Below are positions 1 through 64,000 of a DNA stretch of 64,000 nucleotides, one piece after another; within the stretch, counting starts at the first letter, position 1, and every line of letters starts with the position of its first letter. The DNA comes from Eunapius fragilis. Its lineage: Eukaryota > Porifera > Demospongiae > Spongillida > Spongillidae. The notes beneath the pieces are model-generated. The model worked only from the letters and a program-made list of their open reading frames with translations. It had not been told where the DNA came from and searched no databases. The stretch spans positions 15,735,338-15,799,337 of the forward strand of contig OY811971.1 of the NCBI GenBank assembly GCA_963681505.1. The letters run 5' to 3'. The translations under genes and the position numbers were made by a program.

Positions 1-163
1 GACTAAGGCCATGAATACATCTACGCATATGGTACATGGTAAAAATTAATGCCCGCGTGCACATCATCACATGTCATATGTTGACATACAATTGTTGTTT
101 TGGTTTTTTTGTTTTGTTTTGACTCCTGAGGCTCCGTCACCAGATCTCGATAGGGGTAGCTTG

Positions 164-222
164 CAGTGCTTCCCCATTCCCTGGGTGGGTGGGTTCAAGT
201 TGTTCATTCATATCCATACATG
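164..222 (+). repeat. Direct repeat of about 57 bp, second copy at 2,106-2,165
   Basis: A nearly identical sequence (gcttccccattccctgggtg...catacatgtat) occurs here and again at 2,106-2,165 in the same direction, bracketing about 1.9 kb. This could be a duplication scar or a dispersed repeat. No function is visible. Confidence 0.7.
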
Positions 223-373
223 TATTTTCCTCTTATAGGGCACTATAGCACCACATGCATGGTTTAGTGAATTGTATCTCAATGAGATTCGAACCACAGA
301 CCTTGGAGCTCTGATTACACCGGTGTTACCACTACATCAATCTGACAATCCCCTACCCCCTCACATTAATGAA

Positions 374-670
374 TTAGATATTAGATATTCTGACACAGAG
401 CAGCCATGCCTTGTCGGCAGGTGATGATGCTTCCAAAAACAAAGAGAACTGGTGGTCCTCTAGTTTTTCTGACAGTACCTTTTGGTGGACGGGTGAGGCA
501 GTGATAGCATCAACAGAGACTACCTCAGATTGGAAGACAAACTTGTTGAAGAGATCAATCAGGTGAGAAAGGTGTGTGCATGGATTCTGTGCATCACCAA
601 AGCCATAAGCACAAAGGGAATCAATATAGGCAGCTGAGGAGTGCGTGGCGGGAAACTGAGCGAAGCCCAA
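374..670 (-). mobile_element. Retroelement ORF fragment (fossil)
   Basis: A 98-residue minus-strand reading frame resembles, from memory, the region downstream of the reverse transcriptase in multicopy retroelement proteins of sponges and other invertebrates (phrases such as LEDHQFSLFLEASSPADKAW). It is a short, broken remnant with no reverse transcriptase core nearby. Family assignment is tentative (LINE-like most likely). Confidence 0.4.
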
Positions 671-1010
671 GACCTCCGTGACTTAGATTATGTTGGACCT
701 GCTGCTATGCACGATCCCGTAACTTCAACAGCTATACTCTATGCGAAGCATTGCCCAACCTCAACATCAAACGGCTGAAGTTCTGAGACTAAACTTGGTG
801 GGGTAGCTCTAGCCAAATTGGATTTATTTACAGTAGCTCCCACACAAACGAAGCAGAATCAAGGCAACTTGAGGGTTCGAAGCCCCTACTTCTACCAGTC
901 GTGGGATAACTATTCCGGTCCCCACCATTCAAAGTCATTCCCTTGAAAGAGAGACTATGCAGGTGTGTACTGCCAACAGTATACTGACTGAGTTTCAAGA
1001 TGGATAGCAT

Positions 1011-2095
1011 GCTAAGTCAACTGTTACTAACCGATTACCACCGTGAGATGCACTAATAATGAGTTTACTGTTAACAAAGAATTCGTTGTAATATTATATG
1101 CGAATTTGAAGTTACTCATGTTCAGAACTTCAGATTATATTGTTAGAAGTCCTCATGTCTAAATAGACGAGAGTTTCAAGTGTTACGCCATAAGTAACTG
1201 AGACAGGACATGCACGAAGTGTTGATGGGAGCATCATTTGCATTAGTCACGCTTACACACATAACATAATGCATGAAAATTTACACATGAGCATAGAGTT
1301 CATATTGTCATTCACAGATTCAATAACTTTGATTCAATACCTTCCCAACACCACATGACTGTATATCTGTGCATAATTTAATACTTACTCGAAATGTCAT
1401 ACGTGCTTTTGGTCAACATACAAAACACTTATTCTAGCTTACACCGCACATTATAATTAATGTATGAAGGAAGCTTGCATACCTGTTGTAAAGCCATGAC
1501 TGGCACGATGGCTATTGACCATCCAACTCTGCGAATGGAGAACTTCCAACCGCAGTTGAGTGCTGCATGCATGCAATTATATAAATCTCCTTATAGGCAG
1601 ACCTATATATAATGTTAAAACATGTTACTATGCATAGGAGACGAGACTGCATGATACCACGGAGGTACTGTCTTTGAAAACTTAGATATGATGGAATACG
1701 ACTACATCCGCGTGAAATACTGTAGTTGTGATAAAGGTTTATGCAACATGCATGGTTTATATGCTATCTGCTAAACAATATATCACAGATTGCCACAATA
1801 TGTATCGTCTTAAGCTATTTGAAGTGCATGTAAACAACCTTAAGAATATGCACACAGCTAGGGCAGCTCTAGGGTTCAGGAATGAACGCATTAAAAAAGC
1901 TTTTCGAAAACGTCATTATATATATATGTATAGCATTGCGTTCATTGGTATAGACATGCACTCTGCATAATGTACTCAGTCAGCTCATGGATTTAAAAAA
2001 CATGCATGGTTACCACCCCCGCAACTGCATGTACAAAAAAAAATGCTTGTTCCTACACACATCACACAGGGTGTATGAACATGGCTAATCAAGCG
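1011..2095. other. No gene recognised
   Basis: AT-rich sequence with only short open frames. No domain, splice-supported exon, RNA gene or structured repeat is visible apart from short palindromic gcatgc words. Confidence 0.5.
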
Positions 2096-2169
2096 AGGTG
2101 AGTTCATGCTTCCCCATTCCCTGGGTGAGTGGGTTCAAGTTGTTCATTCATATCCATACATGTATCATT

Positions 2170-2370
2170 AGCAGCAATTTCGGACGCTCATTACGTATTC
2201 CTGACGCGTCGTTGCAAACGTCCGTTAAATTTCCGCGCACGCGTCCATTGACATGTATGGAACAAAGTGCATTTCTGTTCAGTATAAATCAGGAATCAAG
2301 TCCTCACATTTCCCGCTGGATACCAATCTACCGGGAACTGTATAGAGTATGTTTCCCTGCTAAAGTTGGA
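2170..2370. repeat. Dispersed repeat with CpG-rich core
   Basis: The core (near ggacgctcattacgtattcc) recurs in inverted orientation at about 22,370-22,490. The adjoining ccgctggataccaat block also recurs beside the ankyrin exons around 54,230, 56,745 and 58,255. It is probably a non-autonomous mobile repeat of unknown type. Confidence 0.6.
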
Positions 2371-3990
2371 ACAATGTGTCTTGCTGACCCTCCAACCTCT
2401 GCGCATCCAGACCGAGGTGACCCAGAGGGGCGTGGAGGTGGTCCTTGGAAGGACAGCGCTCACCATTGCAAACATCAGCCTTCTCGTGGCTGACTTGAAG
2501 GTTAAGTTTGCACAAAATGGCGACCGTCTTGGGCTAGTGAGCAACGCGACGCTCTCCACCTTACACCTTAGCTCACAGCTGCTGACACAGGTATGTAGGA
2601 GTGTGCGGGTATTGGGGTTAGGACAATTTCCTCTACCAGAAAGAACCCCATTGGTCACTAGTATAATCCACTTAGATGGGATTTTTACTATGGTAGAAGT
2701 TGGGGTATATTTATCCAGTTGTTGATTTAAACGCTTACAACATCTTTCATCACAAATGGCTTTACAACATGCACTACACTGAGTGAACCTGACCATGTCC
2801 TGACCATGTGGTAGATTGCTATGTGCTGTACATGATGGTGCATCACTGTGCACCTAGTGTGATGGTATACTGTACAAGGTATTGTGATGTTTGATGACCA
2901 GCGACATTCGGTGCATGTAGCAGCTGTTGCATGCGTCTATTCTGTGCACTAACAGGAGAAGTCAAAGAGTGCCGATGTACTCTAAACCACGTCTTCCTGG
3001 GTGTGGTTGCCACACCTAAAGGGGTGGAAGGGGGGAGGGGGGTGTACCTGTTTAGTTTGTTTGGTACAAAGAAGAATACCACTTGAAATATTAAACAAGA
3101 CATTCTTTAATCTTTATCAGTTCATTATCATTGCTGTAAAAAATGGCCTTTAGAAAAAAAAAAAAAGAAAAGAAGAAAAATTAATTGCACCTTACCCATT
3201 CCCAGGTCACAATGTGATGTTAGTCATTGTGGTGTGTCATGCATGTACATGTATACTGTCGCGTGGACAGATAAGGTTTGAAAAAACCACATGTGGGAAA
3301 TACATGTAGAAAGAATGATGAGGTGAGTTCACTGATGGAATTTAATTCAGAACTGCTAACCTTAGTCTGTCAGTAATGCAGGTAATGGAAGTAATGTATT
3401 ACATGTGCTTTCACAAGCTGTATGCACACATACAGTTCATATACATGTAACTTGTCTGTCTGTCAAAACACACACACACACACACATACAAACACACACA
3501 CAAACACACACACAAACACACACACAAACACACACACACACACAAACACACACTCACTTTCAGACAATACCCGCCGTGCAAAATGGTGCAGTTCTGGCAA
3601 AGAATGAAGCCAATAGAGTGCTCAAACAGTCGGAAAATGACCTCACATTTGCACATACATTGCGGAGCAGAGCAGACAGCTTAGCCATTACCACACAGGA
3701 CCAGCTGCTAATTCTTGAATGTATGTACTTGATTATGATAGGGCAATATGCATGTACATCTACTGCTTCCCTCCTCTCTATCTCCTACACATTCCCTCCC
3801 CACCTCCACATCCTCACACCTCTCCCACTCTTCAGCCTACCAGCTCACCAAAGGCAGGCTGTTGCAGCGGCAGCAAGAGATACTGGATGATACTAAGAGG
3901 CTGGCCAATCAGATTGGGATGCTTTCCAACCAACTCCGAAAGCTTGTTACTAAGAACACAGCATGTTTGGATACAAATAGTCTAGTATGA
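2366..3990 (+). CDS. Coiled-coil protein, three 3' exons (possibly laminin-like)
   Basis: Three exons join in phase: up to 2,590 (donor gtatgt, phase 0), 3,564-3,720 (acceptor tttcag, donor gtatgt, phase 1) and 3,836-3,990 (acceptor ttcag, stop TGA at 3,988). The product is mostly amphipathic helix with heptad-like leucine spacing, e.g. ANRVLKQSENDLTF, then RLLQRQQEILDDTKRLANQI. The true 5' end is not visible: 2,366 is the start of the open frame, not a convincing initiator ATG, so earlier exons probably lie outside or were missed. Rod regions of laminin chains look like this, but nothing diagnostic is present. A broken copy lies at 5,463-5,813 plus about 23,880-24,000. Confidence 0.6.
3467..3556. 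repeat. CA/CAAACA microsatellite
   Basis: Compound (ca)n and (acaaac)n tract immediately upstream of the acceptor at 3,563, inside the intron of the coiled-coil gene. Confidence 0.95.
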
Positions 3991-5235
3991 TTACATTACA
4001 GATATATGGTACCGTGTGTATGTAACACAATATTGTCACCTGCCTGCCACTCTGCTTTCAATATTTTTCTTTAATAGGGGGGCTTTTTATAGAACCACAT
4101 CATGTAGATCAATGCGTGGGAGTAAACGTGCTTCACGGATGAACTTTCCAACATACGTCATGACATACCGTAAACACACAAATAGGGGACGTGGCTTATA
4201 ATTGGGACTACAAACATCAATTTATCCTACAAAAAGCCTAGCTCCAACGTAATGACATACCCCAGGCCTCACCAAGTTTTGATTGCAATGTTGGTTGGTC
4301 CAAGGGTTTGTACTACATTTGACCACTGTTTTGGCAAAGCTGGTATTTTAATGGTGACTATCATGAGGTTATGTAACATTGACTTTACATCTACAAGCAC
4401 ATGATGAACTAGTTACTGGTTCCCTCCTTGTTGAAGCCTTATAAATGTACATGTGTACATCAAACGCTATTATGTATGGTCCATAGTGACATTGATGTTT
4501 TACTGTAGAATGCATTGCATATTAAGCCTATACGTTCCTGGCGAGGATACATTTAGACATGCATGACTACATGTAGGGGGTACAGAGGTAAAGCTGGGGC
4601 AGAGGACTACAAAAATAGAACGGGCAAATGTAACAGAACCTAAAGAAGTGCTAGATATGATAGGATTTTTGTCTCATTACCCTTTTCTCAAAACCTTAAG
4701 CTTGTTCCCCTCCTTTTTACACCACCTTTTCCTCCAATTCCCATATACCAACAACTCTAGATCTCTTGTTATAGAATGTTTTTATTTACTTGTATAATTA
4801 CTAGCACTTGACCTTCGGCAGCCAAAGTACTAATGCATCACCTGATCTCTTAATACCATCTTCAGCCTTACTGTTATATAGGGGGTCAAAAGTAATAAGA
4901 TATATATGGAGCAGTTCCAGCGCAAAATCATCCTTGTAATACTTTCCAGGACAAGCCTAACAAAAGTAACGCTCGCATTGAAATGTATGGCTAATCATAA
5001 ATTCAGTGCCTAATAACTTTACGATGGTGTCTCCAATTTTGGATGCTTAAGGACCATTTGATAGAAGTTCACGGAAAATTGAAAACTTGAAAAACCACCC
5101 AGAAGGGTGATTTTGGCAGACACTGTCCCATACAATATTATAGGTAACCTGCACAATGAAAATGCAATCAAATGTAAAATAGATGTCAGGAGTAGACAAA
5201 TGCCCCCAATATATTCAACATAACACCATTAAACA
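3991..5235. repeat. Duplicated non-coding block, inverted partner at 22,645-23,990
   Basis: Long stretches of this block reappear as reverse complement between about 22,645 and 23,990, in the same order relative to the coiled-coil gene end. The block includes a MITE-like piece at 4,650-4,800, ending in the tttttatttacttgta motif shared with 23,145, 33,345 and 43,849. It also includes one arm of the hairpin found complete at 22,645-23,093. No coding gene is seen. Confidence 0.75.
4180..4530 (-). pseudogene. Decayed ROCO exon/intron fragment
   Basis: This segment is, in reverse complement, similar to the ROCO gene intron and exon edge at 51,100-51,420; the gcattgcata of the ankyrin exon is recognisable near 4,510. 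A second copy lies at 23,390-23,790. It carries no open frame, so it is a fragment carried by segmental duplication. Confidence 0.5.
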
Positions 5236-5462
5236 GAACAGTAACCATAGATGAATTTCACTCTCAACAAAAAATGGTACAAAAGGTCATATATGATCAT
5301 GCATTGCATTAGTATGAAACGAAATGTATATACAGTACAACTATTCATATCTATAGATGACCAGAGTTCAATACAAAATCCATAATGGTAGGAAAGGCTA
5401 GCTGGGTGATTTCATGTACGTTGACTCAAGCTCATCCGCTAGGGAGGTGTGGCCAACTGCCT
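5236..5462 (-). pseudogene. Fragment of ROCO 3' end (Death-domain C-terminus)
   Basis: Matches the last codons and 3' flank of the ROCO gene (44,030-44,110 and 43,885-44,030) in the same minus orientation: codons for [14 protein letters not shown] are recognisable. It is joined directly to the broken coiled-coil copy at about 5,463. An inverted copy lies at 11,126-11,390, so the two bracket element A. Confidence 0.7.
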
Positions 5463-5813
5463 GTGACCTGGCAAAATGGTGCAGTTCAGGCAAATAATGA
5501 AGCCAATAGAGTGCTCAAACAGTCGGAAAAGGACCTCACATTTGTACGTACATTGTGGAGCAGAGCAGACAGCTTAGCCATCACCACACAGGACCAGCTG
5601 CTAATTCTTGAATGTACGTATTGATTATGATAAGGTGATAGGCATGCATCTACTGCTTCCCTCCTCCTCATCTCCTACACATTCACTCCCGACCTCCACA
5701 TCCTCCCACCTCTCCCACTCTTCAGCCTACCAGCTCACCTAAAGCAGGCTGTTGCAGCGGCAGCAAGAGATACTAGATGATACTAAGAGGCTGGCCAAGC
5801 AGATTGGGATGCT
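5463..5813 (+). pseudogene. Second copy of coiled-coil gene, left half
   Basis: Exons homologous to 3,564-3,720 and 3,836-3,925 with the same intron. The second exon has an in-frame stop (ctcacctaaagc, near 5,745). The copy stops abruptly after gggatgct at 5,813, where the parent continues ttccaacc. The missing right half is found inverted at about 23,880-24,000, which suggests an inversion breakpoint here. Left of 5,463 it is fused to a ROCO 3' fragment. Confidence 0.8.
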
Positions 5814-6063
5814 AGCGTTTAAGTTAAAGGAGGAGTTTGCGTATAAAAGGAGCTTGGCTCCAAGAATTTCAACCGGCCATGCGGCTGAAAACGGATGTTT
5901 TAAGTTTAAAATGGTGTCTCTATACCGCGGTATTTAAGCATGGGCTTGGCAACAACAGCGATCGAGTATTCTTCATACAACTTTTGAATGCCATATCAAT
6001 GCAATGCAAAGTTGATGTTAATAACGCTAAGTTAACAAACTAGGCTATCACATGTTCGTACAA

Positions 6064-8277
6064 ATGGCGGTCTTAGACGACGACTGTTCTCGGTACAGAC
6101 GTCACCTACAACTGTCCTTTTCCTCTCAAGAGGAAAAAGAAACATATCTGCGTAGGTTTGAAGCAGCCAAGCTACTCCTTGCACCCGGTGTTAATAAACT
6201 GAAGGCTACTATCAGCGTATTGAATGCTTTGCTGGACCGTGTGTTGGCGCAAACTGAGAGCGTCCCAGTATCACGTAGCAGAACATCCAGTTCTGCGAAC
6301 GAAATGATGTTGGACTCCGCAGGTTAGTTAGGCTAGAGCTATAAAATAATACACTTTTTGTGTATACTTGCATGATATAGGGATTTATACTGGTGACGAA
6401 GACCCCACTGACCAAGACCTCTTTGTGGTCGAACAAAAGGCCTTCAAGGGACTTTGTTCAGGTCTTGTTCAGCAGTGTGGCTGTCTTTCAAACCCATCTT
6501 GGACATTAGCATCTTTCATAAAGGTCTGAGTTGTGGGGTTATGATTCTGTTTTGTCAAATTGATTCTGGCATAATTTTTTTTGTATCATTCATACTCATT
6601 TACTGCTCACTAGAAGGGACATGTTGCTAGGGTTCAATTTGTTTGCCCACACTGCAAGCAGTCCCGTGTCTGGGCTAGTTCCAGAGTGCTGTCTGGTCAT
6701 TACATTGCTAATCAGAAGTAAGAATATGCACTTATTTAGTAATCATCAACTCAAATGTGTTATCTTACTTCAGACTTGTCCATGCTTTCACCTGTGCTGG
6801 CATTCTACCTCACCAGTACATTAACTTTTGTTCATTTGCTGATATGGGTGAAGTGAAGCAACGATACATTCACTCAAGTGGGATTCTGAAATCACTGATG
6901 CAATTCTCTGATATAATCCATTTTTATTAGTTTATGTGGATAGGCTCTACCAGCAAGTAATAGCAGATGCAGCAGAGGAGTCCATGAAGGCTGCTGTAGA
7001 CTGTGTGAAGGCACGCCCTCACTACGCTACAAGTGGAGAGGTTAGAGATGGCACTCTTGTAAAGAAATATGGTTTGGATGTATTTTGTATTCTCTTAAAA
7101 TAGTGGGTTATAACTGATGCACGTCACGACTCCACTTCAAATGCATACCACTCGACAGTACCTTGTATGGCTGGAAGGTGTAGTAAATGGCATGTTGTGT
7201 CTATCAGCCTGCAAACCATATTGTTCATTTCAGCACACGTAGGATTGTTGGAATTTGCACTCTTTCTAGACAAGAGCACAGGGTAGCTCAGACGAGAGAG
7301 GTGGCGTGTACTAAGATAGTCTTGCCACAAGTTATCGCCCGAGGTTTGCCTTTGTGTTCTAACTATGTACAACTTCATATTTTCACTGTGATGAAGGGTT
7401 GAACATCACAGAGGTAGCCCATGACTACCAGTCTACTATAAAGAAGTATGTAGAAGAACTCGGGATGGTCAATTCCTACGACACATGGCATGGTATGGTA
7501 TCTTTTTTTTTTTAGTGTGTATTATTATTTTGACTTATTGCAGGCACGAAGAATGTGGCAAAGGAGTTGCGTACGATCTGTTGTGGCCTGGCTCGTGCCA
7601 GAGATGTTACGTGGTTCACTGAACTTTCTGACAAGGGTATGCTCCCTCTGGAAATTATTGTTATCAATGAAACAATTTGCTATTCAGCAAGAAGCACCAA
7701 AGTGCACTTGTATTGGTGCATGAGGAACTGTGGTGGCAACCCTGACCGTCTACGTGCAATGATCATGAATATCAGCAAGCACTTTCAGGTTTGTATGTGT
7801 ACATATGTTTGTATCTGTGTGTCTGTGTTGTGTTGAGTGTATTGAGTGATTGGATTCATGCATGTATTGTAAACTTATCACACATGTGTCTACATTCAGG
7901 GTAATCACTGCAGTTGCTATTCGGAGAGTCCCTGTCACCAGCCAGGTTACATTTCAAAAAGGAAGCTTCTCACAATGCCTGCAGCCATTAGTGCATATGA
8001 GGATGCACTAAGAAAAACTCTCATCTACAAAGCAGCTGATTCATTCCATCTTGTATGCAGCATGGTAAATTACATATAATGTTAATATATACATATAATG
8101 TTAATGTTCATGTATGTGTTTGTTTTTCTAGTGTCGAGACACCTTCTGGGTGGAATCATTCAACCACCAGCTTCTCATTTATCTCTCCAAAAGAATTCAC
8201 TTTCACACCAAGACATTTGAGATGCGTATGAAGTTAGCTGTTATGGATTGGGTGAGTGTTTTGTGTGTGGGTGAGTG

Positions 8278-8309
<32 letters not shown>

Positions 8310-8386
8310 ATGGGTGTGCGTGCGTGTGTGTGTGTGTGTGTGTGCATGGGTGTGCGCGTGTGTGTATGTGTGTGTGTGTATGTGTG

Positions 8387-8420
<34 letters not shown>

Positions 8421-8793
8421 CACATTACCACACCATTTCAGAATGAAAACACTCAACGGGTGGCAACAAGTCACCATGACTACACAGATGTTCGTCGACC
8501 AGACCATCGCTCCACATACAACGTGTTGGTAAAAAAAACCTATCGTTTTGTAAAGAATATCTGGACTATGTACATTCTCAAGAACATGTTGTCTCAACAG
8601 TATGTGACAGTCTGATTCCAGCTAATTGTTGTGACACATACCATTTAGGATACTGCAGGAGGATGATGATGACGACGATATGGTGTTACCTTCGGACGAC
8701 ACAGCCATGAATGATGTGGACAGTGATGAGGATCTGGACGTGGATGACTGTGTTTTTTCAGAGGATGATGAAGAAGAAGGCAACTACTGTTGA
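6064..8793 (+). CDS. DxxH-type DDE transposase, Kolobok-like, multi-exon
   Basis: About 14 short exons with GT-AG introns give a protein of roughly 580-600 residues. The start at 6,064 (MAVLDDDC) aligns with the start of copy B. Order of recognisable parts: N-terminal region with [13 protein letters not shown]; a zinc-ribbon-like CPHCKQSR at about 6,645; first catalytic Asp in [14 protein letters not shown] (codon 7,116); second Asp in SYDTWHGTKN (7,480, DxxH); Glu in [10 protein letters not shown] (8,153); and an acidic Asp/Glu C-terminal tail ending at TGA 8,791-8,793. All three catalytic residues are present and I see no stop inside the proposed exons, so this copy looks complete, though activity is unknown. 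Exon joins were inferred by eye, some through comparison with B. The family name rests on the DxxH motif and the TTAA flanks. Confidence 0.7.
8279..8419. repeat. TG microsatellite in transposase intron
   Basis: Imperfect (tg)n tract between the donor after the DW codons and the acceptor ttcag at 8,440 in element A. Confidence 0.95.
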
Positions 8794-8869
8794 GGTAATT
8801 TCAATAGCTTACATAATGTTTGATAATTAGCTGTTTCCACCAGCCATAGGTCTCACTTCTGATTGTCCC

Positions 8870-9437
8870 TCACAAAACAGTTCTTTTTAGAATACCACTA
8901 AGAGCAACAGATAATCTTTGTCTGCACTGCATGCATCCAAAAAGAAAAAAAGTACAAGATTCTACACTACATGTGCATCCTTCCAAGTTGTGGTGATCCA
9001 TGACCTTCGTAACAACAATCCTGAATCCTGCACATGTACAAACCAATGGTACATTGAACACTTGAACTAGGATCTTGGTAAGAGTGTGTGTGTCTTGAAC
9101 AGACCCAAGGAGACCCAAGCAAGCAGTGTAAGCATGTGAGCTAGTGCCATCTAGCACTAGTGGATCTCCTCCAGGGTAACCTGACAGAAAAACCAACTAA
9201 GTGTAATAAATGTGGTAATGTTGCTATGGCAACTAAACAATTACCTCTTAGTCTCACTGTAGATCCTGAACAGGAGGATGGTGGCTGACCCGAGGATGGT
9301 GGCTGACCCGAGGGTGGTGGCTGACCCGAGGATGGTGGCTGACCCGAGGGTGGTGGCTGACCCAAGGATGGTGGCTGACCCGAGGGTGGTGGCTGACCCG
9401 AAGGTGGTGGCTGACCCGGGGATGGTGTCTTGGCTGG
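8870..9437 (-). CDS. Convergent second ORF of element A, Pro/Ser/Gly/Gln-rich
   Basis: On the minus strand, an exon of GQPPPS/GQPPSS repeats (about 9,437-9,245, donor gtaatt, phase 1) joins in phase to 9,180-8,870 (acceptor ctgtcag), giving GSTVRLR-GYPGGDPLVLDGTSS and ending LKRTVL at 8,870. Copy B ends similarly (LKRTVY at 28,607), which supports shared ancestry, not necessarily coding function. Upstream exons are not resolved. The product is not recognised. It meets the transposase tail-to-tail with about 75 bp between the stops. Confidence 0.4.
9282..9425. repeat. 18-bp minisatellite inside element A
   Basis: About eight copies of an 18-bp unit (gatggtggctgacccgag, with a g/a variant) in an open frame on both strands. 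On the minus strand it encodes the GQPP(P/S)S hexapeptide. Confidence 0.95.
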
Positions 9438-10519
9438 TGAATGCTATATATCTACCCCAGGACAGTGATGCACAATGACCTGTTTGAGGTCAGCCACAAA
9501 GCCCACAGGTAGGCATCCACCAGTACTTGAACCACAACCTTTAGTATGTAGGAGTGAGATTTGATATTTGTTTATGTGCTATCTGTTTTACGTAATACAT
9601 GCAGTACTGGTGGCTGGCTTGTTTGCTAATTGCATTGTCATGTTTACCAATTGCATTGCATTGGCTTTTGCTAATGTTTTGCGTGCGTGCTAACTTTACC
9701 TTTACTTTAGGAACAGAGCTAGTTCAGAAGACATTCCTCACCCATAAAGAACTTGCAGGGTAAAAATAACAACTCGTGGAGATGTGGTTTGAGATAACAG
9801 TGAATGAGAGGATGCTGGAAGCAGGGCTTCAAAGAGTGTTTTGAACCTTATTTTCATTACTTTCTTTTATAATCCTGGTACGTTTAAAATTACCTTTTAT
9901 ATACAACCAGTGCTGGCATACAACACAAGCCGAGTGATAGTTGATACGCGCACGTGATGATTGACCTTAGAATGGAACCACGCTCACCTTTCAAACTAAC
10001 TCACGCGCTGCTGTGATCAGTATACATGTATAGAAACGATGATAACACTACACAACGCGGTTTCGAGAACGGTACAAACACACATCAGCTGTACAGGTAA
10101 TGGAACTGTACAGCGCGCTATCGAGCACCTAGAAGCACTTTATATGCCCATTTATACAACGCAAAACGTGAAAACGATGAAAATCAGGGAGGCTGTGCGA
10201 GAGCCCTTAGAGCTCACAACACAGCTCCATCCAGCGGATGTTGAGCTCACGTGATTTCCGTTGCGAGCCAAGCGCCTTTTATACGCGTATTTTCGCATCG
10301 ATCGGCGGGCGTGTGCTGAGGCCTGCGTTAGTATTTACGTAGCGTCTCCTCCTTTAAGGCACGGCCGTACGACCGCCTATGAATAATTAATGAATTAACG
10401 TATTCATTAACCATACGCTTGCATATGTAGGATAATATATCTCGTATTCAATGGCTCGCCGTTTCCGATTCTTGTTTAATTAACGCTACCGTGGTTAGCT
10501 ATCACTTATATCACAAAGA

Positions 10520-11125
10520 GATCAACCAAGTCTGGGTGCTCTCCTTACTGCCTAAACTTAAGCAGTACGGCAGCCGAAAGCCCCCGCGCCCTGTTTATGT
10601 TAAGGCACTATACTTGCAACAACAAAAAACAAAGGCCTTGTTTTTATTGTTGGCAAATTTGCGCTGCGGCTTTTATTATATGCAGTGATCCAACGTATTT
10701 TACTGCCTATATATATATAAACTAATTCGGTTGCGGTCGACCACTAGCTGATTATATTATGGCAGTACTGCAAATAATACTTTAATGCAGGCGATGTGGC
10801 TTTTGTTGTTAGGAGTGCTTATTCAAGCTATTCGACCCTGTACTGCCTAAACCTAAACAATGCCCCAACCCTGTTTATGTTAAGGCAGTATCTGAAAAGA
10901 AAAAAACTTACTTTAATGCAGGAGTAATTGCCCTGTGGCTATATCTATTATTCTTATGAGTGCTTGTCCAATTAACCTATTCGATCCTATACTGCTCTAC
11001 TTACTGCCTAAACTTAAACGGTACAGCGGTCGAAAACCCTTGCGCCCTGTTTATGTTTAGGCATTATACTTGCAACAACAAAAAACAAAGGCCTTGTTTT
11101 ATTGTGTGAGAAATTGCGCTAAAAA
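10520..11125 (+). repeat. Three-monomer satellite block next to element A
   Basis: Successive monomers of about 145-160 bp each carry the core actgcctaaac(t/c)taaacggt and later ccctgtttatgttaaggca. The monomer types follow the order also seen at 30,430-31,480: one with ttgcaacaacaaaaaacaaa, one with gcaggcgatgtggctt, one with gcaggagtaattgccctgtgg. The block starts about 170 bp past the right end of element A and stops where the ROCO fragment begins. Confidence 0.85.
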
Positions 11126-11390
11126 CGACTAGGCCCCAGACCGTTCACATTGAGGACCATTATAGATGTTCTAAGGACACGGGCAGTTGACCACACCTCC
11201 CTAGCGGATGAGCTAGAGTCAACATACATGAAATCACCCAGCTAGCCTTTCCTATCATTGTATTGAACTCTTGTCATCTATAGATATACATATTTGTACT
11301 GTATATACATTTCGTTTCATACTAATGCAATGTATGATCATCTAACCTTTTGTACCATTTTTTGTTGAGAGTGAAATTTATCTTTGACTT
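11126..11390 (+). pseudogene. Inverted fragment of ROCO Death-domain 3' end
   Basis: The plus strand here reads the final codons of the ROCO gene ([20 protein letters not shown], then ESTYMKSPS and a stop), followed by its 3' flank. It is the inverted partner of 5,236-5,462. There is no upstream coding context, so it is a dead fragment. Confidence 0.8.
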
Positions 11391-11449
11391 GACGCACACA
11401 CACACACACTCACTACACGTACACACACACAAACCAGTGCTACTTAGAA

Positions 11450-12240
11450 TTAGTGGTTCTGGTGGGTATGACTGTCAGTTTGCTATGCCCAGATGCAAAG
11501 CCACCCATGGAAGTCACCCATGGAATGTTGATTTACATGAGATGGTGGCAAATAGATAGGCTAATGCCTTTGTGTTTAGGACTCTGCAATTAATGAGACA
11601 TACCGTCACAAACCCTCTGAGGATCACAGCACTTGGTGTCATATTTTATGTCTGTTTTTGGATCTGGTGCAGTGCTGCTTCCAAAGATATTACAGACCTG
11701 TGAGTTCCATAGGCTTTTACATTTGGTCATAGGTGTAGCAACAAACTTGACAGTCATCCTCACCTGAACCACTAATTCTTCTTGTAAGTAGCATTGGAAT
11801 TTCAGTGTGCGTGTGTGTGTGTGTGTTTGTGTGTGTGATGTGAGTGTTTGTGTGTGTGTAGCATTGGAACCTTTCTTTCTTGAAGGATGTGCAATTTATT
11901 TTTGTAATACGTTGACAAGGATTGTACGGTACGTACCACCAGTACCGATACGCGTGCATAACATCATGTAGAAATCGTGTCCCAGTCAATTTGGTCATAC
12001 TCTTTGTGTGCCACTCATTGTGTGGCCATTTATAGGCTTACAACCTATAACAGTACGTCAGAGCCATGATATATAGTGCCCGGTGTATCAGCTAGGCTAT
12101 GGGAGAGGCGTGGTCGAGTTAAAGACACATGCGGGCTGGAACACATGTAACCCTTCCTTATTATTGGGATATGCGTTCTGCTGGCACAAATAACACCCAC
12201 CATTTTTCATTTCATTTGCACGGCTGACACACACACCCAT
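11450..12240. repeat. Left arm of a large inverted duplication
   Basis: 11,450-11,800 and 11,925-12,240 match, in reverse complement, 14,330-14,680 and 15,510-15,815 plus 16,005-16,030. The arms hold degenerate pieces similar to the retroelement fragment at 19,970-20,085 and several CA/TG tracts. They diverge by substitutions and small indels, so the duplication is not very recent. Confidence 0.8.
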
Positions 12241-13155
12241 GAACATACACATGTCTCATGTCACGACTATTCACACTCTTTCCACCATAAGACACTATTC
12301 TTTTCCCCTTGCTGTAAACCCTGTAAATTGTTATGTTGTGTGCTACATAGATTCACTCATATGCTTTGTCGATTTGAACTTTTTCTTTCGGTTACAGTGC
12401 TTTCACTGGCCTACCTCTTTCTCAACTATTTTTGTTATGTTTATATTCAGATTCATTCTCTTTATGTTTGGTCCAACATGTGCAAGTAACATTACCTTCT
12501 ATTTCTTTAGTGGTCATAATTGTATCAGCACAAAATGGTAGTATGTCTTGTCAGACTCATGCCCTTCACTGTATGCTCATATCCCATGGCCTCCTCTACA
12601 TGGTCATGTCCAAAGGCCTCCATGTCACTGATGTGGATGTATTTCACACATGCAACTGGACTGTGTGTTGCATGTATTGGACTGGTGTCAGTGGGGTAGG
12701 AAGCACGGGGGTCGTGGGGGCAAATGTCACAATACGTTTGTCAGAGGCCCGTGAGGCTCCACTATACATGTCCCATATACCATTCACTGTACTGAAACTC
12801 AGAGTGTGCTTCATTGGGAGGGTTTTAAAGACTCCTCTATTTCAGCTGATAGTGGTCATGAAAGAGTTGGAATGATTGGGCGCTCAAATGTCATGTCCCC
12901 ATCTAGGTGCTCTTGTGTATATACTAGTCCTGAAGCTTCGTGTAAGTAAAATACCAACTCAGTACTGCGTGTATACCCATGGGTAAATAGAAGCCATGTC
13001 AGTGAATGCTCTCTGTATAAACTCTACAGTGGCCCAGTCTTTCCAAATCTTTGAGATAGGCCAGCAATAATATTCACTGCCACTGTATGCAAGGCTTCCC
13101 ATCTGTCTACAAGTAGCTTGCACAAAAATAAATCCTCCAAAAAGGTACCAATGCT
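12241..13155. other. Spacer of inverted duplication, no gene recognised
   Basis: Open frames of 100-147 codons exist on the plus strand (12,239-12,875), but they are cysteine/histidine-rich without a recognisable domain and with no supporting splice pattern. I do not call a gene. Confidence 0.4.
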
Positions 13156-13158
13156 ACA

Positions 13159-13570
<412 letters not shown>

Positions 13571-13978
13571 AATGGTAGCTTTGAAAAAGCTTAGCAAGCT
13601 GCGTTTGGACCTCCACCAATGGTAGCCCCTTTGTGTTGGGACACCCAGGCCATTACAAGGCCACCAATGGATGCATGCTACTTGCTCCACCACATCAGGG
13701 CTTTCATCCCCACCATAGACACCTCTTTCACATGGGATTTCCCACCCACTTCACAGCAGGTGCCCCTTGCCCCTCTTCCATAGATGTCACACTCCTACGT
13801 AGGGATCTCTTTCCCCCTTTTTACCATTCCATCCAGGAGACACCTTCCTCCACACGATATACCCTTCCTAAACTGTGTAACACCACTAATGGTCTTATTT
13901 CAAAATACTCTAAATTAGTTATGTTCTATCTCATGAAGAAAAAGAACTGATGGAACAAGTAATAATAACATTATTTGT

Positions 13979-14180
13979 GAGAAAGTTGGTATATAGGATT
14001 GACAGGCAATAGAGGAAATATGTAATAGCACTATATTTAGCACATTTGTAGGACATTATGTTGTTCAACTGTGTGCGTATTACATTTCCCCTTAGTAGAC
14101 CCTTGTTTCCTACCTTTTGCCTTCCAATCCTATATGTCATCAACTTTCTCATAGAGAATGTCTTTATTACGTGTATGCAA
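13979..14180. mobile_element. Decayed hairpin MITE, tttatttacttgta family
   Basis: Inverted halves around 14,060 (gagaaagttggtatatagga against tcctatatgtcatcaactttctc) match the better preserved family members at 33,345-33,641 and 43,630-43,874. Confidence 0.6.
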
Positions 14181-14288
14181 GGCTTCCATCTCTAGGTGAG
14201 CAGATCTAGAAGTAGCTTGTCAACACATCACAAAAATAAATTGCAAAAGAAAAATTTCAATGCTACGTAGACACACACACATACACAA

Positions 14289-14329
<41 letters not shown>

Positions 14330-14332
<3 letters not shown>

Positions 14333-15822
14333 ATTTCAATGCTACTGGTCCTGATGAGGATGTCTGTCAAGTTTGCTACACATATGACCAAATGCAAAAG
14401 CCTATGTAAGTCACCTGTAACATCTTTGGAAGCAGCACTGCCCCAGATCCAAAAACAGACATAAAATATGACACCAAGTGCTGTGATCCTCAGGTGGGTT
14501 TGTGAAGGTATGCCTCATTAATTGCAGAGTCCTAAACACAAAGGCATTAGCCTATCTATTTGCCACAATCTCATGTAAATCAACATTCCATGGGTGACTT
14601 CAATGGGTGGCTTTGCATCTGGTCATAGCAAACTGACAGTCATACCCACCAGAACCACTATTTCTAAGTAGCACTGGTTTGAGTGTGGTGTGTGTGTGTG
14701 TATGTGTGTGCATGTGTGCGTGTGCATGTGTATGTATAGCATTATACATGGGCCCCTTCTAGGAATCTGTGCTATTTATCTTTTGTGATATTACTTGTAG
14801 ATCTACCACTCTGTAAGAGGGACTTTAGTAGACCTACTTTTGTATATAAGCCCAGCAGGAATATTATTCCTGCTTTATCCCAAAAGATAAAGATCAGGGC
14901 CCTGGTATAACAAAGGATGGTAATAAATAGTAAGTCCTAAGTCTTTTTAAACCTTTCAATGGTACACACTCAGAGCTTCAGCGTATATAGTGATTGGCAT
15001 GGGATACATGTAGTTGTGAGTGTTGTGTATATATGAGTTTGTGAGTGTGTAAATGGATGCATGTAATGGAATATGGGACATGAGGCATGGTACTTCATGA
15101 TGTGGCAGGTACTGTGAGACCGTAACAAATAGTCCAGTACATACAACACATTTATCCAGTACATACAACCAATGGGGGGAGGGGTTGGGAGGTGGGCCAT
15201 TCTCTGAAAAAATTGTTGGGGCTTTGCCCCCATAGCCTCCATGCTCCTATACCACTATGCAATCCAGTTACACACGTGACAAACACATCAGTCAGAATAC
15301 AAATAGTTGAGAAAGAGGGTTGTATAGTAGGCCAGTGAAAGCACTGTAACCGAAAGACATAGAAAAAAAGTTCAACTAGACAAGCTTATAAGTGAATCCA
15401 TGTAGCGCATAACAATTTACAGGGTGTACAGCAAGGGGAAAAGAATAGTGGGGGAAAGAGTGTGTATAAGTGTGACGTTAGACGTGACTGTGTATGTGTT
15501 GGTTCATGGGTGTGTGTGTGTGCCAGCCATGCAGATGAAATGAAAAACGGTGGGCGTTTAAATTTATGTGCCAGCAGAACGCAAATCCCGACAATAAGGA
15601 AGGGTTACATGTGTTCCAGCCTAGCTGCGCTGCATGTGTCTTTAACTCGACCACGCCTCTCCCATGCCATAGCCTAGCTGATACACCGTGCATTATATAT
15701 ATCATGGCTCTGACGTATAGGTTGTAAGCGTATGAATGGCCACGCAATGAGTGGCACCCAAAGAGTATGACCGAATCGACAGAGTCTGAGACACGATTTC
15801 TACATAATGTTGTGCGCGCGTA
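14330..15822. repeat. Right arm of the large inverted duplication
   Basis: Reverse-complement partner of 11,450-12,240, with an extra block of about 800 bp (14,690-15,500) not found in the left arm. The retroelement-like fragment near 14,440-14,520 pairs with 11,640-11,710. It carries no gene. The arm is interrupted at 15,823 by a MITE. Confidence 0.8.
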
Positions 15823-16004
15823 CAAGGGCGTAGACAAGTTTTTCAAACTGGGGGGGGCTAGTTATTAATAAACCAAGTTATCCAAACTAATTATAGTACA
15901 TCCGGTTGGTTTATTAGTTAAGTTTGCTAGTTATTAAAAAACTGCCCAAAAAACTGCGGGGGCTTAAGCCCCCCCCCCTGCCCCCCCCCTTGTCTACGCC
16001 CTTG
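15823..16004. mobile_element. 182-bp MITE with 16-bp inverted ends and 5-bp target duplication
   Basis: Ends are CAAGGGCGTAGACAAG and its reverse complement. GCGTA flanks both sides (15,818-15,822 and 16,005-16,009). The other arm of the inverted duplication (11,940-11,965) shows the empty site with a single GCGTA, which confirms the insertion boundaries. The interior has poly-C and gttattaa-rich sequence. Superfamily is not determined. Confidence 0.88.
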
Positions 16005-16009
16005 GCGTA

Positions 16010-17350
16010 TCGGTACTGGTAGTACGTACCGTATGGTGACGGTAGCTAAATCCCACACATTTCGATCGCTTAACGAATCTTGTCCATTATGGAAGAGAAC
16101 CACTGACGTTTGTAAGAACGGTGGTACTTCAGTTGTACAGGTTAATACAGTGGCATGGGCACGGGAGGTTATTGTATATTCATGTGCTCGGAGTAGCGGG
16201 AACCAGGTTGTACTAGGTTAATGGCGCGGAATGAACGAAAAATGTGCAATTACTTTGCACAGCTGTATCTCCGTAACGGATCAAGTAAAAATTAACGAAC
16301 AGGGCACATCGATAGGTACAGGACCCCTCTGCGTGTAAACCGAATTTGAAGTTAATTGAGACGTCCTGCCGAAAGATATAGCCAGTTTGAACCCCAAGGG
16401 GTATCGGACGTTGCAACACTGGCACGAAGCTAATGCAAGACTCCAAAATCTTTTTTACCATATAGAAATAGTGTAGTATGAAGTGCTGAAAATAGGAAGT
16501 CAATGGCGTGTACCGTTACGAAGTTATAGCGATTCAAACGTGAGTCATTTTTATAACTTCAAAATTATATAGCGAAGGGCCATTTTCTCGGAGACTGTCC
16601 CATGTATTTGCCCACAGCTTTAAATACCTTCCTACTCATTTGATATGTAACACTATTCCCTGTACTCTTCTTAATTCTACAAGTGCCCCAGATGCCCAGG
16701 ATGAGGTGGTACTTGGTACAATGCACGCATGTTGATGTGGTGTGAATGTGCTACATGTAACAGAATCGATTCTGCACTAAATTATTTACACCACCATTCT
16801 TTCACCTTCTCCCAGATGTGTGTGTGTATGTGTGTGTGTTTGTGTGTGTGTGAAATGTTGTCCATGCCATTGGGAATGAACCATTGACACTATTACCCTC
16901 TTCCCACTCAATAGATTATCGCCCACTATGGTAATGAGGAAATAAGAAATCCTGTGCAGCTGTCATTGGAAGCTATAGGAGCAAAACTAGTTCCATTCTT
17001 ATTGCCTTCTTGTGATAAAGTTTTATGGTTATTGACTTAAGTTGTTATTGATATCTTAAAAGCACACTTACAATGTCATGGAGACATGCGGCATTTTTGG
17101 GGTAGGTTAGCCTTCTCAAGCACAGGCAGATCTTTTTTGTCACCCCCAGTGACTCCATTGTTTTGGTATAGACTAAAGCTCTTCAAAGGGGAGGAGCCAT
17201 TTTTTCTACAAATGAAACAATCAACAAGCTGCAATGGTGACAATACATTTTGCTCCACCTTTATTTCAGAAAAACATAAACACGTACATGATGTCACTGA
17301 AATAGTTATCGTTCTACACTCTGGGACCTTGGGACTGTTGGACATCATGA
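16010..17350. other. No gene recognised
   Basis: Open frames at 16,213-16,503 (-) and 17,076-17,370 (both strands) have no recognisable domain. A possible minus-strand exon around 17,076-17,348 has plausible composition but no convincing splice context. A short TG tract lies at 16,818-16,852. Confidence 0.4.
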
Positions 17351-17552
17351 TTTTAGTTCATCACATTTGACACTACAATCATCTGTGTGTGTGTGTGTGT
17401 GTGTAGCTGTGTGCTTTGTGTATGTACGTGTATATGTGTTGTGTGAATATACATGTTCATGTGTGATATGTGATGTGTGTATAGTGATATACATGTGTGC
17501 ATGTGTTTACATGCATGAGCAAATAATTCACATCAAGCCAGCTTCTGCTCAC

Positions 17553-17660
17553 CTCGCTGTACAGTATGAGCTTGTTGTTAGGAAGCAGCCCATTGGCCTC
17601 GTCTGATGAACGTCTTGAATCCTCCCAGTCATTTCCTAGGGACAAAGCTATATACCCTCT
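17553..17660 (-). pseudogene. Duplicated exon of an unrecognised minus-strand gene (copy 1)
   Basis: Minus-strand frame with NDWEDSRRSSDEANGLLPNN, then KLILYSE and a donor gtgagc at 17,552. A near-identical exon occurs at 18,434-18,550 and a stub at about 20,320-20,360. Flanking introns are duplicated too. The parent family is not recognised. Whether either copy is still used is unclear, so I label it as an exon remnant. Confidence 0.45.
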
Positions 17661-17869
17661 GACCAGAAGAGCTATAACATATGCACAATGCACCCACATC
17701 TAACACACACAAAAACACACATACACATGCGCCGTGCACATACACAAACACACACACAGAACATACACCAAAAGAAGCTCCATCAGTCACCTCCTCCCCC
17801 TCCACACCTGGCTAACACACCCCACTAGGCTACTACACACCTCTATCACACATCCATGTAGGGTCTACT

Positions 17870-18115
17870 TCATAGTTGCGACATCTCTTCCTGATGTGGA
17901 AAATCTTGATGAGGGGACCAATCCCTGGTTGCGATTGCCAGCCAGTTTCCATTGTGGTTCCACTTCACACACATATTGTGGGCATGGTTAAATATAGAAA
18001 GGATTGTGTGAAAGTGAAACTGAGCTCTTATGTTATCCAGCAAGAATATCATTGCACAGTTCTCAGCCATGACCACATGTGCATAATGCTCATGGTCACA
18101 CTCAGAATACAAATG
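17870..18115 (-). pseudogene. WD40 fragment, WDR33/Pfs2-like, frame-broken
   Basis: The minus strand encodes CVKWNHNGNWLAIATRD and then, in a shifted frame, LIKIFHIRKR. Together these resemble the WD repeat typified by KWN-NGNWL-TASRD--L-K-FDIR of the polyadenylation factor WDR33/Pfs2. The frame change inside one repeat and the absence of neighbouring WD exons indicate a decayed exon copy. The upstream frame to 18,115 (HEHYAHVVMAEN) is not recognised. Confidence 0.5.
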
Positions 18116-18208
18116 GGCTGGGCACCCTAGTGACCCATGTGACCCACATACAGCGTGCAGATAGTCCAGCCCTGAGGTCCCAGTGTTTCACTGGTAGCTG
18201 GTAGACAT

Positions 18209-18226
18209 TGTGTGTGTGTGTGTGTG

Positions 18227-18281
<55 letters not shown>
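18209..18281. repeat. TG microsatellite
   Basis: (tg)n tract with one ttg interruption, at the start of the second copy of a duplicated segment. Confidence 0.97.
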
Positions 18282-18282
<1 letters not shown>

Positions 18283-18284
18283 CT

Positions 18285-18860
18285 ACGTGCTTAGTATGTA
18301 CATGCATATGTTGTGTTGGTGTGAATATTATTCATGTGCATGTGTGATATGTGATGTGTGTATAGTGATACACATGTGTGCATGTGTTTACATGCATGAA
18401 CAAATAATTCACATCAAGCCGGCTGCTGCTCACCTCGCTGTACAGTATGAGCTTGTTGTTAGGAAGCAGCACATTGGTCTCGTCTGATGAACGTCTTGAA
18501 TCCCCCCAGTCATTCTTAGGGACAAAGCCATATACCCTCTGGCTCTGCATGACCAGAAGAGGGATAACATGCACACAAATGCATACACATATTCTCAACA
18601 GACACATAGCTCTTCTTGCTAGAGAGGTCCAGCTTGATGATACTTGGGCTATTGAGCCCCACTTGATAACATGCAGAAAAAAAAAACACACAAATACACA
18701 CATACACTGTACTCCACACACATGCACACACACACAACACACAACACACACACACACACAAAATGTACATGTACATGAAAAAACACCTCTATCTTGAGAG
18801 GTCCAGTTCCAATCTATTGTCAGACCAACTTGCCCAAATACCCACTTGAGTGGATGAAAC
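18285..18860 (-). pseudogene. Duplicated exon set of unrecognised minus-strand gene (copy 2)
   Basis: Contains the exon at 18,434-18,550 (NDWGDSRRSSDETNVLLPNN), a frame with PSIIKLDLSSKKSYVSVEN near 18,600-18,650 and one with ASWSDNRLELDLSR near 18,800-18,840. The LDLSS/LDLSR alternation suggests a repeat protein, perhaps a beta-propeller, but I do not recognise it. The same set recurs, more degraded, at 20,200-20,790, so this is a tandem segmental duplication. Confidence 0.4.
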
Positions 18861-18879
18861 AGGTGAAACAAATGAACAC

Positions 18880-19180
18880 ACAAATATAACACACACATGC
18901 ACACTCACATACATCAGCCGTGCCCAATCCCTCACTAGCACATCAGCTAGGTGAGTGTGGTCCAGTCCTTGTGTGAGGCATCTTCCTGCTTCTAACTCTG
19001 CAATGTGGCAATAGCTCAGAAAGACATCACACAACTTATGGTGGTGTACCACAACGTCAACTCCATACAACGTCAACTCCATGCCGACAGGTAGCTGCAT
19101 GATGGTCGAGAGGGTTGAGTGCCACATCAGGGCAAAGAGCACATGAAGTGCCTCTGGAAGTGTCCGATTGCAAGCCAAAA
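18880..19180 (-). pseudogene. Possible further exon of the same minus-strand gene
   Basis: Minus-strand frame ALHVLFALMWHSTLSTIMQL, then continuing to a donor-like site (ctcacctag) near 18,950. Composition is protein-like, and neighbouring pieces belong to the duplicated gene. A 20-bp tandem duplication (acgtcaactccatacaacgtcaactccat) lies at 19,050-19,083. No family recognised. Confidence 0.3.
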
Positions 19181-19499
19181 CACCACTTAACCACCAGTTG
19201 GTTATTGTTTAGAGCTCGCCTTTGGAATCCAAGTATTGCTTATTCTGAAACCCAAGTCCAACTGTGTGGGCAGACTGACCATAATCCATACACTATCGAT
19301 TGTAATAGGCCTACACTTGACACGTACGTGTGTGATCGATAAATGTGCAGGACTGGTGCCGGTATTGTACTGGGCTGATGTATTGAATGTACTGGACTGG
19401 TGTGATGTATGTACTGGACTGGTGTGTGTAGTATGCACTGGACCACCTCACATAAACTACATGGACTTACATGGCAGACTTTGCATTTGGTGATATCAA

Positions 19500-19612
19500 A
19501 CATCCTCTGTGTGTGTGTGTGTGCATATGGTGTGTGTGTGTGTGTGTGTGTTGTATGTGTGTGTGTGCATATGGTGTGTGTGTGTGTTGTGTGTGTGTGT
19601 GTGTGTGTGTTT
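19500..19612. repeat. TG-rich microsatellite with higher-order pattern
   Basis: (tg)n with repeated tgcatatggtg interruptions. Confidence 0.95.
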
Positions 19613-19969
19613 GTATTTACATGTAAATGGTCTCACTGGATGGAGCCTTGATAATGGCAGTAAAATTATTTCTACTCTATCTCAAAAGATTTGGCCCACT
19701 GGATATGCTGAGCTATTCACACACATGACTTCATATTTACCCATGGCTTCAGAACTTCAAATGTAAAAATCTGAGGATGGTACACCGGAGTGTAGTACTT
19801 CCCACCAACCCCCTCCCTCTTTAATAAAGGTGTAGGGGCAATGCCACACCCCCTTCCCTCCTCCATCATACAACATGCCAGTCCACTACATACATCACAG
19901 CGATCCAATACGCCAGTCCTGTTCGTACAACATGTGGTGGAAGTTGCAAATACCGAATGCCTCTGTACT

Positions 19970-20085
19970 GTATGTAGGACTCGAGAACTAGTGAGACACA
20001 CCCACCCAAGATCTGAGCACTTGGTGTCATTTGAAGTAGGTTTCTGGATCTTAGTGGCTAGGGCAGCGCCACTTTCAAATGGCAA
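19970..20085 (-). mobile_element. Retroelement ORF fragment (fossil)
   Basis: The minus-strand frame with AALATKIQKPTSNDTKCSDL followed by GWVC resembles the C-terminal part of the same multicopy retroelement protein family as 374-670; degraded relatives lie near 11,650 and 14,450. It is short and broken. The family is tentative. Confidence 0.4.
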
Positions 20086-20199
20086 TCCAGTATGTATAAG
20101 TCCAGTACATGCAACAACTGGTGTGTTGTATGTATTGGACCAACTAACATAAATTCCATGGTGCTAAATGGGAGACTTTGCATTTGGTCATAGCAAACA

Positions 20200-20830
20200 T
20201 CCTGTGTGTGTGTGTGTGTGTGTTGTGTGTCGTGTGCATGTGTGATATGTGATGTGTGTATAGTGATATACATGTGTGCATGTGTTTATATGCATGAGCA
20301 AATAATTAACTAACACACATCAAGCCAGCTGCTGCTCACCTCACAGTACAGAAGCAGTCCATTAGCAGAAGAGCGATAACATATGCACAATGCACACACA
20401 TCTAATGCACACAAACACATGCACATATTCTCAACAGACATATATTCTCAACAGACATATGCACACCCACACACAATGCGTATGATCTAGCTAGCTCCCC
20501 TTGTATATGATCTAGCTCCCTTTGCTAGAGAGGTCCAGCTTGATACTTGGACTATTGAGCCCCACTTGATAACATGCAGAAATGTTATAAAAACACAGAA
20601 ATACACACATACATACTCCACACACACACGTACACACATACACACACACACTCACAAAACAACATACATGCACATGAAACACCTCTAGCTTGAGAGGTCC
20701 AGTTCCAATCTATTGTCAGTCCAGCTTGCCCAAATACTAGACTACTGAGACCTATGTGAGTGTATGAAGTAAGTGATACAAATGAACACACAAGTACAAT
20801 ATCCACATGCACACACACACACATTCACAC
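20200..20830. repeat. Third, degraded copy of the 17.4-18.8 kb segment
   Basis: Repeats the order TG tract, exon stub, aacatatgcacaatgcacac, tagagaggtccagcttgata, cttgagaggtccagttccaa seen at 17,380-17,700 and 18,200-18,860, with larger deletions in the exon. Confidence 0.75.
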
Positions 20831-21169
20831 ACATGCACATGCACACACATGCATCCATGTGCTTTGACATTCACATGCATATACACATGTGCACACATGC
20901 ACACAAGCACACACAAGCACACACATACATATGGCACCAACACTTTTGTGATGGAAACTGATCCAACAACTAGACAATCTCTGTTTACTATCACACAGTT
21001 AGGCCTATACAGTTGTATAGGCAGGCTGGTTGTAGGCTATTTCAAATGTTGTGTAGTTCTTAGTTTGGCGGGGTCTTGTAAATGTATAAGATATTGAGTC
21101 CAGTCTTAAGCGTATTGCGGGGTCTGGTAAATATGTAAGATATTATTCAGTCCAGTCTTAAGCGTACGG

Positions 21170-21667
21170 CACCCCCCCCCCCCCCCCTCACTTTTTCGTA
21201 TCGGACCTGAAGCGGACAGCAACCCCCCTCCCCCCCCCCCCCCCCCCGCTTTTCGTATCGCGGCAGTGACGTAGTGTGATGTTAAGCGCCCGGTGGTGGG
21301 GGGCGTCTTCTGGCCCGGGCCCGATTAGGGAGGGGGGGGGGGGGGGGAGGGTATCTACCCATGCGTTCGTTCGTTGACGCGATAATTAATTATCTCTCGT
21401 CCATTTCGGCCCCCCTCAACCCTGCGCCCGGGGACATATGTCCCCCCCTCCCCCCCCCACCCCTCTCTCTAGCTCTACGCCACTGTATCGCGGGTCTAAA
21501 CCCCCCTTTTGAAAATTCCGTATCCGCTCCTGGAGAGGGTACTCCGTGTGCTTTTGAGCACCCTGTAACCGTTGGTTATTAAATATAACGACAACGTATT
21601 TGCTGTGTGCCAAAGGCCCCCACTTTTTGTATCGGTCTTGAAGCGGACTGCATCTTCCCCCCTCCCA

Positions 21668-21752
<85 letters not shown>

Positions 21753-21880
21753 TTCGTATCGGAGCAGAAACGGGCCCTCCCCTCCTCCAGAGAATATATA
21801 TATAATCTCTGCCTCGATCCCCCCCCCCCCCCCACCTTAAGCAACCCCCTCGCTGAAATTCTGGATACGCCACTGTATAT
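21170..21880. repeat. Poly-C/CA-rich composite with repeated cttttcgtatcgg units
   Basis: Four variants of a unit containing ttttcgtatcgg...gaagcggac are separated by poly-C runs and a (ca)n tract (21,667-21,748). The block ends with ctggatacgccactg at about 21,858, which looks like a degraded terminus of the CAGTGGCG element family. No gene. Confidence 0.7.
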
Positions 21881-22369
21881 ATACTACGTGTGTGGGTCAA
21901 GCTATGGTTGTTACGCACATGTAGAACGCCTATAAGCACCTCAGATGTAACATACCTGAGTGAGTCACACAGTGGCAGAGCCCGTATTAAAACGTCCATT
22001 ACGTCATGCAAGTGGAAGAACTAATAATGGGACATTCAGTACCTAACACCACTGAAGTGACTCTGGAACCTTGAAAAGTAGAGGAAAGAGTGTTTTATGG
22101 TATCTGGCCCCTTCCTCGATGATCTGGCTAACATTTTAATCACTGATTCTTACTGCAACTATCACAGATCCTGAGAAAAATGCACAAACATCTTGACAAA
22201 ACCCAAATTTCTACACAATTTCTACATGTGTCTATGGACGTGTTGTTTTAGGGCCATGGAACCTACAGATAGACCCTGAATTTTTTTGTTTCATCAATAA
22301 CGCATAGTGAAAGATGTTCTTAACTATATTTTTGACCGCTTTCCTTTTTTCTGACGATTCCTGATTTAT

Positions 22370-22490
22370 ACTGAACAGAAATGCACTTTGTTCCATACAT
22401 GTCAATGGACGCGTGCGCGGAAAATTAACGGACGTTTGCATTGACGCGTCAGGAATACGTAATGAGCGTCCGAAATTTCTGGTAATGATT
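22370..22490 (-). repeat. Inverted copy of the 2,170-2,300 repeat
   Basis: Reverse complement of the CpG-rich core at 2,170-2,300 (ggaatacgtaatgagcgtcc here). Confidence 0.8.
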
Positions 22491-22644
22491 ACTGTTCTGT
22501 TTAATGGTGTTATGTCTAATATATCGGGGGCATTTGTCTACTCCTGCCTGTATGACATCTATTTTAGATTTGATTGCATGTTTAATGTGCAGGTTATCTA
22601 TAAATTCTTTATATATGGGACAGTATCTACCCTTCTGGGTTGTT

Positions 22645-23093
22645 TTTAAAGTTTTCAATTTTCCCTGAACTTGAACATCTAAAATTGATCGTAAACTTAT
22701 TAGGCACTGAATTTATAATAAGCCATGGCCATACATTTCAATGCGAGCATTACTTTTCTTAGGCTTGTCCTGGAAAATTCGAAAAAGTATCACAAGCTAA
22801 GGGTGATTTTGCTGGAACTGCTCCATATCTTGTTACTTTTGACCCCCTATATCGCAATATAACATTTTCAACCTTACTGTTATATACATTGTGATATAGG
22901 GGTCAAAAGTAATAAGATATGGAGCAGTTCCAGCAAAATCACCCTTGTGATACTTTTTCGAATTTTCCAGGACAAGCCTAAGAAAAGTAATGCTCGCATT
23001 GAAATGTATGGCCATGACTTATTATAAATTCAGTGCCTAATAACTTTACGATCCATTTTGGATGCTCAAGTTCAGGGAAAATTGAAAACTTAA
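22645..23093. mobile_element. Long hairpin MITE, arms about 200 bp
   Basis: From ttttcaattttccctgaac at the left to gttcagggaaaattgaaaac at the right, the two halves are nearly perfect reverse complements about a centre near 22,877 (gaccccctatatc...gatataggggtc). A single arm with divergence is present at 4,880-5,095. No terminal target duplication is obvious. Confidence 0.85.
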
Positions 23094-23880
23094 GAGATCA
23101 GGGTATGCATTAGTACGTTGGCTAAGGTCAAGTGCTAGTAATTATACAAGTAAATAAAAACATTCTCTAACGAGAGAGTTGTTGGTGTATTAGATTTGGA
23201 GGCAAAGGTGGTGTAAAAAGGAGGGGAACAAGATTTCGAGAAAAGGGTAATGAGACAAAAAATCCTATATTTAGCACTTCTTTGGTACCCCTTCTTTACC
23301 TGTGTACCCCTTTCCTAATATTTTCTTACTTGTAGTCATGTCTACATGTATTAAATGTAGCCTCGCCAGGACAGTATGGGCTTAATATGCAATGCAGTAT
23401 AACCATCCTACAGAGCTAAAACATCCATATGTTACTATGGTCCATACACAATAGTGTTTGATATACACATGTAGATTTAGAAGGCTTCAGTAAGGAGGGA
23501 ACCAGTAACTAGTACATCATGTGGTTGTAGATGTAAAGTCAATGTTACATAACCTCATGATATAATCACCATTAAAATACCAGCTTTGCCAAAACAGTGG
23601 TCAAATGTAGTACACACCCTTGGACCAACCAACACTGCAATCAAACCGATCTGGTGAGACCAGGGGTATGTCATTACGATGGTACAAGACTTTTTGTAGG
23701 AGAAACTCATGTTTGTAGTCCCAATTATAAGCCACGTCCACTATTTGTGTGTTTACGGTTTGTCATGACGTATGTTGGAAAGTTCATCCTTGAAGCATGT
23801 TTACTCCCACACGTTGATCTACATGATGTGGTCTATAAATAGCCTCCCTATTAAAGAAAAAGATTGAAAGCAGAGTGTCA
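23094..23880. repeat. Inverted copy of 3,990-4,860 including ROCO-derived piece
   Basis: Includes the MITE-like stretch with tacaagtaaataaaaacatt at about 23,145. At 23,390-23,790 it includes sequence similar to the ROCO exon/intron at 51,100-51,420. No open coding frame of note. Confidence 0.7.
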
Positions 23881-24000
23881 GGCAGGTGACAATGTTACAC
23901 ACGGTACCATATATCTGTAATGTAATCATACTAGACTATTTGTATCCAAACATGCTGTGTTCTTAGTAACAAGCTTTCGGAGTTGGTTGGAAAGCATCTG
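23881..24000 (-). pseudogene. Right half of the second coiled-coil copy, inverted
   Basis: Reverse complement of 3,915-4,045: codons for the end of the coiled-coil protein (QLRKLVTKNTACLDTNSLV) and its 3' flank. It breaks off after the reverse complement of gatgctttccaacc. The left half with the matching ...gggatgct edge is at 5,463-5,813. The two halves share only gatgct. Confidence 0.8.
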
Positions 24001-24704
24001 TATAGTTTAGCTTAGGGCAGCGTTTAAGTGTTAAAAAACCAGTCGGCGAATAAAAAGCGCTTGCCTGGCAAGCGGTCAGCCGGCCGTGCGGCCAAATTGA
24101 GAGGCAAAAAATGGCGTCTGTTTAACGGTGTGAAACATGGGGTGTCTGTAAATTCCTTCAAACCAATACTCACTAGTGATATCGATGTGCACTCTTCCAC
24201 ATAATTTAGCAGCGATAATTCTAAATTTGCTACAGTCACATGCACACGTGCTTTTGATCAAAATATGGCGACGCGTCATAGATTGAGTCTTCAAGTGACG
24301 TTTTCCTCTCAACAAGAGAAAGATGCCTTTCAAGACAGGCTCGATGCAGCAAAGAGGCTACTTTTTCCTGACGGTCCGCTCCAACGGGAAACGTTGTGCT
24401 TCCTAAATGCCTTGCTTGACCGCGTGCTTACTGCATCGCCAACGCCAACCGTAGACGTGGGTACACCACCAGCTTCAGGAAGTTCGTTGCTAGACACATC
24501 AGGTATACATATACACTGAAAACGTATGTATTATAAAGTTCGTTTTTAGGGATATTTACTGGTGACAGTAATCCCGAAGATCAGAAGCTATTTATTGTAG
24601 AGAAGAGGTGCTTCTATAATCTATGTGAGGGTCTTGTTAAGCACTGCACCTGCAAGAGCTCTCCATGTTGGAAAGTGGCATCATTCATTCAGGTCAGGTT
24701 ATGA

Positions 24705-25089
24705 AATGTGTGTTTTTTAAATGTGTGTACACATGGACGTTATGTATGGGTGTATGTGTGCATGTGGTGTGTGCATGTGCATGAGGTGTGTGCATGTGTG
24801 TATGTGTATGTCTTTACGTACATGTATGTGTGTATGTGGTATGTGCATGTTTGTGTGCATGTGTGTGTGTTTATGTTATGTATGTGTGTGTGTGTGGTTT
24901 GTACATATGTATTTATGTATACGTATGTGTGTGTGTAAGTGTTTATGTATACGTATGTAATGTACGTGCTGTACTGTGCATGTGTACGCATTTGTATGTG
25001 CACATATGGTATGTGTGTTATGCATGCTTGTGTGTGGTGTGTGTGTGCTGTTTATACATGTGAGTATGTATGTGTTTATGTGTATGTAA
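24705..25089. repeat. TG/ATGT-rich low-complexity tract
   Basis: Imperfect tgtgtatgtgcatg repeats in an intron of copy B, directly before the Helitron. Confidence 0.9.
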
Positions 25090-25605
25090 TCTAATACTAT
25101 AATTTACAACGTACGTACGTCCGTCCGCATCATCACCTATTTATAAACCCCGTCTAGCGCCTATTGGTTACTAGGTATCCGTACCTTACCTAGCAACCAA
25201 TAGGAACAACCACCTCCCACAAAGGTGCATAGCAACGCGTACTTAGCAACCATGTATGCCTGCCACAAAACCTACAGCATGCCTGTACAGGTCATCACAA
25301 GCAGAAAGAATAAAAGCAACACTGTTATGGTTCACTCTCAATTCTCATCGTACAGGCCGAGAACATGCAGTTACTATCTGACATAATAATTCCATGGAAT
25401 ATTTGTATTGCGCGGGCATGTTATAGAGGTTGCGTAGTAACCGTATGTGGAACAGGTGGTAGATTATATATGCAACATTGGGTAAAACACTAAAAAAAAA
25501 GGAGCTAGGAGGTGACCAACTGTTCATCTGGCAAATGAATAGCAAGACGAATAACAGCAAGATGAATAATTAGCTAGCCCGTGATTTTTCACCGGGACAC
25601 GCTAG
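25090..25605 (+). mobile_element. Non-autonomous Helitron, 516 bp
   Basis: Starts TCTAATACTATAA directly after a host A and ends ...CACGCTAG directly before a host T, as expected for insertion between A and T. About 10 bp before the CTAG end lies a GC hairpin (cccgtga-tttt-tcaccggg). No target duplication and no inverted ends. Too short to encode Rep/helicase. The flanks are TATG-repeat sequence. Confidence 0.8.
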
Positions 25606-25649
25606 TATGTACATATTTGTTTATGTATGTGTGTATGTACATATCTATG

Positions 25650-25675
25650 TAATGTATGTATGTATGCATGCATGC

Positions 25676-25706
<31 letters not shown>

Positions 25707-25835
25707 TGTATGTATGTATGTATGTATGTATGTATGTATGTATGTATGTATGTATGTATGTATGTATGTATGTATGTATGTATGTATGTATGTATGTATG
25801 TATGTATGTATGTATGTATGTATGTGTGTATGTGT
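25650..25835. repeat. (TATG)n microsatellite
   Basis: About 40 nearly perfect tatg units in the intron of copy B; the MYVC/HTYI frames on both strands are artefacts. Confidence 0.98.
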
Positions 25836-27423
25836 GTGTAAGTGTGTATGTGTGTCTAAGTGTGTATGTGTGTCTGTATGTGCGGTGTCTATGTATGTGT
25901 TTGTTTTGTGCTAGCGGTATTCTGGTATGTACACAATGCATGTGTATGTGTATTATGAATGTGTGAAACTTAGTATCAGGTATGTGTGTAACTCCTGATA
26001 TATGTACATGTAATTGCATAGCTTGGTCATGCTGCTCGAGTGATGTTTGAATGCCAGCACTGCCATACGTCACGCACATGGGCTAGTTCCAGAGTACTGA
26101 ATGGCCATTATCTAGTAAACCAAAAGTGAGAGCATGCTGAGAACATTGCATTGAATTGAATGTTATAATACACTTTTTAAATAGGCTTATCCATGCATTC
26201 ACTTGTGCTGGAATGTTACCTCAGCAATTTGTGAGTTTTGTTCCTTTGCTGGCATTGGAGAAACCAAGAAAGCCTATGCACATACCAGTAAATTCTTTGT
26301 ATTTTTGTTCCTTCACAAGATACTATTATTTTCCCATAGTGTATTATACACTGAGGTACATGAGTGTACTAAATGGCATTGCTGAGGCGTCCATGCAGGA
26401 TGCTATTGAAATGGTCAAAGCTCTTCCACATTACGCTACCAAGGGCGAGGTACATGTACAAGTACTATTTCTATATTTACTACTATCATGTATACAGTGG
26501 GTTATGACAGATGCTCGCCATGACTCTACTTCTAATGCCTTCCATACCACTGTCCCTTGTATAACAGGAAGGTATAAAGTACATGTGAATGAATTTTTTA
26601 AATCTTAGATATTATAGCACTTGTAGAATAGTAGGAATATCTCGTGCTGAACATCATGTGGCACAGACTAGGGAGATAGTGTGTACTAGAAAAGTGATGG
26701 CTGATGTTGTGGCTAGAGGTATGTAGCACAAGGTTTAAATAGACATAGTTCATATTTTTCTTACTGCAGGTCTCAATGTTACTGCTCACTACTGCAGGGT
26801 AAGATGCTTTTCTTTCTCATTGCAACTGCTGTTTGATGTGACAACAAATTCTTATATTTAGTGCAGGGACACATACTGGATTGAATCTTTTAATCATCAA
26901 CTTCTCACATATTTGTCCAAGAGAGTTCATTTCGGGGATGACACTTTTGTTATGAGAATGAACCTTGCTGTGCTTGACTGGGTATGTTTATGGGTATTCA
27001 CTCCTTTGCTAACCATACATGTGCATCTTTCCAGAATGAGAATGTACAAAGAGCAGCCACAAGTCATCGAGTGTATCTAAATGCCCGGAGGCCAGACCGT
27101 CAAGCACCATCTCGTGTGCTTAGGCCAAAAACATTCAACTTTGTTAAACACATCTGGGAGGCATACGTACACCTAAACAAACAGTGTACTAAGTATGTTG
27201 TTTGTGAACATGTGTAGTTTGTACATTAATATGACATTACATCACATACAGTGTTGTTCAAGGCGATGAAGAGGAGGGTTCTAATGATGACGGATTTTTT
27301 GTGCCTGGAGTTGAGGATGGGGACTTTGTTGATGACGATGATGATGACAATGACGATGATGATGACAATGATGATGATGATGACAATGATGATGCTGAGG
27401 ACATCGTTGAAGATGAGATGTAG

Positions 27424-29037
27424 ATGTAGCATGTGTGAGTTGCTCACCCTTCTCTATGTAACCATCTACGTCAATTGCATAGATAGCTCTATTGTTGTAT
27501 ACTTTGCTCTGTGTACTGGTGCTCTATACATGCTACCAATGTAATCTGCTTTGTGATTGAAGGTTTTTTCATGTATGCTCCCAGTTGTTTATAAGTAGAG
27601 ATGTAATGTAATTAATGGCTGAAAACTTGCTTTTGAAAAATTTGAGCAGAACGTTATAGACTACATCGACTCTAATACCTTTACCTTAATTATTTGTACA
27701 ATACACGGAGGATGCATCTTATATTTAGCTTGTACACTTGTCAAATTCAACATTGGCATCTTATCACACGTATAGTTTTGCGAGCGAGCTAGCCTATACT
27801 TCTTGTATGGATTTCTTAGCTGTTTGTAACCATCAATATCACTTTGATAATTGCATCTGCGCATGTTTTTCCCCACAAACCAAGTTTACCACTAGTGCAT
27901 CAAAGTAGTATGTGTGTGTACACGTATGTGTCTGGCCTAGGAAGAGTTAAATTTATTACAACTAAGGCTTTGTACTATTTCAAACGTTGTGTGACTAAAC
28001 ACAGGTATTGGTACTTTTTTAAGAGAATGATTGCTGGACTGGGTTGATATTTATGTCTTATTCATACCTTTGCTGCCATAAGAGCTGTTCCACCTTGTGT
28101 GGCTAGCTATACTTCTAAGTTGTTGTATTGACCTCGCTTCCATACAAAAACTCCTTTACCTCCCAATGCATTTGGACCTGAACTGTCAAGCTGAAACAGG
28201 ATAATGCACTTCCCACAAGGTAGTTTAGATTCAGAAACACTTCTGTGGGACAACAACCTTATCATATGTTTAGGTTGATGTTTAGTATATATTCATAAGT
28301 CGGGGAGACCAGTGTCCCATATGAATCTAATCTACATCTTTCATGTGACTGATGTACCTGTTGATAAGATACGAACTTGGTCTTGCAAGTAGCAACAGTA
28401 CATCTGTTCAGAGTCTTTGCTTTGTACTATACCTTTTTTCTTGTCGTGGTTTGTGTACTGATGGTCCATGCATCTACCATTTTACTGGTACACATTTAGA
28501 ATGTGCTTGGTGATTGATTGTCTTTTCATGTAAGCTCTGAAATTTTGCTTTTTGCACTCGGTGAAATGTGGTATATAAGTTACTTATGAAACATAACTTG
28601 GTTAAATTAATAAACAGTTCTTTTCAGAACTACTACTACTACTAAAGACACTACATATGCCAATCTTGCTAATACATAGAAACAGTGTGGTTCAATTTTT
28701 ACATGTATTTTATGTGTACATGTATGTTGTGCGTACACATGTTTACGTATATATGCATGTGTACACATGACACGTGTACGTAGTGTTTCATGTGTGTGTG
28801 TGCCCACATGTGTAAGTATGAGTACAGTGTGTAAGATGCATGTGTGTGATTGCATACACATATATCAGTATCTGAGTACAGATGTGTATATAGTGTACCA
28901 TGTGTGCTTACACATGTGTAAGTACATTTACATGTGTGTGTAGGTAGTAATGTGTTAAAATGTGTGTGTGCGTACACATGTGTATGTATATGAGTACACA
29001 TGTGTAAGGAGAGTACCATGTGTGTTTTGATTATAAT
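27424..29037. other. Interior of element B without clear gene
   Basis: The segment at 28,607-28,650 matches the end of the convergent ORF of element A (cagttctttt, LKRTVY). The motif cacacgtatagtt(t/c)tgcgagcgagc occurs at 27,768 and again at 30,030. The region 28,690-29,030 is TG/CA-rich. Short minus-strand frames (27,661-27,876) are not recognised. Confidence 0.5.
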
Positions 29038-29742
29038 TTAGGCTTCAAAGGCAGATCTGTACCCTGTATACGGCACTCCTTCAGGGTTTGGAAATCTTCT
29101 CTGTATTTCCTGTGATATATGTACATCATTAAAGTAATTTTGTGTTCTTTTTTTCTTACATCTTGTATACATTGTGGCATGATTTGTCTCATCATGTACA
29201 ACTGTTCTGTCCTGTTTCCTCCTGAGGTATGTTGGGTGATGCCAAAAGCCTACCTGACTCAGGAGCTGCCAGAACTTTCTATACAATCGGAATCTTTTCG
29301 TTCTGTTTGTGAGGGATTGTCTTGCCATCCCTACAAGGAAAGCAGGTGGCCGTGGCACAATGCATGGCCCACATAACCAATGTGGACAGGTTGGACTTTG
29401 AGGTCCGCCATTCATTGTCGGATGGTCTACTGTGGTTGTGGTATTTCCTACAATGTATTCATTATAAACATGTAGGTGTATGAGGTGCTAACAGATACCT
29501 TGTATGTGTAATTCCTCAGATTGCCCTCCAAATGACACTTCAACTTGATTGCACACAACAGAGATGCACATTCCGTTAGAGTTATGTGACTGCACTAAGG
29601 TGTTTAGTTGTTCTAAGAAGTCATTGGGCACATACCCAATACTACTTGTAATCTCAACCTTGAAGAATACAATAGCAATATAAGTTTTCATATGTTGATC
29701 ATAGTCGTTATTTACCTGAATTGCATTTGGCCATGATTGCAT
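29038..29742 (-). CDS. Convergent gene of element B with P2X7 ballast-like domain
   Basis: Three minus-strand exons join in phase: 29,742-29,716 (MQSWPNAIQ, donor gtaaat), 29,658-29,499 (VEITSSIGYVPNDFLEQL..., donor gtatct, phase 1) and 29,447-29,038 (acceptor ttgtag, stop TAA), giving about 198 residues. The C-terminal part has CPHWLCGPC, then RLYRKFWQLLSQ, TRCKKK and IQRRFPNPEGVPYTGYRSA. This order resembles the cytosolic zinc-binding 'ballast' domain of P2X7 receptors (Cys cluster, YRQ--LW, then IR--FP-P-G-YTGF). No P2X channel part is present. The gene faces the transposase tail-to-tail within the same TTAA-bounded element, so it is probably an accessory gene of the transposon. A start further upstream (MYVYMQSWP) is possible. 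The resemblance is from memory, and several zinc ligands of the known domain are not evident. Confidence 0.5.
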
Positions 29743-29820
29743 GTACACGTACACGCTAGTTCTTCGTCAAAGGTCACGTGCCGTATATATATATATATTT
29801 ATTTTTTTCTAAAAGATATG

Positions 29821-29884
29821 CATACTCATACTTGACAAAAAGAAGCTTCTGGGGTCATACTTGACAAAAAGAAGCTTCTGGGGA
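29821..29884. repeat. 29-bp tandem duplication
   Basis: Two adjacent copies of catacttgacaaaaagaagc + ttctggggt/a near the right end of element B. Confidence 0.95.
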
Positions 29885-30429
29885 CTATTTTTTTCTCATG
29901 CTTAGATGGCGTTTCGTGCATGAAGCTCCACTAGCACTTTCCGTACGCGTGGTTGCAAAATCTTGGGTGACTCCGGGGTCCTCGTCATTTGTCTTTAGTG
30001 CATTTTTCTACTCTGATTGGATACTTCACACGCGTATAGTTCTGCGAGCGAGCTAGCCAAGATGTAAATCACGTGATACATAGGGGAATTCCCTTGCCTG
30101 GCAAGCTCCTTTTATACTCGGATCGAAAGAATTATTCGGCGCTGCGCGTGCGTGAACGTACGACGCAATGCGCGTGTATTTACATAAAACCTCGTTCTTT
30201 AAGGCAAATGGGCGCGCCCAAGGGCGCCCCGCGCTTTTCAAACCGCAATGTGATTTGTAACAAGACCACAACTATGAATATTTAAGCACATGAAATACAT
30301 TATCGAAGGATATAAAATACACACCAAGTCTAGCATGCATGACGATACAGCCGGGTCTATGGTGCAGGAAAGCTCCGATGCAGGCAAAATTGAGTCGTGG
30401 TTTACTAGAATGCTAGCAATTGAAACCAA

Positions 30430-31490
30430 GCTCAGTATTCAACCCTACTGCTTTACATACCTCTAAACCTAAACGGCTTCGTCGGCACCCCCGCCCTGTT
30501 CATGTTGAGGCGGTAATTGCAAAAAATCACTTGCATTTGATGCTGGAGAAATTGCGCTGTGACTTTAGCTCTTATCAGTGCTTGTCCAACTTATATTCAA
30601 TCCTATATTGCTCTACATACTTAAACGGTACAGCTGCATGTCGACCACCCCCGCCATGTTTATGTTAAGGGCACTACACTTGCAACAACAAAAAACAAAA
30701 GCCTAGTTTTATTTGGGGAGAAATTTTTGTTGCATATCAATTATCCATGCAACCTATGTACTGCCTAAACTAAACGGTTGTGGTTGACCTATAGCTGTTT
30801 ATTTTAAGCCAGCCCTTACTTTAATGCAGGCGATGTGGCTTTCGTTGTTAGGAGTGCTTATTCAACCTACTAGACGCTGTATCGCCTAAACCTAAGCGGT
30901 GCCCAGCCCTTTTTCCGTTAAGGCAGTATCTGGAAAAAAAAAACACTTACTTTAATGCAGGAGTAATTGCCCTGTGGCAAAATCAATAGTGCCTGTCCTT
31001 TTAACCTATTCGATCCTATACAGCTCTATACTGCTTACTGCCTAAACTTAAACGGTACAGCGGTCAACAACCCCAGCGCCCTGTTTATGCTAAGGCATTA
31101 TACTTGCAACAACAAAAAAAAAAACAAAGGAATCAAGTTGTTTTATTTGGTAGAAGTTGAGCTGTGCATGGCTTTTGTTGTTAAGCAGTGCTTATCCATG
31201 ATCCAAACTAAAACGGTTGCGGTCGATCAGTCCCACCCTAGCTGTTTAGATTAAGGCAGCACTGCGAATAATGCTTACTTCAATGCAGGCGATGTGGCTT
31301 TCGTTGTTAGGAGTGCTCATTCAACCTATTCGACCCTGGACTGCCTAAACCTAAACGGTGCCCCCGCCCTGTTTATGTTAAGGCATGCAGTACCTGAAAC
31401 AAAAACTTCCTTTACTGCAGGAGTAATTGCCCTGTGGCTATAATCTATTGTTCTTATGAGTGCTTGTCCAATTAGGCGATGTGGCTTCGT
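30430..31490 (+). repeat. Three-monomer higher-order satellite, forward half
   Basis: At least two full three-monomer units (about 440-470 bp each) of the same satellite as 10,520-11,125. Each monomer is headed by actgcctaaac(t/c)(t)aaacggt and carries (c)cctgtttatgttaaggca. Order by diagnostic words: ttgcaacaacaaaaaacaaa, then gcaggcgatgtggctttcgt, then gcaggagtaattgccctgtg, repeating. Confidence 0.88.
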
Positions 31491-32520
31491 TGCTAGGAGT
31501 ACTTATTCAACCTATAAAACCACAGCGCAATTTGTCTAAAATAAAACAAGGCCTTTGTTTTTTGTCGTTGCAAGTATAGTGCCTTAACATAAACACGGCG
31601 AGGGTGGTCGACCGCTGTACCGTTTAAGTATGTAGAGTAGTACAGGGTCGAATAGGTTGGATATTAAGCATTCCTAACAACGAAAGCCACATCGCCTGCA
31701 TTGAAGTGTTATTTACAAGTATTGCCCTAATTATAAACAGCTATAGGCTGCGGCTGGTTGACCGCAACCGTTTTAGTTTAGGCAGTAATATAGCACTGCT
31801 TAAAACAAAAGCCAAAGCGCAATTTCTCCCTAATAAAACAAGGACTTTGTTTTTGGTTGTTGCAAGTATAGTGCCTTAACATAAACAGGGCGGAGGCACC
31901 GTTTAGGTTTAGGCAGTACACGGTCTAATAGGTTGAATAAGCATTCCTAACAACGAAAACCACATCATCAGCATTAAAGATTTATTTGCTTCTTAAGACA
32001 TAAGCCACAGCGCAATTTCTCCCTAATAATACAGGCCTTTGTTTTTTGTTGTTGCAAGTATAGTGCCTTATAACATAAACCGGCAGGGCGCGGGAGTTGT
32101 CGACCGCTGTACACTGTTTAAGTTTAGGCATGTAAGTAGAGCAGTATATATAGGATCGAATAGGTTAATTGAACAAGCACTATCGATATAGCCACAGGGT
32201 AATTACTCCTGCATTAAAGTATTCCACCATAGCCTGCATTAAAGTAAGCATTATTAGCAGTGCATAAACAGCTAAAGGGTGGGGCTGGTCGACCGCAACC
32301 GTATAAGTTATATGTAGGCAGTAATATAGGTTGGATCATGGATAAGCACTGCTTACAACAAAAGCCACAGCGCAAATTTTCCACAATTGCTTAGTTTTTT
32401 GGTTGTTGTTGTTGTTGGCAAATATATAAACAAGGCACGGGGGTTGTCGACCGCCGCACCGTTTAAGTTTAGGCAGTAAGTAGAGCAGTTCGAATAGGTT
32501 AAATGGACGTGTACAAGCAC
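31491..32520 (-). repeat. Same satellite, inverted half
   Basis: From about 31,500 the monomers run in the opposite direction (aaagccacatcgcctgcatt, tagtgccttaacataaacag, accgtttaagtttaggcagt), mirroring 30,430-31,490. The two halves form an imperfect palindrome of roughly 2 kb. The block ends at the element starting at 32,533. Confidence 0.88.
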
Positions 32521-32532
32521 TTATCGGAAGTC

Positions 32533-32855
32533 TCGAGGCGGATCCAGGGGGGGGGGAGGGGGGGGGTTGCATTGGGGGGATTGCAACCCCCCCCCCCCCC
32601 CCTTTCAAACCCGCTATGAATAATTATCATTAGTAACAATTAAGAATTATTGCGAAGTAAAGATGGCTGAAATTCGTAATACAACTGCAGCTCTGCGAGG
32701 AAACAAACGGCATGCAAGGCAGTATTATGTAGTGTTGTGCGCATGATATAATAAAAAAGCGTTGGCGGCTGGGGCGGAGCCCCAGACCCCCTTCCCTGCT
32801 TCATGAATATTAATTAGCAACCCCCCTTTTCTGACATCCTGGATCCGCCCCTGTC
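32533..32855. mobile_element. Non-autonomous element with GGCGGATCCAG ends
   Basis: Left end aggcggatccaggggg and right end ctggatccgcccctg are inverted relatives of the MITE at 13,267. The interior has poly-G/poly-C runs and an AT-rich part, with no coding. Confidence 0.65.
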
Positions 32856-33344
32856 CATATAGGTTTTGACCCCGACTACGAATTTAATCAAAATACCACG
32901 ACCCTACCGTAGCTTCGCTCCCGACGATCGGATAGTCTAACTTGTTGCGGCAATCGATCTAGAAGTCAAAACTGAGTAGTTTCCTTTTGGTTTCACGTCG
33001 TAGAACCGCGTAGATGTCGAGAACGAAAAATACTGCTGTCCTCGTTCCCTTTCCAAAAATAATGGGCGGGTCGTCTGCTTCTTGAGAACTCATAACTCGG
33101 GAAAGGAACACTTTTAAGCAATGAAAATTGCACTAATAGCTTTAGAATATGCTGGAAGACTCGCCTTAGTCGATGTTAGGCATTGATACACAAAAGCCTA
33201 TAAACCTATATACGGTCTTATCAATTCTAATTAAGCAAAAGTACCTAGAAAATTTTCACAATACGTCTGGATTGAATTAAATCGGTCAAATGAAAGGGGG
33301 AAACCAGCCATGCAACAGTGATTTGGGTGTTAAAAAAAAAAGGA
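32856..33344. other. No gene recognised
   Basis: Short frames only; no domain, repeat or splice structure that I can support. Confidence 0.4.
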
Positions 33345-33641
33345 AACAAGTAAATAAAAACATTCTTACTGAGAAAGTTGGTGGGATATAGGTTTTGCAG
33401 GCAAATAGTATACTGGTGTAAAAAGCAAGTAAACAAGTTTTATCAGAAGGGAAAATGTAATAGTCCTATATTTAGCACAGAAACAACATATGCCTTAGTC
33501 GAAGTGTGCTAAATATAGGACTATTACATTTTCCCTTCTGATAAAACTTGTTTCTTTGCTTTTTACACCAGTATACTATTTGCCTGCAAAACCTATATAT
33601 TCCACCAACTTTCTCAGAGAGAATGTTTTTATTTACTTGTA
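33345..33641. mobile_element. Hairpin MITE, tacaagtaaataaaaac family
   Basis: Nearly perfect inverted arms of about 130 bp from acaagtaaataaaaacattc to gaatgtttttatttacttgt, with a 25-bp loop (about 33,482-33,506). Full-length member of the family also seen at 4,650, 13,979, 23,145 and 43,630. Confidence 0.88.
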
Positions 33642-34149
33642 AGAACTATAGATATAGCCACAGGGCAATTTCTCTAAGACTGCAGGGAATATAAAAATTG
33701 CATAGCAATTTTGCTATTCAAAGTCTAAGTTGATTAGCAACTCGGTTCAGTTGTATAACAATTTTTTTTTCGGGGTGGAGATGTGTGATACTAACTATTC
33801 ATGTACTGTACATGTAGGCAGTGATGTAGCATAAAGTATTAGATCATTTAGAATTCATGACATAAATGTACAGTACATGTTATTGCGATCACGTGATTTC
33901 TGATTTCATGTCGCCTTTGAATTCATTTTGTGGCTATCGTGTCGGTCACCGTATACTAAGCACTTCATATTCCGTGTATTTGTCCTACCCCACCCCTCGT
34001 TCCCGATCCAATTTAGAAAGTTTAATAATTTGCACAAGTACAACAGAACAACAAACTAAAAGTCGGAGGTGGCATTCAGCATAACTTCGTTCCAAGTCGC
34101 CTGTACAGAACAAAAACTGTGAATTCTTATCGTCAAAATTATTTAACTC

Positions 34150-35775
34150 ACCGCATATGTATCCTTGCGAACTGTCGTGTTGATACAACAGAGACATTGA
34201 AATGAAAACGAAATTGGCAACACATACCTTTCTAGTCACGTTTGATCTAGCAAACTGTGAACAGTGGGAAAGTTAAACGCTTACCGGACCTGTCAGCAAC
34301 AAATCACGATGAAACTGTCTGATAATACCCGACTTGTCAGTGTCCTGATTCGTCCAACACGTAGCCAGTTACACGAACAACTGTAGACAAATGGACGAGT
34401 ATAGCAGCACTTCGCAAAACAAGAAAATGACATACCTTTTTCTACCGTGCTCCGTTGTGCCAGTTTCGGTTGCTCAACGGAAACACTTGGGGCATGCCAA
34501 ACTGGATAGTGACAGGTGATTAGCAACACTTTCGTTAACTTAGTCTTACCATTCAAACAATGCGCTGATCTCAAGAGTCCATTTTCAGAGTCTTCACATT
34601 AAAGCACGCGGCAATGAAATAATAGCCCGCCCAAAATTTACAAGTCACGTGCGGTAAGCAAACCACATTCCTAATTGGAGCAGCCCTACACCATTGCTCA
34701 TGTCAGAAGGAGCACCAAACACAGCAATTCAGGGCTTTGATTCCGGGCCCGTGACAGCACGCAATATCACCCGGGAGAGCGTGCTTCCGAATGTTGCGCG
34801 CCATGTGCTCTCGAAATCGTGAGTGGACTGATTTCATACGAATGATTTCTCGGTCCCGGAGGATAATTTGTGTGCGCACGGGGTAATTCGAGATCTTCAT
34901 CGGACGCGAACGTGCAATTTTGTACGAGACCGAGCAACACACCCGCGTACACACAATTATTGTATGACGTAACGGGTTAAGTAAACGTTAACATATATGC
35001 TTGCGAGGTCATTGATTAATTAATAGTTAAATTATATTTTGCAGAGGTTATTCAAAATTTTAATTTGTTGATTCGACAAGTTACAAAATATGAAATACTA
35101 GTATGCTTAGAAAGTTGAAAACTGGGACTAGACCTGTTTATAAAAAGAAAAGAATACTGAGACATCACTGATCGACACATGGCTTTACCTCGGCGGTACG
35201 TGGTAACATCTGATTTCTAAATCATTCTTCACAGCTGTCATAGCGAGTACCCCACAAGCCATCATCTGTGGAAGGAAAAGGATAACTAGCGGCTTACCGT
35301 TACCTTTTAGCGCTCTTGTTCAAACGAATTAGCAAAATTAAAAGAACACACCGGGAAACCAACTTTTCAACCACAAAGCCCCATTATTCGGTTCCTGATG
35401 TTACGTCGACCAACAGTCGTAAACGTCAGTCTAGGAAGGTTATGAACAAACATGGTATCGCACACAAACACAGTTTTAAAAGCTTACCGTGTGATGAAGC
35501 GTAGCGATTCTTAGTAGCGAAAAGTCGCCACAATTGCATCGTAGAATGACTTCCCAATAATCGTTATAAAAATTTCCTGGCAAGCAAAGCTTAACTCACC
35601 TGGCGCTTGGCTTTAGGTAGCGCACCCCCGACGTTTTCCTATAAGCTGCATGGCTCCTACTTGACTAGCGATGGAAGATGTAGTGGTGTTCCACAGTACA
35701 GTGGTCATCAGATCCTGAAAATCGCACAGATCAAAATTTTGTGAGGTACTGACTCTTTTCTTACCGACTCGACTA
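34150..35775 (-). other. Region dense in minus-strand splice-donor-like sites
   Basis: Reading the minus strand, consensus-like donors (gtaag/gtgag/gtatg) occur near 34,158, 34,226, 34,281, 34,434, 34,545, 35,295, 35,486, 35,597 and 35,760. Some can be paired with acceptors into very short introns (for example 34,550-34,503). Between them there is no long coding frame. CpG content is higher than in neighbouring DNA. This could be a cluster of alternative 5' exons or a non-coding RNA gene, but chance is possible. Confidence 0.3.
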
Positions 35776-36436
35776 AGACGAATAATGGTCATCACGTGGC
35801 GGGAACGCATACGCGAATGCGTTGTGAACCTCACAACTTGATACACATTTAAATATAGTTAGTCAGAACACTATTATAGTCTTGCGTCACCCCTTTGAGG
35901 CAATGCTTTTGTTATCTGTGCACGTTGAGGCATTAGAAAAACTAGCCGATTGCACCGCTGTCGCTACTGCTCCAAAGGTGACGCAAGGCTACACTGTAGA
36001 GTACAACGCCTCATTATACGCATGTTTAACTGTGGTCACCACATTTGTTATAAACATTGCGTATGGATACTATATACGGGGTATCTATACCTGATGTGTA
36101 TACTAGGGAGAATCTAGGGTTGTATAACAAGTTGTGCATCAGCAATACATGTACGTATGTGTACGTATGTATAACACATGGTATATAACACCTAGAATAC
36201 ATATTGCGTATAATAACGCGAGATCGAGTCTACAGCGACCCACTCGACCACTCGCTCTGCTCAATCCTACCCCGCCGTACAGTACAAGCGACAGTTTACG
36301 CTTTCTTTTCTCAGCATCACCTCTCAGCAACACTTAGTTGTGACTATGGTGCTGTTTGTCTTTGGTTAATGCTTGATAGAATTGAATTAATTCTCACAAA
36401 CTCGCTCGCAACAACGGCCTTAAAACTATCTAACTC

Positions 36437-36643
36437 CTATGCGTGTTCGTGTGGTGCTGTCACTTGATCAGGAGTGTAAAACAGGCCGGCAACCACGTTT
36501 CGTTCCCCGGAGCTCCAATCGGTGACGTTGTGGTTGCATGATGCAGACGATAGCTTCGAGGCTAGAATGATTCTGTTGACGCATGCTGCGACCAGCAGCT
36601 GTCTGGTGGTGGGGTTGTAATAGACCATAATATCAGACCGCAT
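36437..36643 (-). CDS. Small hypothetical minus-strand ORF, 68 codons
   Basis: Frame starting MRSDIMVYYNPTTRQLLVAA with balanced codon composition, ending TAG at 36,437. Its start overlaps a hairpin (36,630-36,662). No family recognised and no splice support; it may be chance. Confidence 0.25.
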   Translation of the reverse strand: MRSDIMVYYNPTTRQLLVAACVNRIILASKLSSASCNHNVTDWSSGERNVVAGLFYTPDQVTAPHEHA

Positions 36644-36662
36644 TCGAAAAACGGTCTGATAT
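36630..36662. repeat. 11-bp inverted repeat
   Basis: atatcagaccg and cggtctgatat separated by 11 bases. Could be a short transposon scar or RNA hairpin. Confidence 0.7.
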
Positions 36663-37329
36663 CATTTTATTTTTGTAAGCATGGAGTCATACTCTCTGTG
36701 AGCAGATCTACATGTAGAGCGTGCACAGCAAAAAAAGACGAAATCACACTTTGATTCCAAAAGCGATCTGTTATTTCATATCTGTACCAAAACTGTAATT
36801 ATTTTGATTGATATGAAAAAACAGATCGATTTGCATCGTTATTGTTGCTGTGGTGTCTAATACAACATTTCCCTGTAAGCAGACTTGTGCGCAGAGTTGC
36901 TATCAAAATGAAAGTAACAATGAAATTTATTTACGAAGAAGACTATAATAACATAGTTTGTCCATTGGCATCAAAAGGAAGTTTAATGAAAGATACCTGG
37001 TTAAATGGTCAATGCATGAATTAATTCTTTCATAGTGATATCAATTTTCTGTACGTATAAAGTACAGTAGTGCTGGTGCGATGAATGAGATTATCAGCAA
37101 ATCCATAAACGTACTACAGACAAATACTGTCTGCTGATAATTAATTTTTTTCTATTCAATCCTGGAAATCTAACTGGGTAAGGCAGAAAACATTACAATC
37201 ACCAAATATGACAAAACACATGTTTAGATATGTTGATAATGTCAAATACATGTCATCAGTTACATTCCACACTTTATAAATAACTGATCAATCCAAATGG
37301 CAGACCTAAAACTTAACACTTAAGGAGAG
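36663..37329. other. No gene recognised
   Basis: AT-rich, only short frames; nothing supported. Confidence 0.5.
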
Positions 37330-39690
37330 CAGGAAGGTCTCATGATCCATAGATATTCCTATTGAAAAATGGGTCAAGAATTAATGCAAATTTGCAAATA
37401 CTCACCCACAACTGCACCTCACATGACGTAACCACACCCACTTTGACACACACCCTATGAGAAGGGTGACCTGCATATGACCTGCAAGTCTAAAGGTCCA
37501 CGGACATTCCTAACAAACACCAGGTTACAAACTACACAACAAATTTAAATTACTCACCCACAACTGCACTTCACATGACGTAACGACACCCCCCCTATGA
37601 GAGGGGTGACCTGCAAGTGACCAGCAAGTCTCAAGGTCCACGGACGTTCCTAACAAACACCAGGTTACAAACTACACAACAATTTTAAAATACTCACCCA
37701 CAACTGCACGTCACATGATGTAACCACACCCACTTTGACACCCCCCCCTATGAGAGGGGTGATCTGCAAGTGACCTGCAAGTCTCACGGTCCACGGACAT
37801 TCCTAACAAACACCAGGTTACAAACTACACAACAAATTTAAAATACTCACCCACAACTACACGTCACATGATGTAACCACACCCATTTTGACACACACCC
37901 TATGAGAGGGGTGACATGCAAGTGACCTGCAAATCTCAAGGTCCACGGACATTCCTAACAAACACCAGGTTACAAACTACACAACAAATATAAAATTCTC
38001 ACCCACAACTGCACTTCACGTGACGTAACCACACCCACATTGACACCCCCCCCCTATGAGAGGGGTGACCTGCAAGTGACCTGCAAGTCTCAAGGTCCAA
38101 GGACATTCCTAACAAACACCAGGTTACAAACTACACAACAAATTTAAAATACTCACCCACAACTGCACTTCACATGATGTAACCACACCCATTTTGACAC
38201 CCCCCCCTATGAGAGGGGTGACCTGCAAGTGACCTGCAAGTCTCAAGGTCCACGGACATTCCGAACAAACACCAGGTTAAAAACTACACAATAAATTTAA
38301 AATACTCACCCACAACTACATGTCACATGATGTAACCACACCCATTTTGACACCCCCCCCCCCCCCCTATGAGAGGGGTGACCTGCAAGTGACCTGCAAG
38401 TCTCAAGGTCCACGGACGTTCCTAACAAACACCAGGTTACAAACTACACAACAAATTTAAAATACTCACCCACAACTGCACTTCACATGATGTAACCACA
38501 CCCATTTTGACACCCCCCCCCCCTATGAGAGGGGTGACCTGCAAGTGACCAGCAAGTATCAAGGTCCACGGACATTCCTAACAAACACCAGGTTAAAAAC
38601 TACACAATAAATTTAAAATACTCACCCACAACTACATGTCACATGATGTAACCACACCCATTTTGACACCCCCCCCCCCCCCCCCTATGAGAGGGGTGAC
38701 CTGCAAGTGACCAGCAAGCCTCAAGGTCCACGGACATTCCTAACAAACACCAGGTTACAAACTACACAACAAATTTAAAATACTCACCCACAACTGCACT
38801 TCACATGATGTAACCACACCCATTTTGACACCCCCTTCTATGAGAGGGGTGACCTGCAAGTGACCTGCAAGTCTCAAGGTCCACGGACATTCCGAACAAA
38901 CACCAGGTTAAAAACTACACAACAAATTTAAAATACTCACCCACAACTGCACTTCACATGACGTAACCACACCCACTTTGACCCCCCCCCCCCCTATGAG
39001 AGGGGTGATCTGCATATGACCTGCAAGTCTCAAGGTCCACGGACATTCCGAACAAACACCAGGTTACAAACTACACAACAAATTTGAAATACTCACCCAC
39101 AACTGCACCTACATGACATAACCACACCCATTTTGACACCCACCCCCCCCCCCCCCCATGAGAGGGGTGACCTGCAAGTGACCTGCAAGTCTCACGGTCC
39201 ACGGACGTTCCTAACAAACACCAGGTTACAAACTACACAACAAATTTAAAATACTCACCCACAACTACACGTCACATGATGTAACCACACCCATTTTGAC
39301 ACACACCCTATGAGAGGGGTGACCTGCAAGTGACCTGCAAATCTCAAGGTCCACGGACATTCCTAACAAACACCAGGTTACAAACTACACAACAAATTTA
39401 AAATATTATACTCACCCACAAATGCACTTCACATGACGTAACCACACCCACTTTGACACACACCCTATGAGAGGGGTGACCTGCATATGACCAGCAAGTC
39501 TCAAGGTCCACGGACATTCCTAACAAACACCTGGTTACAAACTACACAACAAATTAAAAATACTCACCCACAACTGCACGTCACATGACGTAACCACACT
39601 CACTTTGACACACACTCTATGAGAGGGGTGACCTGCAGGTGATGTGCAAGTCTCAAGGTCTATTCCTACAAAACACCGGAATGGTTCAAA
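37330..39690. repeat. Satellite array, about 154-bp unit, 14-15 copies
   Basis: The landmark ccacggacattcctaacaaa recurs at about 37,501, 37,641, 37,794, 37,946, 38,100, 38,253, 38,412, 38,569, 38,731, 38,884, 39,040, 39,202, 39,354 and 39,511 (intervals 140-162 bp). Length differences come mainly from a variable poly-C run. Every unit carries the small hairpin cccctatgagagggg directly after the C run and a doubled tgacctgcaag. The last unit decays near 39,690. No coding frame. Confidence 0.97.
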
Positions 39691-40064
39691 TACAACATCT
39701 AACCACACCCATTTAACCATGTCACACCCCCTGCACGTTGGAAGCCCCCCACGCACACACACACAAACGCGCGCACACACACAAACGCACACACACCCGC
39801 ACACACATATGGGCACCCTAACATGCACTATCACGCGTGCGCACAGCCACCTGCACACATGCAGCTTACTTCTGCCCTGGTGACTTACAGGAGATCAGTA
39901 ATTTTGCTAATATACTAGTTTAAATTAGATAATGAGATATACACCATTGTGTATAACAGTGACAGGAGGTATATGCTTGTAGTATTACAATAGTATACAC
40001 AAGAATAGTATAACAGTGCGTATCCTTGTTATACACATAACATACGCAACTGCATACGTTCTGT
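39691..40064. other. CA-rich spacer between satellite and hAT element
   Basis: Contains cacacaaacgcgcgcacaca-type simple sequence at 39,750-39,810 and no gene. Confidence 0.7.
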
Positions 40065-42392
40065 CAGGGCCGGCGCCGCAGGTCCGGTTGCACGGTTTTA
40101 ACCGGACCACTTTTTATAACTGAGGCCTTTTTTGATTACATCATTGTATATTCTTGCACTACGTCACTTCGCGTGCGCGCGCAATCCGTTATGCTATTAC
40201 TTTGCACATGATCAGATGTGGCGACTAAAGTCTAATCTGTTACATCTATATCAGCATGTTATTAGCTATAGATGTATAATAAAGCTAACAGCATTCAGTA
40301 AAAAATGGCTACTGTTGTCAATGTGCGAGATTCGATTCCCAGCTTACCTGATGAGCCCCACCATCCTAAATCCTTTGCTTTTCCGAAGCGAAGCTTTGGA
40401 AGACAAAACCTGTTTTTTGCTCAGCAAAGAGCCAGTGGTTCGATACTTTGCCTTTTCTCCATTACGATGAAGGACAATATGTGATGTTCTGCCACACTTG
40501 TGTCACTGCCTTTAAGCTGGGCAGAATTAAGTCAAGTAAAAAGGCTGCAACTGCATTTGTAAGTTTATACGCGAGCAAGCAATATGGTCATGCTTAGTGA
40601 GTGACAAATGTTTTTGTGTCTCAGGTAACTTCAGGAATTTGGAACTGGAAAGATGCCACTGTTGCTTTCAGTAAGCATCTCCATGCAGTCCAAGTCTCAC
40701 ATCGAAGCAGTTGAAGCCGTCATTACACTTCCGAAACAAACAAAGGATGTTGGCGCGCAGCTTAGTATTGCTCACAAAGCAGAGAAGGAAGAGGCAAGGG
40801 ACATGTTGCAGATTATTCTGTCAAGTGTTCGCTTCCTTGCCAGGCAAGGACTGGCCCTTCGTGGTGATGGCAGCGATGTGTCCTCTAACCTCACTCAGCT
40901 TCTTCATGTGAGAGCTGAAGGCAATCCAAAAATGCTACAGTGGATTACCAAAAAGGCTTGCAAACATATGCATCATGATAATCAAAATGAGATGCTAGAG
41001 CTTATGCCTCATCAAGTGCTGAGAAGAATTCTTGATGATACACACACCTCTTCTTTCCTTGCTGTGATGGTAGATGAAACCAGGGATCAATCTAACAAGG
41101 AGCAGCTGACCTTAGTTCTGAGATGGTTAGGGATGACTTCACTGTATCAGAAGAGTTTTTAGAGCTATACTACCTGTCAGTGATAGATGCTCAGAGCATT
41201 ATGGATGCCATAAAAGATGCCTTTATGCGGTTCCATGCAGATACCTTTCACAAAGCTTCGTGGTCAGTGCTATGATGGATGTAGCACCATGGCTGGAGCA
41301 AGAGCTGGTGTAGCTGTAAAGATCCAGGAATTGGAGCCTCAAGCTGTGCTCACATATTGCTATGGCCATGCACTCAACCTAGCTGTTAACGATACAATAA
41401 CAAAGGTACCTAAAATGAAGGACACCTGTTACGAAATAGTGAAGCTGATTAAGTTTTCACCAAAACGAGAGGCCATGTTATCTCAACTTAAAGAAGAGAT
41501 GGGTAGTGATGCTCCAGATGTTAGAACCCTATGCCCAACAAGGTGGACTGTTCGTGCTGGATCACTATATATAATAATCTTGCCAACTATGACCACATTC
41601 TGCTGCTGTGGGAGACTGGGGTGCATGAAACATCTAACACAGAGATGAAGGCAAGGATTCTGGGGGTGCGAAGTCAAATGCAGTCCTTCAACTTTCTTTT
41701 CTGCATTGTCTTGTCTGAGATGATTTTGCGGCATACTGACAAGCTTAGTAAGACACTACAGCAGCCAAACCTATCCAGCATTGAAGGGCATGATATAGCG
41801 ATGTTAACTGTAAAAACCCTCGAAGGTTTGCGAAATGAAAATGACTTTGAGCTGTTTTGGCAGAAGATTGAAAAAATGAGGGTGCAGTTTGATATTGATG
41901 AGCCATTGCTACCAAGGAAGCGAAAGGTACCACAGCGATTTGAGACAGGCATTGCTCCGGCTGAGTTTGCTACATCTCCTAAGGACGAATACCGTCGAGT
42001 GTTTTTCGAATATTTTGACCTTGCAGTGATGAGCATCCGCAGCAGATTTGACCAAAAAGGCTTCTAAACCTTCTCCAACGTCGAACAACTTTTCTTTAAG
42101 GCATGCAAAGGCCAGAATTATGAAGAGGAGCTTAATTTCGTGTGTAACTTTTTTACAAATGATTTCAACAAAATAGAGCTTGCGGCTGAACTCTTAACCC
42201 TACGTACACTTTATGGTACAGAAGTAGCATGCAGATGAGAAACCATCGGTCAATTCCATCGAGACAGCACTTTTAGCACTACCAGACCCCGATGGGGGAG
42301 CTCTCACAGCGCTCCCCCATACCCCCTAGCTGGGCTGGTTTGGGTTACTACTGTACAACCGGACCACTCTTTATACCGCGGCGCCGGCCCTG
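40065..42392 (+). mobile_element. hAT-type DNA transposon (ZMYM-like), decayed
   Basis: Ends CAGGGCCGGCGCCGC and GCGGCGCCGGCCCTG are perfect 15-bp inverted repeats, with a longer imperfect match inside (accggaccactttttata against accggaccactctttatac). tctgt flanks both sides, 5 of the 8 bp expected for hAT. The inside carries a broken transposase. A solo piece with ggttttaaccggatcactta lies at 43,162. Confidence 0.85.
40305..42066 (+). pseudogene. hAT transposase, TTF zinc finger/DUF4371 type, broken
   Basis: N-terminal MATVVNVRDSIPSLPDEPHH at 40,305, then a TTF-type zinc-finger region (YVMFCHTCVTAFKLGRIKSS, near 40,480), a DUF4371/hAT core (SFLAVMVDETRDQSNKEQLT near 41,050; RGQCYDGCSTMAGARAGVAV near 41,250; YCYGHALNLAVNDT near 41,360; LCPTRWTVRAGS near 41,530) and a C-terminal helical part to the stop at 42,064. 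The parts lie in three frames. There is one likely intron (40,561-40,624), and frame breaks near 40,430, 41,160-41,217 and 41,570. The hAT dimerisation end is largely missing. It resembles ZMYM1-like proteins. Confidence 0.8.
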
Positions 42393-43629
42393 TCTGTATA
42401 CAGGCCCGTGTATAACAACTACTATTATACACCCCTTGGATAACAATGCATTTGCCACAATGAATTGTGTATACGCACATACCTTCATTGAATACATCAT
42501 GTGTGCAGTGGGACCTGTGTCGCGGTGACAGTGCTTATAGACTCTGCGTATTCATAAACGCTTGGAGAGGGTTAAATGTGCGTTTAATTAGATTCCCGTA
42601 CAGGTTGGACGGTGAAGTTTTAAAAATAATGGGACTACGTTAATCGTGAGTGCACGCTTTGGGATATGCACGGATGCATGTCTGAACGCGGTAATCACCC
42701 GCGTGCGGACGGCCGAATTGCTGTGAAAGAAGATCATCACCAACACAATGAATCATTGCATGCCTGTTACCATGCAAGGAAGCGATGGCACCTCGATGAG
42801 ATTACAGGAGATCCCGAAATCATATTTACTAGTCTAAGGATCTGACGTTTTGTTGAAACTAATTAGGTCTACTTCTTATCCTAAAGTATACATATCTTTT
42901 ATTTTTATAAATACAATATGCTGCTGTATACATAATTTAGTATACAGCTAACATGCAATCATGTACAAGTACAATACATATATCCTCACGCTCGCAAGTG
43001 GCTGTGGTAAAAAATTTGATAGGGGATAGCTTCGAGTATTTATATACATGGAGTGCTCCATTCGTCGACCGATAGTGGCTACAGCTTGACTTTTGTTCGC
43101 TAAAAGGATGTTAAAATGACCATGTTAGCATCTGTAAACAATTATGACTATAGGACAAGGTACGGTTTTAACCGGATCACTTATTCCCCGAGGAAAGAGA
43201 ATATCAGTTGTGACCCCCTGACGTATGCATTAACCGGCCCTCCCATACCGGCCATAGTTATAACTGGAGCACTTACCATAGTTTGGCTACACTAGCCCGT
43301 ATTAAGATGAGAAGAGCATTTTAGCTGTGGCCAATAAATTTGTAAGTGTAATATTAAGCGCACAACGGGTTATTGCATGGTCATTACATTTTAATGGCAA
43401 ACTGTGACGCAAGTGCGGTTGTGTATTCGTGAAATATACAACGTCGTATGTATATTTCAAATGTACTGATCCGGCGTATATTTCAAGTATAGTCCAAAGT
43501 ATACAGTATCGTATAACAAACTATTTGCACAGTGGTATACGCGGCTGTCAAATGGCGCCCCCTTGCCCTATCCTGGCCCCCCCCCCCCTCCCCCCCCCTC
43601 GTTCCAGAAAAGCTGGGGACGCCCATGAA
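42393..43629. other. No gene recognised
   Basis: Contains a fragment related to hAT subterminal sequence at about 43,160-43,200 and poly-C at 43,570-43,605. No coding gene is supported. Confidence 0.5.
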
Positions 43630-43874
43630 TTATTAGGGTTGACCAATGGTGATGTAATAAGCACAGAAACAAGAGTGACAGAAATTTTGAAATGGGCCTA
43701 TATTTTGCACACTTACAATTAATATAACAGCGCATGACTGAGTAATGGCTAAATATAGGCCCATTTCAATTTTCCCGTAAAATTTCTGTCACTCTTGTTT
43801 CTGTGCTTTTTACACCACCATTGGTCAACCCTATATACTCTCTCGTTAGAGAATGTTTTTATTTACTTGTATAA
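43630..43874. mobile_element. Hairpin MITE, truncated at left end
   Basis: Arms cagaaacaagagtgacagaa (left) and ttctgtcactcttgtttctg (right) pair over about 75 bp. The right end is gaatgtttttatttacttgt, as in the 33,345 element; the corresponding left terminus is absent. Confidence 0.8.
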
Positions 43875-44029
43875 AACATATTACCATCAAAACGAAAGTA
43901 ACCAAAGATGAATTTCATTCTCAACAAAATTGGTACAAAAGGTCATACGATCAAACATAGCATTAGTATGAACCTTTACAAATGTGTAGATGACCAGAGT
44001 TCAGTACAAAATCCATAGCGTTGGAAAAG

Positions 44030-44340
44030 CTAGCTGGGTGATTTCATGTATGTTGACTCTAGTTCATCTGCAAGGGAGGTGTGGCCAACTGCACGTGTCC
44101 TTAGAACATCTATAATGGTCCTCCATGTAAATGGTTTGGGGCCTTGTCTTTTCCATATAGCAAGAACCTCTTCAAATGAATTCAGGCAAGCATCAGGGCT
44201 CCCTGCATTGTTACTCTTAATACCATCAAGGATGTCTGATGACAGACGTAACTGGATGCCAACAGCCTTCCACTTGGCAGGGATCACGGTAGCAATGTCA
44301 TTCATTAGATCTGCCATATTTGGAGGAGGTCCATTGGTAT
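44030..44340 (-). CDS. ROCO exon 11: Death domain and stop
   Basis: Acceptor atgcag, phase 1. Encodes [20 protein letters not shown] ... [18 protein letters not shown] ... [20 protein letters not shown] ... [14 protein letters not shown], the six-helix Death-domain pattern with WK-IG-QL and TW--L---L. Ends TAG. Partial copies at 5,236 and 11,126. Confidence 0.92.
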
Positions 44341-47300
44341 CTGCATATGAATGTGAGTGAGGTAATTAAAAGATGCAGTCAATGATACAAAATCTATTAC
44401 AACACTGTAATGTATATACATCAGCACACTAAACTGTAATGTTGTATTAATAATTAATGACAAACCTGTTTCAGCATCTATTCCAATAAGAGCTGACAGG
44501 AGTGGCTCAATCCCCATCCATTTATCTAACATTACTTGCTTGGTTCGTGTTGTGTCAACTAGTGTGTTTTTCCTGCTTTGAATCATCTTCTTCAACAGAG
44601 AGAGCTCAACTGTGCCTGGTGTGTTTTCTGAGGTGGCCTCAGGTGGATAGGTGATCATGTCCACCTGCTGAACCGTTGGACAGAACTCTTCACACGTCTC
44701 TTTAATGACTTTAATAACCGATAGCAGATAACAGGGGTTACTGTTGTTAGAGGTAGAGATGGTACATGACAAGCATTTGAAGCCATCTTTCATCTCAACA
44801 ACTGTGGCTGTTCCTTCCTCGTTCATCCATCTCATTCCCCTCATCCACACATCACAACTGCGATTGTACTTATCCATCCCTGGGATCAGAGCTGATTCAA
44901 CAGTTGGCAAGGCAAAGCGATCAGCCAGCCTGGAGGTAGTAACATGGAGACAGCGTGGAGAGAAGAACTGATTGATGCTAGCAGTTTGAATCTGCCAACA
45001 TAGTCCTTTCTGTGGGACCACATTGGAAGGTGTTTCTGCCTTTACACAAGCAGGGAAAAAAAGAAGAGGACCTAGGTCATTGGAAGGTGTGTTGGGAGAC
45101 ACCTCCACTGTCATATTGGTGTCTACATTGGTCAGTGTGATGGGAATGCATAGTTCAAACAACTTGAGGAATTGAACTATCATATCAATGTTGAATGTTG
45201 GTTCAGGGAAGCGTTGCCTCAGATCAGCTAAAAGGATCACACCAGTGTTGCTGGCTATGGGGAGGTGTTCCTTAAAGAATGAAGGGGCAAACAAGACTCC
45301 ATTCACCCTTTCCAGCAATGCCACAGGATGTACAACTATCCAGCTATCTCCTACAGCACTCTCCAGGAAAACAATAAACCCTTTATCAGACAAGGTCTTC
45401 AGGTGTGGTATGATCTCAGAGGCCTCAGTTGGCAGAACCTTTGGTTCCTCTTGCCTCAGAAGGGTCATTAGTTGGGAGAGGGAAATGACTTCCTGATCGA
45501 CTTTGTCCTCCAAGAAGGCTAATGTCACGTGACTAGTAAGGGATATGGCAGGACATCTGGCATTGACACCACCATTGGTGACATTCAGTACTGACATAAA
45601 CCTCTCTGCCTCCCCTCCATGGAGAGCTGTCCCATTGAGAGCAATGTACCCAGCAAAGGTGTGCTTCTTGATGGCATCCCTAGCAACCCTCTCTATAGCT
45701 ACACCTAGAGACTCCAGCTCCCCTCTGTCAGCTATCCCATCAGCATGGGTTCCTATTACAATGACGGCGGACTTTTCAGGACACTTATGACAGACGTCTC
45801 CAATCATTCCACACCAGTAGTATAGCTGTGCAGTGATGTCTTTGAGGTCCAGGAGCAGGTTCACCAGCAAAAGAAAGGTAGAGGGACTGAGAGACACGGT
45901 CCCTAATATGGCACAGTGACTACTGTAGTATTCGTGGTGGCCAGCCAGGTCAAAAAGCATCATGTTAGCCCTGGAACTCTTGATCCGATGTGTGACTATG
46001 CCAGCTGTAAGAAGTTTCACAGCAACAGTTCTCTTTACTGTCAGTGGCTGTGTATAAAACAGAGGTGTATGATTCTACTCAAGAGGTTCTCTAAAAATTA
46101 AAGTTGGGGGGGACATCAAAGCAAGTATGCTTGCAATGTGATCGTGAAATAAAGTGATCATATCATGGTCCTTGCACTAGTATCTTTATCACCACCCTTA
46201 GATTATATTTAAAAAGAATTCAAGTCTCAATTTTGTACCGCGTTGATTTTTGAAAACAACTATCAGTGTGTAAGGGATTAGACTTTTATGTGTTCTGTTC
46301 TCAACGTATACATTTGCCCTATTTCGGTCGCTTGTGTCGACATGCAGTAAATAGTTATTTAAAGTGATTACTTGAGCATTGAGTTAATAGACACTTCTTG
46401 CAGGTGGGTTAGGATAGGACCCTGACATTTGAGTACGGTAAAATGCATATGTTTGTACTGATTGCTATTCTAATTGCAGCACTATAATGTGCAAAACAAA
46501 GTTCCACACTGTTTATGTTTAAAAAGTGGCAGTCTGCGAAAGGAAGGACAATTGTATTAAAAGTGTAATTGCAATTTTATTTTGCTGGAACCTTAAATGA
46601 TTGAGTTATACATATACGTGTACCGTATGCATAGCATTTCATCTCCTTTTTCTAATGATACTAATTTTGTAGCATATTTAACATTGAATGCATGAATTCC
46701 TTTAGAAATTTAAAAATGTGTACGTAGTGCAAAGCCATTTTGAGTTTAGCCTACATCCGTCTGGGCCATGTATGACACATAACTATGAATAATCACACTT
46801 TGGCACTAGCACCATAGGCGCAGCCTCCCGCCGCGTTTTATGTTAGAGTGACAATAGTTAAACACAACAGCGGTACACACAGCGCCATGTTTTAATAATT
46901 TCATTAATAACATACAATTAGCACAAGAGTGGACTGTGGGAATTAAGACATACGAGACTTTCTGGCTCCTGGGCCTTGCACTACACTATGGTGTGCTGTC
47001 CTTTTATTGTGTGTAGGACAATAACACATGATTTGTTTATTGGGTAGAGGCCTGCATGTGTGTGCTGGCCTCCAGTGCATATACTGTATTTTAGATGTGC
47101 ACAAACGATTGTAACAACTAGTGTTGAGATGATTTCATTGTAGCAACACAAGGATTTTATCACTCCACAGATGGAATCACTTAGCGAGGTCACATGTGTT
47201 TCATTTCACCTGGTAGCATCAGTGAAGATACACTTGACTAATAATACTGCTGGGCATTATCTGGAAGCTCTGCAATGGTAGCTAAGGAAGGCTTAGATGG

Positions 47301-50300
47301 ATCAGGTAGGCATGCTGTATATAACCAGACAGGGAATGTGGAGACCCATAACATGGTAATTTGGATGTGGGTACCTTTAAGCGTATCCCGAAGTTCTACA
47401 GGTGTGTGTTAGTGGTGGCCAAGGTGAATGCAATGATGTGTGGGTTGAAGGTGCACCATGGAGCCCTGATGTAGCTAGGCCAATTATGATCACCATGGGT
47501 AAAGAAAACAGTGAACTGCTTGAGAAGATCGTTCCTCCAATTGATGTAGAAATTGGTGAACTACAGCAGAATGGTATTACTTAGAGGATACTTTCATTCT
47601 TCTCAATTTACTAACTAATGTCTACATGACCAGTGGTATCCCCATAGAGGGGACGTTTGGGGCAGATGACTCCCCTCCCCGCTATATGGCGCCCCTCCCC
47701 CACCCCCCCACACACAAGAACACACGCACAATCCTCATCCATTAAAGCTAAGCGGGGTGAGAATTAAAAATCTAAGTTGCAATGTCAACTGCATTCAAGC
47801 GCACAATCCCTGTTGTGTTGATAAAGAATAGTTGTGTTTTGCACTATCAAGCTTGGCGAGTCTATTTCTCCCAGGTCAATCATGGAGCGCACAATGTGTA
47901 CCCAAATAAATATTCCCTTGTTCTATTCTCACTGTTGATCCTTCATGTACCATACTCTGTTCTGATTCATCAGTTGCACACGTTTTGCCTCCGATGTATC
48001 CTGTTTCTGAACAAACAGAGTTAATTAGAAATCCATCTATTCTCTCATACCATCGTGTCCTGTATTAGAGTGTTTCTTCCTTTCCATGTTCACTAATCGA
48101 TCGTCCGCGGCTGGATACACTTGCATTGGCACTAATCAGTTATGATAAGAGCTATTTTCCTCTTGATAAAAATTGGTTGCACCTTTCCAATTACTAGTTG
48201 CAGCTGCGAGAGAAGCTTTTCTACCTTACGCCATCTGAGAAACTGGCTAAGGTCCTCTATGACCTGTAAACTGCTTTCCTCACCAGTACTTATGAATATT
48301 CATAATGCACATCACTAAACTACAACACAGCGATGGAGTTCTTTCTCAAGATGCACCCAAGGAGAATAGAACTATCAAATCAGCTTATGGAGTGGGGATA
48401 ATCTCACAACCTAACCATACTGTGATTAAAATATATTTTGAATGCCTCATAGATTAGTCAGAGCCACTCCTCCATGGCACCCTTCTGTTTGATTAACGCC
48501 CCCCCCCCCCACCCATTTCAATTACCTAGGGATGCCACTGAATGGCCCATATTATTAAACCCCTTCAATAACTTCATAACTGTGTAGATTTAGAACTGAT
48601 AAGATGAAGATATACACAAAGTTATGCACTCCCTCAAATCTGATTAAAATAATCATCCTAGAAACGAATGGTGTCTAAAATATAGAATTTCAAATTAATA
48701 TAGACTTCATACTTTGGAAAATAGAAGCTTTAAACAGCAAGAAAACATAAACGTTTGATCTCAATATCGCAGATAAAAATAGAGCATGGACCATGATACA
48801 TCTACCTATTAGTTGATGTTGTACCCCACTATACAGTAGCGGGGTACAGCATTAAGGAGCATGGTATTTTATTACCAATTTGCAGCTGCTATGATAGAAA
48901 AGGATTTCACAGTTCTTGCTAGGTTGTTGTCACACTTGTTCAACATACTTAGCAAAGAAAGATTGTTTTCATAAAACATTGAAGATGTTTACACTAGCTA
49001 ACGCACTTTGAACTAAAATGTTTACAGAGCACACAAAAATGGTCACCCATTACATATGCCACACAAGCAACAATGTATAACTACATTGGCTAAGAGAAAA
49101 TTCATGAATCTCTATTGATATGAAAACACCCTTTGCAACCAGCATTGATAGGGAAAGCAGCATCATACACATTGCTCTAGAATCAGTTAAGATAGTGTGG
49201 TGCCACAGGCAGCTCCCCACGGTCAAGATGGCGTTTATTAAGGGGAGAGGAGATGGTGAGTTTCAATGAAGAGTGTGGGAGGGAGGGACAGGTGCAATTT
49301 GAGCGCGGATTCGGAGAGGGGGTGAAAAGTTGAAGGGCATAGTGGGCCTTCTGCCCCCCCCCCCCCTACCCTGCCCTAAGCTCTACACTCGCAGTCCTTC
49401 GGACTGCTTATAGTATGTCCTAAGACTAGAATGGCTGCAAACAGGAAAGTTTGAATTTAGGCACACAACTGTCCAATCCATTTTGCTCAGTGTGTGCGCC
49501 TCAAAAGAATCATGCATGTCCGCAAAGATAAGCACAGAATATATTGTGACCTGCAATACTTTAAAAACTGTGCTTAACACCATTTCACCACACACCAGCC
49601 AAGATCACAACACACAAAATGTAAACACCTCAATACACATCAACCTGCATCACAATAGACACAACATCAAAAATAAAAAACATCACATACAACACTGATC
49701 AAACCACAAAATACCAGCACACACTATAACCATATAACCATTTGCTAAGGTGAAAGCCATGCATTGAGTACTCAGCTAAATCACATGACACTGTGCTACT
49801 TCTCCCATAAAACTGGACTACACCTCCCATGACACTGGATTACACCTCCCATATTGGGTTACACCTCCCATGACACTGTGCCACACCTCCGATGACGCTG
49901 GGTTACACCTCTCATGACACTGGGTTATACCTCCATGACACTGGGTTACACCGCCCATGACACTGGGTTACACCTCCCATGATATAGGGCTACACCTCCC
50001 ATGACACTGGGTTACACCACACATGAGCCCAGTCATGTGGTGCAACCCAGTGTCATGTAGTGTAACCCAGTGTCATGTAGGGTGTTAACACAGTGTAATA
50101 TTCATTGTAACTCAGAACCAAGTGATGTAACAAAAGTGACACCCCTACTAACACACCATAACCAATACTTCTCTAGCACGACATGGACACTCCCTTAGCA
50201 ACCCACTCCCCTAGTAACATAAACACGTCAGAATGGTACCTCTCTAGCAACATGCTGGCATGCTACCACTACCAACAGTGATACTGCCCTGGCAACACAC

Positions 50301-51918
50301 TGACACTCCCCTATTCCCCTGGAGGAATAGTTGCAGTAACTTGGTAGAACCAGGTAACGATAGCAAGATAGGAAGACAATGACACTCCCCTAGCAACAGA
50401 CATCCCCTAGTAACATACATTCCCCTAGCAACAGACATCCCCTAGTAATAGACATTCCCCTAGCAACAGACATTCCCCTAGCAACAAAATTCCCTTAGCC
50501 ACATACTCCCTTAGTATCACATTCCCTTCATTCACTACCCTAAAAAGACAGGCACTCCCACTCTGACCACATACAACACTGGGAATCCACTGCATGGCTT
50601 CACATGTATGACCTCACAGTAACTACACTACACATACATATGCCAGCCACACAAACACCACACACAATACCAAGTGCACACATACATCAAAATGCTATTA
50701 CAAGAGGACATGTTGGTACTCACTTTATCTTCTCTAGCCTCACCCATCACCCTGCATAGCTCCATTATCACCTAAGCAGAAGGGATCAGTCAATAATTAC
50801 CAAGCAGGGGTGTTTTAAATGTTGATGCATGGGAGCCATGCTGGTCACACATCTCTCCCTCACCTGTGCCAATGTGGTCTTCCCTGCCCCAGTGTTGCCA
50901 CAGAGGATGACTTTACTGAACCTATGAACAGGGAAGTCCTCACAACTAGTGCTATATTTCTGGAGAGTGGTGAGTACTCCATAATCTGTAGCCAACATCT
51001 GAGGTGTTTGGTGCCTGGAGTTCTGCTTATTCACCTCAATCCCAGGTGTGGACAGGAGGAGGTTGACACAATCAAGGCGACCATTTTGAGCTGCCTTATG
51101 CAATGCAGTATCACCCTCCTACAGAGGTAAAACATCAATGTCACTATGGACCATACACAATAGTGCTTGATGCACACATGTACATTTAGAAGGCTTCAGC
51201 AAGGAGGGAAACAGTAACTAGTTCATCATGTGGTTGTAGATCAGATGTAAAGTCTAACCTAATGATAATCACCATAAATATATCAAAACAGTGGTCAAAT
51301 GTAGTACATACCCTTGAACCAACCAACATTGCAATCTGGTGAGGCCAGGGTATGTCATTGGTGGGAGGAAATCATGCTTGTAGTCCAAATTATAAACCAT
51401 GTGCATGTTTATGGTATGTCATATTATGATGTATGGTGTGAGCTGTGCCTTGGCCCCAGACCCAACGGATGCAGCCCTTGAAGGATTACATCACTGCCAC
51501 CTGTTAGAAGGGTGTGGGGAATTGAGGATATAAGTTCCCGGCTAACTACCTGGAATTTTGGTGTGTCAATCTGGTTGAAGCAACTCACTAATTACGTCAT
51601 CTGGACAGTGTTCAGTTGTACAAGCTTTCTTGCATGGGCATGATGTATTTGTTCACCTCCCCAATCAGTAGTGGGGGGTCCTTGGGCTACTTGATACTAA
51701 AAACTTTAATTGACTACATGCACGGCCAAACAGAAGACATCCTAGCTGTACCTCTACAATGTGGCTAAGTACAGCGCCGTCCACCCACAAGATCACACTC
51801 ACATATGAGTGCAGTGCGTATAATGGCGCTGTTTGAATAGGACTTGAAGAACTCACTATTTTGTGAGAACTGAATCATCCTACCCAATACAAATGCAGGG
51901 TCCAACAATACCATACCA

Positions 51919-51949
<31 letters not shown>

Positions 51950-54900
51950 TACACAATATCACATTGTTCTATTCCCACCTACTACAGCCTCTCCATCTGC
52001 TATTTTCCCTCAACCTCTAAAGCCATAGAAATTCACACAGCTAAAAGATGACATCTGATTGGTCACATACACACATCACCCCACCCATAACATCACACAC
52101 ACCACAAAGACACAACAAACTGAAAACGATTGTAATGACAAAGAAATAACCACCTTATTAGCCATGTTGGCCTGGGCACCCCTCTCCAGCAGAAGTCTTG
52201 CAATCTCCACATGTCCCTCCAGTGATGCCCAGATCAGTGGAGTAACTCCATACTGTTATGAGAGTATAACATAAGTGTACCATGAAGGACATACACTACC
52301 AACCCACTCTGTCATCACTGTACACACTCACCACACATGTCTAACAGAACAAGACGACATGTACATAGCTATGGGAGGTGGGCGGGTACCTCGTTCCCAG
52401 TCCACTCACTTTCCGCTGGATACTAATGAACCAGGAAGTGCAAAGAGATTGTTTCCTGCTAAAGCTGGCCACGCCCATTAAACTATTTTCTAACAGAACA
52501 TGACTACATGTATGTGGTTATGGGGGGTGGGCGTGCACCTCGTTCCCAGTCCATTCTGATTACGACATATGCAATCCGACATCGATAATTGGTTAACCAG
52601 ATAAACCACACCCACATGATCATTTCTTACATTAGGCCACGCCCATAGGCCAGACAATTACACATGTTCCCATTAACACACACACACACACACACATACA
52701 AATCTCATTGTTCTATTCCCACTTACTACAACCTCTCCATATAAGTTCACGGCTAACTACCTGGAATTTTGGTGTGTCAATCTGGTTGAAGCAACTCACT
52801 AATTACGTCATCTGGACAGTGTTCAGTTGTCCAAGCTTTCTTGCATGGGCATGATGTATTTGTTCACCTCCCCAATCAGTAGTGGGGGGTCCTTGGGCTA
52901 CTTGATACTAAAAACTTTAATTGACTACATGCACGGCCAAACAGAAGACATCCTAGCTGTACCTCTACAATGTGGCTAAGTACAGCGCCGTCCACCCACA
53001 AGATCACACTCACATATGAGTGCAGTGCATAGCCTCCTATTGCTGCATTAATTCAGTGCCATAACAACGGTCGTGCTCCGTGATAACAGTTGTTAGAGCC
53101 CACATATGAGAAATCTATAGGCTTGATATGCTGCAAATGTCGGGGTACAATGTATGTTAATGTAATTTGGTGTGGTCAGAGTGGGTGTGGTCAGTTAATG
53201 AGGGTCAATGGGTGTGGTCAGTGAGTTAGGAGTTGTGACGCTGCCGTTGACGGCCCCTGAGTGTGGCCAGTGAGGGTGGAGGGTTTGGTCAGTGAGTGTG
53301 GAATTGTAAGGGTACATGGGTGTGGTATGTGAGTGTGAGGAGGTGTAGTGTATCAGGTTAGATGTTTGCAGCTGGCATATATAACAAGATGTCTACATGA
53401 GCATAAGTTATGTTGACGCCCTTATATGGAAGGGCATTTATTGCTGCCTGCTGAGGCCCCTGGGTGTGGCCAGTATGTGAGGCTCAAAGGGTGTGGCCAG
53501 TGAAAGTGGAGTTGTGAATTGGGCTCGATGTGAGTGAGTGTCAATGGGTCTGGCTAATGAGTGAGTGTCGACGGGTCTGGCCAGTGGGTCAATGGGTGTA
53601 GCCAGTGAGTTAATATTGTGGCTATGTGTGTGTGTGTTGGTATGGTATTGTTGGACCCTGCAATTGTATTCGGTAGGATGATTTCAGTTCTCACAAAATA
53701 GTGGGTTCCTCAAGTCCTTTTCAAACAGTGCCATTATACATGTAGCATGCCAGCGTGCCATGTTCTGTCTTACTGACACTAAGACATTGTTCTATTCCCA
53801 TCTACTACAGCCTCTCCATCTGCTATTTCCCCTCAACCTCTAAAGCCATAAAAATTCACACACAGCTAGAAGATGACATCTGATTGGTCACATACACACA
53901 TCACCCCACCCATAACATCACACACACCACAAAGACACCGAAACGATTGTAATGACAAAGCAATATCCACCTTATTAGCCATGTTGGCCTTGGCACCCCT
54001 CTCCATCAGAAGTCTTGCAATCTCCACATGTCCCTCCAGTGATGCCCAGATCAGTGGGGTAACTCCATACTGTTATGAGAGGATAACATGTAAGTGTACC
54101 ATGAAGGACATACACTACCAACCCACTCTGTCATCACTGTACACAATCACCACGCATGTCTAACAGAACAAGACAACATATACATAGCTATGGTAGGTGG
54201 GCGGGTACCTCGTTCCCAGTCCACTCACTTCCCGCTGGATAGTAATGAACCAGGAAGTGAAAAGAGATTGTTTCATGCTAAAGCTGGCCACACCCATTAA
54301 CCCTCGAACAGCGACGGGCCACTATAGTGGTCGTACGCGGGCGCTTGCGCATTGCGGAAGGCCACTTTAGTGGCCAAGCGGGATGGCATAATATAAATGC
54401 GTAGCGAGGGCGTGTGTAAACAATTGCAGCTGCGCGAGGTTTGTTTACACAATAAAAATTGAATTCTATGCATAGAGTGGCTTCTATGTTGGGTGTAAAG
54501 TAGCGGTGATTAACAGATGCAGGACCCTTCCTGGGTCTCCTCCAATACATGGAGGTCATAAATATTGACTGTAGCGATGACGAATTTGATGGCTTTTTTG
54601 ATGATGAAGGCGCTACCTGGAGAGATGAATAAAGCAATGGAAATGATGGATAGGATAATGAATGGATGTAACATAGTTACTGTAGTGGATGTCATAACTG
54701 CTGTAGAGGATGTAGTAATGAGAAGAGGTAGTTGTGTGTGCAATGCCAAGTGACAGAGGTGTGTGCAGTGGAGCAGGTAATTTGCTAATAGTGCTGGTGG
54801 TAGAATCCCTGAGTTCACTCTGCACAATTGTGTGGCACAAGGGGGAACATGCTTGTGACGTAAGATGGGAACATGGTTGTGGCACAAGGGAGGAACATGG

Positions 54901-57900
54901 TTGTGGCACAAGGGAGGAACATGGTTGTGGCACAAGGGAGGAACATGGTTGTGGCACAAGGGAGGAACATGGTTGTGGTACAAGAGAGGAACATGGTTGT
55001 GGCACAAGGGAGGAACATGGTTGTGGCACAAGGGAGGAACATGGTTGTGGCACAAGGGAGGAACATGATTGTGTGGCACAAGGGGGAACATGCTTGTGAC
55101 GTAAGATGGGAACATGGTTGTGGCACAAGGGAGGAACATGGTTGTGGCACAAGGGGAGAATATGGTTGTGGCACAAGGGAAGAACGTGGTTATGACGTAA
55201 GGGGGGAACATGGTTGTGGCACAAGGGGAGAACATGGTTGTGGCACAAGGGAGGAACATGGTTGTGACGTAAGGGGGGAACATGGTTGTGGCACAAGGGG
55301 AGAACATGGTTGTGGCACAAGGGAGGAACATGGTTGTGACGTAAGGTGGGAACATCGTTGTGATGCAAGGGGAGAGCATGGTTGTGGTACAAGGGGGGAA
55401 CATGGTTGTGGCACAAGGGGAGAACATGGTTGTGGCACAAGGGGGAACATAGTTGTGGAACAAGGAGAGAAAATAGTTGTGGTACAAGGGGGGAACATGG
55501 TTGTGGCACAAAGGGGGAACATGGTTGGGGTGCGAGGAGGGAACATAGTTGTAGCATGGTTGCACCATTGTGGTATGGAAGTACATACATTACATTCCTT
55601 TCTCTTACCTGTAATAGCGATGCTTATTTGAGTCACCATTTCTAATTAGCAGCTGGATGTACGAGGAACCATCATCTAGCTTTCCAGCTGCCTATACAAT
55701 CAATGTGGTTGAGAAAAAACTAAAAGTGAATGCTTGTAATTACACACGAAAGCTAGTGTGAACACTTACCGTACATATCTGCGGTATGAGGGCACCTTCG
55801 AGAGTGAGCATCGCTTCACTATTTCAAACACGTTCACTCAAAGTTCGTCAGCGATGCGTACACACATCCCTAGCGCTCAAATTCCACAAATCGTTTAGAA
55901 AAAACACTTCTCGACTCATGTAAAAAAAAAAATACCATCGGAAGCATCGCGTTGGAGAAACGCCCGCAAGCGTCTGTACACTCGAATTTGAACATTTCTA
56001 TTTTAAAACCCTCCGCGTAACGTCATGCATCATGAATATTTATTAGCCTGGTCGAGGGTTAAACTATTTTCTAACAGAAAATGACTACATGTATGTGGTT
56101 ATGAGAGGTGGGCGTGCACCTCGTTCCCAGTCCATTCTGATTACGACATGTACAATCCGACATCGATAATTGGTTAACCAGATAAACCACACCCACTTGA
56201 TCATTTCTTACATTAGGCCACGCCCATAGGCCAGACAATTGCACATGTTCCCATTAACACACACACACAAAAATATGATTGTTCTATTCCCACCTACTAC
56301 AGCCTCTCCATCTGCTATTTTCCCTCAACCTCTGAAGCCATAGAAATTCACACACACCTAGAAGATTACATCTTATTGGTCACATACACACATCACATCA
56401 CCCACATATCACACACAACCCCTCATATACCACAAAGACACATCTCACTAAAAATCATTGTAATGACATGGAAATACCCACGTAATTAGCCATGTTGGCT
56501 TGGGCACCCCTCTCCAGCAGAAGTCTTGCAATCTCCACATGTCCCCCCACTGATGCCCTGATCAGTGGGGTATATCCATCCTGTTATGAGAGGAGAACAT
56601 ATAAGTGTACCATGAAGGACATACACTACCAACCCACTCTGTCATCACTGTACACACTCACCATACATGTCTAACAGAACAAGACTACATGTACATAGCT
56701 ATGGGAGGTGGGCGGGTACCGCGTGCCCAGTCCACTCTTTTTCCGCTGGATACCAATGTACCGGGAGTGTATAGTGTTTGTTTCCTGCTAAAGTTGGCAA
56801 CATCCATTAAACTATTCTTTGTCTGTGGTTGTCCCCCTGGCTAAGTGGTTGTACACACCTGACCCCTACGGTCCCCAGTGCTTGTGTCCTGCAGTGTGAA
56901 CAGTACCAAGCCAGGACGCTGGCCCAGGCTTGGGTCCCCGAGTTAGAAGATTAAGCCTGTATGGTCCTGGCCAGGCTACCTATAATACTACATGTACGTA
57001 GCTATGGGAGGTGGGCGGGTACCTCGTGCCCGGTCCACTCATTTTCCGCTGGATTTGGCCACTCCTGCATTCCAGAACTAATTTATATCCATACAGATAA
57101 TCAACATTATATCTTGAATCATGAGTTTTTGTTTTTTTAATCATAATTACATTAGACCATAAAAAGCTTCAGTGCTTTGCGGGGGTAGGGGGGTGGGGAG
57201 TGGGTGAGAGCCACACACTCCTACGGTACAATTCGTATCTTATTAGCCCCCCAACTCCACTGGAAATAAATGAGGAGACATTTACATGTACGTTGCCCAT
57301 AAGTGCTGACAGGGAGTCACTAGGTCCATATGAAACTATGTACACACAAGCATATACCCCCTGAGGTGTGCACTCAATGGGGAAAGGGGGGAGGGGCATG
57401 TGCCTACCCCTGTGTACCATTACTAATTGATATTCATACAGATAATCAACATTATGTTATCTGAATCATCAATTTTTCATGCATAAATATATTAGGGCAT
57501 CAAAAGCTTCAGTGCTGTACAGTGCAGTAGGAGTTTTATCTTATTAGCCCCCCTCCCCCACACCCCTGGAAATAAACGAGGAGACGCTTACGTTGCCCAC
57601 AAATGCTGACAGTGAATCACCAGGTCCATGTTAAACTATGCTTAGCTCCGTGACCAGTACAGCAAATATTAACCCTCTATTTCTATCCCCAACGACACAC
57701 AAATACATATGCAAGGTTACACATGCTCTCTCTCACACACACACACGCACACACACACAATATCTCATTATTCTATTCCCACCTACTACAACCTCTCCAT
57801 CCACTGTTTTCCCTCAATCTCATACAACACTTCATCTGAAACCATAAAAATTCACACACAGCTAGAAGATCACATCTGATTGGTCACATACACACATCAC

Positions 57901-60797
57901 CCCACCCATACATCCCACACATAACCCTCATATATACCACAAAGACACATCTCACTAAAAAAACATTGTAATGACATGGAAATACCCACCATATTATTAG
58001 CCATGTTGGCCTGGGCACCCCTCTCCAGCAGAAGTCTTGCAATGTCCACATGTCCTCTCCATGATGCCCAGATCAGTGGAGTATTTCCACACTGTTATGA
58101 GAGGATTACATATAGGTGTACCATGAAGGACATACACTACCTACCCACTCTGTCATCACTGTACACACTCACCACACATGTCTAACGGAACAAGACTACA
58201 TGTATGTAGGTATGGGAAGTGGGCGGGTACCTCGTGCTCAGTCCACTCTTTTCCCGCTGGATACCAATGTACCGGGAGTGTATAGAGTTTGTTTCCTGCT
58301 AAAGTTGGCAACACCCATTTAACTATTCTTTGGCTGCGGTTGTCCCCCTGGCTAAGTAGTTGTACACACCTGACCCCTACGCTCCCCAGTGCTTGTGTCC
58401 TGCAGTGTGAACAGTACCAAGCCAGGACGCTGGCCCAGGCGTGGGTCCCCGAGTTAGAAGATTAAGCCTGTACGGTCCTGGCCAGGTTACATTTAATGCA
58501 TGTAGACATGACAGCAAGTAGGAAATACAAGGAAGGGGTACAGAGGTAAAGCAGGGGTGGAGGGAATAGGTAAGCTCTCCTGAAGCACTGGGAAGTGCTG
58601 GGAGGCTGCCCATGTGTGCACATAACCACTAGCCAGCCATAGCACACAAAGGGTAACAATCAAAAGGACAAAGCTGGTATACACAAGCACCCAAGGTATC
58701 CACCCGATGGAGCAAGGGGGGGGGGGGGGGGGCATTTGCCCTACCCCCCCCCCCCATACTTATCTAGATAATCAGCATTATGTTATCCTGAATCATCGCA
58801 TAAATACATTAGAGTATCAAAAGCTTCAGCGCTTTACAAGCGGGGTGGGGGAGGTGTAGGGGAAGGGAGCCACATCCTCCAGTGGTAGGAGTCTTATCTC
58901 ATTAGTCACCCGCCCCCCTGGAAATAAACGAGGAGAGACACTTACGTTGCCCACAAGTGCTGACAGTGAATCACTAGGTCCATGTTAAACTATGCTTAGC
59001 TACGTGACCAGTACAGCAAATGTTAACACTCTTATGTCTATTCCCAACGACACACAAATACATATGCAAGGTTACACATGCTCACACACACACACACACA
59101 CACACACAAAATATCACATTATTCTACTCTACAGCCTCTCCATCTGCTATTTTCCCTCAATGGAATACAACACTTCATCTGAAGCCATAAAAATTCACAC
59201 ACAGCTAAAAGATCACACCTGATTGGTCACATACACACATCACTCCACCCATAACATCACACACACTACAAAGACACATCTCACTAAAAAACATTGTAAT
59301 GACAAAGAAATACCCACCTTATCAGCCATGTTGGCCTGGGCACCCATCTCCAGCAGAAGTCTTGCAATCTCCACATGTCCCCTCATTGATGCCCAGATAA
59401 GTGGGGTAAGTACATCCTGTTATGAGAGGATAACATATAAGTGTACCATGAAGGACATTGACTACCAACCTACTCTGTCATCACTGTACACACTCACCAC
59501 ATATGTCTAACAGAACAAGACTACATGTACATAGCTATGGGAGGTGGGCGGGTACCTCGTGCCCAGTCCACTCATTTGCACTGGATTCCAATGTACCTCG
59601 AAGTGCATAGTTTGTTTCCTGCTAAAGCTGACCACGCCCATTAAACTATTCTCTAACAGAACATGACATGTATGTGGTTATTGGAGATTGGCGTGCACCT
59701 CGTTCCCAGTCCATTCTGATTACGACATGTACAAGCCTACATCGATGATTGACTTAACCACACCCATATGATCATTTTTTACAATAGGCCACACCCATAG
59801 GCCAGACAATTCTGTTCTTTTCCAGACAACACCCCACCCATAGGCACACCACATTTAACTTATTCTTGTCAGTAATCACCATCACTGGACGGTGTGGTCA
59901 AAAAGTATTCACTTCTCACGTCACCCATATATGGCATGGTGATACCATATATGGGTAGTGGGTGTTTTAAATACCTCTTTGGCCAGAGTACACACCCTCC
60001 AGTGCTGTGGGCATGAAACAGACATGACATGGGATCACATGTCTTATGCGCCTATCATTGTTACGTGAGACCCCCCCCCCCCCCCCCCCCCCCCTGGGGC
60101 ATTAGGAGGGATTTGACCTTTATTAAAGCAAACTGCCCCTGGTTGGGGGTTAATAACTGGTCAATTGTTTATACTACGTGGTCTGATAAAAGGTCAAATG
60201 CGTGCCAGACTACGGTCAAATGTGTGGCCAGTAATGATATTCACGCGTCAAATCCCCACCTAATCCCGACTTCGCCCCAGGGGGGGGGGTCTCACGTAAC
60301 AATGATAGGTGCATTACCTACATCATCAGCAGCATCAACATTTACGCCCTGCTCCAGAAGGTGCAGCACTTCTTCAAATCTTCCATTGCGTGCAGCATCT
60401 CTTAGCCTCTCCTCTACTTCCTGTAGGAAACGGAACATGAGGTAGACCGGTTATAGGGTAGACCGGTTATAGGCCACACCTACCACACAGATATGCCCTA
60501 ACATGCGGGCACAAACATATAGCACAGCCTGGACCGTTACTGCGGGGGAGACTTCTGGAGTAACTCCACCGCTGTAACGGTACGGTATATTGCACGTATC
60601 GGCAATCGCTGCACAGCAGCTACGGCGACTGTTACACACTGGCCCCACCCACCTCCTTCCCCATCATTGGACACTTGTCCCATTAATCAAATGACGTCAC
60701 ACATACTGCTAACTGGCATGGTATAACATTCATCTCCATTGGTAACATTAAAACTCCTTTCCACGTAGCTACTTCGTACCTTCATTTTTGACGCCAT
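44030..60797 (-). CDS. ROCO protein: ankyrin repeats - Roc - COR - Death domain, 11 exons
   Basis: Eleven exons (listed separately) join with matching phases from ATG at 60,797 to TAG at 44,030, giving about 936 residues. Domain order: ankyrin units (residues about 7-255), Roc GTPase (about 270-460), COR (about 470-820) and C-terminal Death domain (about 840-930). Roc motifs visible: P-loop GNTGAGKT, switch-[11 protein letters not shown]4-like GTHAD. No kinase domain is found between COR and Death or upstream, unlike LRRK2 or DAPK1. By family knowledge, Roc-COR modules dimerise and hydrolyse GTP and Death domains recruit signalling partners, so a cytosolic stress or immune signalling role is plausible but inferred. 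All splice sites were assigned by eye; one ankyrin exon (57,990) has an extra codon. Fragments of the 3' end and of one intron occur elsewhere in the window. Confidence 0.9.
44466..46047 (-). CDS. ROCO exon 10: Roc C-terminal half and COR
   Basis: 1,582 bp, acceptor tatacacag, donor gtttgt (phase 1). Starts [20 protein letters not shown], then [20 protein letters not shown] (G3), [11 protein letters not shown] (G4) and a COR region ([19 protein letters not shown] ... [15 protein letters not shown]). The open frame itself runs on past the donor to 44,305. Confidence 0.93.
47402..47584 (+). CDS. Short plus-strand exon-like frame, unrecognised
   Basis: Frame after a possible acceptor (ttctacag at 47,400): [20 protein letters not shown] ... 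[20 protein letters not shown], stop TAG. Composition looks protein-like, but there is no recognised family and no clear partner exon. It may be a gene fragment inside the ROCO intron. Confidence 0.3.
   Translation: MCVSGGQGECNDVWVEGAPWSPDVARPIMITMGKENSELLEKIVPPIDVEIGELQQNGIT
47631..48540. mobile_element. Possible non-autonomous element with CAGTGG(T/C)ATCCC ends
   Basis: Left cagtggtatccccatag and right ctagggatgccactg are imperfect inverted repeats, each next to a poly-C-rich subterminal region. No target duplication is clear. Confidence 0.45.
49788..50095. repeat. 22-bp minisatellite with inverted tail
   Basis: About ten copies of acactgggttacacctcccatg in one direction to about 50,030. 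Three reverse-complement copies (tgtaacccagtgtcatgtag) follow, so the array could fold back on itself. Confidence 0.9.
50385..50500. repeat. Short tandem repeat, cccctagcaacagacatt unit
   Basis: Five to six imperfect 18-20-bp copies in ROCO intron 9; similar words continue loosely from 50,160. Confidence 0.85.
50724..50771 (-). CDS. ROCO exon 9, 48 bp
   Basis: Phase-0 mini-exon [16 protein letters not shown] between acceptor gcttag and donor gtgagt. It continues the Roc helix directly after the P-loop. Confidence 0.82.
50864..51118 (-). CDS. ROCO exon 8: last ankyrin unit and Roc P-loop
   Basis: 255 bp, phase 0 to phase 0. [20 protein letters not shown] is a divergent ankyrin unit, followed by [18 protein letters not shown] and the nucleotide-binding [16 protein letters not shown]. 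Unlike the other ankyrin exons it is not part of the recent tandem family. Confidence 0.93.
51528..51815. repeat. 288-bp direct duplication, second copy at 52,741-53,028
   Basis: Virtually identical sequence (ataagttc(c/a)cggctaacta ... agatcacactcacatatgag) on both sides of exon 7, marking a recent tandem duplication of about 1.2 kb. The unit carries exon 7 and its left flank. Confidence 0.9.
52154..52252 (-). CDS. ROCO exon 7: ankyrin repeat
   Basis: 99 bp, phase 0, acceptor ataacag, donor gtggtt. [20 protein letters not shown] then [13 protein letters not shown]. Nearly identical to exon 6 at the DNA level, including introns. Confidence 0.9.
53150..53625. repeat. Degenerate GT-rich minisatellite
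   Basis: Irregular copies of gtgtggtcagtgagtg(tgg) words in intron 6; no coding. Confidence 0.8.
53971..54069 (-). CDS. ROCO exon 6: ankyrin repeat
   Basis: 99 bp, phase 0, donor gtggat. [20 protein letters not shown] then [13 protein letters not shown]; differs from exon 7 at only a few bases. Confidence 0.9.
54549..54632 (+). CDS. 27-codon acidic ORF, possible piggyBac transposase N-terminus remnant
   Basis: [20 protein letters not shown] and then GATWRDE, stop TAA at 54,630. Acidic N-termini of this kind are common in piggyBac transposases. No catalytic region follows, consistent with an internally deleted element. Confidence 0.4.
   Translation: MEVINIDCSDDEFDGFFDDEGATWRDE
54833..55545. 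repeat. 24-bp minisatellite, about 28 units
   Basis: Unit ttgtggcacaagggaggaac + atgg with variants (gacgtaaggggggaac; cacaaggggagaac) arranged in a recurring higher-order pattern. Because 24 is divisible by 3, all frames stay open for long stretches; the resulting His/Pro/Cys or Gly/Thr/Trp repeat ORFs are artefacts. Confidence 0.97.
55609..55811 (-). CDS. Spliced passenger ORF inside the piggyBac-like element
   Basis: Exon 1 at 55,811-55,770 ([14 protein letters not shown], donor gtaagt, phase 0) joins exon 2 at 55,691-55,609 ([20 protein letters not shown] then SNKHRYY, donor gtaaga, phase 2). Both splice sites fit the consensus and the frame is kept. Downstream exons are not found; the minisatellite occupies the next intron. 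The product is not recognised. It may be a captured host 5' end or part of the transposon's own coding. Confidence 0.45.
56482..56580 (-). CDS. ROCO exon 5: ankyrin repeat
   Basis: 99 bp, phase 0. [20 protein letters not shown] then [13 protein letters not shown]; donor gtgggt preceded by TAC rather than the usual AAG. Confidence 0.85.
57715..57765. repeat. CA microsatellite at start of an ankyrin duplication unit
   Basis: The same (ca)n followed by attctattcccacctactac occurs before the ankyrin exons at 51,920, 52,675, 56,255 and 59,085. It marks the repeat unit boundaries. Confidence 0.9.
57990..58091 (-). CDS. ROCO exon 4: ankyrin repeat with one extra codon
   Basis: 102 bp, phase 0. [20 protein letters not shown] then [14 protein letters not shown], donor gtgggt. 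The extra codon relative to sister exons comes from attattag in place of cttattag. Confidence 0.85.
59318..59416 (-). CDS. ROCO exon 3: ankyrin repeat
   Basis: 99 bp, phase 0, acceptor ataacag, donor gtgggt. [20 protein letters not shown] then [13 protein letters not shown]. Confidence 0.88.
60049..60312. mobile_element. 264-bp MITE ending 9 bp from a ROCO splice donor
   Basis: Ends gcgcctatcattgttacgtg and cacgtaacaatgataggtgc are inverted repeats of about 28 bp including the poly-C/poly-G run; inner halves (taggagggatttgacctt; aatccccacctaat) also pair loosely. The exon 2 donor is at 60,321. Confidence 0.8.
60322..60420 (-). CDS. ROCO exon 2: first ankyrin unit
   Basis: 99 bp, phase 0, acceptor cctacag, donor gtaggt. 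[20 protein letters not shown] then [13 protein letters not shown], a cap-type ankyrin unit. More divergent than exons 3-7. Confidence 0.88.
60780..60797 (-). CDS. ROCO exon 1: start codon
   Basis: ATG GCG TCA AAA ATG AAG followed by donor gtacga, phase 0. Chosen because it is the nearest upstream ATG with a donor in the right phase; a different first exon is possible. Confidence 0.65.
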
Positions 60798-60800
60798 TGC

Positions 60801-61722
60801 ACACACGTGATGGTACCTTACAAGGAAGGTACCGTAAATGCGGCATCAGGACTTGATGCTTCGGTGAAATATTGTAATACCTTAGCAACCACTCTTGACA
60901 ACCGACAACCTAAGCGCACTACACGCTTGAACTATTGAGGGAATGAAGTTTTTGGCAGCAAAAAATTATGCCAGCATGATGAAATTTTGCTGGAAGAAAT
61001 CATCCTGTAGGGTGATCTTTTCCTGATCCCATAGAACTCTTCATCGCGTGACTTAATAGTATTCATATTCTAATTAGTCGCCATATTGGTGCTCGTTTAC
61101 AATGGAGAAGTATGGGCCTATGCTTGGTTTTGGTACTTAACATTACTTCAGAGTGTCGTTTAAATATATATTATTGTGGTCTAACACATGACTAACATTT
61201 GTAAAAATATGATTTTTACTTGTGCCCTCGGAGCGCGAGTTATACGTTTCAAAAGTACCAAAACCGAGCATAAGCCCACATATTAGTAAACCAGAGATGA
61301 GTAAACCGAGCACCAATACAGGGGCGGATGCAGGGTTTTGGGGCGGGGGGGGGGGGGGTGTGAAGTGATTTTGAAGGGACACGCCCCACCAACATTCGCA
61401 CTTTTTAAAGTCACAAAACACCGCAGCCATGCATGCCAAATAGTAGTAAATAGTATACGACTGTAATATAAGTACATCTGCTGCTGTTACAATGCATGCT
61501 ACTAGAATCATGACGAAATTCGAATTCACTGAATGGCCGCTTTAAGGGAGCGTTCACAAATGATGTCACGCTGACCACATGTATGTATGGTCACCCCAAA
61601 CGTGACTGGATTGGACATGGTATATAGGGTATGTATGTATGGTAACAACAGCGTGACTTGTTAATTTATTTTTTAAAAGTGAATATTTATTTAAAATTAA
61701 TCATTGAATCTACCTCGGTACG
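60801..61722. other. Intergenic; degraded CAGGGGCGGATGCAG terminus
   Basis: Between the divergent ROCO and DDE genes. Contains caggggcggatgcaggg plus a poly-G run at 61,319, like an end of the 13,267/32,533 element family, without a visible partner end. No other gene. Confidence 0.55.
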
Positions 61723-61725
61723 GTG

Positions 61726-64000
61726 ATGATGGCGGCGCCAGTAGGTAACAAGAGGGAATTGTACTTCCGCGTGCGCGAAGCCTACAAGAAGGCACACACA
61801 AATCAGACAGATCAAATGAATCATGAAAATTCCATCAAGATCTGGAATGACATGAAAAAAGCGCACAATTTGTCCGATGTTGTCGCAAAGTTTGAAGAGG
61901 AGCAAGCAAAGGTGTCCCTTAAGAAGAAAGGGCAGCTTTTAGGCTTTTGGAGCAGCCTATCACACAAACCGACGGAGGAAAACACTACTGAAGGCCAAGG
62001 CCAGGATGAATTGTCAACTGCGGACGGCATGGAAAGATGCATTCACAATGAAGTTTGTGTTGAAGAATCAAGTGACCTGAGTACAGACAATGGTTCTACC
62101 AGTTCAGAAAATCCAGCTGAGAATCCTGCAAGCAGTTTGACTTCAGCTAATATGGTTAAACCAGCTAAAAGAGCAAGAGCTCAAGAAGAGCTCCAAGAAA
62201 AAATTGCAGTCTTGCAAAATGATTTAGTTGGATTGTACCACAGAAAATCCAAAGACATGCTTTCAAGTGAGCAATCAATGGAGCTCAAATAAAAGCAGAA
62301 ACAAGTCACTGATCTAAAAAGAAATCTACATGCCAAACAGCTGGATGCTAAAAGGCAACGGAAAAAGAGGTTGAAGTTTAAACAGCAACTTCAGAAAGTG
62401 TAGAAATGGTTCCTGAGGCAGCTGCAATTATTGGCTCACACAATGAAAAAACACCAGGAAGACCTAGACTTGAGGCACAACAACCAGAACTTTTAGAAGC
62501 CATTGTACAGATTGCCTTTTATGGATCTGCAGCCCATGATAGACGCAGAGATGAAGTGATCCGGTCTGTCAAAACCTTGAATGAACTGACATCTGCTCTG
62601 CTGGAAAGAGGATTTAAGTTGTCAAGATCTGGATTGTATCTCCGTCTTTTGCCTAAAAACTCTTCATCAATTGAAGGCAAGCGACATTGTACAACAGTTC
62701 CTGTGAAGCTAATCAGAACACAGAACAGTGCTCATGCTCATCACATTGACAGTCACTTCTGTACTGCCACAAATAGAGCTTTGGAATCACTTGCTAGCAT
62801 GCTTGGACCCAATGAAGTATTCTTTGGTAGTTTCAATGACAAAGCAAGGGTTCTAATAGGATTGACTGCCGCACACAAACAGGCCCCTCTCATCATGCAT
62901 ATGGAATATAAAGTTGCCTTGCCTGATCATGACTGGGTGGTTGCAGCCAAGCATAAGCTGATTCCTTCAGTGTATGCAGCCATAAACATCAAACCTGATT
63001 GTCTTGGTAACCCAGAATCAGTTACATACTCCGGTCCGACTTATGTAGCCATCCGCTCTGGAAAGCACTCCACCTCAACGGCATACAGTCATGGATTAGA
63101 TTTTCAAAAGCTGTTTAAAGTGCAAGAGTTTGCTTCATTTGTGTTCACACCAGGCAAGAACATCCCAAAACCTGTCATCATTGTCGTTGTTGATGGAGGT
63201 CCGGATGAAAATCCTCACTTCATGAAAACTATTTCAGTTGCTATTCATAACTTCAAAATTATGAATCTTGATGCTCTTTTTGTGTGCACTAATGCTCCAA
63301 AGCGCAGTGCTTTCAATCGTGTAGAAAGAAGGATGGCTCCTTTAAGCAGAGAATTGGCAGGGCTTATTCTCCCCCATGATCATTATGGAACACATCTGGA
63401 TGAACAAGGAAGAACCATTGATGCAGAACTTGAGAAAAGCAACTTCAGGTATGCCGGTGAAACGTTGGCAGCAGTTTGGAATGGCATGGTGATTGACCAG
63501 CATCCAGTTATTGCAGAGTTTATTGAAGCAGACCACTCAGAACTTCATCCTGCAGAGCTGACTTCTTATGATGAAGTATGGTTTAAGGATCATGTTCGCA
63601 CAAGCCAGTATTGCTTACAAATTGTCAAATGTGATGATTCTAACTGCTGCTTGCCCTGGAGAAGTTCTTTACGTACAATTATTCCTCAAAGGTTCCTTCC
63701 AGCCCCGCTACCGGTTGCTCAAACCATAAATGGGATAAAGGCTCCTGAGCGAAATAACCAGTCTAACAGCCACTACTTGGGACTTTTTCAGAGGCTAAGC
63801 ATGAATGGCCAACTAAACTCTCTGCTTCCTCAGTCTGCACTTGTCTTTCACATCGAACCCTATGACCTTTATTGTCCGTCGGTTCAGGAGGATTTACAAG
63901 GCCGGATTTGTCAGGCATGTGGCCTGTATTTTGCAAATAAAAAGATGCTTCAGCAGCGCAGACGAATACATAGGAAGAATAAAGGTGATCCTCCAGGAGC
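61726..64000 (+). CDS. DDE/integrase-fold transposase-like protein, family unassigned, cut by window end
   Basis: N-terminal part from ATG 61,726 (PVGNKRELYFRVREAYKKAH ... coiled coil to 62,289). TAA at 62,290 interrupts the coiled coil, which reads on in the same frame to 62,400. The main part is open from 62,406 (another frame) to the window edge: ASMLGPNEVFFGSFNDKARV; IVVVDGGPDENPHF near 63,190; NRVERRMAPLSRELAGLILP near 63,320; DHVRTSQYCLQIVKCDDSNC; and CQACGLYF ... RIH near 63,920, a C2H2-like finger whose first His is Arg. Asp-Gly-Gly-Pro-Asp followed by a Glu-containing helix recalls rve-type catalytic cores. The stop and frame change suggest a broken copy, unless a short intron is missed. 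The same protein type is, from memory, multicopy in sponges and cnidarians. Confidence 0.6.

Follow-up and report, generated by a model that had tools for sequence, protein, structure and literature searches.

A young, internally deleted Kolobok element of Eunapius fragilis with a predicted KolX-like accessory gene

A 64,000-nucleotide stretch of the Eunapius fragilis genome (contig OY811971.1 of assembly GCA_963681505.1; hereafter the window) contains a recently copied, young DNA transposon whose minus-strand accessory gene, now partly broken, is distantly related to KolX, a known transposon protein. We consider it very probable that this element is a non-autonomous Kolobok copy with a KolX-like gene, that the core of its transposase was deleted before the family spread, that its copies were mobilized in trans, and that the accessory gene would aid the transposition of related elements.

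Element boundaries and classification

The element, a Kolobok-type, non-autonomous deletion derivative, occupies positions 24035..30198 (transposase on the plus strand), as delimited by BLAST boundaries and by comparison with 11 further window-type copies. It lies between TTAA target site duplications at 24031..24034 and 30199..30202. Three empty sites each carry a single TTAA where the element would sit, which, together with the copy ends, supports the TTAA-bounded unit proposed in the preliminary description. TTAA flanks both ends in eight of the 12 window-type copies and the 5' end in 11; the copies without it at both ends are truncated or run into N. The left terminal repeat (24035..24042, plus strand) is AAAACCAG in the window and AAAACGAG in the other copies with the 5' end shown, and the right one (30191..30198, minus strand) is AGAACGAG reading inward; both were defined by copy comparison. 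Outside simple repeats, window-type copies (11 of the 12 compared) differ pairwise by only 0.3-2.0%.

Assignment to the Kolobok superfamily, already suggested in the preliminary description, is supported by the TTAA duplication, by the termini, and by the transposase of longer relatives. The termini, 5'-AA...CT-3', agree with the form 5'-RR and YY-3' given for Kolobok in PMC9587614. A DxxH motif (SYDTWHG) was recognized by eye in the longer copies L020-L022 and is deleted from the window copy. A candidate Cys/His group, WCMKNC ... HRGCHN, was likewise seen by eye in L021; a zinc-finger-like group between DxxH and the catalytic Glu is among the features by which Kolobok transposases are recognized.

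Transposase gene and internal deletion

The transposase gene remnant covers 24265..27423 (plus strand) in several short exons, whose limits were inferred by eye. Catalytic residues, also assigned by eye, are the first Asp in TDARHDS near 26510 and the Glu in YWIESFNH near 26883, and an acidic C-terminal tail follows at 27235-27423 (plus strand). At 26784..26785 (plus strand), ~580 bp are missing relative to L020-L022, which carry extra sequence at this junction; L021 and L022 have the whole segment and L020 a part of it, and its translation includes VAHD and SYDTWHG. The junction is identical in all 12 window-type copies, two of which have a point difference beside it, and in every one the deletion takes out the second Asp and the DTWH signature. 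What had been described as a DDE transposase is thus present as a remnant only.

The window transposase is homologous to the transposases adjoining genuine KolX, sharing 23-26% of residues in tblastn alignments with E values as low as 8e-9, and its match to the Pfam transposase model PF20700 stayed below the cut-off.

Structure of the accessory gene

The second gene lies on the minus strand and, as first described, converges with the transposase. Its putative exon 1 (29716..29742, MQSWPNAIQ), taken from the preliminary model, is the least certain; tblastn matches to the accessory protein in other families start at residue 8 or later. Exon 2 (29499..29658) has counterparts in L047, L049, and L052. 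Comparison with relatives defined exon 3 (29160..29447), which reads CPHWLCGPC ... RFRLYRKFWQLL ... HPTYLRRK ... IMPQCIQD and is interrupted in the window copy by a frame shift between HPTYLRRK and IMPQC, and exon 4 (29038..29109), which encodes EIQRRFPNPEGVPYTGYRSAFEA and a stop. Between these two lies a last intron of 50 bases (29110..29159, GTAAG...CACAG), with a donor position common to L045, L047, L048, and L050, and with donor and acceptor still canonical in the window copy.

The preliminary description had joined three exons into a 198-residue product ending in a Cys cluster and an IQRRFPNPEGVPYTGYRSA motif. We reproduced this reading exactly from the window sequence, the motif is present, and 10 of 11 gene-holding copies retain all four splice dinucleotides on which the model depends. 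The product is nevertheless partly an artefact, as the last intron was read through and the frame is shifted ahead of it. The ~25 residues preceding the motif (TNHATMYTRCKKKRTQNYFNDVHIS) represent an out-of-frame or intronic reading, where relatives have IMPxC. The frame runs into IMPxC, in the fashion of KolX, in sister families as well as in L018 and L022, and in most window-family copies read the gene is frame-shifted. The 198-residue frame is open to its stop in eight of the 11 copies, among them L009, which lacks the ATG, and L010, which lacks an acceptor. A group of the CxCGxC type underlies the reported Cys cluster, but one of its three KolX cysteines is replaced: the window has HWLCGPC, a close relative HCLCGPC, and genuine KolX WCLCGKC.

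Homology to KolX and the P2X7 ballast

Aligned with hhalign, the KolX-like profile matched genuine KolX of the same genome with an E value of 1.4e-6, as against 0.0042 for the best of 200 shuffles and 0.15 in the reversed control. Repeating the run without a composite row gave 1e-6 (best of 200 shuffles, 0.0021); the two profiles are thin (Neff 1.3 and 1.5), and the match is confined to the C-terminal 56-57 columns. None of the 200 shuffles reached the observed score in either run. The genuine KolX profile in turn matched P2X7 chains with an E value of 2.2e-7.

The Pfam search first proposed as a check, that of the 198-residue product against PF20478 (P2RX7_C), returned no match to this model, the top matches being weak and in unrelated families (E 0.02-0.04); the single exons gave no P2RX7_C match either. 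We attribute both results to the misread tail. Read in frame, the C-terminus of L018 matched PF20478 and no other Pfam model (E 0.0032), as did that of the sister family (E 0.023), in each case over the model's C-terminal end. Scores were 17.8 bits for L018, 15.0 for the sister family, 13.6 for L048, and 12.3 for two joined window pieces, so that none of the clade sequences tested reached the gathering score of 23.5 bits; the control, genuine KolX from L027, scored 65.9 bits. The end of exon 3 and exon 4 of the window align to positions 168-192 of the model below threshold (E 0.16).

Searching the PDB with the KolX-like profile gave no match at E up to 10, and a single-sequence structure prediction of the read-through exon was uninformative, with a mean pLDDT of 47.3 and a pTM of 0.20. 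By count, not matched by position, the sister sequence has four cysteines, as do the window pieces, compared with seven in genuine KolX L027, and the KolX-like sequences thereby fall short of the seven conserved cysteines of KolX and PF20478. The profile matches and the convergent gene arrangement support a ballast-type, KolX-like accessory gene whose C-terminal part is homologous to KolX and, through KolX, to the P2X7 ballast. The ballast likeness reported earlier is upheld by spliced relatives that match KolX, which matches P2X7, but not by the 198-mer itself.

Gene arrangement and selection

A convergent transposase lies within 8 kb of 17 of 33 accessory-gene places, and all 17 pairs converge, although 13 of them are window-family copies and hence not independent. 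At these places the accessory gene is encoded beside a Kolobok transposase, as is characteristic of KolX. Genuine KolX is arranged likewise: convergent transposase text was found in the ~1.5-kb flanks of eight of the 15 PF20478 loci over the cut-off.

Between families, pN/pS was 0.18-0.38 in nine of 10 pairs, with third positions the most variable in each of the nine; these comparisons use short segments (18-69 codons) with synonymous sites near saturation (pS 0.52-0.92). Such codon comparisons show purifying selection on the accessory gene across families. Within the window family, we saw no constraint: unique changes comprised 1 synonymous, 16 non-synonymous, and 2 stop, with a pairwise pN/pS of 5.1. 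The sister family showed a near neutral mix of unique changes (9, 18, and 2, respectively) and a summed pairwise pN/pS of 0.49, at most a hint of purifying selection.

Discussion

The history that we favor begins with relatives in which the genes for a DDE transposase and for a small KolX-like accessory protein lie on opposite strands and converge. A single internal deletion probably removed the transposase core from the window family ahead of its spread; with the core gone, window-family copies would have had to move in trans, presumably by the transposase of the longer relatives. The accessory gene would have traveled with them, and most copies read now carry it frame-shifted. Purifying selection across families suggests that the accessory protein most likely aids intact relatives in transposing, perhaps by binding DNA or protein as a zinc-dependent cofactor. 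In the literature examined, we found no tested function of KolX.

Three other explanations were weighed against this history. The minus-strand gene could be unrelated to KolX and P2X7, with its FP...Y.GY motif a chance likeness, as the lack of a PF20478 match for the 198-mer, whose weak top matches lie in unrelated families (E 0.02-0.04), the four rather than seven cysteines, and the empty PDB search would allow. Correctly spliced relatives, however, match genuine KolX at E 1e-6 with 0 of 200 shuffles in both runs, their only Pfam match is PF20478, located at its C-terminal end, and the gene converges, as KolX does, on a homologous transposase, making coincidence improbable. Still less credible is a functional 198-residue protein for which the last intron of the window family has turned coding. 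Eight of 11 copies keep the read-through frame open, but this is expected anyway because the copies are young; moreover, the intron keeps its canonical donor and acceptor, sister families, L018, and L022 read into IMPxC as KolX does, and changes within the family lack constraint.

Least likely of all is that the element represents a piggyBac family carrying a KolX-like gene, a reading that we judge highly implausible. Kojima and Bao (PMC9587614) mention a few piggyBac families with KolX-like genes, and their description of a TTAA target and the loss of most KolX cysteines fits the window element. Its termini, however, are those given there for Kolobok, and its longer relatives have DxxH and a transposase matching those beside genuine KolX; piggyBac is represented in this comparison by description only. 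The window clade shares with these piggyBac genes, as described, the KolX C-terminal part minus most cysteines, and differs in having a Kolobok-type partner transposase.

For the Kolobok reading, the closest known system is Kol0 with KolX (Kojima and Bao 2022, PMC9587614). The window element resembles it in that same-genome KolX genes also converge on the transposase. Relative to Kol0 KolX, the window-clade gene has four cysteines against seven, an unrecognizable CC..EL...C block, an added stretch that separates the YR-helix from the IMPxC strand, and an additional last intron, and the window copy is without the transposase core. In the P2X7 ballast (PF20478; Rump et al. 2020, PMC7016195), the end of the model aligns with the KolX-like C-terminal R.IMPxC...IR.RFPNP.G..Y.GY; the KolX-like protein offers fewer residues that could bind zinc, no membrane part was seen in it, and the likeness is significant only via genuine KolX.

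The element is mostly a variant of the system described in 2022. The suggestion that a transposon gene was the route of the P2X7 tail is not new, derivation of this tail from the Kolobok accessory protein KolX having been proposed by Kojima and Bao (PMC9587614). Two findings appear to be new within the literature searched: Kolobok elements whose KolX-like genes form a cysteine-poor clade, and families of elements with just one of the two genes. Our data add a genome that holds the P2X7 ballast module as a Kolobok accessory gene, and they show how far this module can lose cysteines while still being kept between families. Within one genome the gene occurs with seven cysteines, occurs with four, or is missing altogether, a natural series that could serve to probe the role of KolX in transposition.

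A more speculative idea, which we regard as doubtful, is that a single Kolobok lineage has seen its two genes split into accessory-only (window and sister family) and transposase-only populations, the four-cysteine KolX-like protein acting in trans as a freely shared cofactor. If so, it would serve elements that do not encode it. Up to 16 accessory-gene places in the sister family are without a detected transposase. The transposase-only family has its own AGGAGGAG terminal repeats, with one copy at 5823-10359 of the window; tblastn with two queries against all three copies found no accessory gene, except for a seven-residue scrap, CLHCLLG.

This scrap sits at the position where the transposase-only family lost the accessory exon.

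A young Kolobok copy inserted at TTAA

At window positions 24035–30198, a plus-strand transposase gene and a minus-strand accessory gene converge within a genuine element: a young, non-autonomous copy of a Kolobok transposon whose KolX-like gene is decaying. The genome (219 Mb in 24 contigs) was searched with a query taken from the middle of the element, revealing about 15 close copies. Eighteen stretches were fetched, 11 of them of the window type (L009–L019), making 12 copies with the window itself. TTAA was found at both ends in 8 of the 12 and at the 5' end in 11; the copies without it at both ends are truncated or run into N. The short terminal repeats are AAAACCAG in the window (the other copies shown have AAAACGAG) and AGAACGAG. 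With simple repeats excluded, 11 window-type copies (L019 omitted) differ pairwise by 0.3–2.0% (median 0.8%).

The element lies in another, dispersed repeat, many copies of which are uninterrupted. This host repeat forms the flanks at 23997–24034 and 30203–30310, as well as those of L015. A query joining the two flanks crossed the junction without the element at 31 of 40 listed places; the other nine, including the window's own two flanks, gave no useful span of the junction. All three empty sites fetched carry one TTAA at the junction and lack the two bases that immediately precede TTAA in the window's left flank. L015 occupies the same TTAA of another host-repeat copy, in reversed orientation and again without those two bases. 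Together, these data bear out the TTAA-bounded element of the preliminary description.

Structure of the accessory gene

The protein proposed previously, three exons encoding 198 residues, was reproduced exactly, and its four splice dinucleotides are kept in 10 of 11 copies. However, this model is partly wrong, as the relatives reveal a last intron. In a sister family (L045–L047 and L050–L055) and a third family (L048), this intron lies immediately 5' of the final motif, the text across it in the best-preserved copies being ...DRREIMPKCVQN then EIRSRFPNPVGIPYKGYRSSF. The same donor and acceptor occur in the window, separated by 50 bases (29159–29110), but a small upstream difference in length puts exon 3 there out of frame with the motif IMPQC. 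The three-exon model keeps an open frame solely because retaining the intron makes up for this shift by chance. Nine of the 11 copies share the shifted reading; of the remaining two, L014 is disrupted earlier and L018 does not show the shift. At IMPQC, L018 and L022 are both in frame, but each is broken elsewhere.

Relationship to KolX and the P2X7 ballast

The 198-residue product had been compared with the P2X7 ballast, for which the Pfam model is PF20478 (P2RX7_C); it gave no match to that model at E values up to 10. PF20478 was nevertheless the sole Pfam match for the C termini of the in-frame window-type copy L018 (E = 0.0032, 17.8 bits; cut-off 23.5), the sister family (0.023, the query being a composite of two copies), and L048 (0.066), with the C-terminal end of the model aligned in every case. 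A query of two joined pieces of the window gave 0.16; none of these sequences reached the cut-off. Genuine KolX, the known Kolobok accessory protein, served as a control: in the same genome, 15 of 18 PF20478 matches were above the cut-off (5.9e-18 for L027), and 14 control genomes contained none.

Profile-profile alignment (hhalign) matched the KolX-like gene to KolX over 56 columns with E = 1.4e-6, compared with 0.0042 for the best of 200 column shuffles and 0.15 for the reversed profile. When the composite row was left out and two transcription errors were corrected, the match extended over 57 columns with E = 1e-6, and no shuffle of 200 scored better than 0.0021. The N-terminal cluster, which lies outside the matched region, is alike by eye: WCLCGKC in genuine KolX, HCLCGPC in stretch L049, HWLCGPC in the window, and HCLFGPC in the sister family. 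Searched against the PDB, the genuine KolX profile found four distinct P2X7 sequences (best E = 2.2e-7), and the KolX-like profile found no P2X7 sequence. The predicted structure of the window exon was of too poor quality for use. Given the sub-cut-off PF20478 scores, the hhalign match, and four cysteines compared with seven in genuine KolX, we named the gene KolX-like and did not file it under PF20478. The ballast assignment was thus right in kind, since relatives match KolX by profile, although the 198-residue product itself does not match PF20478.

The further suggestion, a transposon-to-receptor route for the P2X7 tail, is already in print. According to Kojima and Bao (2022, PMC9587614), the KolX protein of Kol0, a lineage present in vertebrates, annelids, cnidarians, and sponges, resembles the P2X7 ballast, and P2X7 originated when a P2X4-like gene fused with KolX. 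They add that a KolX-like C terminus lacking most of the cysteines is encoded by a few piggyBac families. The ballast domain has also been described across Metazoa (Rump et al. 2020, PMC7016195), in a paper whose accessible text mentions neither "transposase" nor "transposable". In the literature listings searched, no Kolobok element was described as carrying a KolX-like gene with four cysteines.

The transposase

At the point matching window 26784/26785, L020 (~315 bp), L021 (~580 bp), and L022 (~580 bp) contain extra sequence coding for VAHD and SYDTWHG. Aligned by eye, these resemble ATDRH/TTDRH and DVWH/DMWH of the L032, L033, and L040 transposases and would represent the second Asp and the DxxH signature, respectively. 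This segment is missing, with one common junction, from each of the 12 window-type copies; the transposase of the window is therefore not expected to function as a DDE enzyme, and the DDE transposase described earlier was not confirmed. 

Transposases adjoining genuine KolX in this genome are 23–26% identical to the window family (tblastn, E down to 8e-9). Because of this homology, the TTAA site, and the RR/YY ends (the latter two being Kolobok criteria in PMC9587614), we assign the window family to Kolobok on sequence grounds. The L040 transposase core scores above the Pfam Mutator-like transposase cut-off (1.2e-9), and the window-family segment matches the same model below it (0.0067). Long TG- and TATG-rich arrays in the transposase gene (24700–25120 and 25600–25960) vary among copies and disturb alignments.

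Distribution of the two genes and selection

The accessory gene occurs at 33 or more places after merging of pieces, all genome counts being lower bounds. A transposase match lies within 8 kb at 17 of the 33, 13 of these being window-family copies, and the genes converge in all 17. Among the 16 places without a match, the nine read (L045–L047, L051–L055, and L057) are all sister-type; L045 and L057, the only two long enough to show it, lack the transposase block present in the related stretch L056. Convergent transposase text was found in the ~1.5-kb flanks of 8 of 15 genuine KolX loci.

A second, related Kolobok-type element at window 5823–10359 (transposase exons ~6912–8251) is ~96% like copies on contigs C9 and C2. 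This transposase-only family (the window copy, L061+L062, and L063) has TTAA ends and 8-bp repeats AGGAGGAG. No accessory exons were detected in its three copies (tblastn, two queries; best E = 0.022, to low-complexity text); one scrap, CLHCLLG, stands where the accessory exon was lost.

Between families, pN/pS of the accessory gene was 0.18–0.38 in 9 of 10 pairs (segments of 18–69 codons, with synonymous sites near saturation); the tenth pair, two near-identical sister copies, gave 1.58. The window family gave no sign of constraint; in the sister family, unique changes lie near the neutral mix, while the summed pairwise ratio is 0.49. Our reading of these ratios is that selection acted on the accessory gene while the families moved, with little or none on the present copies.

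Other KolX-related loci

Three near-identical genuine KolX genes (L027–L029) lie within ~13 kb at C2:151477–164224, each adjoining transposase C-terminal text, possibly a tandem duplication of a Kol0-type element. On the minus strand of L040 (728–3), a frame that by eye encodes a C2H2 zinc-finger array lies no more than 1.5 kb from a genuine KolX/transposase pair. In L038 (C14:2695811–2698987), a PF20478 match ends a long minus-strand open frame, the rest of which resembles by eye a retrotransposon polyprotein, with zinc knuckle, protease, and reverse-transcriptase text; this may be a retroelement-KolX fusion or a nested insertion.
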